Source: Haladaptatus sp. DJG-WS-42
GTDB lineage: Archaea > Halobacteriota > Halobacteria > Halobacteriales > Halococcaceae
Reading direction: 5' to 3'
Assembly: GCF_037198285.1 (NCBI RefSeq)
Contig: NZ_CP147243.1
Location: forward strand, 1,790,422 to 1,854,421
Length of the DNA stretch: 64,000 bases
The notes below the pieces were generated by a model, which saw nothing but the letters and a program-made list of their open reading frames with translations, ran no database searches and was not told the DNA's origin. This document shows positions 1 to 64,000 of this stretch, one piece after another (position 1 is the stretch's first letter; each line of letters starts with the position of its first letter). The position numbers were made by a program, and so were the translations under genes.

Positions 1-46
1 TGCTAAATTGACAGCCGAAACGACCGTTTCGCCTGCCCACTCCCGT

Positions 47-1408
47 CTATGCCTCAGCCGTGGCGTCGAACACGGGCGAGTCGAGCCAGCCGTCGAACTG
101 CACACTGGCGGTGTTCGTCCCACGACGCGCGGAGACGGCGTCACCGGAGCCGTCTGCTTCCGTCCCGCTCACAGGATCTACGACGGTTCCGGATGCGCTT
201 TCGTGCGAAGAGACGCCATCAGACGACCCCCAGTAGTTGTTCGTCGCATCGACCACGTCGCTGTCGTGGTTTACGACCCCGTAGGCGTGGCTTTTCACGA
301 TGTCGTTCTCGTGAATCTCGATGAGTTCTGCGCCCTCGCCACCCGCGCCACAGAGCGCCGTCTCGTGGATTTCGATGCCGATGTTGTTGCTGGTAAACCG
401 GTTTCGTTCGATGGTCATCGAGTCACTGACCGCACGCACTTCGATGCCGTGGACGTTATCGGTGAGAATGTTTCGCGTCACGACGTGGTCGCCACCGTCG
501 AGCTGGATGCCGCCACCAGCCATATCGATGCCTTCGCCGCTTCCGACGAGCGTGTTCTCCTCGATGGTTTGGCCGGTTGCCCTCGCCGTGATGGCAAACT
601 CGGTTGCGCCGGTGATGTGGTTGTCGTGGACGTTGTTGTTCGACCCAGTGACCGCAATCCCGGTTTCGACGTTCTTGATGCGGTTTTCTGCAATCACGTT
701 GTTATCGCTCCGGATGAGGAACGCCGTGCTCTGGTAGGTTCTGCCGTCCGTCTGGAACGTGTTCCCGACGATGGTGTTTCCGGGTGCGTCTGGTCGCACG
801 TCAACCGTCCCCTCCACGAAGCGGTTGTTTGTGATGTCGTTGTCCGAGGAATCGTCGATGATGAGCGTTTCCTGTGCGAGATGATTTTCGCGGAAGTTGT
901 TTTCAACCACCGTGTTCCCGTCTGCGTGGTCGAGCACGATACCGAACATGCTGTGGGAGATATCGTTGTTCGCAACCGTCACGTCCGTCGTGTTATCGAG
1001 GTAGATTGCCCCGGTCACATCACCGTGTTTGAGCACGAGGTTCTGGACCGCGCCACCGTCGACGCCGTGGAGCTGGATGCCGCCACTACGCCGTTGCACC
1101 GAGAGGTTCTCGATTGTCACGTCGGTGAGCGTTCCCGCACCCTCGACGAGGATCGCCGCACCCTGTGCCGGGCCGTCAATCGTGTACCCCGCTCCGTCGA
1201 TGGCCACATCGCTCGCGGTGACGTTTAGGCACGCTTCGCGCCCCTGGTTCGAGATGTTCTGTCCGAGCCGGTACTCCCCTGACTCTGAAATCGTTTGACA
1301 TGCGTCAATCACGACGACTTCGGTCTGTGCGCCCCCAATCACGGCCCCACCCGCTGTTGTAGAAAGGAGGACGAGTAAAGTTCCAAACACTGCAGCCTGT
1401 GTTGACAT
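47..1408 (-). CDS. NosD-like right-handed beta-helix surface protein
   Basis: This is a predicted exported protein of about 453 residues. A hydrophobic N-terminal stretch (about residues 5-28) looks like a signal peptide. It is followed by many short repeats of the type 'NxIxxNxxGIxxxxxxxNxVxxN', the signature of PbH1 beta-helix repeats found in NosD and polysaccharide-active proteins. No C-terminal PGF-CTERM anchor is visible. The ATG at 1408 is chosen over an in-frame TTG at 1429 because it places the hydrophobic segment at the N terminus. The family includes periplasmic copper-chaperone-like and carbohydrate-binding proteins, and nothing here selects a substrate. No nos genes lie next to it, so a role in nitrous oxide reduction is not supported. 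Confidence 0.8.
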   Translation of the reverse strand: MSTQAAVFGTLLVLLSTTAGGAVIGGAQTEVVVIDACQTISESGEYRLGQNISNQGREACLNVTASDVAIDGAGYTIDGPAQGAAILVEGAGTLTDVTIENLSVQRRSGGIQLHGVDGGAVQNLVLKHGDVTGAIYLDNTTDVTVANNDISHSMFGIVLDHADGNTVVENNFRENHLAQETLIIDDSSDNDITNNRFVEGTVDVRPDAPGNTIVGNTFQTDGRTYQSTAFLIRSDNNVIAENRIKNVETGIAVTGSNNNVHDNHITGATEFAITARATGQTIEENTLVGSGEGIDMAGGGIQLDGGDHVVTRNILTDNVHGIEVRAVSDSMTIERNRFTSNNIGIEIHETALCGAGGEGAELIEIHENDIVKSHAYGVVNHDSDVVDATNNYWGSSDGVSSHESASGTVVDPVSGTEADGSGDAVSARRGTNTASVQFDGWLDSPVFDATAEA

Positions 1409-1819
1409 AGCGGTGTATGCACAACTCAACGTCTGTGGGTGTTTATTATGAACGCGCTAAGCCGATAAAACAACGAAAATTGACTGAAAACGTCTCCTCG
1501 ACTGCCCGTGAAACCACCATGCATCGCCATGACACTCTCTTAGTGTCTGGCGATTTTTCTCGTTGGTATTGAACAGATGGGGGACCGCTGATGCAATGTG
1601 GGGGAGCATCAGCGACCCTGGGGGAGTGGACCCATTCGCTTACAAATGACTCCACACTGGATTTTGGGGGCCCTCCAGTTAGGCCACTTTACCATTACTT
1701 CCCTGACAACATAATCTTTTATATTGACTCTCAGGAAAGTAAGAGCTAATTTTTAGCATACATATGTGGGCGGGGTGCAGTACCGGATTTTAGAGAAGCA
1801 GCTGACCTGCGTTTGCCGG
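1409..1819. other. Intergenic stretch without a convincing gene
   Basis: I see no credible coding region here. The part from about 1690 to 1780 is markedly AT-rich for this genome and contains runs such as aatcttttatattg. It lies between the beta-helix gene and the tRNA-Val 3'-end copies and may be decayed accessory DNA. A 69-residue reading frame on the minus strand at 1446-1655 has no recognisable features. Confidence 0.5.
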
Positions 1820-1841
1820 TGGGCCCGGGCGGATTCGAACC
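1820..1841 (-). repeat. tRNA-Val 3'-end copy 3 (distal)
   Basis: The copy matches the T-arm, acceptor 3' strand and discriminator of the tRNA-Val gene with one change in the acceptor (ggcccg instead of ggctcg). It is preceded in the tRNA direction by a GGGAGC...GCGACC segment that resembles those beside the tRNA-Arg and CAT-tRNA copies. Confidence 0.85.
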
Positions 1842-1870
1842 CCGGTCGCAGACAAGCTGCTCCCTACTTC

Positions 1871-1923
1871 GAATCGCCCTCGCGTCACACAGTTGCGACT
1901 CGCGGAATTGCTCGTCACAAAAT
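1871..1923. repeat. 53-base direct repeat, unit 1
   Basis: This unit is nearly identical to 1994-2046, with two single-base differences. It contains a hairpin at 1893-1920. One difference turns a stem pair into a C-A mismatch when read on the plus strand but a G-U wobble when read on the minus strand, which is the tRNA strand. Confidence 0.9.
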
Positions 1924-1927
1924 CTGA

Positions 1928-1950
1928 TGGGCTCGGGCGGATTCGAACCA
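1928..1950 (-). repeat. tRNA-Val 3'-end copy 2
   Basis: The sequence is identical to positions 2161-2183 of the tRNA-Val gene (T-arm, acceptor 3' strand and discriminator). It is followed on the plus strand by the hairpin at 1954-1986. Confidence 0.9.
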
Positions 1951-1993
1951 CGCCCAGACGTACTCGCTCACGCTGCGTGCGTCTGGTCTGATT

Positions 1994-2046
1994 GAATCAC
2001 CCTCGCGTCACACAGTTGCGACTCGCGGAATTGCTCGTCGCAAAAT
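1994..2046. repeat. 53-base direct repeat, unit 2
   Basis: This is the second copy of the unit at 1871-1923, offset by 123 bases, the same spacing as between 3'-end copies 2 and 1. It therefore looks like part of a tandem duplication of a 123-base unit. Confidence 0.9.
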
Positions 2047-2050
2047 GTAG

Positions 2051-2073
2051 TGGGCTCGGGCGGATTCGAACCA
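2051..2073 (-). repeat. tRNA-Val 3'-end copy 1 (proximal)
   Basis: The sequence is identical to 2161-2183 of the functional tRNA-Val gene. It is flanked by hairpins at 2016-2043 and 2076-2100. Confidence 0.9.
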
Positions 2074-2160
2074 AAGCAAGACTCACTCTGTTCGTCTTGC
2101 AGGGTTCAGAATCCTTCTCACAAACATTGCTGTTGCTCACGAGATTGTTCGCAACAGAAA

Positions 2161-2234
2161 TGGGCTCGGGCGGATTCGAACCACCGACCTCGGCCTTGTA
2201 AAGGCCACGTCATAACCAACTAGACCACGAGCCC
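2161..2234 (-). tRNA. tRNA-Val (anticodon TAC)
   Basis: The full cloverleaf can be drawn: acceptor stem GGGCTCG/CGAGCCC with discriminator A, anticodon stem TGGCC/GGCCG with loop TTTACAA giving anticodon UAC, and T-loop TTCGAAT. It is 74 bases with no intron and no encoded CCA. The 3' end faces an array of partial copies of itself at lower coordinates. Confidence 0.96.
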
Positions 2235-2318
2235 GCACCCCAACCAAACCACTGCCCAAGAATAACAGTTACTTTCTCGTCCGGAACCCTTACCGGGGGG
2301 CCACGCCTCCTCACAGCC

Positions 2319-2831
2319 ATGGACCTTTCGGCTCGAACCCTCCTCAAAGGCCCAATCCCGTTTCTCATCATCGGGATTGTCGCCCTTCTCGCGTTCAATT
2401 TTGGGCTCATCGGCCCGCCCGCCCCACCCGCAGACGATGAGTACAACTGGACTGAGGTGACGATTACCGACGAACGCGGCCAGCAGCTCGGCGTCGTCAC
2501 CGCTCGTATCGCAGATACGCCGGACAAACGCTACACGGGTCTCTCGAACACCACTTCTTTAGACGAGAACGAGGGGATGCTATTCACCTACGACTCGGAG
2601 GGTGAACACACCTACGTCATGCGGAATATGGATTTCCCGCTCGACATCATCTTCGTCGGTGCGAACGGGACGATTACCGAAATCTACCACGCGCCCGTCC
2701 CACCTGAGGGAACCACTGGCAACGACCTCACGCGCTATTCCGGCACCGGTCAGTACGTCCTCGAAGTGAACCGCGGCTGGACGACAGACCACGACGTTTC
2801 AGTCGGTGACACGGTCACTGTCACCGCATAA
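2319..2831 (+). CDS. DUF192 family membrane-anchored protein
   Basis: The 170-residue protein has one N-terminal membrane segment (about residues 11-31) and then a DUF192 (COG1430) domain facing the outside. Family landmarks are the 'RYTGLSN' segment, 'EGMLFTYD', and 'MRNMDFPLDIIF' followed by 'GTI'. The biochemical role of DUF192 is not established. A TATA-like GGAACCCTTACC lies about 28 bases before the ATG, which suggests leaderless initiation at 2319. It is 42 bases upstream of the ABC exporter on the same strand, so the two may share a transcript. Confidence 0.88.
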   Translation: MDLSARTLLKGPIPFLIIGIVALLAFNFGLIGPPAPPADDEYNWTEVTITDERGQQLGVVTARIADTPDKRYTGLSNTTSLDENEGMLFTYDSEGEHTYVMRNMDFPLDIIFVGANGTITEIYHAPVPPEGTTGNDLTRYSGTGQYVLEVNRGWTTDHDVSVGDTVTVTA

Positions 2832-2873
2832 CTGGGCATATCCTTTTCCGTCTCCCTCCCATGACTCAGGGCA

Positions 2874-4787
<1,914 letters not shown>

Positions 4788-4820
4788 CACATTAAGGTCA
4801 GGCAGGCACATGGGTCAGCC

Positions 4821-5546
4821 ATGTACCTCGCCGAGGAGACGTGGACGGACGCAGACGCCCTCGACACGACTCTCGCATTGCTTCCCGTTGGCAGCACCGA
4901 ACAGCACGGGCCACACGCCCCGCTCGGGACGGACATCCTCACCGCAGAAGCCGTCGCCGCCGCCGGGCACGATGCCTACGACGGCGACCTCATCGTCGCG
5001 CCAACCATCCCCGTCGGCATCGCCGAAGAACACCGTCACTTCACGGGCACGCTCTGGGTTTCTCCGGACACCTTCCGCCAATACGTCCGCGAAACTGTCC
5101 AGAGCCTCGCCTCTCACGGCTGGACGCGCGTCGTCATCGTGAACGGCCACGGCGGGAACATCGACGCACTCGCCGAAGTCTGCCAGACCATCACCCGCCA
5201 CGATGACGCCTTCGCCGTCCCCTTCACGTGGTTCACCGGAAACAGCGAGATGGGACACGGCGGACCGCTCGAAACCGCCTTGCTCCGCCACACGAACCCC
5301 GACCTCGTCCACGAAGACCGCATCGAAGAAGCTCGAAAGGGCGCGGCAGACCGGTGGGGTGACTGGACGAGTCACGTAAACCTCGCGGTGGATTCAGCGG
5401 AGTTTACGGAAAACGGTGTGGTCGGCGACCCGAGTGCAGGCGACGCAGAACGCGGCGAGGCGCTGCTCGCGGACGCCGGAACGGCGCTCTCGAATCTGTT
5501 AGCAGCAGTCAACGAGCGAGACGTGTCACGGCCCACCCACCGATAA
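4821..5546 (+). CDS. Creatininase family amidohydrolase, possibly ArfB
   Basis: The 241-residue protein belongs to the creatininase superfamily of metal-dependent amidohydrolases. Metal-binding motifs are visible: 'EQHGPHAPLGTD' near residue 27, 'EEHRHF' near 70, and 'NGHGGN' near 110. In archaea the family includes ArfB, the formylaminopyrimidine deformylase of riboflavin/F420 synthesis, and haloarchaea carry such proteins. The sequence alone does not separate ArfB from other creatininase-like enzymes. It ends one base before the convergent coiled-coil gene. Confidence 0.85.
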   Translation: MYLAEETWTDADALDTTLALLPVGSTEQHGPHAPLGTDILTAEAVAAAGHDAYDGDLIVAPTIPVGIAEEHRHFTGTLWVSPDTFRQYVRETVQSLASHGWTRVVIVNGHGGNIDALAEVCQTITRHDDAFAVPFTWFTGNSEMGHGGPLETALLRHTNPDLVHEDRIEEARKGAADRWGDWTSHVNLAVDSAEFTENGVVGDPSAGDAERGEALLADAGTALSNLLAAVNERDVSRPTHR

Positions 5547-5975
5547 TTACTCTTCTTCCTCGTCTTCGTCCACGTCTTCCGCTTCCTCGCCCATCTCCTC
5601 GAGCGATTTGCGGAGCTTTGGAATCGTCGAGGTGAGGCCGCCGACCTTCTCGTGGGCCTCTTCGATCTCCTCGATGAGTTCGGTGAGGTCCTCGATCTGT
5701 TCTTCTAAGTCGTCTGCGTCCTCGAAGGCGTCGGCGCGCACGCCCATCGTGTACCACTTTTTGGCGTTGCGCAGGTGTTCTTCTGCGTCGCCGGGGTTCA
5801 GCGCAGAGCGCAGTGAGTTGAGCACGCCGAGGGTGTTCTCGGCTTCCACGTCCCACACGTCGTCTGCGGCGGGGAGCGACTCGTATGCTTGCTGGAGATG
5901 CGACTCGACGTCGGCCCGCATTTCGCTTGCCGCTTCGCCGAAGAGTTCGTCGTCGTTGAGCGTCGCTTGACTCAT
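5547..5975 (-). CDS. Conserved haloarchaeal coiled-coil protein (DUF5790-like)
   Basis: The 142-residue protein is very acidic and mostly helical. A coiled-coil region of Glu/Leu heptads spans about residues 85-130, and the tail is almost all Asp and Glu. I recognise it as a small haloarchaea-specific family (DUF5790 from memory) without known function. A TATA-like TATAAAAGG on the minus strand about 28 bases before the ATG supports this start and leaderless transcription. It converges on the creatininase gene with no spacer. Confidence 0.75.
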   Translation of the reverse strand: MSQATLNDDELFGEAASEMRADVESHLQQAYESLPAADDVWDVEAENTLGVLNSLRSALNPGDAEEHLRNAKKWYTMGVRADAFEDADDLEEQIEDLTELIEEIEEAHEKVGGLTSTIPKLRKSLEEMGEEAEDVDEDEEEE

Positions 5976-6158
5976 GGCCTGGTATTCGTTGGCATCCCTT
6001 TTATACTATTGCCCGAAACTGAAAGTGAAAATCGCGTGCGGGCTGGGGGTTTCAACACAGCACGATTCCATCTCTTCGGCCATGATTCGTTTTGCGTGAC
6101 AGTTTGTGCCCGAACAGACGCGGTACACCTAATCTGAAACGAGCCGATAGTATCCGAT

Positions 6159-7268
6159 ATGAGAACGGTGAACGCGGCTGTCGTAACGGAGCCGTCGGGG
6201 GATTTCCACATCGAGGAACTCACCCTTTCCGAGCCGCGCGCAGACGAGGTGCTCGTGCGAATCGTCGCAACCGGCATCTGCCCTGCCGACGCCGCGGTGC
6301 GCAAGCAGCACTTTTCGACACCGCTTCCCGCCGTGCTCGGACACGAAGGCGCAGGCGTCGTCGAAGCCGTTGGCGAGAACGTGACGACGGTTGCACCGGG
6401 CGACCACGTGGTACTCAGTTTCGACCACGACCGGACGTGTCGGAACTGTCGGGACGGCAATCCGGCGTACTGCTCGAACCTTAGCGCGTACAATTTCGCG
6501 GGCGTCAGAGGAGACACTGGAACCTCACCACTCCAGAGAGACGGTGACCCTGTCAGCCTCTTTTTCGGGCAATCGTCGTTCGCTACGCACTCGGTTGTCA
6601 GCGCGCGACAGGTGGTCGCCGTTCCAACCGATGTTCCCCTCGAACTCCTCGGGCCGCTCGGGTGTTCCGTCCAGACGGGAAGTGGGGCGGTTCTCAACTC
6701 GCTCGACCCAGCCCCCGGCACATCGATTGCGGTGTTCGGGGTCGGTGCTGTCGGACTGAGTGCGGTGTTGGGGGCTGTCGTCGCGGGCTGTACGAAAATC
6801 ATCGCCGTTGACCGCCTCCAAAGTCGGCTCGAAATGGCGGAAAACTTCGGTGCGACGCACACGATACACGTTGCGGAGACCACAGACTTCGTGGAGACGA
6901 TTCGAGAACTGACCGGCGATGGTGTGGACTTTTCGTTAGATACGACCTCAGCACCGGAACGCATCCGTCAGGCAGTCCGCGCAACCCGCGAAACGGGAAC
7001 GTGCGGACTGCTCGGCGGGGCACCTGAAGAACCGGAACCAACGTTCGAACTGCTGCCCGTACTTCGGGGACGGAGGGTTCGCGGCATCTCACAGGGTGAT
7101 TCAATTCCTGCCGTGTTCATCCCGCGACTTATCGAACTCTACCAACAAGACCGCTTTCCGTTCGACGAATTCGTCACCTTCTACGATTTTTCGGATATCA
7201 ACCGCGCATTTGAGGACGTTGCAGACGGTCGCGTCATCAAACCGGTTCTTCGGATTGGCGACGTCTAA
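6159..7268 (+). CDS. Zn-dependent alcohol dehydrogenase, aryl-alcohol type
   Basis: The 369-residue medium-chain dehydrogenase has catalytic-zinc residues in 'GICPADAAVR' and 'LGHEGAGVVEAVG', and the NAD-binding 'GVGAVGLSAVLGA' near residue 190. It resembles the class III/aryl-alcohol dehydrogenase subgroup that oxidises benzyl-type or long-chain alcohols. In the structural-zinc loop, near residues 88-105, the first of the usual four cysteines is replaced by Asp ('DRTCRNC' then a later Cys). Structural zinc binding may therefore be altered or lost. The gene stands alone, with mptD converging on it. Confidence 0.85.
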   Translation: MRTVNAAVVTEPSGDFHIEELTLSEPRADEVLVRIVATGICPADAAVRKQHFSTPLPAVLGHEGAGVVEAVGENVTTVAPGDHVVLSFDHDRTCRNCRDGNPAYCSNLSAYNFAGVRGDTGTSPLQRDGDPVSLFFGQSSFATHSVVSARQVVAVPTDVPLELLGPLGCSVQTGSGAVLNSLDPAPGTSIAVFGVGAVGLSAVLGAVVAGCTKIIAVDRLQSRLEMAENFGATHTIHVAETTDFVETIRELTGDGVDFSLDTTSAPERIRQAVRATRETGTCGLLGGAPEEPEPTFELLPVLRGRRVRGISQGDSIPAVFIPRLIELYQQDRFPFDEFVTFYDFSDINRAFEDVADGRVIKPVLRIGDV

Positions 7269-7274
7269 ACGGTG

Positions 7275-7619
7275 TTACTGTTCGTTCTCGACATCGACGA
7301 CGCGCATCATCGGGTAGCCGCCTTCCATCGCCATACGCGTGCGCACGGTGACGCCTTCGTAGGCGACGCGCATTTCGACGTCCATGAACTTGCCCGTGAG
7401 TTCGGTGTAGCCGTGGTCGATGGCCGCCGCGAGGTCGTCTTTGCGGATGTCGACCGTCACGTCCTCGCAGTGTGGTTGGTTCAAGATGGCTTCCTCCATC
7501 GCGCGTGCGAGGCTGTCTGCGCTCCCGGGGCTTACCGGTGTGCCCGCGAACTGGTGGTATAGCGTGCCGAACTTGATGCCCGCCTCGAAACAGGCGGTCT
7601 CTGCGTCGGTCGGTTCCAT
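7275..7619 (-). CDS. mptD: Archaeal dihydroneopterin aldolase MptD
   Basis: The 114-residue protein matches the small archaeal MptD family (COG2098), which cleaves 7,8-dihydroneopterin to 6-hydroxymethyl-dihydropterin for folate or methanopterin synthesis. Recognisable stretches are 'CFEAGIKFGTLYHQF', 'SLARAMEEAI' and 'GYTELTGKFMDVEM'. The start at 7619 gives the usual family length. An upstream ATG at 7718 would overlap the divergent aIF2-beta promoter and add an unrelated basic extension. DHFR later in the window (19484) belongs to the same metabolic area. Confidence 0.87.
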   Translation of the reverse strand: MEPTDAETACFEAGIKFGTLYHQFAGTPVSPGSADSLARAMEEAILNQPHCEDVTVDIRKDDLAAAIDHGYTELTGKFMDVEMRVAYEGVTVRTRMAMEGGYPMMRVVDVENEQ

Positions 7620-7689
7620 GTCTTTGATTCTGCTGGCAACTGGTTTACCTCTTCGTGTGGCACTGCGCGATAACCAATCACGCAACTCC

Positions 7690-7694
7690 TTTAC
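7690..7694 (+). promoter_or_regulatory. TATA-like element for aIF2-beta
   Basis: A TTTAC core preceded by a purine/pyrimidine-mixed BRE-like stretch lies about 25 bases before the ATG at 7717. This is the spacing expected for a leaderless haloarchaeal transcript. Confidence 0.45.
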
Positions 7695-7716
7695 GCCCCG
7701 AACTCTTTTTCCGACC

Positions 7717-8325
7717 ATGGACTACGAAGCCAGCTTAGATCGGGCCATGGAGTCTGTGCCCGACTTCCGGGGCAGCGAAGACCGACTTCGCGTGCCAGAC
7801 GCGCAGGCGCAGAAAGACGGGGCGTTCACTCGTCTAACAAACCTGAACGCGATTGCAGACGCTCTTTCCCGCAAGCCAGAGCACCTCCACAGCGCCATCC
7901 AGCGCGAGTTCGGTACCAACGGCCAAATCGACGAGAACTGGGCACGTTACAACGGGTCCTTTTCGGCCTCTGACTTCGAGGCCGCCATCGAGAGCTACAT
8001 GGAAGAGTTCGTCACCTGTTCTGAGTGTGGCCTCCCTGACACCCGTTTGACGATGGAAGGGCGCACCCAGATGCTCCGCTGTGAGGCCTGTGGTGCGTTC
8101 CGTCCGGTCGCAAAACGTACGGCAACCTCTACGACGCAGAACCGAGCAGTCCTCGAAGAGGGCAAAACGTACGAGGTCAAAATCACCGACACCGGCCGCA
8201 AGGGCGACGGCGTCGCTGAGAAGGGCAAGTACACCATCTTCGTTCCCGGCGCACATGAGGGTGACGTGGTGAACATCTACATCGAAAACATCTCCGGCAC
8301 GCTGGCGTTCGCGCGGCTCGCCTAA
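7717..8325 (+). CDS. Translation initiation factor aIF2 subunit beta with TRAM domain
   Basis: The 202-residue protein has the aIF2-beta core (about residues 1-135), including the C-terminal zinc finger 'CSECGLPDT...CEACGAF'. It is followed by a TRAM domain (about 140-202, 'GKTYEVKITDTGRKGDGVAE') that binds RNA. aIF2-beta is part of the trimer that carries initiator Met-tRNA to the small ribosomal subunit. The fused TRAM domain is usual in haloarchaea. The start at 7717 is set by the family N terminus ('MDYEASLDRA') and the TATA spacing. Confidence 0.93.
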   Translation: MDYEASLDRAMESVPDFRGSEDRLRVPDAQAQKDGAFTRLTNLNAIADALSRKPEHLHSAIQREFGTNGQIDENWARYNGSFSASDFEAAIESYMEEFVTCSECGLPDTRLTMEGRTQMLRCEACGAFRPVAKRTATSTTQNRAVLEEGKTYEVKITDTGRKGDGVAEKGKYTIFVPGAHEGDVVNIYIENISGTLAFARLA

Positions 8326-8386
8326 TCTGCGGACAGCTTTTCTGAATCGCACGTTACTTACTGTCGCCGCTCGGAGAACCATCTGA

Positions 8387-9133
8387 ATGGACGACCCGGT
8401 CTTACTCACGGGCGCTGCGGGCCGCGTCGGCACGGCCATCTTGGGCGGCATTGCCGACACGTACGAGTGGCGACTCCTCGACCGCGAACCCCCAACCGGC
8501 GAGGTCGACCACGAGTACGTCGTCGCCGACATCACGGATGAGGAAGCCATCCGCGAGGCGGTCGAGGGCGTCGGCGCAATCATCCACCTCGCGGGCGACC
8601 CCCGCCCCGAGGCCCCCTGGGACAGCGTCTTACAGAACAACATCGACGGCACACAGACAATTCTCGACGCGGCCGTGGACGCAGGCGTAGAGAAGTTCGC
8701 CTTCGCCTCCTCGAATCATGCGGTTGGTGCGTTCGAAACCGAGGAGCGAAAACCCGACATCTACCGCACCCACGACGAGTTCCGACTCGACGGGACGGAA
8801 CTCCCCCGGCCGAGCAACCTTTACGGCGTCAGTAAAGCCGCTGGCGAAACCCTTGGCCGGTACTACCACGACCACTACGACTTAGACGTGGTGTGCGTGC
8901 GAATTGGCAACCTCACCAAAGACCACCCGCCAATCGACTACGAGCGCGGGCAGGCGATGTGGCTCTCGTATCGTGATTGTGCCCACCTGTTCGACCGCTG
9001 TATTCAGGCCGACTACGACTACGAAATCGTCTACGGCATCTCCGACAACGACCGAAAATACTACTCCATCGAGCGCGCGAAAGAAGTGCTCGGCTACGAG
9101 CCACAGGACAACTCCGCACACTTCGACGACTGA
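8387..9133 (+). CDS. azf: NAD-dependent glucose-6-phosphate dehydrogenase Azf-like (extended SDR)
   Basis: The 248-residue extended short-chain dehydrogenase has the N-terminal Rossmann motif 'TGAAGRVG' and the catalytic 'YGVSKAAGE'. Long segments such as 'IHLAGDPRPEAPW', 'FASSNHAVGA' and 'GQAMWLSYRDCAHLFDRC' match what I remember of Azf, the Haloferax volcanii NAD-dependent glucose-6-phosphate dehydrogenase that starts the oxidative pentose phosphate pathway. The closest alternative is a uronate dehydrogenase-like epimerase. It converges on the DUF309 gene with one base between them. Confidence 0.82.
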   Translation: MDDPVLLTGAAGRVGTAILGGIADTYEWRLLDREPPTGEVDHEYVVADITDEEAIREAVEGVGAIIHLAGDPRPEAPWDSVLQNNIDGTQTILDAAVDAGVEKFAFASSNHAVGAFETEERKPDIYRTHDEFRLDGTELPRPSNLYGVSKAAGETLGRYYHDHYDLDVVCVRIGNLTKDHPPIDYERGQAMWLSYRDCAHLFDRCIQADYDYEIVYGISDNDRKYYSIERAKEVLGYEPQDNSAHFDD

Positions 9134-9134
9134 G

Positions 9135-9749
9135 TCAGTCGAACAGGCCGTCGACGTCGCGCACCTTCGCGTTTCGCCGGGCAACGTGCTGGCTGAGTCG
9201 CTCGAAGACGAGCGCACGATTCGTCGCGTCTGCGGCGAAATCCATGACCAGCGTGATGAACTGATTCGTTTCGTTTTTCTCGACCGCTTCGCTCGCGTAG
9301 GCGACGGCTTGTGCAACGACTTCGTCATCATAACCCAACTCCTCGGCCAACACGCTCGCGGCGATGGCGGCCGCGGGGAAATCGAGGTGATGGAGCTGGC
9401 ACGGTGTGCCGTCGTAGGTTAGTACCAACGGCGCTTCGAGGTCGATGCTCTCTGGGGAGTTTTCGAGACCTGCAAGATAGGCGCGAACCACACCGACGTT
9501 CACGCGCCGGTAGGTTTCGGGGAGACCTGTGAGGTACTCGTGTGCGCTCCCGACCAGCCCTGCCATTCCCTCCCAGTTCTCACGCGTGGCGTGGTGGATG
9601 GCGGCGGTGAACTGAATCAGCCCGTGGAGCAGGCGCTCGTCGTCACTGCCGGGTTCGAGTTCGAGCCATTCGTCCTCCCACGCGTCGTGGGCGGCGTGAA
9701 ACTCGCCCGCGTTGTAGATGGCGATGCCTGCTTTGAGGCTGTCGTCCAT
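9135..9749 (-). CDS. DUF309 family protein
   Basis: The 204-residue protein begins with the DUF309 helical signature 'IYNAGEFHAAHDAWEDEW' and a second helix pair containing 'LLHGLIQFTAAIHHA'. DUF309 proteins are widespread small helical proteins without an assigned biochemical role. The C-terminal half (from about residue 115) is less conserved and looks specific to haloarchaea. The stop codon lies next to the end of azf on the opposite strand. Confidence 0.83.
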   Translation of the reverse strand: MDDSLKAGIAIYNAGEFHAAHDAWEDEWLELEPGSDDERLLHGLIQFTAAIHHATRENWEGMAGLVGSAHEYLTGLPETYRRVNVGVVRAYLAGLENSPESIDLEAPLVLTYDGTPCQLHHLDFPAAAIAASVLAEELGYDDEVVAQAVAYASEAVEKNETNQFITLVMDFAADATNRALVFERLSQHVARRNAKVRDVDGLFD

Positions 9750-9783
9750 ACTCGAAAGATGCGAGCGAGACGGAAAAGGGTCG

Positions 9784-10266
9784 CTACTGACCGGCTTGCC
9801 CGGCTGCGATTAGGGGGCGGTCTGTTTGTTCATCGAGCGTCACCAGATACTCGTCGATCGTCACAGGAACGCCTTCGTAAGCACACGGCGCAACCCCGAT
9901 GAGGTCATCGTCGTGATACTCTGCGAGCACCATGAGCGGTAGGACGATGCTCGTGTACTGGTCGCCAGTGATGGCAGAATCAATCTCGTGGACTTCGAAC
10001 ACCGACGAGAGTGACCGTCCGTTTCGCTCTGCCCACGTCTCGAATTCGGTTATTTTCTCAAGCACCTGCTTGCCCGCGTCGGTGCGGGCGGCTTCGGTGG
10101 TGGCACACACCTCCTTGCCCCAGACTTCGATGGTATACTCATCGATAGCGGCGGCGTCTTTGAGGCTCTTTAACTGTGCGATAACGCGGTCTTGTTGTTT
10201 GCGTGCGACACTCGGTGCGAGCGAGCGGACGTATAGCTCTAGTCGAGTCGCTGATTGGTTGCTCAT
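9784..10266 (-). CDS. Haloarchaeal HTH-domain protein of unknown function
   Basis: The 160-residue protein opens with 'RLELYVRSLAP' and a basic helical segment (about 20-60), and resembles haloarchaeal proteins annotated only as HTH-domain proteins. No catalytic motif is visible. The C-terminal part (about 105-155, 'LPLMVLAEY') may be a ligand-sensing or dimerisation region. The ATG at 10266 is preferred because upstream codons read basic, non-family sequence. I infer a possible transcriptional regulator but see no target. Confidence 0.65.
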   Translation of the reverse strand: MSNQSATRLELYVRSLAPSVARKQQDRVIAQLKSLKDAAAIDEYTIEVWGKEVCATTEAARTDAGKQVLEKITEFETWAERNGRSLSSVFEVHEIDSAITGDQYTSIVLPLMVLAEYHDDDLIGVAPCAYEGVPVTIDEYLVTLDEQTDRPLIAAGQAGQ

Positions 10267-10498
10267 ATCCCCTTCCCCTTGGCCGGTAGTAGGGACCTCC
10301 CTCACAAATAGTTGTTTGCCCCCTGTACAGACATTCAGATTGTGCAACACTGCTGCGGTAATAATTGCCATCGTCCTCTTTGCGGGCGGTTTTCCTGCGC
10401 CACCAGCACGCTGAGTGGTGGGTTCGATTAGCGTGAGCGTTCGCAATTAACGCTACTATAGCAATGTGTTGGGCACCGCAATCTACGTGAGACGACTC

Positions 10499-10882
10499 AT
10501 GGCAACCCAACCATCCCGCACCCTCGCACAGGAAGGCTTTGGCTTCAGAATGGACTCGCTCACGTGGCTCCACTGGGTCACCGCCGCCCTCGCCGCGGTC
10601 ACCGGCCTCGTCCATATCTACCTCTACACAGTGAACTTTCCACTCCCGTTCCTGTTCGCGGGCATCGTCTATTTCGCCGCGATTATCGCGATGTTCCTGA
10701 ACATCTACCGCCGCCTGCTCTACGCGATTGGGATTCCCTTCGTTGCCGGACAAATCGCACTTTGGATACTTGCCGGGACACCTAACTTCACGATTGGCGT
10801 GTTCGACAAGGTGGTCCAAGTGCTCCTGCTCGTCGCACTTGGGTACCTCATCTATACGCGCGATTCACCCGTTTCAAGCTGA
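10499..10882 (+). CDS. Four-helix haloarchaeal membrane protein (DUF7475-like)
   Basis: About 127 residues contain four hydrophobic helices with the motif 'LHWVTAALAAVTGLVHIYLY' in the first. It looks like a haloarchaeal inner-membrane family without known function (DUF7475 from memory). The start is uncertain: ATG 10499 gives a 17-residue hydrophilic leader, and ATG 10550 would begin directly before the first helix. The gene ends about 70 bases before the tRNA-Arg 3'-end copy array. Confidence 0.7.
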   Translation: MATQPSRTLAQEGFGFRMDSLTWLHWVTAALAAVTGLVHIYLYTVNFPLPFLFAGIVYFAAIIAMFLNIYRRLLYAIGIPFVAGQIALWILAGTPNFTIGVFDKVVQVLLLVALGYLIYTRDSPVSS

Positions 10883-10950
10883 AGAAAACGCACACGATTT
10901 GGTACTCTCACACTTCTCGCTTCGCTCCTCGATGTTATGCGCGATAGAAA

Positions 10951-10963
10951 CGTCCTGACGGAG
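10951..10963 (-). repeat. tRNA-Arg 3'-end copy, distal
   Basis: Thirteen bases are identical to the acceptor 3' strand, discriminator and 3' T-stem strand of tRNA-Arg. They are joined to a TCTACGAGA hairpin where the T-loop would be. Confidence 0.85.
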
Positions 10964-11018
10964 TTCTACGAGATCGTTTGCTCTCGTAGAGCAGGTCAGG
11001 GCGCGAAATGAAATGAAG

Positions 11019-11031
11019 CGTCCTGACGGAG
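11019..11031 (-). repeat. tRNA-Arg 3'-end copy, second
   Basis: The same 13 bases as at the tRNA 3' end follow the motif GCGCGAAATGAAATGAAG, which also borders the genuine tRNA 3' end at 11231-11248. The CTCACAC/GTGTGAG hairpin follows immediately on the plus strand. Confidence 0.85.
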
Positions 11032-11071
11032 TCTCACACTCTCGTGTGAGGCCCGTGAGAACTGCGTTCTC

Positions 11072-11116
11072 ACGGAGATTTGAACTCGGTCGCTGGCGCT
11101 CCCTGCTCAAATCTCC
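11072..11116 (-). repeat. T-arm copy in a long hairpin with the shared cassette
   Basis: A ten-base-pair stem (GGAGATTTGA/TCAAATCTCC) contains the tRNA-Arg T-arm sequence. On the minus strand, bases 11106-11077 match 17812-17842 beside the CAT-anticodon tRNA with two mismatches and one gap. Confidence 0.85.
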
Positions 11117-11180
11117 GCATGTGACGGTCAGTCGAGCACAGCCTCGTCGCTCCGCTCCTCGGTGTTGTGCGCGACAGAAA

Positions 11181-11193
11181 CGTCCTGACGGAG
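11181..11193 (-). repeat. tRNA-Arg 3'-end copy, proximal
   Basis: Thirteen bases are identical to the tRNA-Arg 3' end, followed by an 11-base-pair hairpin at 11195-11220 (TCTACGAGAGC/GCTCTCGTAGA). Confidence 0.85.
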
Positions 11194-11248
11194 TTCTACG
11201 AGAGCATTCGCTCTCGTAGAGCAAGTCAGGGCGCGAAATGAAATGAAG

Positions 11249-11321
11249 CGTCCTGACGGAGATTTGAACTCCGGTCCCTGGCTCCGCAAGCCAGGAGGAT
11301 AGTCCACTACCCTATCAGGAC
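11249..11321 (-). tRNA. tRNA-Arg (anticodon GCG)
   Basis: The 73-base cloverleaf has acceptor stem GTCCTGA/TCAGGAC with discriminator G, anticodon stem CTGGC/GCCAG with loop TTGCGGA giving anticodon GCG, and T-arm CGGAG/CTCCG with loop TTCAAAT. There is no intron and no encoded CCA. The array of partial copies lies directly downstream. Confidence 0.96.
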
Positions 11322-11487
11322 TCATCTACACGTACCCGTGGCGGAGTTAAAGGGGTTACGATTCACGCCCTTCTCCCGTCCGTCGGTTTCACGGGTGTCA
11401 CTCACTCGCGGGCGCCGCCGACCGATATGTGAAAGAGCCGTTTGAACCTCCCAAACGACCTTTATTACATCCCACTCACCTGATGGT

Positions 11488-11979
11488 ATGAACCGTCGAA
11501 AATTCCTCGTGGCCGTCGCCGCGGGTGGCGTTGCTGGTGTCGCAGGCTGTGTGAGCTCGACGAATCCCGGGACTGGTGGCGAGAACACGACCGATGACCC
11601 GACGACGGAGCAGTCGCCCACGCTCACGAACACGTCGTTTACGGTGCTGTCGAAAGACTGTGGCAGCGAAGTGAGCGAGGCGTCCGTTTCCCACCAACCA
11701 GACCAGTCGCAGGTGCAGGTTTCGGGCATCATCTTCGGCCCGAGTGCCTGTTACACGGGGACCCTCGAATCGGCGACCTACGACGGCGAATCCGATACGC
11801 TCAGCGTTCACGTCGTCACCGAGCAACCGGACGAGGACGCGATGTGCGCCCAGTGCATCCAGGAGATTCAGTACGAAGCGTCGATTGGCTTTGAAAACGG
11901 CCTCCCCGAGACGGTGGTCGTGACCCACACCACGAACGGCGAAGCCCACGAAGTCGCCCGCGCCTCGCAGTCGGCGTAG
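11488..11979 (+). CDS. Tat-exported lipoprotein of unknown function
   Basis: The 163-residue protein starts 'MNRRKFLVAVAAGG' with a twin-arginine motif, and a lipobox 'VAGC' places the lipidated Cys near residue 21. A Thr/Ser/Pro-rich linker follows. The mature domain has four cysteines, including 'CAQC' near residue 126, and may be held by disulfides outside the cell. No family with a known role is recognised. It precedes the RPA gene by about 130 bases and probably has its own promoter. Confidence 0.78.
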   Translation: MNRRKFLVAVAAGGVAGVAGCVSSTNPGTGGENTTDDPTTEQSPTLTNTSFTVLSKDCGSEVSEASVSHQPDQSQVQVSGIIFGPSACYTGTLESATYDGESDTLSVHVVTEQPDEDAMCAQCIQEIQYEASIGFENGLPETVVVTHTTNGEAHEVARASQSA

Positions 11980-12078
11980 GTTCAAGGCAGATGGCGGCGC
12001 AAGTGTCCCTCATGCACCCAACTTTTGACCGGTTGAAATCGGCAGACGAGAGGCGTCTACTCGGCCAACGACAACGCT

Positions 12079-12083
12079 TAAGC
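12079..12083 (+). promoter_or_regulatory. TATA-like element for rpa
   Basis: The palindromic CGCTTAAGCG at 12076-12085 contains a TTAAG core 30 bases before the ATG at 12113. This agrees with leaderless initiation there rather than at the in-frame TTG at 12095. Confidence 0.4.
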
Positions 12084-12112
12084 GCGGCCATAACTTGGTG
12101 AAGTGTACGATT

Positions 12113-13504
12113 ATGGGCGATATTGAGGACATCTATGGGGACCTTGAGGCCGACGTCTCAGAGGAGGAGTTTCGAGAAGCGGTGGCCGCAAAGGTCGAAC
12201 AGATGGGCGGGCTTGCAGACGAGGAAACGGCAGCCATGCTCATCGCGCACGAACTCGCGGACGGTGAGGTAGAGGGCATCGCGGACATCAAGCCCGGCCA
12301 AGACGAGGTCAAGTTCCTCGCGAAGGTCATGAAAATTGGCGACTTGCGCACCTTCGAGCGCGACGGCGAGGACGAAGACGGGCGCGTCATCAACGTCGAA
12401 GTCGCAGACGAAACCGGAAGCATTCGCATCAGTTTCTGGGACGAGCAAGCAGAGGCCATCGCAGGCGACCAGCTCGAAGTCGGCACCGTGTTGCGCATCA
12501 AAGGCCGTCCGAAAGAGGGCTTCAACGGCGTTGAAGTCAGCGTCGACCAAGCAGAACCCGACGACGAGGTAGACATCGACGTCGAGGTGCTCGACACCCA
12601 CACCATCGAGAAGCTCTCACTCGGCCTGTCTGATGTGAACCTGCAGGGCAAAGTGCTCGACACCGGCACGATTCGAACGTTCTCGCGTGACGACGGCTCC
12701 GAGGGGCGCGTCTCGAATCTCACACTCGGCGACCCGACCGGTCGCATCCGAATCACGCTCTGGGACGAGCAGGCGAATCGCGCAGAAGAACTCACCGCTG
12801 GCACGTCGGTCGAAATCGTCGATGGCTACGTCCGCGAGCGCGACGGCAACTTAGAACTCCACGTTGGCAGCCGCGGCAAGGTCGAAGCAATCGACGAGGA
12901 CATCGAGTACGTCCCCGAATCCACGCCAATTTCGGAGGTAGAAATCGGCATGAACGCGGATATCGGCGGCGTCGTCCGGTCTGCGGACCCAAAGCGCACC
13001 TTCGACCGTGACGACGGCTCCGAGGGACAGGTTCGGAACATCCGCGTCCAAGACTCGACCGGCGACATCCGCGTCGCGCTCTGGGGTGACAAAGCAGATT
13101 ACGAAATCGGTCCCGGCGACGAAGTCCACCTCGCAGACGTGGAAATCAAAGACGGCTGGCAAGAGGACATGGAGGCCTCGGCTGGCTGGAAGACGACGAT
13201 TTCAGTCACGCAAGACACCGACCGCGAAGTTGAAACGGACTCCACGGATGACGCCAAAGACACGGGCCTCTCTGCGTTCGCAAACGGCAACAAGCCCGAT
13301 ACCGACGACGGCGAGTCTGCCGACACAGACGGCGAGACGGTCGAGTTCACTGGGACGGTCGTCCAAGCGGGCAATCCAGTTGTCCTCGACGACGGCAAAG
13401 AGACGATGAGTGTCGAAACGTCCCAGACCGTCCAGCTCGGCCAAGAGATTACGGTTCGTGGCCAGCTGCGCGACGGTCGCCTCGACGCCACAGACATCTT
13501 TTAA
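12113..13504 (+). CDS. rpa2: Replication protein A, multi-OB-fold ssDNA-binding protein
   Basis: The 463-residue acidic protein has an N-terminal helical region (about 1-55) followed by three clear OB folds (about 60-140, 165-255, 275-360) and a fourth near the C terminus (about 410-463). OB2 and OB3 share 'FxRDDGSEGxVxN' segments, evidence of internal duplication. No zinc finger is visible. In Haloferax the stand-alone essential RPA2 has this architecture and, as I recall, also lies beside the histone gene. It binds single-stranded DNA in replication and repair. It is 66 bases upstream of the histone gene on the same strand. Confidence 0.88.
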   Translation: MGDIEDIYGDLEADVSEEEFREAVAAKVEQMGGLADEETAAMLIAHELADGEVEGIADIKPGQDEVKFLAKVMKIGDLRTFERDGEDEDGRVINVEVADETGSIRISFWDEQAEAIAGDQLEVGTVLRIKGRPKEGFNGVEVSVDQAEPDDEVDIDVEVLDTHTIEKLSLGLSDVNLQGKVLDTGTIRTFSRDDGSEGRVSNLTLGDPTGRIRITLWDEQANRAEELTAGTSVEIVDGYVRERDGNLELHVGSRGKVEAIDEDIEYVPESTPISEVEIGMNADIGGVVRSADPKRTFDRDDGSEGQVRNIRVQDSTGDIRVALWGDKADYEIGPGDEVHLADVEIKDGWQEDMEASAGWKTTISVTQDTDREVETDSTDDAKDTGLSAFANGNKPDTDDGESADTDGETVEFTGTVVQAGNPVVLDDGKETMSVETSQTVQLGQEITVRGQLRDGRLDATDIF

Positions 13505-13533
13505 GCAGCAAAACGCCCTGTAGCGCGACCGAC

Positions 13534-13546
13534 GGAAACTCTTATG
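13534..13546 (+). promoter_or_regulatory. BRE/TATA-like promoter of the histone-deacetylase operon
   Basis: GGAAACTCTTATG contains a BRE-like purine run and a CTTAT core about 28 bases before the ATG at 13571. The position argues for leaderless histone translation and against the in-frame ATG at 13544, which lies inside the promoter. Confidence 0.5.
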
Positions 13547-13570
13547 GGGCACTCAATCCCCTTCTGTGGT

Positions 13571-14002
13571 ATGAGTGTAGAGCTACCGTTCGCCCCGGTA
13601 GACACCATCATACGCCGCAATGCTGGCTCCCTTCGCGTGAGTGCTGACGCCGCAGAAGAGCTTGCGCGCCGGATTCAAGGCCACGGTGCGACGCTCGCGA
13701 TAGACGCCGCAGAGCACGCGACGGCGGATGGTCGAAAAACCCTGATGGCGCAGGATTTCGGTGTCGAACAGGCCATCGACAAGGATTCGCTGACCTTGCC
13801 GATTGCGCCCGTAGACCGCATTGCACGCCTCCGCATCGACAACAAATATCGCGTGGCGATGGACGCGCGCATCGCGCTTGCTGACATCCTCGAAGACTAT
13901 GCAGAGGACATCGCGCTCGCCGCCGCGACGCTTGCCCGCCACGCGAACCGCCGTACCATCAAGGCAGAAGACATCCAGACCTATTTCGAACTCTTTGAAT
14001 GA
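13571..14002 (+). CDS. hstA: Archaeal doublet histone
   Basis: The 143-residue protein consists of two fused histone folds (about residues 1-67 and 73-143). Each begins with 'LPxAPVDxI' and ends with a helix containing 'ARHANRRTIKAEDI' or its counterpart. Such head-to-tail fusions are the haloarchaeal form of the HMf histone and can fold as an intramolecular dimer. The charge is more acidic than in methanogen histones. It overlaps the deacetylase gene by four bases (ATGA), so the two should be translationally coupled. Confidence 0.93.
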   Translation: MSVELPFAPVDTIIRRNAGSLRVSADAAEELARRIQGHGATLAIDAAEHATADGRKTLMAQDFGVEQAIDKDSLTLPIAPVDRIARLRIDNKYRVAMDARIALADILEDYAEDIALAAATLARHANRRTIKAEDIQTYFELFE

Positions 14003-15012
14003 AATTTGGCTACAGCGAGGTCTGTCTGGACCACGACACGGGGGTTCGCCATCCCGAGAGTCCAGACCGTCTGCGCGCGATTCGTCGGGGGCTTGCCAAA
14101 CAACACGGCGTTTCGTACATCGATGCTGACCCCGCGACTGAAGCCGCTGTCCGCGCCGTCCACGACGACGAGTACATAGACCGCGTCAAGCAGTTCTGTG
14201 CCGACGGCGGCGGCGAGTGGGACCCTGACACCATCGCCGTCGAAGCGACGTGGGACGCCGCCCTCAAGAGCGCCGGTCTCGCAGAATGGTCCGCACGCGC
14301 CGCCCTCGACGGCGAAGACGGCCGGAACACCCCGTTCTCGATTGGTCGTCCACCGGGCCACCACGCCGTCTACGACAACGCCATGGGCTTTTGTTTCATC
14401 AACAACGCCGCAGTCGCCGCCCAGTCCGCGCTCGACAGCGGTGATGCCTCTCGAGTGGCCATTTTCGACTGGGACGTCCACCACGGCAACGGCACCCAGG
14501 ACATCTTCTACGAGCGCGGCGATGTCCACTATTCGTCGTTCCACGAAGCCGGGCTGTACCCCGGCACTGGCGAGGTCGAAGAAACTGGCGAGGGCGACGG
14601 AACGGGGACGACGCTTAACGCCCCGCTTCCCTCTGGGAGTGGTGATGCAGAATACGTCGGTGCGTTCGAGGAGTTGCTCATCCCTGCCCTCATGGAGTTC
14701 GAACCCGATTTACTGCTCGTGAGTGCGGGCTTCGATGCCCACGAACACGACCCGATCTCTCGCATGCGCGTCTCGACCGAAGGATACGGCGTCCTCACCG
14801 ACCGCGTTCGCACGCTCGCCGACGACGTGGACGCCTCGCTCGGCTTCGTCCTCGAAGGCGGCTACGGCCTCGACACGCTCGCAGAAAGCATCACGATGGT
14901 ACACGAGGTGTTCGATGGGCGCGAACCGGTCGAACCAGACGGCGACGCCTCAGAACGCGCCCAACTCATCATCGACCGGGCCGCGGAGGCTCACGGCCTC
15001 GGCGAGAAATAA
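13999..15012 (+). CDS. hdaI: Histone deacetylase superfamily enzyme
   Basis: The 337-residue zinc-dependent deacetylase has the complete active site: 'GRPPGHHA', 'GFCFINNAAVAA', 'DWDVHHGNGTQ', 'SAGFDAHEHDP' and 'EGGYGLD'. The family also includes acetoin- and polyamine-deacetylating enzymes. Coupling to the histone gene by a four-base overlap favours an acetylated chromatin protein as substrate, but this is inference. The last 22 bases overlap the convergent cca gene. Confidence 0.92.
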   Translation: MKFGYSEVCLDHDTGVRHPESPDRLRAIRRGLAKQHGVSYIDADPATEAAVRAVHDDEYIDRVKQFCADGGGEWDPDTIAVEATWDAALKSAGLAEWSARAALDGEDGRNTPFSIGRPPGHHAVYDNAMGFCFINNAAVAAQSALDSGDASRVAIFDWDVHHGNGTQDIFYERGDVHYSSFHEAGLYPGTGEVEETGEGDGTGTTLNAPLPSGSGDAEYVGAFEELLIPALMEFEPDLLLVSAGFDAHEHDPISRMRVSTEGYGVLTDRVRTLADDVDASLGFVLEGGYGLDTLAESITMVHEVFDGREPVEPDGDASERAQLIIDRAAEAHGLGEK

Positions 15013-16352
15013 CGCGCGAGCGCTTCGCCGAAATCCGTCGCGAGTACGGCTACGTCCCCACCAACGAGTACCTCGTACGCTTGTTCTATCTGCCGCTGGA
15101 CGGTTGCACCGAGCGCCACGTCGAAGAGCGCGTCGCTTTCCAGAAATTCGCTGGCTGTCGTAAACTCTCGGTCGCGTTCGACGACGTAGCGGTCGCCATC
15201 GATGAACGGTCCGAACACAGCAGGGTTGTCTGCGTACTTCTCGAAAAAGCCCGCTGCGTGAGTTTTGACGTGGACGGGTGGGCCTTCGTGGCGTTCGACA
15301 GCCGGTCGGGTTGCGATATCGAGTTCAGCGAACAGCACGGAGGTGTCGGCCGCGAACGTTGCTGTTCGGAGCACGTCAAACCCTCTGCGATTCAACTCAC
15401 TTGCCATCCCGTCTACGGACTTGCGTAGCTGTGGATACAATTGGTCGTCGACGATGTCCGGTGTCTCGAAGCAGATGGCGACTGGAACGGTTTCACGGCG
15501 TTCGATGGCCATTCGAACTTGGTCTTCGGTGAGCGGGTCGGGCGTGGTGGCGATGAACAACGCTTCAGTTGGCTCTTCGAGGAAGACACGGGCGTAGTGC
15601 TGGAGTCGGGCGACGTTGTCGGGCGAGACGGCCGCCGCGACGTTTCGGAGTGGGTCGGTCGGGTCGATGACGACGAGCGCGTCTGTGAAGCTGCGCTGAC
15701 CGTGGCTCTCCGGGTCGAATTTCACTGGTGGCTTCCAGTCGGCGGCGGCTTCGAGCAACGCGAGCAGACTGCCGTATTCGAGAATCAGGAGTTCGGTGAG
15801 ATAGCCGGAAAACCCCTCAGTGCGGAGGTCGCTCCCGTAGACGCCGATGCCCTTCAGGAACTGCTTTGCGAGGCGCACGTCGCCCGCGAGTTCGGGCGTC
15901 AAGTGGTCGTCGAGATACGCGGTGTGAAACGGCGTGCGGTCGACGGCGGACTTGATGTCAGAGGCCGTCGGCACGTCGTAACACGGGACGAGGTCGACGC
16001 TGAAGCCGTCGAACTCACCTTTCGTGTACGGGTGTTCTGCGTACTCTTCGTGTCCGTCCGGGAGCACCTGCGAGCCAATCTGAAGCCCCAATCGTTCCAA
16101 CTTCTCGCGGGGGAGGTCTGTAGGGAAGCGGACGAACACGTCGATGTCTCGGTCGCCGCTGATCCACGTCCCACGGGCGGTGCTCCCGACGAGGACGGTG
16201 TCAGCCTCGACTGCGAGGTCGTCGATGGCGTCCTGCGTGCGGTCGAGGAGTGCCCGGGCTGCCTCGGTGAGTCGGGCCTGTTCGTCCGCGTCGGGCTCGA
16301 CCCAGTCCCGGACGCCGTCGAACACCCGCTCGTATTCGTCTCGCTCGGTCAT
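14991..16352 (-). CDS. cca: CCA-adding tRNA nucleotidyltransferase (archaeal class I)
   Basis: The 453-residue enzyme has the class I nucleotidyltransferase signature 'GSTARGTWISGDRDIDVF', with metal-binding Asp 69 and 71, and a third carboxylate in 'VDLVPCYDV'. The rest follows the archaeal CCA-enzyme pattern of neck, body and tail domains. It adds CCA to tRNA 3' ends, needed here because none of the four tRNA genes in the window encodes CCA. The start codon is 99 bases from the divergent tRNA-Asn gene. Confidence 0.93.
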   Translation of the reverse strand: MTERDEYERVFDGVRDWVEPDADEQARLTEAARALLDRTQDAIDDLAVEADTVLVGSTARGTWISGDRDIDVFVRFPTDLPREKLERLGLQIGSQVLPDGHEEYAEHPYTKGEFDGFSVDLVPCYDVPTASDIKSAVDRTPFHTAYLDDHLTPELAGDVRLAKQFLKGIGVYGSDLRTEGFSGYLTELLILEYGSLLALLEAAADWKPPVKFDPESHGQRSFTDALVVIDPTDPLRNVAAAVSPDNVARLQHYARVFLEEPTEALFIATTPDPLTEDQVRMAIERRETVPVAICFETPDIVDDQLYPQLRKSVDGMASELNRRGFDVLRTATFAADTSVLFAELDIATRPAVERHEGPPVHVKTHAAGFFEKYADNPAVFGPFIDGDRYVVERDREFTTASEFLESDALFDVALGATVQRQIEQAYEVLVGGDVAVLATDFGEALARYFSPRP

Positions 16353-16451
16353 TGAAATGGATTGACAGCGGGGTAGTGAAAGCGTGTCGATGCGAGGGAA
16401 AAAACGAAAGCCATATCATGCAACTCCCACTACCAGAAAACGCAGTCGTAA

Positions 16452-16554
16452 GCCGTCGTAGCTCAGATGGTAGAGCACCTCGCTGTTAAGGTTCGCAGTT
16501 CTTCTGTGGGCCGCAGACACGAGGTGGTCCCAGGTTCGAGCCCTGGCGACGGCG
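16452..16554 (+). tRNA. tRNA-Asn (anticodon GTT) with a 30-base intron
   Basis: Acceptor stem GCCGTCG/CGACGGC, D-stem GCTC/GAGC, anticodon stem CCTCG/CGAGG and T-stem CCAGG/CCTGG are all intact. The anticodon loop CTGTTA is interrupted after position 37 by 30 bases (16489-16518), which is the canonical archaeal intron position. Removing it leaves 73 bases. The intron is presumably removed by the archaeal splicing endonuclease through a bulge-helix-bulge. A partial 3'-end copy lies about 105 bases downstream. Confidence 0.93.
16489..16518 (+). other. tRNA-Asn intron
   Basis: The 30-base insertion lies between anticodon-loop positions 37 and 38. It contains GGTTCGCAG and a GC-rich 3' part. The boundaries follow from restoring a seven-base loop and a five-base-pair stem. 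Confidence 0.85.
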
Positions 16555-16660
16555 CTTTTACTACTCTCACTCCGTGAGGAACTCCTGTTCCGAACACGTC
16601 CGAGAGTAGTCACAGCGAAATTCGACAGGCTCGAATAACGAGCGAGTAGCGCGAGCGAGT

Positions 16661-16685
16661 GGATTCGAGCCCTGGCACTGGCGCT
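16661..16685 (+). repeat. Partial copy of the tRNA-Asn 3' end
   Basis: The sequence repeats the T-arm and acceptor 3' part of tRNA-Asn (about 16533-16556) with one inserted base and a short altered stretch in the acceptor. It is preceded by a hairpin CTACTCTC/GAGAGTAG at 16561-16609 and by a GAGCGAGTAGCG-type segment. No gene lies between 16555 and 16708. Confidence 0.82.
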
Positions 16686-16708
16686 CAGTAGCTGATTAAG
16701 CTGCGCGG

Positions 16709-17434
16709 CTACTCGTGGGGGTGGTCGTCTGTGTTGTTGTACTTCCACAACCCTTCGTCGTTCTCTCGGGCCCAATCCTGCGCTGCTTGAATTGCGTCTG
16801 CATACCTCGAGTTCTCGTTTGTGAGGACACCGTAGCCGGAGCCAGCGATGTACTCAGCCCACGGTGTCTCTCTGCCGTCCCAATCGAAGTTCAGGTGGAC
16901 GAGCGCGGTTCCGTCCGCAGTTGTCTCCCCGGTGTGTTCGATACTGAGATTCTCGCCACTTGGATGACTCAGCTTTTCCATGCCATCCGAGGCTGCATCG
17001 TACGCGATTTTCATCAAGTACTCTTGATGCATCTGAACCATCTCCGCAGATTTTGTTTCGTGGTAGTAGAACTCGGTCGGGTCATTTTCTGTTGCTGTGT
17101 ACGAAGGGACCCGCACGTCGGCTAAGACTGCTGGGGCTTGTTTGTCTGCATCGGCATAGTACAGTGTGAACGTCGTGGCATCGTGCAGTTCGGTCAACCC
17201 GCCCACTTTTGTCCCGGATTGTAGCTCTCCATCGGCTTCGTTGTCCGAAGATTCTGTTGGCGCAGAGGTGGCTGTTTCAACGGGCGTCGAACTCGCAGCA
17301 GTAGTTTCAGCAGACGAGTCAGTAGTTTCGCTATCCGGGATTGCGTTGGTCGCTCTCTCATTTCCCGTGCAGCCCGCAAGTGCGACCAGACTGGCGCAAG
17401 AAGCTGTCGAATACAAAAACATTCTTCTTTCCAT
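16709..17434 (-). CDS. Lipoprotein with a degenerate staphylococcal-nuclease-like domain
   Basis: The 241-residue protein starts 'MERRMFLY' and has lipobox 'LAGC' near residue 22, then a Ser/Thr/Ala-rich linker to about residue 70. The mature domain follows the SNase pattern: 'LHDATTFTLYYAD' in place of the DGDT strand, 'VLADVRVP' in place of RLxGIDxPE, a YLxxIAYD helix, and the family-typical end 'AIQAAQDWARENDEGLW'. The catalytic Arg and Glu positions are not conserved, so nuclease activity is unlikely. It lies between two tRNA genes with 3'-end copies. Confidence 0.62.
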   Translation of the reverse strand: MERRMFLYSTASCASLVALAGCTGNERATNAIPDSETTDSSAETTAASSTPVETATSAPTESSDNEADGELQSGTKVGGLTELHDATTFTLYYADADKQAPAVLADVRVPSYTATENDPTEFYYHETKSAEMVQMHQEYLMKIAYDAASDGMEKLSHPSGENLSIEHTGETTADGTALVHLNFDWDGRETPWAEYIAGSGYGVLTNENSRYADAIQAAQDWARENDEGLWKYNNTDDHPHE

Positions 17435-17682
17435 ACTTGTTGTCTAGTTTACTGGTTGTTATTTGAATCATTGGATTCTGGCAAGCAAAATCTGACTTGT
17501 TATTCCTCCACAAACCAGAACCACCGGCTCGACACGCGGGGTAGAAAAATCAAGCGACTTGCTATTCTAACACCATCTGGCACACTTTTACTACTGCGGT
17601 CTGGCTAGGAATCGACGTCTGGAGTGGACGCCTCGCGTCAAGCGATAGGCTAAATACACTTACGAGAAAATGAGCCAACAGA

Positions 17683-17757
17683 GGGCCCTTAGCTTAGTCT
17701 GGTTAAAGCGCCCGGCTCATAACCGGGTGAGCGCTGGTTCAAATCCTGCAGGGCCCA
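17683..17757 (+). tRNA. tRNA with CAT anticodon, probably Ile2 (or elongator Met)
   Basis: The 75-base cloverleaf has acceptor GGGCCCT/AGGGCCC with discriminator A, and anticodon stem CCCGG/CCGGG with loop CTCATAA. It lacks the initiator A1-U72 pair and the three G-C stem signature, and it has no intron, which haloarchaeal elongator Met usually has. Ile2, read with agmatidine at C34, is therefore favoured. The T-stem GCTGG/CCTGC contains one U-U mismatch, which is odd. A partial 3' copy lies 75 bases downstream. Confidence 0.88.
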
Positions 17758-17758
17758 T

Positions 17759-17848
17759 GATTCTTCCGCGAATACTCTGAGCGGAGAATCATCTATCCCG
17801 AAGGTTTTGAAGCAGGGAGCGATAGCGACCGAGGTTCAAATCCTGCAG
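17759..17848 (+). repeat. Hairpin, shared cassette and T-arm copy after the CAT tRNA
   Basis: A hairpin at 17759-17790 (GATTCT...AGAATC) is followed by 17812-17842, which matches the minus strand of 11077-11106 near tRNA-Arg almost base for base. Bases 17833-17848 copy 16 bases of the tRNA T-arm and acceptor start. The rest of the acceptor is missing from the copy. Confidence 0.83.
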
Positions 17849-17866
17849 TACACACCCATTCGTCAC

Positions 17867-18820
17867 TTAGTCCTCACGGCCGCTGGTTTCGTTGCGTGCA
17901 CGCTGGATGGCTGCAACGCGTTCGTCCCGGCGCTGGATTGCTTCGGCGAGGGATTCTTCGTACGTGTGGAAGCCAGCGCCAGACGCGACGCCGGTATCGC
18001 CCGTTGCAATGCGGTCTTCGAACACGGGCCCGGCTTCAGTGGCAGTGGATAGCGCTGGGTAAATGGTATTGGCAATATCGCGGAACAGGTCCACGCCAGA
18101 GAGATCGGCGGTCTCGAACGGCCCAACAGCCGCGGTTCTGAGTGCGTAGCCATCTCGCACCGCACGCTCTACGTCGTCAAGCGAGGCGACTCCTTCTGCG
18201 ACCAGATGGGTGCACTCTCGGATAACCGCGAACTGGATTCGGTTCCAGACGAAGCCGGGAACGTCACGCTCGACGACGATCGGATCGCGTCCGACTGCCT
18301 CAACGAACTCCACGGTTCGCTCGACGGTTTCACGGGATGTCTTTTCGCCTCGAACAACCTCGACGAGCGGGAGCAAGTAGGGTGGGTTCCACCAGTGGCA
18401 GCCGACAAGTCGCTCGGGAGTGGGAACGAACTCGCCGAGTTCGGTAATCGGAATCCCGGACGTGTTGGACGCGAGAATTGCATCGTCGGGGGCGGCTGAC
18501 GCAACGGTTTCAAGCACCTCACGCTTGACCTCGCGATTTTCGGACACCGTCTCCAACACGAGGTCTGCGTCGGCAACGCCAGCGGCTGTCTCAAGTGTGT
18601 AGTCAATCGATTCGCGGATGGCTGCTTTGGCTCCCGTCAACAAGCCCTCTTTCTCTAGGAAGGTGAGTGCATCCGTGACTGACTCGCAAGCCGTGTCGAG
18701 GTTCGATTGCCGATGGTCGATGAGTGTTGTCGACGTCCCGTGACGAGCGAATTGAACGGCGAGCCCAGCGCCCATGTTGCCCGCACCAATGATTGCCACG
18801 TGTGACGGTGGAGTTGCCAT
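17867..18820 (-). CDS. 3-hydroxyacyl-CoA dehydrogenase family protein
   Basis: The roughly 317-residue protein has an N-terminal NAD-binding 'VAIIGAGNMGAGLA', the catalytic region 'SNTSGIPITELGE' and 'LVGCHWWNPPYLLPLVEVV', and a C-terminal helical domain ('VPGFVWNRIQFAVIRE'). It should oxidise a 3-hydroxyacyl-CoA or a related hydroxyacid. In place of the usual 'HFFNP' it has 'HWWNP', found in subgroups such as lambda-crystallin or carnitine dehydrogenase-like enzymes. The ATG at 18820 puts the nucleotide motif at the usual distance, and an ATG at 18835 is possible. Confidence 0.87.
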   Translation of the reverse strand: MATPPSHVAIIGAGNMGAGLAVQFARHGTSTTLIDHRQSNLDTACESVTDALTFLEKEGLLTGAKAAIRESIDYTLETAAGVADADLVLETVSENREVKREVLETVASAAPDDAILASNTSGIPITELGEFVPTPERLVGCHWWNPPYLLPLVEVVRGEKTSRETVERTVEFVEAVGRDPIVVERDVPGFVWNRIQFAVIRECTHLVAEGVASLDDVERAVRDGYALRTAAVGPFETADLSGVDLFRDIANTIYPALSTATEAGPVFEDRIATGDTGVASGAGFHTYEESLAEAIQRRDERVAAIQRARNETSGRED

Positions 18821-18935
18821 GCCAGTGACTGGCACAGACGGACGATAAAGCTACGGATGAACCACACTACTGCGAGTGGCTGTTCGTGAGAGTATGGTTT
18901 GATACGAGCCACCGGCGAGAACCCGAGTTGTCCGG

Positions 18936-19310
18936 TTAGCTCAGGTCTTCGACGAGTTCGACAACGTAGCCGTCGGGACCTTCGATGAATGCGATGCGGG
19001 CGTCTGCCACGTCCACGGTCAGGGGACCGTCGATGACCGCACAGCCGGTTTCAGCTACCATTCGCGCTGTCTCGGCGTCAACGTCGTCGACGGCAACCGC
19101 GACGTGGTCGATGGTCTCGCGATCCGGGGACGGCGTGGCGTGGTCAGGGTCATAGCGGAATTGGAGTTCCCCGTGTTCACCTCCAATATAGACGTTCTCG
19201 ATGCCGTCGAGTGTGAACGACCAGTTCTCTTCAAGTCCGAGTGCGTCTACGAAGAAGGCTCGTGTTGCGTCGAGGTCAGAAACCCAGATTGCTGTGTGGA
19301 TGACGTCCAT
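18936..19310 (-). CDS. VOC (glyoxalase/bleomycin resistance) family protein
   Basis: The 124-residue protein has the two beta-alpha-beta-beta-beta modules of the vicinal oxygen chelate fold. Metal-site candidates are His 5 ('VIHTAIWVSDL'), Glu 52 ('GELQFRYD'), His 69 ('IDHVAVAVDDV') and Glu 121 ('YVVELVE'). Lactoylglutathione lyase-like or dioxygenase-like activities occur in the family. Haloarchaea make no glutathione, so a different thiol or another substrate would be needed. No operon partner is evident. Confidence 0.85.
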   Translation of the reverse strand: MDVIHTAIWVSDLDATRAFFVDALGLEENWSFTLDGIENVYIGGEHGELQFRYDPDHATPSPDRETIDHVAVAVDDVDAETARMVAETGCAVIDGPLTVDVADARIAFIEGPDGYVVELVEDLS

Positions 19311-19483
19311 TTCCTCCGATTACCACTCGCGGACTTAAAACTCAGGATACCAGTAGGAACTGCATCGCTGGGGTATCTCGGTATGCTGCAGCCTGTTTAC
19401 GCGAATGACACACCCTCTCGTCCGGTCAGAAACCGTCTGCGGCCTTCGCATACGCTTTTTTGCCCTGCTGTTCCACTCCCCGT

Positions 19484-19960
19484 ATGGAACTCGTTTCGGT
19501 CGCCGCCCTCGCAGAGAATCGCGTCATCGGGAAGGACGGAGAGATTCCGTGGGAGAGCATTCCTGCAGACAAACAGCAGTATCGCGCCCGCATCGCAGCC
19601 CACCCCATCATCCTCGGGCGCAAGACGTTCGACTCGATGCGCGAGGATTTGCCCGGCACGGCGCAAATCGTGTTGAGCCGAAGCGAACGCGAATTCGACG
19701 TCGAGACGGCCCACCACGCGAGCACCGTCGCGGAAGCCCTCGACATCGCAACATCGCTTGGCGACGAGACGGTGTACGTCATCGGCGGCGGGAAAATCTA
19801 CGAATTATTTCAACCCCACCTCGACCGGATGGTGCTGAGTCGTGTGCCCGGCGAGTACGAGGGCGATGCGTACTATCCGGAGTGGGACGAAACCGAGTGG
19901 GACCTCAAAAGTGAAACCGAATACGACGACTTCACGCTCCAAGAGTGGCTTCGGGTGTAG
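19484..19960 (+). CDS. folA: Dihydrofolate reductase
   Basis: The 158-residue DHFR has the expected segments '[18 protein letters not shown]', '[10 protein letters not shown]' and '[13 protein letters not shown]'. It reduces dihydrofolate with NADPH. Haloferax carries two such genes (hdrA, hdrB), and this sequence does not show which one it matches. The ATG at 19484 is chosen because the family begins directly with 'MELVSVAAL', while the upstream in-frame ATG adds a Cys-rich octapeptide. Confidence 0.93.
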
Positions 19961-20010
19961 TCGCCGTCCCACTCGCGCACCCAGCTGCAGTCGACCGGGC
20001 GACAACTCGG

Positions 20011-20895
20011 TTAGTTCGACGAGGGATGCAGGAGCCTTCGAAGCTCCTCCGTGAGCGAAACGAGCCGCGGCGTCCAGCGGTTGAGCACCGTGCCGTCCAT
20101 GACGTGAACCCGGTCTGCCTGGACGGCCGAAAGCGACTCCCAACCGGGTCGGCTCGTCAGCTCTGACAGTCGAGCGCGAGTTTCGGCTGGCTCGAAGCTA
20201 CAGGGTGCGACGATGAGCACGTCAGGGTTGTACTCGCGTATCTCCGCCCAGTCGACGGTGACACTTCGGTCGCCGGGGTCTGCGAGACCGTACGTCCCGC
20301 CAGCAGCTTCCACGATTTCTGGCACCCAGTTCGCCGCGACGTGAAGTGGTTCCATCCACTCGATGACCGCGACGCGCGGTCGGTCGTCGGGCGCTGACGC
20401 TGCAATCTCTGCAAGCCGACGTTGACACTGGCCGACGACCTCGATTGCTCTCGCTTCGGTTCCCGTCGCTGCGCCGACCTGTGCCACGCACTCAAACACG
20501 TCAGACAGAGTGCTCGCGCTGAGGCCGAGAACGGTGGCCACAGAATCATCGAGTGTGTCGCGGACGAACGCCTCATCGACGGCGCAGACGCCGCACACCG
20601 ACTGGCTGAGGATGAGGTCTGGGGTACAGGCTTCGAGCAGTTCCACGTCTAGCTCGTATACGCCGCCTTCGCGTCGTGCCGTGGCAACCGAGTCGTGTCG
20701 TGCGGCGCTCGATTCGCCGGTCACCCGCGAGCGGTCGATGACCGGCACGGACCCGACTGCCTCGGGGAAATCGCAGGCGTGGGAGACGGCGACCGGTTCG
20801 ATGCCGAGCGCGTAGCAAATCTCGGTTCCAGACGGTGAGGTCGAGACCACGCGCGGTTCAGCGGTTGGATTAGCTGGAAACAGCGCGTCGCTCAT
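20011..20895 (-). CDS. Cytosolic BtuF-like cobalamin-binding protein, paralog 1
   Basis: The 294-residue protein has the fold signature of ABC helical-backbone metal receptors ('VVSTSPSGTEICYALGI', 'PDLILSQSVCGVCAVDE', 'PDVLIVAPC') but no signal peptide or lipobox. The conserved Cys pair in 'VCGVC' is typical of the cytosolic cobalamin-binding-protein branch. It follows the surface BtuF gene with a four-base overlap. It is a paralog of 25397-26317. A role in intracellular corrinoid handling is likely by context but not shown. Confidence 0.82.
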   Translation of the reverse strand: MSDALFPANPTAEPRVVSTSPSGTEICYALGIEPVAVSHACDFPEAVGSVPVIDRSRVTGESSAARHDSVATARREGGVYELDVELLEACTPDLILSQSVCGVCAVDEAFVRDTLDDSVATVLGLSASTLSDVFECVAQVGAATGTEARAIEVVGQCQRRLAEIAASAPDDRPRVAVIEWMEPLHVAANWVPEIVEAAGGTYGLADPGDRSVTVDWAEIREYNPDVLIVAPCSFEPAETRARLSELTSRPGWESLSAVQADRVHVMDGTVLNRWTPRLVSLTEELRRLLHPSSN

Positions 20896-22007
20896 CTGCG
20901 CCCCCGTCGGAACAGTGCACTCACTGAGAGCACCGCAAGCGCGGCGAACGCGCTGAGGAACCCAAAGCCGGGGCCGGTGGTTTCGGTCGTTTCCGTGGCG
21001 TCGGTGGTCGTCGTTGCAGTAGTCGTAGCCGCAGTGGTCGTGGTCGTGTTCACCGACGCCTCAGCACTCGCGTTCGCCTCCGCTTTGGCGTAGGCGTCCG
21101 GGTGCAGCGTTTCAGCCAGTTTCGTCACCGCTCGAACGGTTCGCGGCGCAGGCCGATTCAGGTATTCGAGTTGAATCACCACGACGTTGCCTTCTTTCAC
21201 CGCGGTCGTCTCGTTGTAGGCGTCCGTTTTCGGGACGGCTGGGGTGTCCGTATTCCGAATAATCCAGTCCGGGTTTGCACCCACGATGAACTCCGGATTC
21301 GCCACCTGATAGCCTTCGATTCCGGCTTCTGCGGCCACGTTTCTGCCGCCAGCGCGTTCGATAATCGTGTTGATGAAGGTGTCCTTCCCAGCGGTGTAGC
21401 CGTAGAAACTGTAGAGTACTTTTGGCCGGTCTTCGCCTTCGGTCGCCGCGTCAACGACCGAGAGGTTCTGTTGCATCGTCGCTACCGTGTTCGCGGCGCC
21501 GTCACAGGCTCCGACGAGCCGACCCACGTTCGTCACCTTCTGTTCGATGTCAGCGAGCGTTTCTGCGCGGTGGATGTGGTACACCGTCACGTCGGCTGCG
21601 CGCAGGGCGCGAATCGTGTCCTTCGAGGTCGCGTTCGGCGCGAGTACGAGGTCGGGTTCGAGGCCAACAACCGTTTCGATGTTGACGATGCTCTCGCTGG
21701 TCGAGACGTTCATGCGAGTTTCTGCACCGTCGAGATTCGCCGCGTACTTGGTGAGGCCAACGACTTTCTCGCGTTCGCCAATCTCCCACATCGTCTGGGC
21801 GGCACTCGGGCTGAGCGTGACAACTCGCTCAGGCGCAGAAGAAAGCGTCACGTCCGTCCCGGTCGCGTCGGTGAGCGTCACCGGAAAGCTACATTCGTCG
21901 GCGGTCATTGCGCTCGAACTCTGTGAGTGGCCGGTAACACCGGCTGGAACCAGCGTCACGGTCACGAGAAGTGCGAGGGCAACTGTGGTTGCTAATCGTT
22001 CATTCAT
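20892..22007 (-). CDS. btuF: PGF-CTERM-anchored cobalamin-binding receptor BtuF
   Basis: About 371 residues with an N-terminal signal peptide (about 1-27), a periplasmic-binding-protein-like domain ('RVVTLSPSAAQTMWEIG', 'EPDLVLAPNATS'), a Thr-rich linker, and a C-terminal PGF-CTERM signal ('GPGFGFLSAFAAL', then Arg-Arg). It would be cut by archaeosortase A and lipid-anchored, capturing corrinoid for the BtuCD importer, which is not in this window. The ATG at 22007 follows the family. A shared AT-rich gap separates it from divergent cbiA. Confidence 0.87.
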   Translation of the reverse strand: MNERLATTVALALLVTVTLVPAGVTGHSQSSSAMTADECSFPVTLTDATGTDVTLSSAPERVVTLSPSAAQTMWEIGEREKVVGLTKYAANLDGAETRMNVSTSESIVNIETVVGLEPDLVLAPNATSKDTIRALRAADVTVYHIHRAETLADIEQKVTNVGRLVGACDGAANTVATMQQNLSVVDAATEGEDRPKVLYSFYGYTAGKDTFINTIIERAGGRNVAAEAGIEGYQVANPEFIVGANPDWIIRNTDTPAVPKTDAYNETTAVKEGNVVVIQLEYLNRPAPRTVRAVTKLAETLHPDAYAKAEANASAEASVNTTTTTAATTTATTTTDATETTETTGPGFGFLSAFAALAVLSVSALFRRGRR

Positions 22008-22127
22008 CGAGTACGCCGTCGTGGCCAATACAATAAAACTTTATCTAATGAAATTAAATTTGTCTACAATGAGCCACAGCTGTGTCGATTGGCGACAGGG
22101 ATACCCACACGAGCCGAGGCGGCGCTG
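22008..22127. promoter_or_regulatory. Divergent promoter region of btuF and cbiA
   Basis: The 120-base gap contains an AT-rich core at about 22028-22065 with several TTTAT/AAATTAAA-type TATA candidates facing both ways. Two corrinoid-related genes start from it, so shared control is plausible. I could not recognise a cobalamin riboswitch. Confidence 0.4.
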
Positions 22128-23465
22128 ATGCGCGGGGTTGTTCTCGCCGGAACGGCGTCGAGCGTCGGGAAGACGGTCGCCACCCTCGCGGTGTGTCGGG
22201 CGCTTTCGCAGGCGGGCTACGCCGTCCAACCGGCGAAAGCCGGGCCGGACTTTATCGACCCGTCACACCACGCCACGCTTGGCGTCTCCTCGCGGACGCT
22301 CGATTCTTGGTTACAAGGTCGTTCAGGAATGCGCCGGAACTACGTGCGCGGGACGGGTGACATCTGCGTCGTCGAAGGCATGATGGGCCTTTACGACGGC
22401 GACACCTCGACCGCGCGGGTCGCAGCCGACCTCGTCTTGCCCGTCGTGCTCGTGGTAGACGCGAGCGCTGGGATGCAGAGCGTCGGTGCCACCGCTCTCG
22501 GGTTCAAGGAGTACGCCGCACAGGCTGGCACGTCGATTGACGTGGTCGGCATTCTCGCAACCCGTGCCCACCCCGGCCGCCACGTCGAGGGCATCCGAGA
22601 CGCGCTTCCCGACTCCCTCGCGTTTCTCGGTTTCATCCCACCGCGAGACGACCTCACCATCCCCGAGCGCCACCTCGGGCTGTATCTTGGCGAGGAAGCG
22701 CCACTTTCTGCGGAGGCGCTCTCGGCGGCTGCAGACGGAATTCGTGTCGACGCACTGGCGGAGGTAGCCCGCGAACCAGCGTGGTACGAAGCAGAACACA
22801 CGGCAGACGAACGAGCGCCAGCGCCAGACCCGTCAGAAGCCGCGCCAACGGTCGCAGTCGCCCGCGACCAGTCGTTTTGTTTCATCTACCCGGCGACGCT
22901 CGAACGCCTCCGCCAGCGGGCGACCGTGGTCACGTTCTCTCCCACGGACGGCGACCCGCTCCCTTCGTGCGACGGCGTCTATCTGCCCGGTGGCTATCCC
23001 GAGCGCCACGCCGCTGCGCTCGCAGAGAGTGACACGCTCTCTGCGCTCGCTGCACGGGCCACAGAGGGGCTTCCGATTTTCGGTGAGTGTGGCGGCTTCA
23101 TGGCGCTCACCGAATCGCTCACGACGACCGACGGCACCACCCACGAGATGGCGGGCATCCTCCCCGCAGCCGTGACGATGCACGAGCGGTATCAGGCGCT
23201 CGACCACGTCGAGTTACGGGCGACCAAAGACACGCTGACGGCGAACCGAGGGGACACGCTCCGCGGCCACGAGTTTCACTACTCGGCCGCCACGCCCGCC
23301 GGCGACGCCCGATTTGCCTTCGACGTCGAACGTGGCACGGGCATCGATGGGAACGAGGGAATGACGGAGTATCAGACGCTCGGGACGTACGCACACGTTC
23401 ACGCAGAAAGCGGCGCGTTCGACCGATTTCTCGATGCAGTGGGCACGCGTCAGTTTCGTAGCTGA
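22128..23465 (+). CDS. cbiA: Cobyrinic acid a,c-diamide synthase CbiA
   Basis: The 445-residue enzyme has an N-terminal P-loop-type ATPase domain ('GTASSVGKTVATLAVCRAL', 'KAGPDFIDPSHH', 'VVEGMMGLYDG') and a C-terminal class I glutamine amidotransferase domain with nucleophile region 'FGECGGFMAL' (Cys near residue 318) and 'LPGGYPE'. It amidates carboxylates a and c of the corrin ring using glutamine and ATP. The start at 22128 is set by the beta strand before the P-loop. The last 16 bases overlap the convergent amidotransferase gene. Confidence 0.92.
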   Translation: MRGVVLAGTASSVGKTVATLAVCRALSQAGYAVQPAKAGPDFIDPSHHATLGVSSRTLDSWLQGRSGMRRNYVRGTGDICVVEGMMGLYDGDTSTARVAADLVLPVVLVVDASAGMQSVGATALGFKEYAAQAGTSIDVVGILATRAHPGRHVEGIRDALPDSLAFLGFIPPRDDLTIPERHLGLYLGEEAPLSAEALSAAADGIRVDALAEVAREPAWYEAEHTADERAPAPDPSEAAPTVAVARDQSFCFIYPATLERLRQRATVVTFSPTDGDPLPSCDGVYLPGGYPERHAAALAESDTLSALAARATEGLPIFGECGGFMALTESLTTTDGTTHEMAGILPAAVTMHERYQALDHVELRATKDTLTANRGDTLRGHEFHYSAATPAGDARFAFDVERGTGIDGNEGMTEYQTLGTYAHVHAESGAFDRFLDAVGTRQFRS

Positions 23466-24106
23466 CGGCTCGTGGCCAGCGCAAGGAAGTTCCCGAGCAT
23501 CTTGACCGCGTTCACGGCAGCAAACGACCGCTCGTTGTCGTCCCAGCCGAAGTCTCGCCTGATAGGCGAGAGCAACTCCTCAGTGAATTCTGGGTGGAAC
23601 TGCACCGTCCAAACGGGTGCGTCGCGGTGGCGGGTACCGAAGTGCTCGTAGTAATCAGCAGAGGCAAGGGTCGCCATCCCCTCGCCGGGTTCGACGACGT
23701 AGTCGCCGTGGACGGCCGGAATAACGTCGTTCACACTCTCGAACAGCGGGTCGTCTGCGAGGTCGATGCGTTCGAGTTCCTTGTGCGTGCTGCGGTGTTC
23801 GACGCGCCCCCCGAGCGCTTCGTTGATAATTTGGTGGCCAAAGCAGATGCCGAGCGTCGGCATGTTCTTGGCAACGAGTTCGCGGATAAATCCCTTTTCT
23901 GCGTCCATCCACGGATGGTCGTCGGCCTCGTAAACGCCGGCAGTGCTGCCGCCGATGATGACCGCCTCTACGCCGTCGAGTGACGGTGTTCCACCGCGTG
24001 CGGGGTAATCGTACACGGTTACTTCCTCGTCGGGGAGGTGGGAGACGAGTGCCTCGCCGAAGTAGCGATAGGCCGGGTCAACCTCGTTTTCGAGGACGAG
24101 AATCAT
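23450..24106 (-). CDS. Class I glutamine amidotransferase-like protein
   Basis: The 218-residue stand-alone GATase has the nucleophile elbow 'LGICFGHQI' and the catalytic His-Glu in 'VQFHPEFTEE', so it should hydrolyse glutamine or a related amide. It resembles GMP-synthase-type amidotransferase subunits and gamma-glutamyl-hydrolase-like proteins, and no synthetase partner lies beside it. The ATG at 24106 gives the family start 'MILVLENEVDP'. The divergent ubaA gene begins 76 bases away. Confidence 0.83.
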   Translation of the reverse strand: MILVLENEVDPAYRYFGEALVSHLPDEEVTVYDYPARGGTPSLDGVEAVIIGGSTAGVYEADDHPWMDAEKGFIRELVAKNMPTLGICFGHQIINEALGGRVEHRSTHKELERIDLADDPLFESVNDVIPAVHGDYVVEPGEGMATLASADYYEHFGTRHRDAPVWTVQFHPEFTEELLSPIRRDFGWDDNERSFAAVNAVKMLGNFLALATSRQLRN

Positions 24107-24182
24107 TGTCGGCAGTTTGCACCACCGTAAAATAAGCGTGCCCACCCGGGCGTTTATTCTTCACCCGCACCAACCGACAGCC

Positions 24183-25004
24183 ATGGGATTGGACCTCGAC
24201 ACCACACAACTCGACCGTTACTCCAGACACATCATCATGGACGAAGTCGGGCCGGAGGGCCAACAGAGCCTGCTCGACTCGCGCGTCCTCGTCATTGGCG
24301 CAGGCGGCCTCGGCGCGCCGATTATCCAGTATCTCGCCGCCGCGGGCGTTGGCACACTCGGCATCGCAGACGACGACGTGGTCGAACGGAGCAACCTCCA
24401 GCGCCAAGTCATCCACGCGGACGCAGACATCGGGAAGCCAAAAGCAGAGAGTGCCGCCGAGTACGTTGCCCGCCTCAACCCCGACGTCACGGTCGAAACC
24501 CACGAACTGCGCGTCTCACCTGAAAACGTCGAGGAACTCATCGCAGACTACGATTTCGTCGTCGATGGCTCTGATAACTTCCAGACGCGCTATCTCGTGA
24601 ACGACGCGTGTACGCTCGCGGGCAAACCGTTCTCCCACGGTGCAATTTATCGCTTCGAAGGGCAAGTGACGACCTTCTCAGGTACGGACGACTCGCCGTG
24701 TTACCGGTGTATCTTCCCCGAAGCACCACCCGCCGGGACGGTTCCAGACTGCGCGACGACGGGCGTTCTCGGCGTGCTCCCCGGTACTGTCGGGTGCATC
24801 CAAGCCACTGAGACGGTCAAGCACCTGATGGGCAAAGGCGAGACGCTCTCCGGTCGCCTGCTGTTCTACGATGCGATGGACATGACCTTCGAAGAGGTCA
24901 CCATCCAGAAGAATCCCGGCTGCCCCGTCTGCGGCGACGACCCGGCCATCGAGTCCATCCACGACGTCGAGTACGCAGAAACCTGCTCAATTACCGCCGA
25001 CTGA
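24183..25004 (+). CDS. ubaA: SAMP-activating E1-like enzyme UbaA
   Basis: The 273-residue ThiF/MoeB-family adenylyltransferase has the ATP motif 'VIGAGGLGAPIIQYLAAAGVG', the catalytic Cys near residue 190 in 'VPDCATTG', and a zinc site from 'CYRC' (173/176) and 'CPVC' (247/250). Haloferax UbaA activates ubiquitin-like SAMPs for protein conjugation and sulfur transfer in tRNA thiolation and molybdopterin synthesis. The convergent neighbour, overlapping by 18 bases, is a JAMM protease that would reverse conjugation. Confidence 0.9.
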   Translation: MGLDLDTTQLDRYSRHIIMDEVGPEGQQSLLDSRVLVIGAGGLGAPIIQYLAAAGVGTLGIADDDVVERSNLQRQVIHADADIGKPKAESAAEYVARLNPDVTVETHELRVSPENVEELIADYDFVVDGSDNFQTRYLVNDACTLAGKPFSHGAIYRFEGQVTTFSGTDDSPCYRCIFPEAPPAGTVPDCATTGVLGVLPGTVGCIQATETVKHLMGKGETLSGRLLFYDAMDMTFEEVTIQKNPGCPVCGDDPAIESIHDVEYAETCSITAD

Positions 25005-25400
25005 GACGATTTCCTGTACGAAGCCCTCGCCCGTCCACTCCCATGACCCGACGAAGGGCTTGCCGGAAAGCGAGACGATGACGTAGGAATACCCTCCCCA
25101 CGTCGCCTGCGCTTCGTCGGTCGCACTCGGCTGCTGTGGGCCAGCAGGGTGTGAGTGGTAGAAGCCAACCACTGCAGCGCCACGTTCTTCGATTGCGTCC
25201 ATCGCCGCGAGTTGTTGCTCCGGGTCGAGCGTGTAGCACGTCTCGCGGTGGGTGGCGACATTCGAGATGGGATGTATCGTCGTTACCTGCGCATGGCCGC
25301 CCTCTCGTTTCCCTTCGAGAAGCCCGCAAATCTCTTCGGGTGCACCCGTTTTCGCGTGGTTTACGAGCGCGTCGTAGCTTTCGGGGGTGAACTGTATCAT
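24987..25400 (-). CDS. JAMM/MPN+ metalloprotease (desampylase-like)
   Basis: The 137-residue protein is little more than a JAMM domain. The zinc motif H-x-H-x7-S-x2-D is complete (His 82, His 84, Ser 92, Asp 95) with the upstream Glu in 'PEEICGLLEG'. Haloferax HvJAMM1 of the same size removes SAMPs from isopeptide-linked targets. The start at 25400 forms an ATGA overlap with the upstream BtuF-like gene, so both are likely on one transcript. Pairing with ubaA supports a desampylase role. Confidence 0.88.
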   Translation of the reverse strand: MIQFTPESYDALVNHAKTGAPEEICGLLEGKREGGHAQVTTIHPISNVATHRETCYTLDPEQQLAAMDAIEERGAAVVGFYHSHPAGPQQPSATDEAQATWGGYSYVIVSLSGKPFVGSWEWTGEGFVQEIVSVGGN

Positions 25401-26317
25401 TGGGTTGGCATGGCGCCTGAAAGGCCCGCAACGAAAGCGCGGTCTGGCTCGCCAAATTCGTCGGGATGGAGCACGCAGGCAAGCTGTTCGAGCGTGTCCA
25501 CGAGGCGCGGCCCGGGACGGTTCACGAGATGGTGGCCGTCCATGACGGAGGCACGGTTTCCGGAGACGGCGGTGAGGTCGCACCAACCCGACTTCTCCGG
25601 AAGGATTTGTGCATCTTCCTGTGCCTGTGCTAAGCTAAATCCGCACGGTGCGGCGACGAGCACGTCCGGGTCGCAGGCGCGAATTTCCTGCCATTCGCGG
25701 GGCGTCGATTGGTCGCGGGGGGCTGCGAGTGGGTACGTCCCACCAGCGAGGTCGACGAGTTCTGGCATCCAGTGGCCCGCGACCATCACCGGCGAGAGCC
25801 AGTCGAGGACGGCGACTGAGGGTGTTGCTGGACACTCATTGGCCCGCCGTTCGACTGCCGCGACACGGGCTTTCAAGTCTGCGACGACTCGGGCTGCCGT
25901 CTGTTCTTTGCCGATTGTCTCGCCAAGATTCTGCAGGTCGCGGTACAAATCTGCGAGCGAATGGACGTCCGTCGTCACGAGTTCGGCGTCGAGTTCGAGG
26001 TCACGGACGGTGGCTGCGACGAGTTCGGTATCGACGGCACACACGTCACAGACGCCCTGCGTGAGGATGTAGTCGGGGTCGAGTTCACGGAGTTTCTCGC
26101 GGTCGAGTTCGTAGACGCTTCCGTGGGCTTCGAGCGCGGTCTGTACCTGTGCGTCGATGGTTTCGCTGTCTGCACTTGCATCGACACGAGAACGAACGAC
26201 GCTCGGTTGGTCGCGCGCGGCGGGCGGAAAGTCGCATTCGTGGCTGACGCCGACGGGTTCTGCGCCGAGAGCGTAACAGAGTTCAGTGGCTGCGGGGAGC
26301 AACGAGACGATGCGCAT
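25397..26317 (-). CDS. Cytosolic BtuF-like cobalamin-binding protein, paralog 2
   Basis: The 306-residue protein is a paralog of 20011-20895: it starts 'MRIVSLLPAATELCYALGAEPVGVSHECDFP' in parts, has the same Cys pair in 'GVCDVCAVD', and ends with the same 'RPGPRLVDTLEQLA' block. It has no signal peptide. The ATG at 26317 begins the first beta strand directly. It overlaps the JAMM gene by four bases, an unusual partnership of a corrinoid-receptor-like protein with a desampylase. Confidence 0.82.
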   Translation of the reverse strand: MRIVSLLPAATELCYALGAEPVGVSHECDFPPAARDQPSVVRSRVDASADSETIDAQVQTALEAHGSVYELDREKLRELDPDYILTQGVCDVCAVDTELVAATVRDLELDAELVTTDVHSLADLYRDLQNLGETIGKEQTAARVVADLKARVAAVERRANECPATPSVAVLDWLSPVMVAGHWMPELVDLAGGTYPLAAPRDQSTPREWQEIRACDPDVLVAAPCGFSLAQAQEDAQILPEKSGWCDLTAVSGNRASVMDGHHLVNRPGPRLVDTLEQLACVLHPDEFGEPDRAFVAGLSGAMPTQ

Positions 26318-26395
26318 GAGTCGCCTTTGCTGTGCGCGCTTGTAAACCATCCCCGAGACGGGCGGTTCAAGAGGCTCCCCGGCTTACCGCCGAGC

Positions 26396-26974
26396 ATGCA
26401 GGTGACGACGAACGGCACGTTTCGCGTCCTCGAAAGTACGCGCGAGGAGCGCGAACTCCTCCTCCTCGACGTGGACTCCTACGACCCGACCTACGTGACG
26501 GTTGACGCGACCGTCGCCGACCTCAAACCGGGCTACACCATCGAGGCGACGGTCGAATGGGAGGATGGGACGCCCCGCGTGACGGACGTGTCCGTGCTCA
26601 CAGAGACCCTGTTCGAGTTCGTAGACGGCGCGACCAACATCTTCGAGGCGGCCCAAGACACGTGGCAGGAGGGCGAATCCATGGGCGAGGGAATGAACTC
26701 GACGGTCACCTACAGCACCGACAACGAGCCAAACGGCGTCGTCTACACCTTCGCAAAACAGGCGGGCGAACGCGACATCTTCTCGGAGTTCCGCGACGGC
26801 ATCACACCGCTCGAACCACTCGTAGAACGCTTAGAACAGCAGACTGCTCCGCCCTACGAGGTGTTCGTGCTCAATCCCGAAGTCGAACAGTTCGTCATCG
26901 TTTACCTCTGTCTCGACAAGGGCGGGATGCTCGCGGACACGGTTCGGGACACCTACGACTGCCCGCGGCGGTAG
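26396..26974 (+). CDS. Haloarchaeal protein of unknown function (DUF6663-like)
   Basis: The 192-residue acidic protein begins 'MQVTTNGTFRVLESTREERE' and carries conserved-looking blocks 'SYDPTYVTVDA', 'GMNSTVTYSTDNEPNGVVY' and 'EFRDGITPLEPL'. I recall this pattern from a haloarchaea-only family (DUF6663) with no assigned role. The start at 26396 begins the conserved region. Upstream in-frame codons are antisense to the BtuF-like gene. Confidence 0.75.
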   Translation: MQVTTNGTFRVLESTREERELLLLDVDSYDPTYVTVDATVADLKPGYTIEATVEWEDGTPRVTDVSVLTETLFEFVDGATNIFEAAQDTWQEGESMGEGMNSTVTYSTDNEPNGVVYTFAKQAGERDIFSEFRDGITPLEPLVERLEQQTAPPYEVFVLNPEVEQFVIVYLCLDKGGMLADTVRDTYDCPRR

Positions 26975-27016
26975 CGGATTTTATACCACCGGACGCCTTA
27001 CGACACGCCAACACCC

Positions 27017-27325
27017 ATGCAAGATTCATCCGACCGCAAGGCGCTCGAAAATCTCAGACTCCGTTTGCGCATTCTCTCGGGGGCGCACAAACTCGAAACC
27101 ATCGAGTTCGCAGACGAATGGACAGAAGCGCAAGAGGGCGAAGCCCTCGGCAAGTCCATTGCGTACGGCAAAGCCGCAGACTTCGTCGCAGAAATCCTCG
27201 CAGGCGACTACGAATCACAGGACGTGACCGCCCTCATCGAAGACCTCCCCGAGGAGTGGAGCCTGAACCTGCTTCGCTACGCCGCCTACTCAGAACACGG
27301 CGAAGAAGAAGCGTCGCTCAAGTAA
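27017..27325 (+). CDS. Small acidic helical protein of unknown function
   Basis: The 102-residue protein is predicted mostly helical, with no cysteines or membrane segments. It lies 42 bases after the DUF6663-like gene on the same strand and may be co-transcribed. Composition and codon choice fit a real haloarchaeal gene. I do not recognise a family. It ends 13 bases before the end of the convergent transporter gene. Confidence 0.65.
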   Translation: MQDSSDRKALENLRLRLRILSGAHKLETIEFADEWTEAQEGEALGKSIAYGKAADFVAEILAGDYESQDVTALIEDLPEEWSLNLLRYAAYSEHGEEEASLK

Positions 27326-27338
27326 TTTTCACCTTCCT

Positions 27339-28271
27339 TTAGAACCGCTGTGCGGTCTGTCGCGCCCGCGTCGATGCAACCGTGAGCACCGCGTGCAGGG
27401 CGTCGCGTTTGATGAGGCCAAAGCCGATGAAGATGGCGACGAATCCCGTCAGGGTCGTCGTCCCGATGACATGGCCAAGCAGGGCGAAACTCATCACGGT
27501 GGCGACGACGGGTTCTAAATAGCCAATCAGGTTGATTTCGATTGGCCCGAGGATGTCGAGCAGTTCGAAGTAGAGCAAGAACGCGACAACCCCCGAAATG
27601 AGCGTCAGGTAGACGAGCGACGTGACGGCGGGAAGCGTCCACTCGATGGCGGCAAACGACTCACCGCGGGCGAAACTGACAACGTGAAGGATACCAGACC
27701 CGACGAGCATCGCCCATCCTTCGAGCGTGGCGAGCGGGAGCGAGGTTTTGAACGGCCGGGTGAGCACCGACCCGAGGGCGAAACTCGCGCCGCCGAGGAA
27801 GACGAGGACGATGCCGAGCATGCCCGAAGAGAGCAGGTTGTTCGGGTTCGGGTCTGCGATGATGACGACACCGACGAGGCCCGCGAGCAGGCCAACCACC
27901 CCAAGCGGGCGCAGGCGTTCGTTCGGGAGCAGTGCGCTTGCGAACACGGCGGTCAGGATGGGCGAGAGGCTGATGATGACCGCGGCAATCGCGCCAGGGA
28001 CGTGTTGTTCACCGAGATAGAGCAGGCCGTGATAGGCGGCGATGATGAAGACGCCCGTGATTGTGACGAGGAGCCATTCGGTTTTTGCCCGTGGCAGCCA
28101 CTGGTCGGTGGTCCAGAGCGCGTAGCCGAGGATAATCAGCCCAGCGACGTCGTAGCGCAGGGCGGCGAACAGCAGTGGTGGAAACGCGTGGAGCCCCACT
28201 TCAATGGCGACGAAGGAGGTGCCCCAGAACGTCGCCAAGAGGGCGAACATTGCGAGGATGCGTTTGTTCAT
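27339..28271 (-). CDS. EamA/DMT-family transporter
   Basis: The 310-residue protein has about ten membrane helices arranged as two EamA repeats (about residues 5-140 and 150-290). Typical features are 'ATFWGTSFVAIEVGL' in helix 1 and 'LLDILGPIEINLIGYLEPVVATV' near the end. Family members export amino acids or other metabolites. The ATG at 28271 begins directly before helix 1, and upstream in-frame ATG codons would run into the divergent regulator's promoter. An Lrp/AsnC regulator lies divergently, suggesting control by it. Confidence 0.88.
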   Translation of the reverse strand: MNKRILAMFALLATFWGTSFVAIEVGLHAFPPLLFAALRYDVAGLIILGYALWTTDQWLPRAKTEWLLVTITGVFIIAAYHGLLYLGEQHVPGAIAAVIISLSPILTAVFASALLPNERLRPLGVVGLLAGLVGVVIIADPNPNNLLSSGMLGIVLVFLGGASFALGSVLTRPFKTSLPLATLEGWAMLVGSGILHVVSFARGESFAAIEWTLPAVTSLVYLTLISGVVAFLLYFELLDILGPIEINLIGYLEPVVATVMSFALLGHVIGTTTLTGFVAIFIGFGLIKRDALHAVLTVASTRARQTAQRF

Positions 28272-28458
28272 GATAGCTCTAGCAAAATGCTGGTCGTTCT
28301 TAAACTCTTCTACAAACAATTGGAATTGAGTTAGAGAAAAATTTGATAGAACTCGAAAATACTGATTTCTATGGGTAATTAATCCTGATAAATTGGGTGT
28401 GTGAGCCATCGTCTGGGATGGGGTAGATTCAACCCGCTTGCTCCCCTCGAGGTGGACA
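28272..28458. promoter_or_regulatory. Divergent promoter of the transporter and Lrp regulator
   Basis: An AT-rich core at about 28315-28400 carries several TATA candidates. A Shine-Dalgarno-like GAGGTG at 28450-28455 precedes the regulator's ATG at 28459, unlike the leaderless genes nearby. Lrp-type regulators commonly bind such shared regions. Confidence 0.4.
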
Positions 28459-28944
28459 ATGGACGAGCGCGATATTACGCTCTTAAAGGCAATTGCTGAC
28501 TTAGAAACCGGGAGTCCAGAGAAACTGCACGAGGAAACGGGCATCCCCGTCTCGACGATTCACTACCGGCTGAACAAGTTAAAGGAAAACGGCGTCATCA
28601 CGAACGACCTCTACGACCTCGATTTGGAGGCCCTCGGCCTTGGCGTCACCGTGCTCGCCGAAGTGCTCACCGACTACCACGGGCCACATCAGGACGTCGA
28701 AGAGAAAATTCTCGCTATCGAGGGCGTGACGAAGGCGTACTTCACGATGGGTGAGACCGACTTCATCGTCATCGCCCAGCTCTCTGATTCCGATAAGGTC
28801 GAGCGGCTCATCACGGATTTCGAGTCGTTAGAAGAAGTCGAACGCACGAACTCCACGTTCGTCATCTCGACGCTCCGCGACAGCAAGCGCGCGCTCGAAA
28901 GCTACACCTTAGAAACCCTCCTCGCGGAACTCGCAGAAGAGTAG
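28459..28944 (+). CDS. Lrp/AsnC-family transcriptional regulator
   Basis: The 161-residue protein has an N-terminal winged HTH (about 1-55, 'HEETGIPVSTIHYRLNKLKENG') and a C-terminal RAM/ferredoxin-like ligand-binding domain (about 65-140, 'GVTKAYFTMGETDFIVIAQ'). Such regulators sense amino acids as octamers. The ATG at 28459 is supported by a GAGGTG ribosome-binding site. The divergent DMT transporter is the natural candidate target, with its own gene as another. Confidence 0.9.
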   Translation: MDERDITLLKAIADLETGSPEKLHEETGIPVSTIHYRLNKLKENGVITNDLYDLDLEALGLGVTVLAEVLTDYHGPHQDVEEKILAIEGVTKAYFTMGETDFIVIAQLSDSDKVERLITDFESLEEVERTNSTFVISTLRDSKRALESYTLETLLAELAEE

Positions 28945-28978
28945 GGAAATTATGTACCTGCCCGCACTCCGTCCGACC

Positions 28979-29311
28979 ATGAGCGATGCCCTCGCAGACG
29001 CCCTCGAAACGCACCTGATGAGTTTCGGCGTGTACGTCACCGACGCGACGGTCACCGCAGACACCCTCGTCCTCGAATACGAGACAGTTGCGCCGGGAAC
29101 CGGCGTCCCCCAACAGAGCGTTGGCCAGGTCATCACTGTCTACCGCGAACAAAGCAATGACCCACGCCGTATCGAGGCACGCGTCACGGACACCGACGGC
29201 GAACTCCGTGGGACATGGCACGTGGAGAAAGGCTGGCTCGAAGCGTTAGACGCAGAAGACCTCACGGAAGTCGGGTTCTCGAAGTACGTCCTGGACACCG
29301 TAGAGGACTGA
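28979..29311 (+). CDS. Conserved haloarchaeal hypothetical protein (DUF8159-like)
   Basis: The 110-residue alpha/beta protein has the segment 'GELRGTWHVEKGWLEAL' near residue 75. It resembles an uncharacterised haloarchaeal family (possibly DUF8159, from memory). No catalytic or binding motif is visible. The ATG at 28979 is preferred over 28952, which lies 8 bases after the regulator's stop. The next gene begins two bases after its stop, so the two form an operon. Confidence 0.65.
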   Translation: MSDALADALETHLMSFGVYVTDATVTADTLVLEYETVAPGTGVPQQSVGQVITVYREQSNDPRRIEARVTDTDGELRGTWHVEKGWLEALDAEDLTEVGFSKYVLDTVED

Positions 29312-29313
29312 CG

Positions 29314-29727
29314 ATGGATACGGTGGCAGTTCGACGCTTCCTGCTCGACACCCACGGCGAAACCATCGCGGAGACGCTTCAGTGCGCGGATGCCGTGAGC
29401 AAGGCGTGGGACGGTGAAACCGTGACCGACCGCGCCCAGGTCGTAAAACCGCTTCGCGCCTTGCTCACCAAACGTGGCGTACTCGAGCGCTACCCGACGA
29501 TGCTTGCCGAAGCCGTCGAAGCCGGTGGTGAACGGATGCAAGCTTCCCCAGTCGCCGCACCACCCTACGTTATTGTGACCAGTACGGGGCCGGTATTGCG
29601 CGCGACACTCCCGGGTGGGCGACTTGTCATCCGCATTGAGGCGTTTGCGGTCGCTCGCCACGCGCTACCTTCCTATTCACGCACAAAAGCGTCGTCAGAC
29701 GACGCGCTCTCAGTTGATTATAGATAA
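29314..29727 (+). CDS. Haloarchaeal hypothetical protein
   Basis: The 137-residue protein starts 'MDTVAVRRFLLDTHGETI' and consists of helices followed by a short beta region ('PPYVIVTSTGPVLRATLPGGRLVI'). I do not recognise a family. It follows the preceding gene after two bases, and the pair is likely translated from one mRNA. Confidence 0.62.
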   Translation: MDTVAVRRFLLDTHGETIAETLQCADAVSKAWDGETVTDRAQVVKPLRALLTKRGVLERYPTMLAEAVEAGGERMQASPVAAPPYVIVTSTGPVLRATLPGGRLVIRIEAFAVARHALPSYSRTKASSDDALSVDYR

Positions 29728-29826
29728 GTTTTGCGACTGTTCATTTCAGCTGATTGTCGCGCCTAATGACTGCATAATTATAGTGGTATGCCTGTAATAG
29801 CTGAATAACGGTCAGGGGAGATTTCA

Positions 29827-29973
29827 GTGTTTAATCGAGTAAAAACCGTGTTCACCGTCAACGACGACCCCGTGGTCTATGAGTGCAGAGAGTGTGGAAC
29901 AACCGTCGAGTCTGCGTTTAGCGAATGTCCCTATTGTGGCGAAGCAGAAATCGCAAGACTGGAAGTTGAATAG
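29827..29973 (+). CDS. Small zinc-ribbon protein (48 residues)
   Basis: A GTG-initiated frame encodes 48 residues with two CxxC knuckles, 'YECRECGTTV' and 'SECPYCGEAEI', forming a complete zinc ribbon. Haloarchaea carry many such micro-proteins, often tied to regulation or stress, but the role of this one is unknown. The HTH regulator gene starts 48 bases downstream on the same strand. The GTG at 29827 is the only start in frame that keeps both knuckles and a short N terminus. Confidence 0.72.
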   Translation: MFNRVKTVFTVNDDPVVYECRECGTTVESAFSECPYCGEAEIARLEVE

Positions 29974-30021
29974 CGGGTATCCGAACGCTTTATTCATCTG
30001 ACGAGTGTTGGCTAATTCGGA

Positions 30022-30798
30022 ATGGGTCCACCGGAACCACGCGAGGCGATGACTACCGTCGAAAAGCGGCGTGGGATCGTTTCTTGTCTCAGAGCGGAAC
30101 CACACGACACGCGCGACCTCGTGGACGCGCTCGGTGCCTCTCGCTCCACCGTTTACAGGGGGACGCGCGAGCTTGAGGCGCTCAGACTCATCGAACAGGT
30201 AGACGGCTCCTATGCGCTCACGACGTTTGGGCGTGCGGTCGCTGAGTCCTATTTTTCGTTTTCCGACGACTTAGAAACGCTCTGTGACCTCCAGCCATCG
30301 CTTTCAGCGCTCCCGCGTGAGGTGGACATCCCGACGCACGTCCTCGCAGGCGCAGCAGTCGTCCACGCCACAGCCCACGACCCAGACCGCCCCGTCACCG
30401 CCTTCGAGCGCGTTGTGCGAAACGCAGACCGACTCATTGGCTTCTCGCCAATCCCACGGTCGCGCTATATCGACCTCTTTTCAGACGAACTGCTTGCAGG
30501 CACACTGGACGCGGATTTGGTGACCACCAGCGAGGTTGTAGAGTACATGCTCAGCGAATACGATGCGTTGCTCACGGACGTGTTCGCCGTCGAAAACTTC
30601 AGATTCTTTGCGACCACCGACCCCCTCCTCCTTGAACTCATGGTCGTAGAAGCGCCGCGTGAGTTCCTCACAGTTAGCCTCTACGACGAACAAAAACACA
30701 TGCGAGCGTTCCTCACAAACGACGACTCAGCGGCCGTCTCGTGGGGACGTGCGCAGTTCGAACGCTACCGAGAAAACGCCACCCTCGTAAACGCCTAG
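30022..30798 (+). CDS. FilR1-type helix-turn-helix transcriptional regulator
   Basis: The 258-residue protein has an N-terminal winged HTH (about 12-80, 'LVDALGASRSTVYRGTRELEAL') and a C-terminal effector region (about 130-255) with the pattern of methanogen/haloarchaeal FilR1-type regulators ('YMLSEYDALLTDVF', 'FFATTDPLLLELMV'). The ligand is unknown. The last four bases overlap the end of the convergent bcp gene. ATG 30049 is an alternative start. Confidence 0.82.
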   Translation: MGPPEPREAMTTVEKRRGIVSCLRAEPHDTRDLVDALGASRSTVYRGTRELEALRLIEQVDGSYALTTFGRAVAESYFSFSDDLETLCDLQPSLSALPREVDIPTHVLAGAAVVHATAHDPDRPVTAFERVVRNADRLIGFSPIPRSRYIDLFSDELLAGTLDADLVTTSEVVEYMLSEYDALLTDVFAVENFRFFATTDPLLLELMVVEAPREFLTVSLYDEQKHMRAFLTNDDSAAVSWGRAQFERYRENATLVNA

Positions 30799-31250
30799 TC
30801 GAGCGCGGCGAGGAGTTCGTCTGCGTGTCCCTCCGGCGACACCTTCTCGTAGGCGTCAACGATGGTTCCCTCCGGTCCGACAACGTACGTGTTGCGGAAC
30901 ACGCCGTCGAATGTCTTGCCGAACATGTTCTTCTCGCCGTAGGAATCGTACGCCCGCGCCACCTCACCGTCCTCGTCGCTCAGTAGTTGAATGGGCAGGT
31001 CGTACTTTGCTTCGAACTTTTTCAGGTCGGAAACGGGGTCGTCGCTGATGGCGAGCACCGCCACGTCCCGTTCTTCGTAGGCGTCCCACGCGTCGCGAAA
31101 CCCGCACGCTTCGGTGGTACAACCGGGCGTGTCCGCCCGCGGGTAGAAGTAAACTACGACGTGCTTGCCTGCGTAGTCTGTGAGCGAAACGTCGTCGCCG
31201 TCTTGGTTTTGCAGCGTGAACCCGGGAGCTTCGTCACCGATTTCGAGCAT
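30795..31250 (-). CDS. bcp: Thiol peroxidase Bcp (PrxQ-type peroxiredoxin)
   Basis: The 151-residue peroxiredoxin has the peroxidatic Cys 44 and resolving Cys 49 in 'TPGCTTEACGFRD', as in alpha-helix-2-type Bcp/PrxQ enzymes that reduce hydroperoxides with thioredoxin. The catalytic Thr/Pro and a downstream Arg ('VFRNTYVVGPEG') are present. It is followed after 24 bases by the end of the MFS gene on the same strand, which is transcribed toward it. Confidence 0.93.
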   Translation of the reverse strand: MLEIGDEAPGFTLQNQDGDDVSLTDYAGKHVVVYFYPRADTPGCTTEACGFRDAWDAYEERDVAVLAISDDPVSDLKKFEAKYDLPIQLLSDEDGEVARAYDSYGEKNMFGKTFDGVFRNTYVVGPEGTIVDAYEKVSPEGHADELLAALD

Positions 31251-31274
31251 ATCGTTGCTTTGGGAGCCACGACA

Positions 31275-32543
31275 TTATGTTGTCGGCTCGACGCCGAAGA
31301 CGACGAAGTAGCCGGTTCCGAGGAGACCAATCACGGTCGCAATCGTGAACGCGACCGTCGGTGACTGGCTGTAAAGCAGCCCGCCAACCGCCGCGCCGGG
31401 CACGGTGAGTGCGTTTCTAAGCAAGTAGTACGCTCCGGTCACTCGCCCGCCAGCCCCGTTCTGTGCCGGGCCGACGATGAGCGCCTTGTGCGCGGGAAGC
31501 CCAGCGAACCGCAGCCCCGAAAAGGCGAACACGAGTGCCACGAGTGCGGCGTCTGCGGGCACGGAAATCAGGAGAATCGGAGTGAGCGCGTACACCGAAA
31601 ACCCGGTGGCAACGACCGGTTTCAGCCCGCGACGGTCTGCCACCCACGCGCTCGGGAGCATCACAAGCAGGGCAACCGCCATCTCGACGGCGAGTAAGAC
31701 GCCGAAGAAGGCTTCCGGGCGCAGCAAACCAATCACCGGCAGGGTTACGCTCACCTGTAATTGGTCAACCACGACGAGGACGAAAAACACGTGTACCATG
31801 CCGTTGGCAAATCGAACGAGCGTGTCCCCAACGAGGAGCGGACGCAACGGTTTCGGAAGCGATGCGAGGTCGTCGCGGACGGAACTCAGGCCGCTCCATG
31901 CCGTGCCAACCGTGTCGCCGGCGGGGTTGTAGAGGACGCGTTGGGCAATCGTGGCGAGCACGGCGAAGCCGATGGCGACGACGAGCACCGCCTGAAAGCC
32001 GTCGATGAAGCCGACGGTGACCGCGAAGATGGCCGTCGCAAACAGCGGGCCGAGCAGGAACCCGACGCGTCGAACGACTTCGGTGGCCGCAAAGCCACGG
32101 GCGAGGTGAGTCGCATCGACGCTCTGTTTGACGAGCGCGAACGTCGCCCCGAGACCGAGTGAATTCCACGCCTGGACGAGTACGAGGCCGACGAACAGCC
32201 ACGCCCACGCCGGGAGTGGGCCGCCGAGGCCGGGCGCGAGAAACCAGACGATGAAGCCACCAACTGAGAGCACGCCGAACAGGGTGAGCGCGCGGCGCGT
32301 CCCGATGCGGTCAGAGATCGCTCCGCCCGGGTACGGATAGACCGCAGCAATAAACTGTTTAAAACTCCCGAACACGCCGATGACGCCAGCACCCGCGCCA
32401 AGCGCCTGTAAGTAGGCGGCGATGTAGCGGTCGGTCATCTGGTACGAAAGGCTGAACGCGAGCATCGCAATCGAAAGTACGAGTACGTCTCGTTCGAGGC
32501 CAGCAACCTCCCGGAGCGTCGCACGGACGCCGTCGCCTGCCAT
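31275..32543 (-). CDS. Major facilitator superfamily transporter
   Basis: The 422-residue protein has twelve predicted membrane helices, with the MFS loop 2-3 motif in the form 'GGAISDRIGTRRALTL' and a related 'SAWVADRRGLKPVV' after helix 8. Substrate class cannot be read from the sequence, and drug, sugar-phosphate or metabolite export are all possible. It lies directly upstream of bcp on the same strand and may be co-transcribed. Confidence 0.9.
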   Translation of the reverse strand: MAGDGVRATLREVAGLERDVLVLSIAMLAFSLSYQMTDRYIAAYLQALGAGAGVIGVFGSFKQFIAAVYPYPGGAISDRIGTRRALTLFGVLSVGGFIVWFLAPGLGGPLPAWAWLFVGLVLVQAWNSLGLGATFALVKQSVDATHLARGFAATEVVRRVGFLLGPLFATAIFAVTVGFIDGFQAVLVVAIGFAVLATIAQRVLYNPAGDTVGTAWSGLSSVRDDLASLPKPLRPLLVGDTLVRFANGMVHVFFVLVVVDQLQVSVTLPVIGLLRPEAFFGVLLAVEMAVALLVMLPSAWVADRRGLKPVVATGFSVYALTPILLISVPADAALVALVFAFSGLRFAGLPAHKALIVGPAQNGAGGRVTGAYYLLRNALTVPGAAVGGLLYSQSPTVAFTIATVIGLLGTGYFVVFGVEPTT

Positions 32544-32582
32544 ACGATAGGTCAGGCCGCGAGCACGATAGCGGTTTTCACG

Positions 32583-32717
32583 CTACTGGCGTTTTGTCTC
32601 GTCATCTACTTCGAGCCAGACGCGGTCGAACCACGCCGCCCGCCACCGCCAGCGAAGCCACTGGTGGACGGCGAGAATGGCGAAAAACGCCCCCACGACC
32701 AGGAGACTCAGGTCCAT
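32583..32717 (-). CDS. Small single-helix membrane protein (44 residues)
   Basis: A 44-residue frame encodes 'MDLSLLVVGAFFAILAVHQW', one membrane helix followed by a Trp/Arg-rich amphipathic stretch and an acidic tail. The composition is protein-like and the gap otherwise fits no gene. It lies between the PGF-CTERM protein and the MFS gene, all on the minus strand. Function is unknown. Confidence 0.5.
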   Translation of the reverse strand: MDLSLLVVGAFFAILAVHQWLRWRWRAAWFDRVWLEVDDETKRQ

Positions 32718-32764
32718 GCGAGAGAGAGGGGCTGAAACGCCCTAAAGCTAGCTTCTGAGACAGT

Positions 32765-33976
32765 TCAGGCGCGTCGCCACAACAGGAACGACACCACGAG
32801 CAGCGAGAGGACGGCCGTAAGCACCGTGAATCCCGGCAGGCCGACGTTCGTCGTCGTCTGCTCGTCGGTTGTGGTCTCCGCTTGTTCTGTCGTCGTGGTC
32901 TGCGCGGTGGTGGTCGTCTGCTCGCTGGCTTCGATGCCTTCGACGGTTATCGGCTCCGATTCGAGGCCGTCGGTCGTTGCCACGAGTTCGTGGTCGCCAG
33001 CACCTTCAATGGCCGTCACGAGGACACCTTGGTCGTTCGTCTCCCCGACGTTCTCGCCATCGAGCGTTATCGTTGCCCCTGAGACGAGGTCGCCGTACTC
33101 GTCAGTGACTTCAAGGCGTACGTTTTCACCGACGACAACGCGGCTCTGTGCGGCTTCGACGTGGAGCGACGGTTCGCGTCTGATGTTCACGTCGAACGTC
33201 CGCGAGCGCTCTGGGATGGTCACATCGACCGTGCGCTCGGTGTAGCCGTCTTTGGTAACGGTTGCGCTGATGGCGGTGTTCACCGGAATCTGGAGCGTCG
33301 CTTCGCCGTTTCCGAGCGTCGTGACCGTCGAACCACCGACCGTCACTCGCGCATCCTCGACGGGTCGTGCGGGGTCGAAATGGTCGTCTGCTACGACGAA
33401 CTGGATGGTCACTGACCCGCGTTCCAGTTCGTACTCGCGGTTGATGTCACCGGTCACCGAAAGCGGTTCTGCTGCCGTGTAGTAACCCGCTTTGAACACA
33501 CTGATGCGGTACTCACCGCGTTCGATGGTGTCCGTCTCGACCATACCGTCGCTGTCGGTGTTTGCACGCACGACCTCACGGCCGTTTTGGGACATGATGA
33601 TGCGTGCCCCTTCTATGGGGCCGTTTTCGTCGACGACGCTGATGTCAGCAGACCCCTTTTTGGCCACGTCGATGGTGACCTCCTGGGCGCTCACATCTTC
33701 GATGACGAACGGCCGGTTTCGAATATAATCAGGGTGGGACACGGTGATGGTGACGGTTTCGTCTTCGGGAACGTCGAGGAACGCTTTGCCGTTTCCGGCG
33801 GTCGTTCGTGTGGTCTCTCCGCCGTCCCACGACGCGGTTAGCTCCGCGTCACCGACTGGGTTGCCCGAGGCATCGACGACACTCACGGTGAGCGTCACGG
33901 TTTCTTGTGCGGCGACTGGCCCTGCGACAACGGAAAAAAGCATGGCGAGGGCGATAATATACGCACGAATTCTCAT
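32765..33976 (-). CDS. PGF-CTERM surface protein with carboxypeptidase-regulatory-like domains
   Basis: The 403-residue protein has a signal peptide (about 1-23) and four or five consecutive beta-sandwich repeats of the CarboxypepD_reg/peptidase-associated type ('TLTVSVVDASGNPVGDAELT', 'GSADISVVDENGPIEGARI' in parts). A Thr/Gln/Glu-rich linker and a C-terminal sorting signal 'GLPGFTVLTAVLSLL' with terminal Arg-Arg follow. It should be anchored to membrane lipid by archaeosortase. A structural or adhesion role is inferred from the architecture. Confidence 0.85.
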   Translation of the reverse strand: MRIRAYIIALAMLFSVVAGPVAAQETVTLTVSVVDASGNPVGDAELTASWDGGETTRTTAGNGKAFLDVPEDETVTITVSHPDYIRNRPFVIEDVSAQEVTIDVAKKGSADISVVDENGPIEGARIIMSQNGREVVRANTDSDGMVETDTIERGEYRISVFKAGYYTAAEPLSVTGDINREYELERGSVTIQFVVADDHFDPARPVEDARVTVGGSTVTTLGNGEATLQIPVNTAISATVTKDGYTERTVDVTIPERSRTFDVNIRREPSLHVEAAQSRVVVGENVRLEVTDEYGDLVSGATITLDGENVGETNDQGVLVTAIEGAGDHELVATTDGLESEPITVEGIEASEQTTTTAQTTTTEQAETTTDEQTTTNVGLPGFTVLTAVLSLLVVSFLLWRRA

Positions 33977-34131
33977 AGGGTTACCTTCATGTCCGAAGAA
34001 TATAAATCTCTGTTATACTGTCGCATCCTCAGACTGTACGGGTGCTGTCGGCTGAATTTCGACCTATACAGCGCCGTAGAAAACGTAGCTTTTTCGCCAT
34101 CTGTTTGTGGGCAAAGAGGTGTCTGACGCAA

Positions 34132-35514
34132 CTATAACTCGTCTTTTGCGTCTCGGAACAGCCCATCGAGGATTTCCGGCGTCGTCGGGTGGTACGCCCG
34201 GTCTGGGAGCGACCGTACGTCCATCTCGTTCGCCACGGCAACCTGCATCGTCTTCGCCATCACATCCGCGTGATAGTGCAGTCCCTGATATCCGAGGACG
34301 GTTCCATCACGGGCGCAGACGAGCGTCGCGGTTCCTTCCGGGTGATTTTTCGTCTTGAACACGCCGTCGCTCGACGCCTCGCGGGTGACCGAAACCGGAT
34401 CGAAACCTGCCTCACGTGCCGATGCTTCGGTGTGGCCCACCCGAGCGTACGGATAGACGCCGAGTCCCGAGAAGATAACGAGATGGCGGTAGTTCTCGTA
34501 GGGTTCGACCGACTCGCCCGCGATGTCCGCGAGAATGTTGGCTGCGGCTTTGAAGCCCTGCTCTTTGGCGACGTGCAACAGCGGCTCTTTGCCGTTCACA
34601 TCGCCCACGACGTAGGTTCGCTCGTCTGCGGCCGCCTGCATCGTGTCGCGCACCCAGCCGCGTTCGGCCGTGAGACGCGTGTTTTCGAGACCGAGGCCGT
34701 CCACGTTCGGACGGCGCCCCGTGAACACGAACAGGTCGTCGGCTTCGATGACTTCCTCCTCGCCGTCGCGCTCGACGGTCAGCCGAACGCCCGAATCCGT
34801 CTGTTCGACCGCCTGTTCGCGGGTGTGGGTCAGAATTTCGATGTCGAACTGGTCGCGATACAGGTCGAGAATCCAGTCGCCGTATTCTTTCGGCGCAGCG
34901 TCGAGCGGGCGGGCGTCGTGTTCGATGACGGTGACGGAGACGCCACACTCGCTCAGGTACGGTGCGAGTTCGAGGCCGATGACGCCAAAGCCCATCACGA
35001 TGCCCGAGTCGGGGAGCGAGGTTGCATCGAGCACGTCGTCGCTCGTCCAGAAGTCCACTTCGTCGATGCCGTCGATGTCGGGCACGTTGACGGTTGAACC
35101 GGTCGCGATGACCAGATAGTCGGGTTCGATGGTTCTGTCGCCGACTTCGAGGACGCGGTCTGCGACGAGGGTCGCGGTGTCGTGGATGAACTCGACGGTG
35201 TCGCGCTCAGCAAGCCGACTGACGGCCGCCCGGCGGTGTTTGGCGAAGTTCGAGATGTGCTCGTCTTTGGTTTCGACCACCCGGTCGAGGTTTACCTCGG
35301 GCACGCCAGAAAGCCGGTCGTCGTGGCGGGCTTGAAAGCGGTGGGCCGCCGCAGATAGCACTTCTTTCGAGGGCATACAGCCGCGCAGAATGCAGAGGCC
35401 GCCGCCGGGTTCGCCGTCGTCGATGAGCGTGAGTTCCACGTCCTCGTCTGCGAGCGACTGGGCAACGGCGACCCCGGCGCTCCCGTACGCGCCGATGATT
35501 GCGACGTGCGTCAT
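34132..35514 (-). CDS. Flavin disulfide oxidoreductase (dihydrolipoyl dehydrogenase-like)
   Basis: The 460-residue FAD enzyme has the redox disulfide in 'GGLCILRGCMPSKEVL' (CxxxxC), an NAD-binding 'GFGVIGLELAPYL' and the C-terminal His/Glu pair in 'YHPTTPEIL', which in this family activates the thiol at the dimer interface. The first nucleotide motif is slightly altered ('GAYGSAG'). No 2-oxoacid dehydrogenase genes are nearby, so another disulfide substrate is possible. It starts 42 bases after mutL on the same strand. Confidence 0.86.
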   Translation of the reverse strand: MTHVAIIGAYGSAGVAVAQSLADEDVELTLIDDGEPGGGLCILRGCMPSKEVLSAAAHRFQARHDDRLSGVPEVNLDRVVETKDEHISNFAKHRRAAVSRLAERDTVEFIHDTATLVADRVLEVGDRTIEPDYLVIATGSTVNVPDIDGIDEVDFWTSDDVLDATSLPDSGIVMGFGVIGLELAPYLSECGVSVTVIEHDARPLDAAPKEYGDWILDLYRDQFDIEILTHTREQAVEQTDSGVRLTVERDGEEEVIEADDLFVFTGRRPNVDGLGLENTRLTAERGWVRDTMQAAADERTYVVGDVNGKEPLLHVAKEQGFKAAANILADIAGESVEPYENYRHLVIFSGLGVYPYARVGHTEASAREAGFDPVSVTREASSDGVFKTKNHPEGTATLVCARDGTVLGYQGLHYHADVMAKTMQVAVANEMDVRSLPDRAYHPTTPEILDGLFRDAKDEL

Positions 35515-35556
35515 ATCCTACCTGTGGCAAGCGACGTGGTTAGTCGTTTGGCCCGG

Positions 35557-37572
35557 TCATTCGGTGCGCCGACCCGCGTGGCCCGGGTAGTCGCGCTCGA
35601 AGCGCGATTCGATTTCCTCGCGCGAAAACTCGATGATGACGGGCCGCCCGTGGGGACAGGCGTACGGATTCTCACAGGCGTCGAGCGCAGCGAGCAGGTC
35701 GACCACCGACCCCTCTGTGAGCGAGGTATTGCCCGTAACCGATGGATAGCACGCCAAGTCACCGAGCAGGTGGTCGCGGACGGCATCGACCGTCTCTGCG
35801 GGGCGCTCTGAGGAGACGAACTCAGAGAGGATGTCCCGAAGTAGTGACGGGTCTGCGGCCCCCGCTACCACCGCTGGAACCGCGGTCAACTCGACCACTC
35901 GCTCTGCTTTGAGCGTGGCGTCAAATCCAAGGTCGGAAAGCGCATCTCGGTACGCTGCGAACAATTCGGCTTCACGCGCGGTGAGTTCGAGCGAGACAGG
36001 CGTGGCGAGTTCTTGGGCGGGTACGTCGCCCAAAAACTGGGTTTTCAATCGTTCGTAGTTCACGCGTTCGTCCGCGGCGTGCTGGTCTACGAGCACCATC
36101 CCGTCCGACGTTTCCGCGACGATGTAGGTGTCAGAAAGCTGGCCGAGCACTCGCAACGACGGCAACCGGTCGTACTCGGTTTCCTCGTTCGTGGGTTCGC
36201 CGGTCAGCGTTTGCTGTTCTGGCTGGGCGCGGAACTTACGGCTTGGCTCCGGTTCGTTTGCGTGCGGTTTCGACGGTTCTGGCTCCGGCGTGGTCGGTGG
36301 CTGGTTCGCGTTTTCGTCTGTTTCAGACGGCTGCGCAGTCGGTGGCCGTGACGCCGCTGCAGGTCTTGACCGCCGTCGTCGCTCGGGGCGTGAGCCTGTT
36401 CGATTTCGCGTGCGTCTCCGGGTTGCGGGATGCGAAATCGACGTGTTCGGGTCGGTGGTTGCGTCGGTCGAAGTCTCGTCGGCTGATTCCTCACCACTCC
36501 TCTCGGGCACGATTTCGGTCTGTTCGGGCGCAGACTGACCGCGTGGGGCCGACGTTCTGACCAGTCCTTCGCGCATGAGTGCACCTTCGACGGCGTGTTT
36601 CACTTGGTCGTGAACCGCCGCGTCGTCACCGAAGCGAACCTCCATCTTGCGCGGATGGACGTTCACGTCCACGGTTTCTGCGGGCACGTCGAGAAACAGC
36701 ACCGCGAACGGGTACCGGTCGGGGGCAATCTGCGAACCGTAGGCTTCGACCACCGCGTCGCGGACGGGTTTCGAGGTGACGTAGCGGCCGTTGACGTAGG
36801 TCGAGACGTACTCCGAACTGCTTCGGGTGGTCTCGGGGTGGCTTACGACACCAGAGAGGTCAGCAAGGGGGCCGGGTGGCACCTGCTCGACCGCCATCAT
36901 GGATTTCGCCACCTCGCGGCCGTACACCGAGAGAATCGTGGCTTCGAGCGACCCCTGCCCGGTGGTCGAAAACACCTCGCGGTCGTTGTGGATGAGCGTC
37001 ACCGCAATGTCGGGGTTTGCGAGGGCGTACTGGGTGACGACGGTGTTGACGTGGGCGAACTCCGTCCCGTCTTGCTTGAGGTACTTCTTCCGAGCGGGTG
37101 TGTTGAAAAACAGGGCATCGACTTCGATGGTTGTCCCGGCTGGACACCCGGCGGGTTTGACGTGTGAAACGCTCCCACCCTCGTAGTGAAGTTCCGTGCC
37201 GGTGTCGCCGCCGCGCGGTTTCGTGCGGATGGTCAGCCGCGAAACCGCGCCGATGACGTGGAGGGCTTCGCCGCGAAAGCCGAGCGTGCCAATCCCGGCT
37301 TCTAAGTCCTCGATGTCACGAATCTTGCTCGTGGTGTGTTTTTGGACGGCCAGCGCTACATCGTCGCGGCTCATTCCGACGCCATCGTCGGTGATTTTGA
37401 TGCCGTCTTTGCCGCCGCGCTCGACTGCCACGGTGATGCGCGTGGCGTCCGCGTCGATGCTGTTCTCGACCAGTTCCTTCACCACGGATGCCGGGCGTTC
37501 GACGACCTCTCCCGCCGCGATTCGCTCGATTGTGGTCGCATCGAGTTGGTGGATTTCGGGCCGGTCGCTCAT
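35557..37572 (-). CDS. mutL: DNA mismatch repair protein MutL
   Basis: The 671-residue protein has a GHKL ATPase domain (about 1-330) with 'ELVENSIDA', 'DDGVGM' and 'GFRGEAL' (98-104), then an unusually long Thr/Arg/Pro/Glu-rich linker (about 345-480) and a C-terminal dimerisation domain. The endonuclease motif DQHAADERVNYE is intact, so it should nick DNA like MutL of non-methyl-directed systems. The ATG at 37572 is set by 'MSDRPEIHQLD'. mutS lies about 16 kb away on the same strand. Confidence 0.94.
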   Translation of the reverse strand: MSDRPEIHQLDATTIERIAAGEVVERPASVVKELVENSIDADATRITVAVERGGKDGIKITDDGVGMSRDDVALAVQKHTTSKIRDIEDLEAGIGTLGFRGEALHVIGAVSRLTIRTKPRGGDTGTELHYEGGSVSHVKPAGCPAGTTIEVDALFFNTPARKKYLKQDGTEFAHVNTVVTQYALANPDIAVTLIHNDREVFSTTGQGSLEATILSVYGREVAKSMMAVEQVPPGPLADLSGVVSHPETTRSSSEYVSTYVNGRYVTSKPVRDAVVEAYGSQIAPDRYPFAVLFLDVPAETVDVNVHPRKMEVRFGDDAAVHDQVKHAVEGALMREGLVRTSAPRGQSAPEQTEIVPERSGEESADETSTDATTDPNTSISHPATRRRTRNRTGSRPERRRRSRPAAASRPPTAQPSETDENANQPPTTPEPEPSKPHANEPEPSRKFRAQPEQQTLTGEPTNEETEYDRLPSLRVLGQLSDTYIVAETSDGMVLVDQHAADERVNYERLKTQFLGDVPAQELATPVSLELTAREAELFAAYRDALSDLGFDATLKAERVVELTAVPAVVAGAADPSLLRDILSEFVSSERPAETVDAVRDHLLGDLACYPSVTGNTSLTEGSVVDLLAALDACENPYACPHGRPVIIEFSREEIESRFERDYPGHAGRRTE

Positions 37573-37681
37573 CGTCCCTCCGCACGTGTGGTGACTGTTC
37601 GAGAGAGCGTGTTGCAACAGTCGGTCATTGCCCACACCGACGGGGCACCACCCTATCAATCCGGTGTTGCGTCACCAATAC

Positions 37682-37699
37682 TGACTGAATGTTCAATCA
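37682..37699. promoter_or_regulatory. TetR operator-like palindrome 1
   Basis: TGACTGAATGTTCAATCA is an inverted repeat with one mismatch in eight pairs and one more flanking pair. It directly abuts a TATA-like GTTTATTAG (37701-37709) serving the gene at 37732, so a bound regulator would block promoter recognition. Confidence 0.65.
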
Positions 37700-37731
37700 G
37701 GTTTATTAGGTGGTACGCCTACTCTCCTGCT

Positions 37732-37953
37732 ATGGGTCAAACTCCTTCGGTGGATGAAACACTGACCGTCTTGGTCGGAAAGAGCGGTGGCCGACTCCAT
37801 CTCTCGGTCGATGGCGTGGCACGCTGTGCGATGTCCGGCGACTTTTCGGAAAAACCGCTGTCAGTCTACCCACCTGCCCACCGTGAGTGGTGCCAGACCT
37901 GTCTCTCGCTCTGGCGACGCTCGGGCGCGTTTGCCCACGGCGATGCCGACTGA
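37732..37953 (+). CDS. Small haloarchaeal protein upstream of a TetR regulator
   Basis: The 73-residue protein has one Cys in 'VARCAMSG' and a C-terminal 'HREWCQTCLSLWRR' that could bind a metal. I do not recognise a family with known function. The ATG is about 27 bases from a TATA-like element, giving a leaderless start. The TetR gene follows 48 bases later on the same strand, so both are likely controlled by the palindrome at 37682. Confidence 0.65.
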   Translation: MGQTPSVDETLTVLVGKSGGRLHLSVDGVARCAMSGDFSEKPLSVYPPAHREWCQTCLSLWRRSGAFAHGDAD

Positions 37954-38001
37954 CCGACTCCACGAAGAAAGAATCACTACCCACCATCGACTTCAGTAAC
38001 C

Positions 38002-38607
38002 ATGACCCACACGCCACCGTTCGCCATCGACCCGGCGGACACCCGGGAAGCGATCATGCTCGCCACGTATCGCGCACTCTGTACCCACGGCTACGCCGAC
38101 CTCACCATTCAGCGCATCGGCAACGAGTTCTCGAAAAGCAAGTCGCTGCTCTATCACCACTACGACAGCAAAGACGAGCTGTTGCTCGACTTTCTCTCGT
38201 TCATGCTCGACAGCCTCGATGAACAGCTTCCCGTCCACCAGAGCGACGGCGCGAGCGACCACCTCCGGGCGATTGTCGAACGCATGTTCGCTCCAACAGA
38301 CGAAGATGGCCACGGCGCGTTCTCGCGGGCGATGGTCGAACTGCGCGCACAGGCCGCCCACGACGACGCCTACCGCGAACATTTCACCCGAAGCGACCAG
38401 TTTTTCAGAAAGCACATCGCCCACACCATCCGCTCCGGTATCGAACAAGGTGTGTTTCAGGACGTGGATGCGAACGAGACGGCCGCCCTCCTCCAGACGA
38501 TGTTCATTGGCACGATGACCCAGCGCGTCACCGGCGACGAGGACGCCTTAGACGCCACGATGACCGCGCTGAACGAGTATATCGACAGCCAGCTGCTACT
38601 CGACTAA
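38002..38607 (+). CDS. TetR/AcrR-family transcriptional regulator
   Basis: The 201-residue protein has an N-terminal TetR HTH (about 15-60, 'LTIQRIGNEFSKSKSLLYHHYDSKDELL') and a helical C-terminal ligand domain with 'GHGAFSRAMVELRAQA'. Such regulators usually repress a neighbouring efflux pump or enzyme, but no transporter follows it here. Two similar palindromes flank it (37682 and 38668) and are candidate operators, indicating autoregulation. Confidence 0.9.
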   Translation: MTHTPPFAIDPADTREAIMLATYRALCTHGYADLTIQRIGNEFSKSKSLLYHHYDSKDELLLDFLSFMLDSLDEQLPVHQSDGASDHLRAIVERMFAPTDEDGHGAFSRAMVELRAQAAHDDAYREHFTRSDQFFRKHIAHTIRSGIEQGVFQDVDANETAALLQTMFIGTMTQRVTGDEDALDATMTALNEYIDSQLLLD

Positions 38608-38667
38608 CCGGTCTGTTCTCTCAGCCGTCTGCGTTCCGCACACGTTGTGCGTACTCCGGCCCACCAT

Positions 38668-38685
38668 TGACTGACTGTTCAGTCA
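38668..38685. promoter_or_regulatory. TetR operator-like palindrome 2
   Basis: TGACTGACTGTTCAGTCA matches palindrome 1 in 16 of 18 positions. It lies 60 bases after the TetR stop, with no gene starting next to it on either strand. It may be the remaining control site of a lost target gene. Confidence 0.6.
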
Positions 38686-38754
38686 CGAAGGCTGCTGTTT
38701 TGCCCTCCATCCCGTGTAGCCGCCGAAAAAGGGTGGTGCTTCAGGAACGTCGGG

Positions 38755-39374
38755 TCACTTCGTTGAGATGCGAATCGTTTTCGTAAAGGAGTCACCGTCG
38801 TTGTCGGTGGTGCGGAGGGTCACGTCTTGGTAGCCACAGTACGACAGGTCCATCTCAATTTCCGGGCCGCTTCTGTTGTAGTTTCCATCGCCCGTCGTGT
38901 CCCACTCGAACTTCACAATTTCACCGTTCGGGTCAACCGACTCGGAGGCGTCGAGCGTCACCGAATCACCCTCGTCGAAGTCCGTCGAATCGAGGTCGGG
39001 TGTACTGTCGATGTGGATCGCATGCATGTTCTCCGCCGCGGGGCCTTCGAGCACCTAGAGGTCTTTTCCACCGTGTCATCTACGACTTCGACGACATACA
39101 CCGTGTCGTCGTCATCAATCGGTGGCGCTTCGAGCCCCTCCTCGTTTCCGTTCCACGTCCAGACGGTTTCTAACTCCGTCACCGGGCTGACTGCACCGTC
39201 GTTGAATCCCGTTGCCTGTGCGTTGTTTCGAGCCATCGACCATGTTCCGGATGTGCCGGTTTCCGCGGCTGTGACGGTTCCATTTTCAACGGTCGAAAGT
39301 CCATATCCAGAAAGACCGATTCCAGTTGCGATTCCTGCGGCTTTGAGCACATCGCGGCGGCTGTGGTTCGACAT
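38755..39374 (-). pseudogene. Broken Tat-exported PQQ/PKD-domain protein
   Basis: The first part (39374 to about 39060) encodes a Tat signal ('SRRDVLKAAGIATGIGLSG') and the start of a PQQ-type beta-propeller ('TWSMARNNAQATGFNDGAVSP'). It then runs out of frame. A different frame, preceded by a TAG, encodes a complete PKD domain ('SVTLDASESVDPNGEIVKFEWD') ending at 38755. The pieces read as one protein that lost most of its propeller in a deletion with a frameshift near 39050-39060. Confidence 0.75.
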
Positions 39375-39615
39375 TGGAGGGTTTCTCGAATGTGAGTTCA
39401 GAATAATTGGGTAACAGTCTTGTGGCTCTGCTAACACTTTGAAAGTTGGTAGTTCTCTGCAGTCGAACGGTCAAAATCGTGGGCCATAGCGATTCTCTGG
39501 GCTCGTCGTATCGACGTTGTAGACTGGTTTCCATGGTGCATCGTGACATTCAACATGATTGTCCATCCCATGGCCAAAATCATTATAAGCAATATTTGCC
39601 GAATAGCAAGCAGAA
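39375..39615. other. Intergenic stretch, possibly with a gene remnant
   Basis: No intact gene is visible. One minus-strand frame at about 39470-39570 reads like the end of a real protein (Trp-, Tyr- and Pro-containing peptide ending in a stop) but has no beginning. An AT-rich TATA-like ATTATAAG lies about 30 bases before the transporter start at 39616. Confidence 0.4.
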
Positions 39616-40923
39616 ATGGCAGAAAGAGAGCAGTGGAAGTCACGACTCGGATTCATTCTCGCGGCCGTCGGTAGCGCGGTCGGGCTTGGGAACATCTGGC
39701 GATTCCCCTACGAAGCGGCCGCAAACGGCGGCGCGGCCTTCCTCCTTGTGGACATCATCGCCATCCTCGCAATAGGACTTCCTGCAATTCTGGTCGAGTT
39801 CACAATCGGCCGCCGGGCGCGCAAAAACGTGGTCGACGCCTACGGCTTCGACGGGCACAAGGCGTGGAAACTCGCGGGCGCGCTCGCCTTGTTCACCGGA
39901 TTTTGGATTCTCTCCTACTACTCGGTCGTCGGCGGCTGGGTGATTCGCTATCTGGTTGGCAGCCTGACCGGGGCGTACTTCGCAGACCCATCCGGCTACT
40001 TCACGGCGGTGGCCGCGGGCTACGACGCGCTCGCCTTCGCCGGACTATTCCTCGCCATCGTCATCGGCATCGTCGCGCTCGGCGTCGAACGCGGTATCGA
40101 AGTCGGGAACCGCGTTATGGTTCCCTCGGTCGTGTTGATGATGGTTGGGCTTGCCATCTGGGCGGCCACGCTCCCCGGGGCTGGCGCAGGGTACGTGTTC
40201 TTCCTCCAGCCTGACTTCGGCCACCTCGCCGCGAACTGGCAAACTATCGTCCCCGCCGCGGTTGGCGAAGTGCTGTTCACCCTCTCGCTCGGGATGGGTG
40301 CGATGATTACCTACTCCTCGTACATCGACGGAGATGAAAGTCTCGTCACCGACGGCCTTGCAATCGTCACGGTGAACACGTTCATCGGCGTCCTCGCCGG
40401 GCTCGTCGTGTTCCCGCTCCTGTTCGCCCAAGGGATTGACCCCGGCGACCCCGGCCCCGGTGCAATCTTCATCAGCGTCGCCACCGCCTTCGAATCACTG
40501 CCTGCAGGCGGCGTGCTCGGCGCGTTGTTCTACGCCGTCGTGCTCATCGCTGCCATCTCTTCGGCCATCAGCCTCCTCGAAGTCGTCGTCTCCTACTTCG
40601 TGGACAACTACGACGTAGACCGGCGGATGCTCTCTGCGGGTCTCGGTCTCGCGAGCTTCCTCATTGGCATTCCAACGGCGCTCAACACGGGCACGCTCGG
40701 CACCTACGATAGCATCGCAAGCTCCGTACTCCTCCCACTCGGCGTGGTCCTCGCCACCCTCTACGTCGGGTGGGTGTACGGCCGCGATGCCATCGCCGAA
40801 CTCGGTCGTGGCACAAAAAAGCGCTTCCCGATGCTCTGGCTCTGGCACGTCAGAATCAGTCTGCTCGCCGCCGTCATCATGACGCTCGTGTTGAGCTTTG
40901 CAGAGTTCTTCTCTGGCCTCTGA
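39616..40923 (+). CDS. Neurotransmitter:sodium symporter (NSS) family transporter
   Basis: The 435-residue protein has about eleven membrane helices and the NSS signature in helix 1, 'GFILAAVGSAVGLGNIWRFPY', whose unwound Gly and Asn residues form the sodium and substrate sites. Prokaryotic members import amino acids such as leucine, tryptophan or tyrosine with sodium. A TATA-like element about 30 bases upstream suggests leaderless expression. It stands between a pseudogene and the convergent glp operon. Confidence 0.92.
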   Translation: MAEREQWKSRLGFILAAVGSAVGLGNIWRFPYEAAANGGAAFLLVDIIAILAIGLPAILVEFTIGRRARKNVVDAYGFDGHKAWKLAGALALFTGFWILSYYSVVGGWVIRYLVGSLTGAYFADPSGYFTAVAAGYDALAFAGLFLAIVIGIVALGVERGIEVGNRVMVPSVVLMMVGLAIWAATLPGAGAGYVFFLQPDFGHLAANWQTIVPAAVGEVLFTLSLGMGAMITYSSYIDGDESLVTDGLAIVTVNTFIGVLAGLVVFPLLFAQGIDPGDPGPGAIFISVATAFESLPAGGVLGALFYAVVLIAAISSAISLLEVVVSYFVDNYDVDRRMLSAGLGLASFLIGIPTALNTGTLGTYDSIASSVLLPLGVVLATLYVGWVYGRDAIAELGRGTKKRFPMLWLWHVRISLLAAVIMTLVLSFAEFFSGL

Positions 40924-40936
40924 GACCGGGTTTCGC

Positions 40937-42205
40937 TCACTCCACGAGCGCCGATTCCACGACTTCGAGCGGATGGCGAATCTCGTAGCCCGAACCGTGG
41001 CCCATCTGCATCGCACAGGTCGGACACTCGGTGAGGCCGGTTTCGCCCGGCGCGTCGTCCATGTGTTCGAACATTTCTTCGCCGATTTTCATCGACGTGT
41101 CGTAGTTCTCCTCCTTCCAGCCGTAGGTGCCCGAAATGCCCGAACACGAATCGCCAACGTCGGTCACGGAGACGCCGTCTAAGTCGGCAAAGAGGTTCAC
41201 TGCCTGCCCGTCTAAGCCCTGATTGCGGGCGTGACACGGCGCGTGGTAGGCGAGGTCAGGGACGTCCGGGTTCGCCCCCTTCAGGTCGCCTTCGACGTCC
41301 TCGTAGATGCGGAGATATTCGAGCGCCTCGTAGGTGTGGGCAGCGACTTCGGCGGTTCCGTCGAAGCTGAACAGTTCGGGATATTCTTGGCGCAGCGCCA
41401 TCGAACACGACGTGCACGAACAGACGATGTCGTACCCCTCAGACACGAGGTCGTGGAAGATTTCGACGTTGAACTTCGCCGCCCGGCGCGCGTCGTCCAG
41501 CATCCCGTTTGCGAACATCGGCGTCCCAGAACACCGCTGGTCGGGGACGGCGACTTCGTAGCCGTAGTGTTCGAACACGCGAACGAGCGCCTTCGCCACC
41601 TCTGGGGTATTGTAGTTCGCGTAATCGCCGTGGAAGTAGGCGACGCGCTTTTCGTCTGACTGAACCTTTGCGCCGCCTCGTGCCTCGAACCATTCCACGA
41701 AGGTCTCGGTCGCAAAGTCGGGGAACTCGCGTTCTGCGGTGATGCCGAGGAACTTCTCGTTTACCCGTTGGACCACGGAGTTGCCCATGATGGCGTTGGT
41801 GAGTCGCGGCACCTTCGAGCCGACGCGGGCGAGCGTCCCGTAGTTTGCGAGGATACGATTGCGCCAGTACTCGCGGCTTAGCATCGACATCTCCTCGCGG
41901 ACGTACTCGCCGCGGGCGGTGTTGTGCATCTGCGAGAGGGGCACTTCGGCGGGGCACGCCCCGTCACAGCGCATGCAGTTCGAACACTTCATCACCGATT
42001 CGTCAACGCTCACGTCCTCCTTTCGTTTCAGCCGCCACTGCTCTGGGCCTTGGAACTTCGGGCCGGGGAAGTCGTCGTCAACTTCGGCAACCGGACACGA
42101 GGTGTCACAGGTCGAGCATTTGTAGCAACTGTCCGCCCCGGGCCGGAGGTCCATGTCCTCTGCCTCGGGAAACACGTCGATGGGGAATTTTTCAGAGTCA
42201 CTCAT
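40937..42205 (-). CDS. glpC: Anaerobic-type glycerol-3-phosphate dehydrogenase subunit C
   Basis: The 422-residue iron-sulfur subunit has two N-terminal 4Fe-4S motifs, 'CYKCSTCDTSCPVAE' and 'CSNCMRCDGACPAEV', followed by two CCG (Cys-Cys-Gly) domains ('CSCTSCSMAL', 'YHAPCHARNQG') that bind a further cluster. GlpC anchors the GlpAB pair and passes electrons to the membrane quinone pool. It overlaps glpB by four bases. The haloarchaeal enzyme is used in aerobic glycerol catabolism despite its name. Confidence 0.93.
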   Translation of the reverse strand: MSDSEKFPIDVFPEAEDMDLRPGADSCYKCSTCDTSCPVAEVDDDFPGPKFQGPEQWRLKRKEDVSVDESVMKCSNCMRCDGACPAEVPLSQMHNTARGEYVREEMSMLSREYWRNRILANYGTLARVGSKVPRLTNAIMGNSVVQRVNEKFLGITAEREFPDFATETFVEWFEARGGAKVQSDEKRVAYFHGDYANYNTPEVAKALVRVFEHYGYEVAVPDQRCSGTPMFANGMLDDARRAAKFNVEIFHDLVSEGYDIVCSCTSCSMALRQEYPELFSFDGTAEVAAHTYEALEYLRIYEDVEGDLKGANPDVPDLAYHAPCHARNQGLDGQAVNLFADLDGVSVTDVGDSCSGISGTYGWKEENYDTSMKIGEEMFEHMDDAPGETGLTECPTCAMQMGHGSGYEIRHPLEVVESALVE

Positions 42206-43443
42206 GATTGCTGTGCTGCTCGCTTCCCGGCGAATTGCCCGGTTGCGAGCGAGATGCCGCTGCCCGACTTTTCTGCTGCGAAGTCTGCGCCACCGAGGAC
42301 GCCCCCGGCCGCCCGGAGATTCTCGAATTCGACCGCACCTGCCGAGTCACGCGGTCTGAGGTCCGTATCGACGGCCACGCCAAATCGGGCGAATGGGTGG
42401 TCGCCGAACGCGTCGTCCTCGAACCAGTCGTAACGGTTCTCAGGGTGCGGAATGTGGAGGTCGAAAACCGGTTCCCGCACACCCTCGCGCGAGGAGGTAA
42501 TTCCTTTGCCGACGAGGCCGCCGGTCGCCAGCACGAATTCGTTTGCGAAGTACGGAACGTGCTGGTGGGTCCGCTTCACTTTCACGTGGTCGATGCGTCC
42601 GTTGCTGTCCTCGAAATCGACGACTGGGTTGCCAGTCTCGATGGTGACACCTGCCTCGCGAAGGGCCGCAAACAGGGTGTTTTCGAGACGCATTCCGGGG
42701 AGCGATGGCGGTCCACTCGGAACCTCGAACACCTCAGCGCCGAGTTCGCGGCCGAGTGCCTCCCGTACCTTCTCGGGGTGGTCGTGGCCGAGAACCGCTG
42801 GGAAGCCGACGCGCTCTGCATCACCGAGATGTGGTTTGATTGCTTCGACGAGTTGACTGCGGATGCCCTTCTCGTTCGTGTCGAGGACCTTTGCGTAGCG
42901 CGTAATCTTCGCGTCTGCTCGGAGCATCGGGAAGCGCGCGGTGACGCCCCGAACCTCGAATGGAACGCCCGCATTCTCCAAATGCTCCGCAGCGAGCGGG
43001 GCGTCGAAATCCGTCAACGTCTCGAATCCGACGAGGAGCATCTCGTTGGTGTCGCTCGCGAGTCCCGGCGCGACCGTCTTCGGATATCTCGCGGTCGGTT
43101 TTACCGCTCCACCGGTGGTCGGAACGAGCGCGTTTTTCTCGGTGTGGCTTCCCGCGTACAGGTCGCCCAGCACCTCGTCGAACAGTGCGAGTCCGTCTTC
43201 GACTGCTTCTGCGCCGACGCGCTCGTAGGGGTGGCCCTCTGGCAAGTTATCGAGTGTCGAGAAGGGGTCAGCGAGCAGGTCACCGTCGTGGTAGCCGAGT
43301 ACGTCGATGAGTCCGGATGCATTGCGGAGCGTGGACTCTTTGTGCGAGACGAGGCGCACATCAGCGCCTTCACGGGCGGCAGAAAGGGCGGCGGTCGCCC
43401 CGGCAAGACCGCCGCCGATGACGAGCACGTCGCTTTCTATCAC
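42202..43443 (-). CDS. glpB: Glycerol-3-phosphate dehydrogenase subunit B
   Basis: The 413-residue FAD/FMN-binding subunit starts at a GTG (43443) that overlaps the glpA stop (GTGA) and reads '[22 protein letters not shown]', with the dinucleotide motif directly at the N terminus. An upstream in-frame ATG would add about 115 residues of basic sequence lying inside glpA and is rejected. GlpB relays electrons between GlpA and GlpC. All three genes overlap by four bases, so they should be translated in equal amounts. Confidence 0.92.
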
Positions 43444-45101
43444 AGTTCGCCCCCGTCGAAGGCGTTCCAGTCTGGGGTTCCCGCTTTCGCCGGGTCGCCG
43501 TCGCGGTTCAGCGTCGCCGCGTGGAGTGCGTGATTCAGCGCGGCCTGTGAGAGTTGTTCGCCCCACAGCGCGTGGCGCTCGCCTTTCCAGCGTTCCTGAT
43601 AGAGTTCGTCGAGTGAGGTGCGGGCCGTCTCCTCGTCGTGGTCTGGGTGAAGTTCGCTGGCAAGTCGCTGACAGCAAAAGCCACCCTGGCAGTTGCCCAT
43701 CGACGCCCGCGTGCGGATGCGGACGGCGTTCAGGTCGGTTCCCGAGTGGGTGAGCGCATCCTGCACTTCGGCACGGGTGACGCCTTCGCACTCACAGAGC
43801 ACGGGATTCGGCGCGTCGGTTTTGAGCACGTCGTCGGCCCGAGAGCCAAGACGTTGTACGGAGCGCCGGCCAACCGGTGAGCGAAGGCCGAACTCGTCCA
43901 TGTAGTCGTGGAGGACGGAGAAGTCCTCGCTTCCGGGAAGCGGTACTTGGGCTGTCTCACAGGAGGCGCGGACGCCGAGTTTCCCACAGACGTGGTCAGA
44001 GATGGACTCGGCCATCATCCGGTAGGTCGTGAACTTCCCGCCGACGATGCTCGTCATGCCGGGTAGGCCGTCGCGCTCTGCGTGGTCTAAGAGGAAGAAG
44101 TCACGCGTGATGTCCGTGGGGTCGGCACTGCCGACTTCTGGTGGTTCGTACAGTGGGCGCACGCCCCAAAACGAGCGAATGGTTCGCGCCTCGCCGAGAA
44201 TCGGGACGAGTTTCGTGAGTTCGTCGATGACCAAATCGACCTCCCACTGCTCTTCTGGGTACTTTTCGGGGTCGCGCACTTCCTCGTCCGTGGTTCCGAG
44301 AATGCACGTCGTCTCGTGGGGCACGACGATGTCCGCGTCGCCTTTTGGCCGACAGCGGTTGACAACGGTGTCCACCTGCCGGACGTTCATGATGGTCATG
44401 ACGCCTTTCGAGGGGCGGACTTCGATGTCCACGCCAGCCATGTCGCCGAGTCGTCCGGCCCACGCGCCCGTGGCGTTCACGACGTGGTCTGCGTAGATGG
44501 TCTCAATTTCCCCGGCCGAGTCGTTTCGCGGGCCGGGTTCGTGGCGGATTTTCGCGCCGACGACTTCACCGGCTTCGACCAACAGGTCGGTGACTGGCGC
44601 ATGGGTGAGGACGCGCCCGCCGTGTTGCTCCGCGCTCGCGGCGTTTGCGACACACAGCCGGAAGGGGTCAACCGCGCCATCAGGAACCCAAATCGCCTTC
44701 GCTATGTCGGGTGCGAGATACGGTTCGACCTCGCGGGCCTCCTGTGCGGTGAGCACTTCAGCAGGGATGTCGCAGGCGCGACAGCCGTCGAGTTTCTTTT
44801 GGAAATATTCTTCTGTGTCCTCGGGTCGTTTGACGAACAGCCCGCCCGTCTCCTCGACGCAGTGGGCGGCGATGTCGCGGAGGATGCGGTTTTCCTCGAT
44901 GCATTCGCGGGCGGATTTCTGGTCTGAGACGGCGTAGCGCCCGCCGCTGTGGAGCAGGCCGTGCATCCGGCCGGTCGTGCCGTGGGTCAGGTTGCCCTGT
45001 TCGACGAGGGTGACATCGACCCCGCGCATGGCGAGGTCGCGCGCGATGCCACAGCCCGTAGAGCCACCGCCGATAACGAGAACCGCAGTTTGTGAGGCCA
45101 T
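43440..45101 (-). CDS. glpA: Glycerol-3-phosphate dehydrogenase subunit A (catalytic)
   Basis: The 553-residue flavoprotein oxidises glycerol-3-phosphate to dihydroxyacetone phosphate. It has the FAD motif '[19 protein letters not shown]', the substrate-region '[20 protein letters not shown]', and a C-terminal BFD-like 2Fe-2S domain with 'CECEGVT' and '[11 protein letters not shown]'. The ATG at 45101 is preferred to 45113 because homologs start just before the FAD strand. It heads glpABC and is divergent from glpK. Confidence 0.94.
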
Positions 45102-45307
45102 CCAATGGTACACCTGTCGAGTGCGATGACTTCAGGTTTTTCGCCGTTCTGGTTGGATGTTTGCTCGAACCTGTCACATCGGTGGGGTTCGCCCCGAAGA
45201 TTTATCGCTGGCTCGTGACCAGCGTATGGCAATAGGCTGGCCAATCAGTCACGATTGTTCGGCCACAACCGGCGAGTTCCCCACCGCTCGTCGTTTCCCC
45301 TCTACCA
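45102..45307. promoter_or_regulatory. Divergent promoter of glpABC and glpK
   Basis: On the plus strand CCGAAGATTTATC (45194-45206) is a BRE/TATA-like element, about 100 bases before glpK, implying a leader of roughly 75 bases. On the minus strand CGAAAAACCTGAAG near 45136-45149 could serve glpABC with a short leader. A perfect inverted repeat sits just after the glpK TATA element. Confidence 0.5.
45206..45224. promoter_or_regulatory. Operator-like inverted repeat in the glp promoter
   Basis: CGCTGG-N7-CCAGCG is a perfect inverted repeat located between the TATA-like element and the expected glpK start of transcription, where a repressor would act. No obvious glycerol regulator gene is adjacent; the nearest regulator is the IclR gene at 49637. 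Confidence 0.45.
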
Positions 45308-46849
45308 ATGACAGCACACACCTACGTCGGTGCAATCGACCAAGGAACGACCGGCACGCGATTCATGGTCTTCGACCACGCCGGACAGGTCGTCTCGAAC
45401 GCCTACGAGACCCACGAACAGCACTACCCACAACCCGGTTGGGTCGAACACGACCCGGTCGAAATCTGGGAGAACACCAAACTCGTCGTCTCACGGGCGC
45501 TCCGCGAGGCCGACATCGAACCCACCCAACTCGCCGCCCTCGGCATCACGAACCAGCGCGAAACGACCGTCATCTGGGACGCAGAGACGGGCACGCCGAT
45601 ACACAACGCGTTGGTCTGGCAAGACCGCCGGACGACCGACCGCGTCGAACGGCTCGAAGCCGACGACAAGGTCGAGTGGATTCGTGAGAAAACCGGCCTC
45701 GAAGCAGACGCCTACTTCTCTGCGACGAAAGCCGAATGGCTGCTCGACAACGCAGACCCCATCAAGATTCAGCGCACCCGCCCCGAAGACGTGCGCGACC
45801 GCGCCGAGGCGGGCGAACTCCGCATGGGCACGATGGACACGTGGCTCATCTACAAACTCACGGGCCAGCACGTCACCGACGTGACCAACGCCTCCCGGAC
45901 GATGCTCTACAACATCCGGGATTTGACGTGGGACGCAGAACTCCTCGCCGAGTTCGACATCCCGCGCAGTCTCCTGCCCGACGTGCGCCCCTCGAGCGAC
46001 GACGAGTACTACGGCTACACCGATGCCGACGGCTTCCTCGGCGCGAGAATCCCCGTGGCTGGGGCGCTTGGCGACCAGCAAGCCGCGCTGTTCGGCCAGA
46101 CGTGTTTCGACGAAGGCGACGCGAAGAACACCTACGGCACGGGGTCGTTCTTCCTGATGAACACCGGCGAAGAGGCGGTCACAAGCGACCACGGACTGCT
46201 CACGACGATTGGCTTCCAGCGCGCGGGCGAACCCGTCCAGTACGCCCTCGAAGGCTCCATCTTCATCACCGGCGCGGCAATCGAGTGGCTCGAAGACGTC
46301 GACCTCATCGCAGACCCCGCACAGACCGCAGAACTCGCGCGGTCGGTCGATTCCACAGACGATGTCTACGTCGTCCCCGCGTTCACCGGCCTCGGCGCGC
46401 CCCACTGGGACGGCCGCGCTCGGGGAACCATCGTCGGCATCACCCGCGGGACGAAGCGCGAACACCTCGTGCGCGCGACGCTCGAATCCATTGCCTACCA
46501 GACCCGCGACGTGGCAGAAGCGATGGAGAGCGATTCCGGCATCGAGATGAACTACCTCCGGGTCGATGGCGGGGCGGTGAAGAACAACTTCCTCTGTCAA
46601 CTCCAGTCGGACATCATCCAGACGGACATCGTCCGCCCAGAAGTTGACGAGACGACTGCACTCGGGGCGGCCTACGCCGCCGGACTCGCGGTTGGTTACT
46701 GGGAGACGGTAGACGAACTCAGGGACAACTGGCACGTAGACCGCGAGTTCACCCCGGAGATGGCTCCGGCGGACGCAGACAAACAGTACGACCGCTGGCA
46801 CGACGCGGTCGAACGCTCGCTCGACTGGGCGCGCGATGGGGGCGACTAG
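45308..46849 (+). CDS. glpK: Glycerol kinase
   Basis: The 513-residue FGGY-family kinase has the N-terminal phosphate-binding 'AIDQGTTGTRFMVFD', 'WQDRRT', the 'GTMDTWLIYKLTG' block, the conserved 'NTYGTGSFFLMNTG' and 'GLGAPHWDGRARG'. It phosphorylates glycerol with ATP, the first step of glycerol use in haloarchaea that feed on Dunaliella glycerol. The next gene starts at the base after the stop codon, so they form an operon. Confidence 0.95.
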   Translation: MTAHTYVGAIDQGTTGTRFMVFDHAGQVVSNAYETHEQHYPQPGWVEHDPVEIWENTKLVVSRALREADIEPTQLAALGITNQRETTVIWDAETGTPIHNALVWQDRRTTDRVERLEADDKVEWIREKTGLEADAYFSATKAEWLLDNADPIKIQRTRPEDVRDRAEAGELRMGTMDTWLIYKLTGQHVTDVTNASRTMLYNIRDLTWDAELLAEFDIPRSLLPDVRPSSDDEYYGYTDADGFLGARIPVAGALGDQQAALFGQTCFDEGDAKNTYGTGSFFLMNTGEEAVTSDHGLLTTIGFQRAGEPVQYALEGSIFITGAAIEWLEDVDLIADPAQTAELARSVDSTDDVYVVPAFTGLGAPHWDGRARGTIVGITRGTKREHLVRATLESIAYQTRDVAEAMESDSGIEMNYLRVDGGAVKNNFLCQLQSDIIQTDIVRPEVDETTALGAAYAAGLAVGYWETVDELRDNWHVDREFTPEMAPADADKQYDRWHDAVERSLDWARDGGD

Positions 46850-47962
46850 ATGGCGGTCGAACTGCTCGGGAACTCGCTCGAAGCGTGGCTCGTCCTCGTC
46901 ATCGCCGCCTTCGCGGGCGGCGCGTTCGGCGCGGCGCTCGGGGCGCTCCCGGCGTTCATCTTCACCGGCTTCATGGTCATCGTCGGCGAGGGCGCGAACA
47001 TCCTGAAAAGCGAACTCGGTGCGGCGGGCGTCGCCTCCGCCGACGCCATCACCGTCGGCATCACCGGCTCGATTGCCTTTGGCCCCGTGTTCGGCCCGCA
47101 CATCTCCTTCGCTGGTGGTGCCGCAGCGGCCGCCTACGCCGCGCGCAGGGGCTACATGGACACCGGGTTCGACTACTTCGAGGCGAAAAACATCGCCCAC
47201 GCGCTCGGCACGAAACCCGACGTGCTCGCCGTCGGCGGCGCGTTCGGCATCCTCGGGATGTTCATTCGCCAGCTTTCAGCAGGCTTCGGTCTCCCGTGGG
47301 ACCCCATCGCTATGGGCGTCGTCCTCTCGGCGATTTTCCACCGACTCGTCCTCGGCTTCCCGGTCATCGGGAACGCCCGTGGTAGAAGCCTCCTCGACAT
47401 GTCACCGTTCGAGCGCGAAGAGATGCGCCAGACCGCAGAGGGCGGGAAAGTCGTCGCTGACGGCGGTAAACCGGTTGCAGACGGCGGCGCGACGCGGCGG
47501 TTCAAAGTCGAGCCGTGGCTGCCCCACCAGTACGAATGGGCGAACGTGGCGATGATTGGCCTCGTCGTTGGCCTCCTCGCCGCCTACACCGCCGTGAAAA
47601 CGGGGAGTTTCTTCCTCGCCTTCGGTATCAGTGCGGCGTCGCTCGTCTTCCTCGCCCTTGGCATCGAACAGATTCCGGTCACCCACCACATCGCGCTCCC
47701 GGCGAGTACGGCCGCGCTCGTCATCGTTCCCGAAGCCGCTGCGTCCGTCCCCATCCTACCCGCGCTCGCGGTGGGCGCGCTGTTCGGCGTGAGCGGGGCG
47801 CTCACGGGTGAGGTCATCCAGCGCATCTTCTACGCCCACAGCGACACGCACTTCGACCCGCCCGCGGCGGCTATCGTCGTGAACTCGTTTTTCATCGCGG
47901 TGCTCGCCATTGTCGGCGTCCTCCCGCGGGCCGGGTGGGTTCCGATTCCTGGTTGGCTCTAA
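46850..47962 (+). CDS. Multi-helix membrane protein of the glycerol operon
   Basis: The 370-residue protein has about eight to ten hydrophobic helices and a hydrophilic central loop (about 185-220) with a short internal repeat 'VADGGKPVADGG'. It follows glpK without a gap. Haloarchaeal glp loci typically have such a membrane gene after glpK, and a role in glycerol entry is a reasonable inference because no aquaglyceroporin is seen. It lacks NPA motifs of the GlpF family. The sequence does not show the transport mechanism. Confidence 0.72.
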   Translation: MAVELLGNSLEAWLVLVIAAFAGGAFGAALGALPAFIFTGFMVIVGEGANILKSELGAAGVASADAITVGITGSIAFGPVFGPHISFAGGAAAAAYAARRGYMDTGFDYFEAKNIAHALGTKPDVLAVGGAFGILGMFIRQLSAGFGLPWDPIAMGVVLSAIFHRLVLGFPVIGNARGRSLLDMSPFEREEMRQTAEGGKVVADGGKPVADGGATRRFKVEPWLPHQYEWANVAMIGLVVGLLAAYTAVKTGSFFLAFGISAASLVFLALGIEQIPVTHHIALPASTAALVIVPEAAASVPILPALAVGALFGVSGALTGEVIQRIFYAHSDTHFDPPAAAIVVNSFFIAVLAIVGVLPRAGWVPIPGWL

Positions 47963-47980
47963 TTCGGGGCCGCCTTTCGA

Positions 47981-49477
47981 CTACCCTCCGTAGGATTCGC
48001 GCAAAGCGACGCGGTTCACTTTTCCCGTCGTGGTCTGTGGAATCTCGTCTACGAACTCGATTCGCTGGGGAACCTCGTGTTCGTCCAGTGCGGCCGCGCA
48101 GGCCTCCCGAATCCGTTCACGAGAAAGGTCGCCAGACCGAGTGATAATGGCCGTTACGACGGCTCCTCGAAGGTCATCTCTCGCGTCGATGATAGCGGCA
48201 GCGGCCACGCCCTCGATGTCGTAGAGCACGTCTTCTATTTCCCGTGGATAGATGTTCGCACACCCCGTCGTGAACATATCCTCGCGGCGGTCAACGATGA
48301 ACAGGTGGCCGTCGTCGTCCAGCCAGCCGATGTCTCCCGAGCGCAGCCAGCGCGTGCCGTCGCGTTCGACGAAGGCTTTCCGGTCATTTTGTGGGCGTTC
48401 GTAGCCCGGTGTCACGGTGTCGCCAGCCCACAACAACTCACCACGCTCGCCCTGCCCAACACGCTCGCCCGTCTCTAAATCCTCGATGCGCAGGGAGACG
48501 ACTTCACGGGTTGGCGGGCCGACGCTCCCCGGCTTTCGTTCGTGGGGGTCTGGCCGGTTGAACGCGGCGAGCGGCGTCGTTTCGGTCATGCCGTAGCCTT
48601 CGAGCACGGCGCAGTCGAGTGCCGTCTCGGCCTCGGTGAATCGGCCTTTCGGCAGCGGTGCGCCGCCAACGCCGACGAGTTCGAGCGACGAGATGTCGTA
48701 GTGAGAAAGGCGCGAGTCGTCGATGAGGTCGATGAGCATACTCGGCGTCAGGAAGGTGTAGGTCACCCGCGAATTCTCGATGGTGGCGAGTACCCGTTCG
48801 GGGTCGAATGCAGACAAGAGGTGGTTCGTGGCCTGTGAGAGGAGCAGGGGCGTCGTCGTGACGTTGAGGCCGGTCACGTGGAAGCACTGGCAGACGGTGA
48901 GGCCAACAGTCTGGCGCGTCAAGCCGAGAGCGTTGATGATGCCGTGGGCGTTCGAAAGCAGGTTTCCGTGTGTGTGGTGGACGCCTTTTGGCTGGCCGGT
49001 CGTTCCCGAAGTGTAGAACACTTCTGCGAGTTCGTCGCTGCGTCTGGGATGAACTGCGTACTCGGTATCCGCGTCGGCAAGCAAGTCGTGAAACGCGTGT
49101 CCAACACTCCCACCAACCGAAATCGGTGTGGCAACGTCCGTGGCCACATCTGCAAACGCTTCGTCGGTGACGACCACTGAAACATCGCTCACGTCGAATA
49201 TGTGGCAAATCTTCGAGGGGCCGAACTGGGTGTTGATGGGAACGGGAATCGCGCCGCACTTCATCGCGCCGAGGTACGCGGTCAGCAGTTCGAGGCTGTT
49301 TCGCAGACAGATGGCAACGCGGTCGCCGGGAGCGACGCCGAGCGCTTCGTAGGCGTTCGCGGCCGCATTCGTCCGGTCTGCCAGCGTCGCGTAGGTGTGG
49401 AGGGTCTCCGTATCGCTCACCGCCGGTTTGACCGGGGCGTTCCCCGCGGCGCGGTCAACGACGTTTGCGAAGTTCAT
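47981..49477 (-). CDS. AMP-forming acyl-CoA synthetase
   Basis: The 498-residue ANL-superfamily ligase has the P-loop-like 'FYTSGTTGQPKGVHHTH', 'GYGMTETTP', the hinge 'GDIGWLDDDGHLFIVDRREDMF' and the C-terminal catalytic Lys in 'QTTTGKVNR'. It activates a carboxylate, probably a fatty or aromatic acid, to its CoA thioester. The ATG at 49477 starts the family N terminus ('MNFANVVDRAA'). The IclR gene lies upstream on the same strand, with an identical 19-base repeat before each of the two genes. Confidence 0.9.
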   Translation of the reverse strand: MNFANVVDRAAGNAPVKPAVSDTETLHTYATLADRTNAAANAYEALGVAPGDRVAICLRNSLELLTAYLGAMKCGAIPVPINTQFGPSKICHIFDVSDVSVVVTDEAFADVATDVATPISVGGSVGHAFHDLLADADTEYAVHPRRSDELAEVFYTSGTTGQPKGVHHTHGNLLSNAHGIINALGLTRQTVGLTVCQCFHVTGLNVTTTPLLLSQATNHLLSAFDPERVLATIENSRVTYTFLTPSMLIDLIDDSRLSHYDISSLELVGVGGAPLPKGRFTEAETALDCAVLEGYGMTETTPLAAFNRPDPHERKPGSVGPPTREVVSLRIEDLETGERVGQGERGELLWAGDTVTPGYERPQNDRKAFVERDGTRWLRSGDIGWLDDDGHLFIVDRREDMFTTGCANIYPREIEDVLYDIEGVAAAAIIDARDDLRGAVVTAIITRSGDLSRERIREACAAALDEHEVPQRIEFVDEIPQTTTGKVNRVALRESYGG

Positions 49478-49607
49478 GCGCGACGATTCGTCTCGTGACC
49501 CATCTGTGTTTCCCACGATTGTTTGTTATCAACATTGAGATACAACGAGGTCGGCGCAGTGGCGTTCGGGTGCATCCGTCGCGTCTCCGACACTCGCCGC
49601 CGAAAGC

Positions 49608-49626
49608 TGTTCGATAATGTGGGACA
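49608..49626. promoter_or_regulatory. IclR operator-like repeat, copy upstream of the ligase
   Basis: TGTTCGATAATGTGGGACA is identical to 50445-50463. Its ends form an imperfect inverted repeat (TGTTC/GGACA). It lies 131 bases before the ligase start and 11 bases beyond the IclR stop. Confidence 0.65.
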
Positions 49627-49636
49627 TGCGGGTGTT

Positions 49637-50413
49637 TCAGTCGGAAAGCGTGGCGAAGACGATGTCCTCTCGGATGCTGTCTGCCTTCTCACAGACGATG
49701 GTCGCAAGGTCACCATCGAGTGACGACCGCAGCTCGTTGCCCGGCCCGTAGGCGGCGATTGCGCCGTACACCCGGTCCTCGGTGGCGATGGGGGCTGCGA
49801 CGCCGACGATGCCGTGGAGCATCTCGCCGGTATCGACCGCGTAGCCGCTCTCACGAATGGTTGCTAATTCCGCTGTAAGGGCGTCTTCGGTCGTAACCGT
49901 CCGGTCTGTGCGTGTTGGCAGTCCGTGGCGGGTGACAATTTCGTGAACTCGGTTTTCTGTGAACTGCGCGAGAATCGCCTTCCCGGGCGCGTTTGTGTGG
50001 AGGTGTTCGTGGGTCGGATAGACGTGTCTGGCCGAGGGCGGGAGATTCTCGTAGTCCCACCGGGTTGCGAGCAAGATAGCCCCACGACCGTTCTCCTCGA
50101 TGACGAGTTGGCTGTAGGTGTTCGTCTGGTCTGCGAGCGATTTCGCGGCCTGACGTCCGTGTAAGAACAGTTCGTTGCTGTTGCGAGACTCCCGGCCGAG
50201 GTGTAAAAACTGGGTGGTGAGTCGGTATCTGCCCTCCCGTTTGACGAGATAGCCAAGCGTTTCGAGCGTCTGAAGATGGTTGTGGACGGTGCTTTTCGGG
50301 AGCGAGAGCGCCGCGGCCAACTCGGTGACACCAGCAATCTCTCGGTCGCGAATCTCGTTGACGATTGCGTACGAGCGCTTCACCGAGTTGATGGGTACTG
50401 CCGGGTCGTCCAT
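49637..50413 (-). CDS. IclR-family transcriptional regulator
   Basis: The 258-residue protein has an N-terminal winged HTH (about 8-65, 'ELAAALSLPKSTVHNHLQTLETLGYL') and a C-terminal GAF-like effector domain with 'HLHTNAPGKAILAQF'. IclR regulators respond to carboxylic acid intermediates, which fits the acyl-CoA ligase next to it. The 19-base repeat upstream of its start and again upstream of the ligase suggests control of itself and the ligase. Confidence 0.91.
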   Translation of the reverse strand: MDDPAVPINSVKRSYAIVNEIRDREIAGVTELAAALSLPKSTVHNHLQTLETLGYLVKREGRYRLTTQFLHLGRESRNSNELFLHGRQAAKSLADQTNTYSQLVIEENGRGAILLATRWDYENLPPSARHVYPTHEHLHTNAPGKAILAQFTENRVHEIVTRHGLPTRTDRTVTTEDALTAELATIRESGYAVDTGEMLHGIVGVAAPIATEDRVYGAIAAYGPGNELRSSLDGDLATIVCEKADSIREDIVFATLSD

Positions 50414-50751
50414 GCCACTCCATCGCAGCGTTCGCACTTAGTTTTGTTCGATAATGTGGGACAACCTCGGTTCAACTCACCCGCGGACTCCCTCAAAAAC
50501 GCCATTCTACCAGAAATTATGCATTTATTTCTGTGAAATATTTCCACCTCATGCAGATGGATAATTTGTCGTAGATTGGTGTTAGAACAGTTTTTGGCTG
50601 GATTGAGATCTGGACAATCTGCACTTACTAGCTCGAATTTATAATTTATCAATCAATACCAAGGTTTATTTAACCACCCATGTATTGGCTGATACGGGAT
50701 ACGCCAGCAGTTGGCAGCCGGTTGTTGGTATCACCCTCTACAGTGACAACC
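50414..50751. promoter_or_regulatory. Promoter region between the IclR and GMC genes
   Basis: The 338-base gap has no convincing gene. It contains the 19-base repeat at 50445-50463, an AT-rich stretch from about 50510 to 50680, and a TATA-like GGTTTATTTAACC at 50663-50675 that could drive the GMC pair with a leader of about 55 bases. Confidence 0.45.
50445..50463. promoter_or_regulatory. IclR operator-like repeat, copy upstream of the regulator
   Basis: This is the second identical copy of TGTTCGATAATGTGGGACA, 32 bases before the IclR start codon. It would overlap the regulator's promoter, consistent with autoregulation. Confidence 0.65.
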
Positions 50752-51876
50752 ATGGATAGAAACAGCTCCGTGACGCGCAGAACCGTCATGAAAGGCATCG
50801 GCGGCATTGCCGCGCTTTCGATGTCGAACGCAACCATCGCAGATGCACAGGCCGCACTGACCGACCCACTCCCCAGTGACCCCCACACCGCAGACACGTA
50901 TCGGGCAATCGTGGACGCAATCATCCCCCGAACCCCACAGCTCGAAGCCGAACTCGGGCCAGAACACGTCCCTGGTGGGCTGGACGCTGAGTTAGAAAAG
51001 TTCCTCATCTGGGACTTCAACCACTTCCAAGAGATCCGCTCTGAGATGGTCACCGAGAAACTCGACGGTTCCGGCGTCGGGATGCCCCGGGCGATGTTCG
51101 AGTTCAGTCTCGATACTGGCGGCCTCCTCAGCTCGGACTTAGACGCCGTCCTCGACCTCGCTGACCTCTCGTTGCTCGACTTGCTCGATCTCGGCCTCGA
51201 CGCCGACGCGCTCGAAGACTACCTCACCTTCGGCGCAGTCGAGAGCTTCGACGTTTCGTTTGCCGACCTCGACACGGAGCGCGAGGGCGTTGCCGAGTTC
51301 GAACTCACCGTCGAAGCAGACGGAGAAGTGTACCACCAAGTGCTCCAGAACTACCCGTACGCGCCGGTGTTCACCCTCGCGTTCGACCTCGTCGCGGCGG
51401 AGTTCCTCGCAACGGGACAGAACCACGAACCGCCCGCGGCAAACGAGAAGTTCCCCGGCGGTGGGACGTTCACTCGACTCGCGCCACAGGATCGGCTGCG
51501 CTGTCTCTGGACAATTGTCGACGGCGGCGTCCTCGACGCGCTCGACGATCTCCTCTCGCCGATGATTCCGGACGTTGGCATCCTGAAGTTCGTCGTGATG
51601 GCGGTAAACGGCCTCCACGGCTTTGGCTACTACACCGAGTGGTCGGGCTACGGCAGTACGAAAACGGCCACGCCGAACGACCGCGTTATGGAGGTGTCCG
51701 AAGGTGAGGTACAGAGCAGACAACAGACCGACTACCCCGGCCCCGCACCCGGCTACGCCGCAAACTGGCGACACGCGGTGCCCGGTGGGTTCAAAGACCC
51801 GAAAGCGAAGAATCTGAACTTACCCGACGACCTCGCTGGCGATGACGTCATCGACGGTCTCGGAGGTGACAACTAA
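50752..51876 (+). CDS. Tat-exported partner subunit of a GMC oxidoreductase
   Basis: The 374-residue protein starts with a Tat signal ('TRRTVMKGIGGIAALSMS'), then 'TYRAIVDAIIPRTP', the pattern of gluconate 2-dehydrogenase subunit 3-like proteins that accompany GMC dehydrogenases. It is longer than most bacterial gamma subunits. Its stop overlaps the start of the GMC gene by one base (TAATG). It probably carries the signal-less flavoprotein through the Tat pore. The ATG at 50752 places the twin arginines nine residues in. Confidence 0.8.
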   Translation: MDRNSSVTRRTVMKGIGGIAALSMSNATIADAQAALTDPLPSDPHTADTYRAIVDAIIPRTPQLEAELGPEHVPGGLDAELEKFLIWDFNHFQEIRSEMVTEKLDGSGVGMPRAMFEFSLDTGGLLSSDLDAVLDLADLSLLDLLDLGLDADALEDYLTFGAVESFDVSFADLDTEREGVAEFELTVEADGEVYHQVLQNYPYAPVFTLAFDLVAAEFLATGQNHEPPAANEKFPGGGTFTRLAPQDRLRCLWTIVDGGVLDALDDLLSPMIPDVGILKFVVMAVNGLHGFGYYTEWSGYGSTKTATPNDRVMEVSEGEVQSRQQTDYPGPAPGYAANWRHAVPGGFKDPKAKNLNLPDDLAGDDVIDGLGGDN

Positions 51877-53630
51877 TGAACGACCCAGACGTTATCGTCG
51901 TCGGCGCAGGTGCCGACGGCCCGGCAGCGGCGTGGAAACTCGCAACCGACCACGGCTTAGACGTGCTCATCCTCGAAGCAGGCGCGTGGCACGGCAACAA
52001 AAACTGGCCAAAACCGCACGCCGACGCGGGCGGCACCGTGAGCACCGACCCAGCCGATTTAGACGGGAAACTCTTAGACGAGCAGTTCACCCACCGCGAA
52101 GCCGATGCGAACGACCCGACGTGGGGCTATCTCAGAGTCGGCCCCGCAGACCACTCTCGGGCCCCGTGGTTCCGCAACCTCCACCAGAACGCCTTCATCT
52201 GGCAGATTAGTGCCGTTGGCGGCACGTCACTCCACTACTTCGCAAACCATCCGCGGGCGTACCCCTACGCCATCGACACCCAAGACCACTGGCCCATCTC
52301 TTACGAAGAACTCGTCCCTTACTACCAGCTAAACGAGGAGATGACGAGCACGCAGCAGGCACCCATGACGGGCAAAGAAGAGGTGTTCATCGAAGGCGCG
52401 ACCAACGCGGGCTACCCGCTCATCGAGAGCAAGAACGTCACCGAGACGGGGTGGCGGCCGCAGGCCAACGCCGTCGAAGTGCCGGGCCGCGAAACTTCGA
52501 ACGGCCAACCGCTCGACGCCGACTACGAAGGGTCGTTCAGCTACGACGACGGCTTCCGCGGCGACACGCTCGTCGGTGACCACTTCCAAGGCTCCTCAAC
52601 GCCGGTTGACGCGCCCGTCCGCGACAAGGCACGCAAGTCGAGCAACGTGAGCTACGTCCCGCCTGCGCTCGACACGAACAACGACCCAACGATGGGGAAC
52701 GTCGCCATCCGGCCAAACGCCTACGTCACCAATATCGAGACGACGGGCGGGCCGGGCAGTATCGAAGCAAGCGGCGTCACCTTCCGCGATAGCTGGTCCG
52801 GCCAGACCCAGACCGTGGGGGCCGACACCGTTGTCCTCGCAGGCGGCTGTATCGAGTCACCGCGCCTCTGGCTCAACTCCGGCCTCCCCGACGACGGCTG
52901 GGTCGGCAAGGGCCTCACCACCCACTGGTTCGACTGGGTTGTCGGCGTCTACGACGACGAGACGGTTGCCGAAATCAACCCAGAGGGCGAGCACATGGAC
53001 CCGTACATTGGCCAGAACTCCGCTGTTCGCTTCGACAAGCCGGGGGTTGGCGGGATGGAAGACATCGGGATGTCGCCCGGTCTCGTTTCTTACGCCGATT
53101 ACCTGTTCAGCCAAGCCGGCTACAGCTTCGACACGCCGGTTGACCCGGACGAGCCGTGGGACACTCGCGGCTACGTCGTCGGCGAAGAACTGAAACGCCG
53201 GATGTCGGATTACCGGCAGACGAAGGCGCTCCTCATCCTCACTGACGACCTCCCACGGCAGGACAATGGCGTCTCACTCGACAACACCTTCTCCGACGAA
53301 CACGGTGCCGTGCCGAAGATTAAGTGGTCGCCCCACCCGGACGACGACGCCAAACGCGACGAACTCTGTCGCATCGCCGCGCGCATCCACAAGGAAGCCG
53401 GGGCCGAACACGTCCACCGGTGTGATTGGCCGCCGTTGCTCCTCCACATGCAGTCGTCGATGCGCATGGGGAAGGTGCTTGACGCGAACGCCGAGGCAAA
53501 GAACGTAGACCGTCTGTTCGTCGCAGACCACTCCGCGCTCGCAAACGGCCTTGGCGGGCCGAACCCGACGAACACGGGACAGGCACTCGCACTGCGGACG
53601 GCCGACAAAATCGCCTCGCTCTACTTCTAA
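51876..53630 (+). CDS. GMC-family oxidoreductase (large subunit)
   Basis: The 584-residue FAD enzyme starts 'DVIVVGAGADGPAAAWKLA', has 'SAVGGTSLHYFANHPR' and the C-terminal active-site block 'MQSSMRMG...LANGLGGPNPTNTGQALALR' with His and Asn positions of the glucose-methanol-choline family. It should oxidise a sugar, sugar acid or alcohol. It has no signal peptide. With the Tat-bearing partner upstream it probably works at the outer face of the membrane, feeding electrons to a carrier not encoded here. Confidence 0.9.
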   Translation: MNDPDVIVVGAGADGPAAAWKLATDHGLDVLILEAGAWHGNKNWPKPHADAGGTVSTDPADLDGKLLDEQFTHREADANDPTWGYLRVGPADHSRAPWFRNLHQNAFIWQISAVGGTSLHYFANHPRAYPYAIDTQDHWPISYEELVPYYQLNEEMTSTQQAPMTGKEEVFIEGATNAGYPLIESKNVTETGWRPQANAVEVPGRETSNGQPLDADYEGSFSYDDGFRGDTLVGDHFQGSSTPVDAPVRDKARKSSNVSYVPPALDTNNDPTMGNVAIRPNAYVTNIETTGGPGSIEASGVTFRDSWSGQTQTVGADTVVLAGGCIESPRLWLNSGLPDDGWVGKGLTTHWFDWVVGVYDDETVAEINPEGEHMDPYIGQNSAVRFDKPGVGGMEDIGMSPGLVSYADYLFSQAGYSFDTPVDPDEPWDTRGYVVGEELKRRMSDYRQTKALLILTDDLPRQDNGVSLDNTFSDEHGAVPKIKWSPHPDDDAKRDELCRIAARIHKEAGAEHVHRCDWPPLLLHMQSSMRMGKVLDANAEAKNVDRLFVADHSALANGLGGPNPTNTGQALALRTADKIASLYF

Positions 53631-53677
53631 CTCCCACCCGTACTCTCTTTCTGTACCCTCACATCCCACTTCCCGGC

Positions 53678-56302
53678 CTATTCGCCCAACCGCGACTGCC
53701 ACCGTTCGACGAGCCCCATCAACTCAATCGGTGAAATCTCGTTGACGTTCGTTTCCTGCAACTCATCGAGCACCGCGTCCGTTTCGGGGTCACGCGGCGC
53801 TTGTGCTGGTTCTGCTGGCTCGGACTCCGGCTCGCCGCGCAACTGCCCAGACCCCAAATCGAACACGACCTGTTTCGTCCCGCCCGACCCGCCGCGCACG
53901 TCGATGGCCTTGTCCGTTCGCAGGCGGTCGAGCACGTCGTCGGCGCGGGTCACGACAGGGCGCGGCACGCCAGCCAGCTCTGCGACGTGCACCCCATACG
54001 AGCGGTCTGCCGGGCCGTCTCGAATCGTCCGGAGGAAGGTCACGTCGCCATCGCGCTCGTCTGCGCCCATGTGGACGTTGTGTACCGTCGGCAAGCGACC
54101 GGCGAGACTCGTGAGTTCGTGGTAGTGGGTGGCGAACAGCGTTTTGGCCCGAATCTCGTTTACGAGATACTCCGTTGCGGCCCACGCAATCGAGATGCCG
54201 TCGTAGGTCGCCGTGCCTCGTCCCACCTCGTCCAGAATGACGAGTGAGTCTTCGGACGCCGAGTGGAGGATGTTCGCCAACTCCTGCATCTCGACCATGA
54301 ACGTCGAACGCCCTTGGGCCAACTCGTCGAGCGCGCCGACGCGCGTGAAGATGCCGTCAACGAGGCCGATTCGCGCCGCCTTCGCGGGCACGAAACTCCC
54401 AATCTGCGCAAGCAGGACGATGAGTGCGACCTGTCGCATGTAGGTGGATTTCCCGCTCATGTTCGGGCCGGTCACGATGAGGAACGCACGGTCGTCATCG
54501 AGGCTCGCGTCGTTCGGGACGAACTCAGTGGTCTGTTCGACCACAGGGTGGCGGCCTGCCTCGATTTCGACCGCACCACTCTCGGCCAACTCCGGGCGCA
54601 CCCACCGGAACTTCGCGGCGTGGGCGGCGAAACTGCCGAGCACGTCGAGTTTCGCAAGCGCGCGACCAACGTCCTGCAACAGCGGCGCTTCGGCGGCGAC
54701 TTCGGCGCGAAGCTCCTGAAACAACTCGTACTCCAACTCGCCACGCTGTTCTTCGACCTGGAGGATGTCTCGCTCCGTCTCCTCGAGTTCGGGAATCGTG
54801 TACCGTTTCGAGTTCTTGAGCGTCTTTATCTCGCGATACTCCTCGGGGACGTTCTCGACCTGCGATTTGCCGACCTGAATATAGTAACCGTCCGTCCGGT
54901 TGCGGTCTACTTGGAGGTGGGAGATATCGTACTTCGATTTCTCGCGGCTTGCAAGTTCCTCAATCCAGTCGAGTGCCTCGTCGTGGCGCGTGATGAGTGC
55001 GTCTAACTCCTCGTCGTAGCCGTAGCGAAACAGGCCGCCTTGGGTCACCGTCGCGGGCGGGTCGTCTGCAAGGGCGTCTTCGAGACGGTCGTGGAGTCGA
55101 GCGGCGGCCTCCCGGTCTGGCTCTCCGACGATGTCCGAAAGGGGCGCGTCGTTGAGAATCGGGTCGGCCGCAATCGCGTCGGCAACGTCCGGGAGCAGCG
55201 CGACCGTATCTCGAATCTGGAGCAACTGACTCGCTCCGGCGCTTCCTGAGGTGGCGCGACTCGCCAGTCGTTCGACGTCGTATGCGTCACCGAGCACCTC
55301 TCTGAGTTCTTCGCGCGCGAGGGCGGCGTCCGCGAGCGCGGCGATGCACTGTTGGCGGGTTTCGAGAATCTGCGTCGAGCGCCGCGGGCGCTGGAGCCAC
55401 GCCTTGAGCAGGCGGCTGCCGGGGCTCGTGACGGTGTGGTCTACCGTTTCAAACAGCGACTGCCCGCCGAGCCCCATCGTTTCGGCGAGTTCGAGGTTTC
55501 GCTGGGTCGTCGCGTCGAGTTCGACATGGTCGTCCGCGTGATACGGATGGAGGCGCGTCATCGACTGGAGGACGCCCACGCCAGATTCTTCGACGTACGA
55601 GAGGACGGCTCCGGCGGCCTGAATCGCGGCGTCTGCGTCAGCGAGGCCGACGCTTGCGAGCGCCTCATCGCCGAACTGTTCTGACACAGTGTGGCGGGCA
55701 CGACCCGGCGCGAAGGCGTCTGCGGCGTGCAACGAGAGCGAGGCATCGGTTCGAGAGCGCAGCGAATCGAGGAAGGATTCGTTTCCGCGAATCGTCGGGC
55801 CAGGAAGGATTTCTGCGGGCGAAAACCGGTAGAGTTCGGTGAGGGCGGCGGCTTCGTCTTCGACTTCCGTCGCGTGGAACTGGCCGGTGGTCACGTCGGC
55901 GAAGGCGAGGCCGAACGAGTCGTCGCCGTGGACGACAGCTGCGAGGTACTGGGCGTCTGCGGAGGTGGTTTCGAGGAGCGTCCCCGGCGTGACGACGCGG
56001 ACGATTTCGCGGGCGAGGCCGCCGTCTGCGGTGTCGTACTGGTCTGCGACGGCCACGCGATAGCCGCGTTCGACGAGCGCCTTGAGGTACGGAGTGAGTT
56101 CTTTGAGCGGGACGCCCGCCATCGGATACGACGACCCGTGGCTCGATTTCTGTGAGACTTTCAAATCGAGTTCGTCACCGACGAGTTCCGCGTCGTCTGC
56201 GAAAAATTCGTAGAAATCGCCGCACTGCATCGCCAGAATATCGGCATCCGTGGACTCCTTGAGCGAGAAAAATTCGCCAACGATGCCCGTCGCCTCAGTC
56301 AT
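53678..56302 (-). CDS. mutS: DNA mismatch repair protein MutS
   Basis: The 874-residue protein has the mismatch-binding N-terminal motif 'MQCGDFYEFF' (Phe-x-Glu type), connector, lever and clamp domains. The ATPase carries 'TGPNMSGKSTYMRQVA', 'DEVGRGTATYDG' and 'FATHYHEL'. A TATA-like GTTTTACC about 28 bases before the ATG at 56302 supports that start. It is the partner of mutL (35557), which lies on the same strand about 16 kb away. Confidence 0.95.
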   Translation of the reverse strand: MTEATGIVGEFFSLKESTDADILAMQCGDFYEFFADDAELVGDELDLKVSQKSSHGSSYPMAGVPLKELTPYLKALVERGYRVAVADQYDTADGGLAREIVRVVTPGTLLETTSADAQYLAAVVHGDDSFGLAFADVTTGQFHATEVEDEAAALTELYRFSPAEILPGPTIRGNESFLDSLRSRTDASLSLHAADAFAPGRARHTVSEQFGDEALASVGLADADAAIQAAGAVLSYVEESGVGVLQSMTRLHPYHADDHVELDATTQRNLELAETMGLGGQSLFETVDHTVTSPGSRLLKAWLQRPRRSTQILETRQQCIAALADAALAREELREVLGDAYDVERLASRATSGSAGASQLLQIRDTVALLPDVADAIAADPILNDAPLSDIVGEPDREAAARLHDRLEDALADDPPATVTQGGLFRYGYDEELDALITRHDEALDWIEELASREKSKYDISHLQVDRNRTDGYYIQVGKSQVENVPEEYREIKTLKNSKRYTIPELEETERDILQVEEQRGELEYELFQELRAEVAAEAPLLQDVGRALAKLDVLGSFAAHAAKFRWVRPELAESGAVEIEAGRHPVVEQTTEFVPNDASLDDDRAFLIVTGPNMSGKSTYMRQVALIVLLAQIGSFVPAKAARIGLVDGIFTRVGALDELAQGRSTFMVEMQELANILHSASEDSLVILDEVGRGTATYDGISIAWAATEYLVNEIRAKTLFATHYHELTSLAGRLPTVHNVHMGADERDGDVTFLRTIRDGPADRSYGVHVAELAGVPRPVVTRADDVLDRLRTDKAIDVRGGSGGTKQVVFDLGSGQLRGEPESEPAEPAQAPRDPETDAVLDELQETNVNEISPIELMGLVERWQSRLGE

Positions 56303-56401
56303 ACCTTGCACTCTCTGCGAAGCAGGGTAAAACGCTGTGGGTTCGCCCGGACGCCCCGTTTCGGGGAGTGGTAACCAGGACACAATAGCTCTCTGTAGCT
56401 T

Positions 56402-56602
56402 TCATAGCGAGTTATTTGACCCCGATGACACACTGTGCGGATGGCGTACGACACAGACAGACATCAGCAACACAGCCCACACGGACCAGTCAATCCAGGT
56501 GGTAGTTACTGTCAACCGCCGGTTTGCAGCCATACCGTTCGATACCGCAAAACCGGCCGTCCAAATCATCCATCCAACCGCATCGCGGGCTGCGTACGCC
56601 AT
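56402..56602 (-). CDS. Possible small two-helix membrane protein
   Basis: A 66-residue frame starts 'MAYAARDAVGWMIWTAGFAV' and has a second hydrophobic stretch ('WIDWSVWAVLLMSVCVV'). A GGAGAG ribosome-binding-like sequence lies 8-10 bases before the ATG. Codon use is less GC-biased than in neighbours, so it may be a young or spurious frame in an otherwise empty 332-base gap. The gap also has a CCCCG/CGGGG hairpin at 56354-56366. Confidence 0.3.
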   Translation of the reverse strand: MAYAARDAVGWMIWTAGFAVSNGMAANRRLTVTTTWIDWSVWAVLLMSVCVVRHPHSVSSGSNNSL

Positions 56603-56634
56603 CTTTCTCTCCTTTCGATACCACAAACACACCA

Positions 56635-57057
56635 ATGAGTTCCACTGACACAACCAAAATCGCCTTCGTCTGCGTCCAGAACGCAGGCCGCAGCCAAATG
56701 GCGTTTGCCTTCGCAGAACGCGAACGCGACCGCCGAAACGCAGACCACCTCGACCTGCTCACCGGGGGGACGAACCCCGCCGCCCACGTCCACGAGGCCG
56801 TGGCGCAGGTCATGGCCGAAATCGGTCTCGACATCGCAGACCGCGAGCCGCGAGAGGTCACGCCCGACAATCTCTCCACATTTGATTACGTCATCACGAT
56901 GGGCTGTTCTGCCGACGACGTGTGTCCGTTCGGCTGGGGTGGCGAGAGTCGTGACTGGGCGCTGGACGACCCGCACGGAAAATCACCAGAAGAAGTCCGC
57001 GAGATTCGAGACGATATCGAACGGCTGGTTGTCGAACTGTTCGACGAACTCGCGTGA
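56635..57057 (+). CDS. arsC: ArsC-like low-molecular-weight protein phosphatase
   Basis: The 140-residue protein has the catalytic loop C-x5-R in 'FVCVQNAGRSQMAF' (Cys 13, Arg 19) and the C-terminal acid region 'DWALDDPHGKSPEEVREIRDDI' in parts, as in arsenate reductases of the LMW-phosphatase fold. It could reduce arsenate with thioredoxin or dephosphorylate proteins. No arsR or arsB is adjacent. The ATG at 56635 is the family start. Confidence 0.83.
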   Translation: MSSTDTTKIAFVCVQNAGRSQMAFAFAERERDRRNADHLDLLTGGTNPAAHVHEAVAQVMAEIGLDIADREPREVTPDNLSTFDYVITMGCSADDVCPFGWGGESRDWALDDPHGKSPEEVREIRDDIERLVVELFDELA

Positions 57058-57103
57058 GTAGGCGTAATGCTTTGTAGGTCGTGATAATATGTTGACACGA
57101 CCG

Positions 57104-57484
57104 ATGCATCGTCGCACTCTCCTTGGGATTACTACAGGCTTGCTTTCAGCTGGGGCAGGATGTCTCTCAATGTTCGAATCAGCAGACGTTGACGCTTACA
57201 AACGACTGGAAGTTACGAACAAATCTGAAACTGACGAGCCAGTCACACTCTCAATAGTCGAAGCCGATTCATCTGAAACTGCTGCTGTTTTTGAAAAACA
57301 ACTGATGATCGACCCAAACCAAATGGAGGTGTTTGAAACCGATTTAGAGCTCGATGCCACATACACTGTTTCTGCAACGAGAGCAGGCACTCCCATTGGT
57401 TCTGGGGAAGTCACAATGTGTGATTGTATCCTCGTTGTTGAAATTCACGAGGCGCACATCAACGTCAGCTTCTCAGCGTACTGA
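57104..57484 (+). CDS. Small Tat-type lipoprotein
   Basis: The 126-residue protein starts 'MHRRTLLGITTGLLSAGAGC', with twin arginine and the lipobox Cys at residue 20. The mature part is a single beta-sandwich-like domain with a 'CDC' near the C terminus and no recognised family. Base composition is more AT-rich than in neighbours, which may indicate recent acquisition. It converges on thiDN. Confidence 0.72.
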   Translation: MHRRTLLGITTGLLSAGAGCLSMFESADVDAYKRLEVTNKSETDEPVTLSIVEADSSETAAVFEKQLMIDPNQMEVFETDLELDATYTVSATRAGTPIGSGEVTMCDCILVVEIHEAHINVSFSAY

Positions 57485-57513
57485 GTACCAGTAAAAAACC
57501 CCTGCCCCATTCT

Positions 57514-58875
57514 CTACGCTTCGAGCACAGAGAGCAGGTCGAGCGTTCGCGCCGCGAGCGTGTCTGGGTCTTCTGCAACCAACTTCACAATCGGTTCTTT
57601 ACCGACTTCGCCGCGGTCGATAACCGCAACGGGCGTGTCACCGTCACCGCTGAACGCGCGGCGAGCACCCCATCCCATCGTGTTGCCTTCTTCTGTTTTC
57701 AGGTCTTCAGGTTCGACACTCCGGTTGAACTCGGCGAGCGACCATTCTAACTCAGTGAGCGCGGCTTCCACGTCTTCATCGAACCGGCAGTTCACGGCGA
57801 ATCTGAGTTCGGGAACTGCCTCGCGCGCGCCGAGCAGGAAACGGGCGACGTGGCTCGATGCGCCGAAGCGGACGCCGCGATTCGGCTTCACGCCCGTGAG
57901 CGTGCGGGTGATACGACCCTCGACCGCGGCCGTTTCCGAGACCGATTCGGCAAACGGCGTCGCGCCGACGACGTTCATCCCGATTTCGGGAACGAGCGCG
58001 CGCACGTCTGCTTCGACGAACTGCTGGACGATTCCCTCGACCGCTTCCGCAGTCTCCTCGCGGGCGGCTTGGTTTCGGAGGGAGACGAGGTGGTGAACCG
58101 CGCCCGGTCCCTGTCCCACGTCGAGCGGGTAGCGCACCGCGCGCGTCATGAAGGAGACACCCGCGCTGACGGCGTCTGCGAGCGAGTCGCCGTGTGCGAG
58201 GCGGGCGGCAATCGCACTCGACAGCGTACAGCCAGAGCCGTGGGTTGCCTCCGTTTCGACGCGCTGGTGAGTAAAGCGCGTCACCTCGTCGGTCACGAGC
58301 ACGTCCACGACGGTGTCGCCGGAGAGGTGGCCACCTTTCACGAGTGCGGCGTTGGCCCCCATCTCGACCAGCTGCTCGCCCGCGTCGATGGCGTCTTCGG
58401 TCGTCTCGATTTCGACGCCGGTGAGAACAGTCGCCTCGTCTGTGTTCGGCGTGACGAGCGTCGCCTCCGCAATCAGTTTCTCATAGGCCGCTTCGCCTTC
58501 GGCTTCGAGAAGCCGGTCACCGGAGGTGGCGACCATGACGGGGTCAACCACGAGCGATGCGCCGAGGTCGGCTACGCGTTCGGTCACGGCGTCGATGACC
58601 TCGGCGGTTCCGAGCATTCCCGTCTTCACGGCTCGCACGTCGAAGTCAGAGAGGACGGCGTCGTACTGTGACTGGATTTCCGCGACGGGGAGCGTAAACG
58701 CGCCCGTCACCCCTTGGGTGTTCTGTGAAGTCACGCTCGTCACGACGCTCGTGGCGAAGGTGTCGTGAGCTTCCATCGTCTTCAAGTCGGCTTGAATCCC
58801 TGCGCCGCCGCCCGAATCGCTGCCCGCAATGGTGAGACACACAGGTGGGGCGTAGGGGGATGGGGTTCGGGTCAT
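57514..58875 (-). CDS. thiD: Bifunctional HMP/HMP-P kinase and thiamine phosphate synthase ThiDN
   Basis: The 453-residue fusion has ThiD at the N terminus (about 1-265: 'TIAGSDSGGGAGIQADLKTM', 'DPVMVATSG', 'THGSGCTLSSAIAA') and archaeal ThiN at the C terminus (about 280-450, 'VPEIGMNVVGATPFAES', 'RGVRFGASSHVARFLLGA'). ThiD phosphorylates hydroxymethylpyrimidine twice, and ThiN joins it to thiazole phosphate. It overlaps the upstream AIR-synthase-like gene by four bases. Confidence 0.93.
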   Translation of the reverse strand: MTRTPSPYAPPVCLTIAGSDSGGGAGIQADLKTMEAHDTFATSVVTSVTSQNTQGVTGAFTLPVAEIQSQYDAVLSDFDVRAVKTGMLGTAEVIDAVTERVADLGASLVVDPVMVATSGDRLLEAEGEAAYEKLIAEATLVTPNTDEATVLTGVEIETTEDAIDAGEQLVEMGANAALVKGGHLSGDTVVDVLVTDEVTRFTHQRVETEATHGSGCTLSSAIAARLAHGDSLADAVSAGVSFMTRAVRYPLDVGQGPGAVHHLVSLRNQAAREETAEAVEGIVQQFVEADVRALVPEIGMNVVGATPFAESVSETAAVEGRITRTLTGVKPNRGVRFGASSHVARFLLGAREAVPELRFAVNCRFDEDVEAALTELEWSLAEFNRSVEPEDLKTEEGNTMGWGARRAFSGDGDTPVAVIDRGEVGKEPIVKLVAEDPDTLAARTLDLLSVLEA

Positions 58876-59900
58876 TGCGTCTCTGCAAGCTTGCCCATGT
58901 TCTCCTCGAACGCGCCCCAGAACGGGTCGATGCCGGGGTGGTCGGTCGGCTCACCGTCCACGACGAGACCCGAACCCTCGACCACTTCTCCGACCTCTGC
59001 TGCCGGAATGCCTTCGGCGTCGAGCGCGGCGAGCACGTCATCGACGCCTTCTGGCAAGACGGTGGCAAGCAGCGTCCCTTCGCTGATGGCGTGCCACATC
59101 TCGATGTCGAAGAAGTCGCAGGTTTCCGCAACGCCTGGCAGGACGGGCACGGCGTCGGTTTCGAGTTCGATGCCGACGCCCGCAGAGCGTGCGACTTCGT
59201 ACAGGCCGCCGTAGATACCACACTCGGTGGCGTCGTGCATCGCGGTGACCGGCCCGGCGGCAGCCGCGACGAGCGCGTCCTGTACCGGGCTCATGTCGTA
59301 GAAGCGGTCTTTGGCCGCAGAGAGCGCGTCTGCGTCCATCTTTCCGTCCATGAGCGGTTCGAACTGAATCGAGAGCAGGCCCGTCGCTTCCACCGCTGGC
59401 CCTTTCGTGATGATGATCTTGTCGCCGACTTGCGCGCCGTTCGGCTTGACGAGGTCGTCGAACTCGCCCACCGCGATGGCCGTCGCGCCGCCGACCATCG
59501 GGTAGTTACACCCAGCGTAGCGGGCGGTGTGTCCGGTCACGACGCTCACGCCGAGTTCTTTCGCCTCCGCGTCGAACGTCTCCCAGATGGTGGCGAACTG
59601 TTCGTCGGTAATCTCCGGCGGGAGATTGAAGTCAATCGAGAGGTGCGTTGGCGTCATGCCCGACACCGCCACGTCGCTCATCAGGATATGGAAGGCGAAC
59701 CACGCCGCGCGCTCGAAGCCGAGCGAGGGCATGATGAACACCGGGTCGGTCGCGAGCGCGACCGCTTTGCCGCCCACGTCGATGACCCCGAAGTCAACGC
59801 CGTGTTGCGGTGAGAGCGTCTCGTCTTCCCGGTCTGCGCCCAAGTTCGGGTAGATGTACTCGTCGAAAAAGTCGCCGTCAATTTTCCCCAAGTCTGCCAT
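58872..59900 (-). CDS. AIR-synthase (PurM/HypE)-like protein, copy 1
   Basis: The 342-residue protein belongs to the PurM-like ATP-binding fold family ('GVIDVGGKAVALATDPVF', 'TGHTARYAG', 'TAMHDATECGIYGGLYE'). It is neither a clear PurM nor ThiL, and the reaction is unknown. Its stop overlaps the thiDN start, so a link to thiamine synthesis is possible by context. A close paralog lies immediately upstream. The ATG at 59900 gives the same N terminus as the paralog. Confidence 0.83.
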   Translation of the reverse strand: MADLGKIDGDFFDEYIYPNLGADREDETLSPQHGVDFGVIDVGGKAVALATDPVFIMPSLGFERAAWFAFHILMSDVAVSGMTPTHLSIDFNLPPEITDEQFATIWETFDAEAKELGVSVVTGHTARYAGCNYPMVGGATAIAVGEFDDLVKPNGAQVGDKIIITKGPAVEATGLLSIQFEPLMDGKMDADALSAAKDRFYDMSPVQDALVAAAAGPVTAMHDATECGIYGGLYEVARSAGVGIELETDAVPVLPGVAETCDFFDIEMWHAISEGTLLATVLPEGVDDVLAALDAEGIPAAEVGEVVEGSGLVVDGEPTDHPGIDPFWGAFEENMGKLAETQ

Positions 59901-59948
59901 ACGTGGGAGTACAACCAACTACTATTAGTTAGTAATGGTGTGGTGAAG

Positions 59949-60959
59949 TTACGTCTTCTCGGCGTAGGTCGCGTACACCGCCCACGACGGGTCAACCTCG
60001 GGGTGTTCGATTCGCTCGCCTGCCGCGAACACGCCCTCGCCCTCACTGACTTCGCCTACGTCTGCGACGAGGATGCCTTCGGCTTCGAGGGCGGCGATGA
60101 CTGCATCTGCGGCTGACGCCTCGGCGGTCAACAACAAGGTCCCACAGCTGGTCGAGGCCCACGGGTTCATGTTGAGGTAGTCGCAGGCGGCTTCGACACC
60201 GGGGAGCATCGGCACGGCGTCGGGGTCGAAGTCGATGCGAACGCCCGCGCCACGAGCGAGTTCGATGAGGCCGCCGTGGACGCCGCCCTCGGTGGCGTCG
60301 TGCATCGCGGTGACGCCGCCGGTTGCTCCCGCGATGAGGGCATCTTTGACGACGCTCGTATCCGCCATGCGTGACCGGGCCTGTTCGAGTACGTCCTCGG
60401 GGAGGCTCATCTGGTCGCCAAACAGCGTCGTGAGCAGACCTACCGCCTCTGCGGCCGGGCCTTTCGTGATGAGCAGGCGGTCGCCGGGCCGTGCGCCGTC
60501 GGGTCGGATTACGTCTGCGGGGTCGCCAACGCCGAGCACCGTCGCCGCGCCGACCCACGGGAACTCGATGCCCGCATATCGGGCGGTGTGGCCGGTGACG
60601 ACGCTCACGCCGAGTTCTTTTGCTTCTGCGTCGATGGTTTCCCAAATGGTCGCAAACTGCTCGTCCGTAATCTCGGGTGGGAGCGAAAACGAGATGGCGA
60701 GATGCGTGGGTGGAATCCCCGAAACCGCAACGTCCGCGAGAACGATGTGCAGGGCGAAGCGTGCGGCCTGTTCGAAGCCGAGTTGCGGGAGAATCGAGAC
60801 GGGGTCGGTGGCGATGACGACGGCTTTCTCACCCACGGAGAGCACTCCGAAGTCGATGCCGTGTTTCGGGCCGAGCGCCACGTCCTCGCGCGTTGCACCC
60901 AAATGTGGGTAGATGTGGGCGTCGAAAAACGCACGGTCTACCTTGCCGAGATCGGTCAT
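59949..60959 (-). CDS. AIR-synthase (PurM/HypE)-like protein, copy 2
   Basis: The 336-residue protein aligns along its whole length with copy 1 (shared 'LPPEITDEQFATIWET', 'DAEAKELGVSVVTGHTARYAG', 'GGVTAMHDATEGGVHGGL' in parts), so the two arose by tandem duplication. ATP-site and Asp/His/Glu positions appear kept in both. Copy 2 has a shorter spacer to the next gene and may head the transcript copy 2 - copy 1 - thiDN. The ATG at 60959 is fixed by the alignment. Confidence 0.83.
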   Translation of the reverse strand: MTDLGKVDRAFFDAHIYPHLGATREDVALGPKHGIDFGVLSVGEKAVVIATDPVSILPQLGFEQAARFALHIVLADVAVSGIPPTHLAISFSLPPEITDEQFATIWETIDAEAKELGVSVVTGHTARYAGIEFPWVGAATVLGVGDPADVIRPDGARPGDRLLITKGPAAEAVGLLTTLFGDQMSLPEDVLEQARSRMADTSVVKDALIAGATGGVTAMHDATEGGVHGGLIELARGAGVRIDFDPDAVPMLPGVEAACDYLNMNPWASTSCGTLLLTAEASAADAVIAALEAEGILVADVGEVSEGEGVFAAGERIEHPEVDPSWAVYATYAEKT

Positions 60960-61101
60960 GTGAGAACGTGGAGGCGGCGCGAGTAAAAGGCGTGCTACTG
61001 TACGCTCTCGGTGGCAAATCGATACACCTAAACGAGTCACTGAAATGATACAAGAGTATGTCACGATATACCATGTCTCGAACTGGCCGCGGTGAGCGCC
61101 G

Positions 61102-62091
61102 ATGAGCGCCCTCGGTGCAATCCGACGAGTGAGCGAACTTGCAAGCGACTACTTCGTCCTCTGGGTGCTCCTCTTTTCGGGAATTGCCCTCGCAGAACCC
61201 TCGCTGTTCACGTGGATTGCGAGTCGTGGCCTCATCGCCCCCGGGCTTGGCCTCATCATGCTCGGGATGGGCCTTACTCTCCGCCCGGTCGATTTCCGCC
61301 GCCTTGCTGAGGAACCGCGCGATGTTGCCATCGGCGCGCTCGCCCAGTGGATTGTGATGCCACTCGCGGCCTACGGACTGACCGTCGCCCTCTCGTTGCC
61401 CCCAGAACTCGCCATCGGCGTTATCCTCGTTGGCGCGGCCCCCGGCGGCACAGCCTCCAATGTTATGGCCTACCTCGGGAAGGGCGACGTTGCCCTCTCG
61501 GTGGCAGTTACGACGGTGACCACGCTCGCCGCACCGCTCATCATGCCCGCGTGGGTCGTGTTGCTCGCGGGTGAATCGCTCGACGTGACGTTCATGAGCC
61601 TGTTTACGAGCATCGTCCAAATCGTCTTCATTCCCGTCGTCGCAGGATTCGCGCTGCGCTATCTCTTAGATAAGACGGCTCCATCCGTCGCAGAAGCCGG
61701 ACTCGACATCTTCCCGCTCGTGAGCGTTGCCACCATCGTCGCCATCGTCGCGGCCGTCGTCGGCCTGAACGTCGAGAACATTCTGACAGCTGGTGCGGCC
61801 GTCCTCGTCGCCGTCGTCGCTCACAACGCCATCGGCCTCGGCGCGGGCTACAGCGTTGGCCGCCTCGCAGGCATGGACGAAGACCGCGTGCGAACCTGCA
61901 CGTTCGAGGTTGGGCTTCAGAACAGTGGACTGGCCGTCGCGCTCGCCACGGCGTTTTTCAGCCCGACCGCAGCGCTCGTCCCGGCGCTGTTCAGCGTCTG
62001 GCACAACGTCACCGGCCCGGCGCTCGCAAGCTACTTCTCGCGTGAAGAGGCGGCCGAGAAAGCGTCTGGAACGCACGCCATGAGCGAGTAA
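61102..62091 (+). CDS. Bile acid:sodium symporter (BASS) family transporter
   Basis: The 329-residue protein has about nine or ten membrane helices and the BASS motifs 'GLIMLGMGLTL', 'LVGAAPGGTASNVMAYLGKGD' and 'TFEVGLQNSGLAVALA', whose crossing helices bind two sodium ions. Prokaryotic members import organic acids or vitamin precursors rather than bile acids. It is divergent from the AIR-synthase/thiDN operon, so a thiamine-precursor substrate is conceivable but untested. Confidence 0.9.
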   Translation: MSALGAIRRVSELASDYFVLWVLLFSGIALAEPSLFTWIASRGLIAPGLGLIMLGMGLTLRPVDFRRLAEEPRDVAIGALAQWIVMPLAAYGLTVALSLPPELAIGVILVGAAPGGTASNVMAYLGKGDVALSVAVTTVTTLAAPLIMPAWVVLLAGESLDVTFMSLFTSIVQIVFIPVVAGFALRYLLDKTAPSVAEAGLDIFPLVSVATIVAIVAAVVGLNVENILTAGAAVLVAVVAHNAIGLGAGYSVGRLAGMDEDRVRTCTFEVGLQNSGLAVALATAFFSPTAALVPALFSVWHNVTGPALASYFSREEAAEKASGTHAMSE

Positions 62092-62245
62092 GCGTCTCAC
62101 TCGCTCACAATTTGTTCTACTTTTTACGCACTGTAGTTTAGAACCTGAGAGTTCCAGGAGCTAATCCTGTTGTATCGAAGGAGTAACCCTATTGAAATAT
62201 CCGCGCGTATCTACTTGTGTAGACCATACGTTACTGGTGATTCCT

Positions 62246-62617
62246 ATGACCACAACCACACAACGACAACTGCTCTGGGTGGCGCTCGCCATCCTCGCCG
62301 CGCTTCTCATCCTTCCGGCCCTCCTCATGGGCTTTGGAATGATGGGCTACGGCCCCATGATGGGCGGCTTTTGGGGCGGGGGCTTTGGTATGAACAGCGG
62401 AACGATTCCAGGCTGGATGATGGCCGTAGGGTTCCTCATGCAACTCCTGTTCTTCATCGCCATCATTGGCGGCGGCTACCTACTTGTTCGAGCGGTGACT
62501 GGGACGCAGGGAAGCGACCGTGCCCTCGATGAACTCAGACTTGCCTATGCCCGGGGCGACCTGACCGACGAGGAGTACGACGAGCGAAAACGACGACTCG
62601 AAGCAGACCGTCGCTAA
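62246..62617 (+). CDS. SHOCT-domain membrane protein
   Basis: The 123-residue protein has two membrane helices separated by a Gly/Met-rich segment ('MGFGMMGYGPMMGGFWGGG' in parts), and a C-terminal SHOCT motif ('ALDELRLAYARGDLTDEEYDERKRRLE' in parts, about 92-118). SHOCT is a short oligomerisation-type module of unknown function. The Met-rich loop could bind copper or other soft metals, which would fit the YHS permease downstream, but this is inference. Confidence 0.8.
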   Translation: MTTTTQRQLLWVALAILAALLILPALLMGFGMMGYGPMMGGFWGGGFGMNSGTIPGWMMAVGFLMQLLFFIAIIGGGYLLVRAVTGTQGSDRALDELRLAYARGDLTDEEYDERKRRLEADRR

Positions 62618-62723
62618 GCCACGTCGAGGATTTAGAACCTAGCATACACCGCCTCCTCCAGTTTATTTTCAAAGCCACAATCGCATTAGGGCAGTCTCCC
62701 CAACATATGGACACACCGCTACC

Positions 62724-64000
62724 ATGGACCGCTGGGAATACGCTCTCTTGACCACAATCGCATTGGCCGTGGTGGGAATCGGTGTCGTCACCACGAACCA
62801 ACCCTTAGACACGTTCTTCATAGAAAGCGCGACGACAGCCGCGACGACGACGGTAGCGATGGCGTGGATTACGTGGTGGGCGCTCGTCATCGGCTTCGCC
62901 ATCGCAGGCGGCGTCGAGGCGTGGGTCAATTCCGACGACATCGCAGCCCTGCTCGCCGGACACGGAGCGCGAGAAGTCGGCGCTGGCACGTTCTTTGGCT
63001 TCGTCTCCTCGTCGTGTTCCTACAGCGCCATCGCGACCGCGAAAAACCTGTTCAAGAAAGGCGCCTCTGCGGCCGCCGCGCTCGGGGCGTTCATGTTCGC
63101 CTCCACCAACCTCGTCATCGAAATCGGTGCCGTCATCTGGATTCTCCTCGGTTGGGAGTTTCTGGTCGCAGACTTCCTTGGCGGCTTCCTTCTCATCAGT
63201 CTCATGGCACTCGCGTTCGTCTATCTCGTCCCAGACGAGGTCATCGAAACGGCACGTGAGAACGCTCAGCAAGACGGCGAGCCGACGGCCGAAGACCCGG
63301 TCTGTGGGATGGAGGTCAACCCTGAAGAGACGGAGTACAGCGTAGATCACGACGGGACGACCTCCTACTTCTGTTCACAGTCGTGTAAGGAGAGCTTCGA
63401 CCCCGAAGAAGCGAATACGACGATTCGAGAGCAAGCCACCTCGCTCGCGGGCTGGAAAGCCCTCGCTGACAAGCAGTGGAAAGAGTGGGGGATGCTCTGG
63501 GACGAGATTGCGATTGGCTTTATCTTCGCCGGACTCATCGCCGGATTCATCCCCCAGAGCGTCTGGACGAGCATCTTCTCGGGTGGGGCGAACGGCGCAC
63601 CCGTGTTCATCGTCTGGACGGCCGCACTCGGGGCCATCGTCGGCGTCGCAACGTTCGTCTGCTCGGTTGGGAACGTCCCCTTCGGCACCGTCCTCTGGAC
63701 GAACGGCCTGCCGTTCGGGTCGGTGCTCTCGTACATCTACGCAGACCTCATCGTCCCACCCATCATGGACGCTTACCGCGAGTACTACGGCACGAAATTC
63801 GCCGCGATTCTCTCGGGGTTCATCTTCCTCACCTCGGTGCTCGTGGGCGTCGTCATCCACTTCCTGTTCCTCGGACTCGGCATCATCCCTGACCCACAGA
63901 ACGCACAGGTTGCCGAGGTAAAAATCGAGATGAACTACAAGTTGGTGTTGAACGTCCTCGCATCAGCGTTCTTCATCGTGTTGTACTGGTTGCACAGCCG
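62724..64000 (+). CDS. DUF318/YraQ-family permease with an internal YHS domain (3' end outside window)
   Basis: At least 425 residues are present before the window ends, with no stop codon. Two permease halves (about 10-175 and 255-425+) have the family segments 'FFGFVSSSCSYSAIA' and 'VATFVCSVGNVPFGTVLW'. Between them lies a YHS metal-binding domain (about 185-235) with 'DPVCGMEV' and 'YFCSQSCKESF'. YraQ-type permeases are linked to metalloid or metal efflux. The start at 62724 precedes the first helix. Confidence 0.85.
   Translation, partial: MDRWEYALLTTIALAVVGIGVVTTNQPLDTFFIESATTAATTTVAMAWITWWALVIGFAIAGGVEAWVNSDDIAALLAGHGAREVGAGTFFGFVSSSCSYSAIATAKNLFKKGASAAAALGAFMFASTNLVIEIGAVIWILLGWEFLVADFLGGFLLISLMALAFVYLVPDEVIETARENAQQDGEPTAEDPVCGMEVNPEETEYSVDHDGTTSYFCSQSCKESFDPEEANTTIREQATSLAGWKALADKQWKEWGMLWDEIAIGFIFAGLIAGFIPQSVWTSIFSGGANGAPVFIVWTAALGAIVGVATFVCSVGNVPFGTVLWTNGLPFGSVLSYIYADLIVPPIMDAYREYYGTKFAAILSGFIFLTSVLVGVVIHFLFLGLGIIPDPQNAQVAEVKIEMNYKLVLNVLASAFFIVLYWLHS

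Follow-up and report, generated by a model that had tools for sequence, protein, structure and literature searches.

We found that small units, each made of a second copy of a tRNA's own 3' end joined to a short hairpin-forming cassette, sit behind 28-53% of the sampled tRNA genes in six genomes of salt-loving archaea (Halobacteriales), and that identical cassettes turn up behind different tRNAs. This points to a family of tiny spreading elements tied to tRNA ends, of which we found no earlier description in open-access papers. The starting point was a window of 64,000 nucleotides (positions 1,790,422 to 1,854,421 of contig NZ_CP147243.1, Haladaptatus sp. DJG-WS-42, assembly GCF_037198285.1), in which a preliminary description had noted a cassette of about 30 bases shared between the tRNA-Arg and CAT-tRNA arrays. 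We confirmed this observation. Minus strand 11106-11077 reads GCAGGGAGCGCCAGCGACCGAGTTCAAATC and plus strand 17812-17842 reads GCAGGGAGCGATAGCGACCGAGGTTCAAATC, which agree with two mismatches and one gap. In the window the 16-nt core GGGAGCGATAGCGACC, with 2 mismatches allowed, occurred at exactly these two places, while shuffled sequences gave a mean of 0.05 and none of 100 reached two. In the whole 2.78-Mb genome the 22-nt pattern had two exact hits, which were these two. The looser versions reported at tRNA-Val (1841-1867, minus) and tRNA-Asn (16637-16662, plus) were also real. Three corrections were needed. Each cassette is also preceded by an inverted copy of the T-arm, which had been missed (Arg CGGAGATTTGA, Met GGTTTTGAA, Asn GGCTCGAAT, Val GGCGATTCGAA). 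Since each cassette thus lies between an inverted T-arm copy and a direct copy of the tRNA 3' end, each unit folds as a hairpin (fold z -6.3 and -3.4). The CAT array holds one full unit, while the Val array holds three, and tRNA-Asn(gtt) is an intron-bearing gene at 16452-16554.

We next resolved the anatomy of the four loci. On the minus strand, tRNA-Val(tac) (2161-2234) is the parent of the three-unit array. Unit 1 consists of a hairpin, termed hairpin A (2130-2157, CTGTTGC-GA-AC..GT-GA-GCAACAG), an inverted T-arm copy (2103-2114), a cassette with a CAAGAC/GTCTTG stem (2073-2102) and a direct copy of the tRNA-Val 3' end (2051-2072). Unit 2 repeats this order with hairpin A at 2017-2042, a diverged inverted T-arm copy at 1990-2002, the cassette at 1950-1989 and the direct copy at 1928-1949. 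Unit 3 has hairpin A at 1894-1917, the inverted T-arm copy GGCGATTCGAA at 1868-1878, the type 1 cassette GTAGGGAGCAGCTTGTCTGCGACCGGG at 1841-1867 and the direct copy at 1820-1840. Also on the minus strand, tRNA-Arg(gcg) (11248-11321) is followed by a hairpin (11195-11221) in front of the first acceptor-end copy AACTCCGTCAGGACG (11181-11195), then by the inverted T-arm copy CGGAGATTTGA (11107-11117), the cassette GCAGGGAGCGCCAGCGACCGA (11086-11106, part of the reported 30-mer) and a direct copy of the tRNA-Arg 3' end (11065-11085). A second acceptor-end copy lies at 11019-11033, and a hairpin (10965-10991) plus a third acceptor-end copy (10951-10965) together occupy 10951-10991. On the plus strand, tRNA-Asn(gtt), which carries a 30-nt intron, is followed by a hairpin with the long stem ACTACTCTC/GAGAGTAGT (16560-16610), the inverted T-arm copy GGCTCGAAT (16628-16636), the cassette AACGAGCGAGTAGCGCGAGCGAGTGG (16637-16662) and a direct copy of the tRNA-Asn 3' end (16663-16683). 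The tRNA with the CAT anticodon (17683-17757, plus strand) is followed by a hairpin (17759-17790), the inverted T-arm copy GGTTTTGAA (17803-17811), the cassette GCAGGGAGCGATAGCGACCGAG (17812-17833, part of the reported 30-mer) and a direct copy of the tRNA 3' end (17834-17848). In general, a unit of about 100-140 nt starts at the last base of the tRNA and holds a pyrimidine-rich start, often hairpin A, then an inverted copy of the T-loop/T-stem, a 20-50-nt hairpin-forming cassette, and a direct copy of the tRNA 3' end from the T-loop to the last base. Units may repeat in tandem.

To test whether such units are enriched next to tRNA genes, as the preliminary description had proposed for one family of small elements associated with tRNA 3' ends, we searched the host genome and its relatives. 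In the host genome 24 of 44 tRNAs are followed by a copy of their own 3' end. At a threshold of at least 14 of 16 nt, own 3'-end copies were found downstream of 21 of 43 tRNAs, against 0.26 expected with the ends of other tRNAs. None was found upstream or inverted, and the 5' parts of tRNAs are not copied. All 17 genome-wide hits to a cassette pattern traced to tRNA 3' ends, 15 beside the gene and 2 displaced by integrase-bearing inserts. The pattern had hits in 49 of 60 relatives, and of 30 fetched hits, mostly from relatives, 28 lay just downstream of a tRNA in the same orientation. Four hits that at first appeared independent of tRNAs carry Lys or Phe 3'-end copies, one looks like a chance hit, and one is a T-arm array on a short contig without its tRNA. 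The six Halobacteriales genomes were sampled without regard to the pattern (for example 10/29, 16/30 and 15/30 tRNAs with own 3'-end copies), and a control genome of the same phylum gave 0 of 31. Viral contigs gave three hits without tRNA context, which we read as chance, and collections of plasmids and phages gave none. In the window no Rfam family other than tRNA reached the gathering score. A known IS or MITE end is unlikely rather than excluded, as no insertion-sequence database was searched. Taken together, these results support the proposal of one family.

The inner pairs of the cassette covary. The outer pair was G-C in 32 cases, A-T in 14, G-T in 6 and A-C in 4 (Fisher 1e-5), and the second inner pair was C-G in 41, T-A in 12 and G-C in 2, with one misfit. 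In hairpin A, the RC/GY pairing held in 27 of 27. Evidence for spread came from one exact 23-nt cassette core found behind Lys(ttt), Arg(ccg), Arg(tct) and Leu(tag) of a single genome, between T-arm copies that mostly follow the local tRNA, with one exact copy in its sister, at Leu(tag). For 62 of 84 cassettes the nearest cassette lay in the same genome (shuffle mean 25, maximum 41), while the nearest in another genome had the same tRNA in only 2 of 84. Shared segments began or ended at T-loop arms in 28-33% against about 1% at random, and all were in tRNA orientation (924 to 0). This absence of inverted cassettes disfavours a two-way recombinase exchange at inverted T-loops. Finally, two sister species differ by whole units, placed exactly at tRNA 3' ends, at Glu(ctc), Asp, Val(gac), Tyr and Ser(tga).

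We consider it about as likely as not that these units are members of an order-wide family of small, structured, proliferating elements, which we term tRNA-end hairpin cassettes. We infer that the cassettes move by a copy mechanism through a single-stranded hairpin on the tRNA-sense strand, whose T-loop arms anneal to or recombine with a tRNA T-loop, so that the target supplies the tRNA-specific end and the tRNA stays intact, and that arrays then shrink or grow by recombination between the 3'-end copies. This interpretation remains tentative in several respects. No transposase or integrase is tied to the units, and no excised or circular form has been seen. A Y1 transposase was absent from two array-bearing genomes, although it was present in five others and past activity cannot be excluded. 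Unit gain cannot be told from loss at most sites. The spread of identical cassettes could also be gene conversion between existing units, to which polyploid haloarchaea are probably well suited. Beyond the universal T-loop the inverted arm is only weakly tRNA-specific (mean 4.8 against 3.95), so that target-derived sequence is shown mainly for the direct side, and a full-length inverted copy of the tRNA 3' end, suggested by eye, was only weakly supported. A more speculative and doubtful possibility is a gene-free, integron-like system of Halobacteriales in which single-stranded hairpin cassettes are recombined into the T-loop of any tRNA gene, using the T-arm as a universal insertion site and rebuilding the tRNA 3' end each time.

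If the structural constraint instead reflects RNA function, the units could be a functional trailer of tRNA transcripts, acting in termination, 3' processing or as a released small RNA, and kept similar within a genome by gene conversion among tRNA flanks. We regard this as the leading alternative, though an unlikely one. The units lie on the same strand as the tRNA in all cases, G-A mismatches on the sense strand far exceed C-T (125 to 7), downstream regions fold better than upstream (z -1.36 against -0.5, p 2e-13, first-order Markov shuffle), sense folds better than antisense (p 0.005), and the inner pairs covary. Counts of G-T and A-C (32 to 21) were not decisive between RNA and single-stranded DNA. 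However, unit number differs freely between the sister species, about half or more of the tRNAs have no unit, and cassettes differ between genera. When arm or copy deviates from the tRNA the two arms do not compensate: the arm equalled the copy but not the tRNA at 1 position, against 56 and 84 single deviations. We therefore rejected the idea that the T-arm hairpin is kept by compensatory change between its two arms.

It is less likely still that the units are by-products of replication template switching and slippage at the T-arm palindrome, without any dedicated machinery, in which case tandem growth and loss would follow from the 20-nt repeats. Direct repeats of about 20 nt do flank each unit, inverted next to direct T-arm copies are probably typical of template switching, and Leu(caa), Glu(ctc) and Asp show simple unit gain or loss. 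This mechanism does not, however, explain identical non-tRNA cassettes behind different tRNAs, their strict orientation or an order-wide conserved RGGA...GACY core, and the control genome shows none. The least likely explanation is that the copies are remnants (attR sites) of integrated viruses or plasmids that later lost their interior. The copies do span the T-loop to the tRNA 3' end, a known integrase target (PMC8371274), and two integrase-bearing inserts in this genome used the tRNA-Lys(ctt) and tRNA-Phe 3' ends. But the units are about 100 nt, are homologous across tRNAs and genera, and hold no gene remnants. In the two real inserts the arrays lie beyond the far end, 3.8 and 9.6 kb from the tRNA, while a species of the same genus has a Lys(ctt) unit in place. 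Retrocopying of mature tRNA was rejected, since CCA was found near the end of only 2 of 97 copies.

Known systems share some of these characteristics. In the E. coli tyrT/RtT system an RNA released from tRNA operon transcripts is reported (PMC4986893), which provides a precedent for the RNA interpretation. No inverted T-arm hairpin cassette spread over many different tRNAs is known there, and no match to the RtT model was found in the window, although the units do repeat the tRNA 3' end downstream of the tRNA. Fragments left by integrating elements likewise place a direct copy of the tRNA 3' part downstream of the intact gene (PMC9897764, PMC8371274, PMC3119063), but they lie several kb to tens of kb away with an integrase and cargo between, an arrangement seen here only for the two separate inserts. 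Here the copies follow within about 40-400 nt and carry a conserved hairpin cassette. REP/RAYT, PATE and MITE-type repeats are also short imperfect hairpins without genes, with many copies and strand polarity, but they scatter over intergenic DNA, whereas every traced copy in the host sits at a tRNA 3' end. Integron cassette arrays consist of tandem units, each ending in an imperfect hairpin (attC) with a variable inner part, added next to a fixed site, and gain or loss of whole units at a fixed site was also observed here. The present units, however, carry no genes, and the fixed site is the end of many different tRNAs. A conserved palindrome about 10 bp downstream of about half of the tRNA genes of Methanopyrus kandleri has been described (PMC5217627), but in that one species the sequence is different and no tRNA 3'-end copies or arrays are reported.

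If our interpretation is right, the flanks of essential tRNA genes in a whole order of archaea are shaped by an undescribed family of miniature elements. That would bear on how tRNA 3' ends are processed and terminated, on why integrating viruses and plasmids find T-loop sites there, and on annotation, since partial tRNA copies are usually read as prophage scars.

We first examined the two 30-base segments on the minus strand at 11106-11077, GCAGGGAGCGCCAGCGACCGAGTTCAAATC, and on the plus strand at 17812-17842, GCAGGGAGCGATAGCGACCGAGGTTCAAATC, which the preliminary description had proposed as a shared cassette. Both segments are as reported. The 16-nt core has exactly two hits in the window when two mismatches are allowed, while shuffled sequences give a mean of 0.05, and the two exact 22-nt hits in the 2.78-Mb genome are these same two sites. 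What the preliminary description missed is an inverted T-arm copy in front of each cassette, so that the cassette is the inner part of a hairpin. In the Arg unit this arrangement reads CGGAGATTTGA-cassette-GTTCAAATCTCCG, and the Met, Asn and Val units are alike. Single-strand folding gives this hairpin with an inner helix behind a GA/GA internal loop, with a z-score of -6.3 for the Arg unit (folded as RNA) and -3.4 for the Met unit (folded as DNA).

To determine whether this was a genome-wide feature, we retrieved the surroundings of the 44 tRNAs found by the Rfam model and searched them for copies of the tRNA ends. With the last 24 nt of each tRNA as query (17/24 matches, 2 kb), 24 of 44 tRNAs have a direct copy of their own 3' end downstream, amounting to 32 copies in all, while upstream direct matches occur at 3 tRNAs and inverted matches downstream at 2. 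With the last 16 nt as query (14/16 matches, 600 nt) the count is 21 of 43, against 0.26 expected when the ends of other tRNAs are used, and no upstream or inverted matches were found. Other 24-nt parts of the tRNA give at most one hit per direction. In the host genome, tRNAs that are followed at once by what read as an rRNA or protein gene, at the flanks of Ala(tgc), Ser(gct) and Leu(cag), carry no units, and units seem to sit where free intergenic space exists.

A typical unit begins at the last base of the tRNA and contains a pyrimidine-rich start (76% pyrimidine in the 6 nt after tRNAs and 78% after copies), often a hairpin that we call hairpin A (stem-GA-RC...GY-GA-stem), a spacer, an inverted T-loop/T-stem, a cassette, and the T-loop, T-stem 3' strand and acceptor 3' strand copied from the same tRNA. 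Strict hairpin A occurs in 27 of 132 70-nt trailers, compared with 5 of 132 upstream stretches and 2 of 132 antisense trailers, and its RC/GY pair agrees in 27 of 27 cases (16 GC/GC, 11 AC/GT). Type 1 cassettes read RGGA-[inner stem]-GACY. Two further types, type 2 (stem-TCGCAG-stem...stem-ACCGT-stem) and type 3 (CTCG-CAAA...TTTG-CTCA), were described from reading the sequences. At 10951-11221 in the window, acceptor-only copies of tRNA-Arg (CTCCGTCAGGACG) follow hairpins CTACGAGAGC..GCTCTCGTAG, which represents a further unit type whose junction lies in the T-stem instead of the T-loop.

We next asked which parts of the unit are conserved by pairing. For type 1 cassettes the outer pair is G-C in 32, A-T in 14, G-T in 6 and A-C in 4 cases (Fisher p 1e-5), although this p-value is optimistic because the counts take related sequences as independent. 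The next pairs change together (GC/GC 34, GT/AC 10, AC/GT 4, GG/CC 2 of 56). The two T-arm copies behave differently. Over 88 units, some of them counted with overlapping partners, arm and copy share a change from the tRNA at 1 position, while 56 positions deviate only in the copy and 84 only in the arm. The T-arm stems therefore trace to the tRNA and then decay apart, whereas the inner cassette is conserved as a structure. The stems of the cassettes hold 125 G-A mismatches against 7 C-T on the tRNA-sense strand, about four times more than composition gives. Trailer regions fold better than upstream regions (mean z -1.36 against -0.5), and slightly better on the sense strand (p 0.005). Although these data do not decide between RNA and ssDNA, they favour a function or an intermediate on the sense strand.

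The taxonomic range was first probed with the pattern GATTTGAANCAGGGAGCG. Allowing two mismatches, it hits 49 of 60 relatives, with the reversed-pattern control near zero. Of 30 fetched hits, 28 lie just downstream of a tRNA in its orientation, two of them tRNA-Trp. Outside the order, the phylum sample shows scattered two-mismatch hits, one with a single mismatch. We then took tRNA samples without regard to the pattern (18/24 matches, 400 nt) from six Halobacteriales genomes, labelled G0, G1, G2, G021, G053 and G042, and from a control genome of the same phylum, G079. Copies of the tRNA's own 3' end were found at 20/45 tRNAs in G0, 12/43 in G1, 14/44 in G2, 10/29 in G021, 16/30 in G053 and 15/30 in G042, against 0/31 in the control, with 0-1 upstream in each and 0.1-3.3 expected from the ends of other tRNAs. 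For G021, G053, G042 and G079 the samples are the 30 best-scoring tRNAs. G042 has no pattern hit but carries copies with other cassette types, so the pattern understates the family.

Cassettes resemble others in the same genome more than those at the same tRNA in other genera. The nearest neighbour lies in the same genome for 62 of 84 cassettes (label shuffles mean 25, max 41), while the nearest cassette in another genome has the same tRNA in 2 of 84. In G053 the 28-nt cassette TCAGGGAGGAGCTTTGCTCCGACCGTGG is identical behind Lys(ttt) and Arg(ccg) and has one change each behind Arg(tct) and Leu(tag), with the T-arm copies mostly following the local tRNA, for example GGATTCGAA/TTCGAATCC at Leu and GGATTTGAA/TTCAAATCC at Lys. 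Its 23-nt core is exact at these four tRNAs, and once, at Leu(tag), in the sister species G028. All nine hits in the two genomes (three mismatches allowed) sit at what read as tRNA 3'-end copies, two of them without a neighbouring tRNA. Segments shared between tRNAs of different amino acids start at the inverted T-loop in 28% and end at the direct T-loop in 33% of cases, against about 1% for random positions, and always in tRNA orientation (924 to 0, with pairs counted from both sides). The 3' boundary is partly trivial, since tRNA-specific sequence begins there.

Comparison of the sister species also revealed gain or loss of whole units. The flanks of orthologous tRNAs in G053 and G028 align at 71-99% identity. 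At Glu(ctc), G028 has one extra 101-nt unit exactly between the tRNA 3' end and the sequence that follows the tRNA in G053, and Val(gac), Asp, Tyr, Phe, Ser(tga) and Arg(ccg) show further whole-unit differences. In the host genus, His carries a unit in G0 only, Asn one, none and two, and Leu(caa) shows a precise unit difference. Such changes can be made by recombination between the 20-nt repeats, and they do not by themselves show transposition.

The cassette is structured and restricted to tRNA ends, the same cassette occurs at different tRNAs, and units turn over. We infer copy movement through a sense-strand hairpin that meets a tRNA T-loop, with target-derived direct copies. Beyond the T-loop the inverted arm is only slightly tRNA-specific (4.8 against 3.95), so target-derived sequence is well supported only on the direct side (75% against 3% at score 7). 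A Y1 transposase is missing from two array-bearing genomes but present in five others, and its past activity cannot be excluded. Tyrosine recombinases remain possible. Gene conversion between existing units in polyploid cells is a serious alternative route of spread. We found no earlier description of these units in open-access papers, and since most subscription papers were not searchable their novelty is provisional. Known neighbours are attR tRNA fragments (PMC9897764, PMC8371274, PMC3119063), RtT (PMC4986893) and a palindrome behind M. kandleri tRNAs (PMC5217627).

Finally, we considered whether the units could be remnants of integrative elements. Two hits in the host genome without a neighbouring tRNA are arrays carrying the Lys(ctt) and Phe 3' ends, and each sits beside a tyrosine integrase gene (identified with Pfam) about 3.8 and 9.6 kb, respectively, from the parent tRNA. 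The first (host genome 110500-113000) is separated from tRNA-Lys(ctt) at 115664-115737 by an integrase-bearing insert of about 3.8 kb, which parts the tRNA from its older cassette array. The second (host genome 1778900-1781500) belongs to tRNA-Phe at 1790020-1790093, just left of the window, where an integrase-bearing insert of about 9.6 kb again leaves the cassette array beyond the far end. Array ends carrying what looks like the tRNA-Lys(ctt) 3' end without a neighbouring tRNA were also seen in both sister species, G028 and G053, and are probably an older displacement of the same kind. Integrative elements thus appear to have used the same tRNA ends and moved older arrays away, and the units themselves are probably not their remnants.
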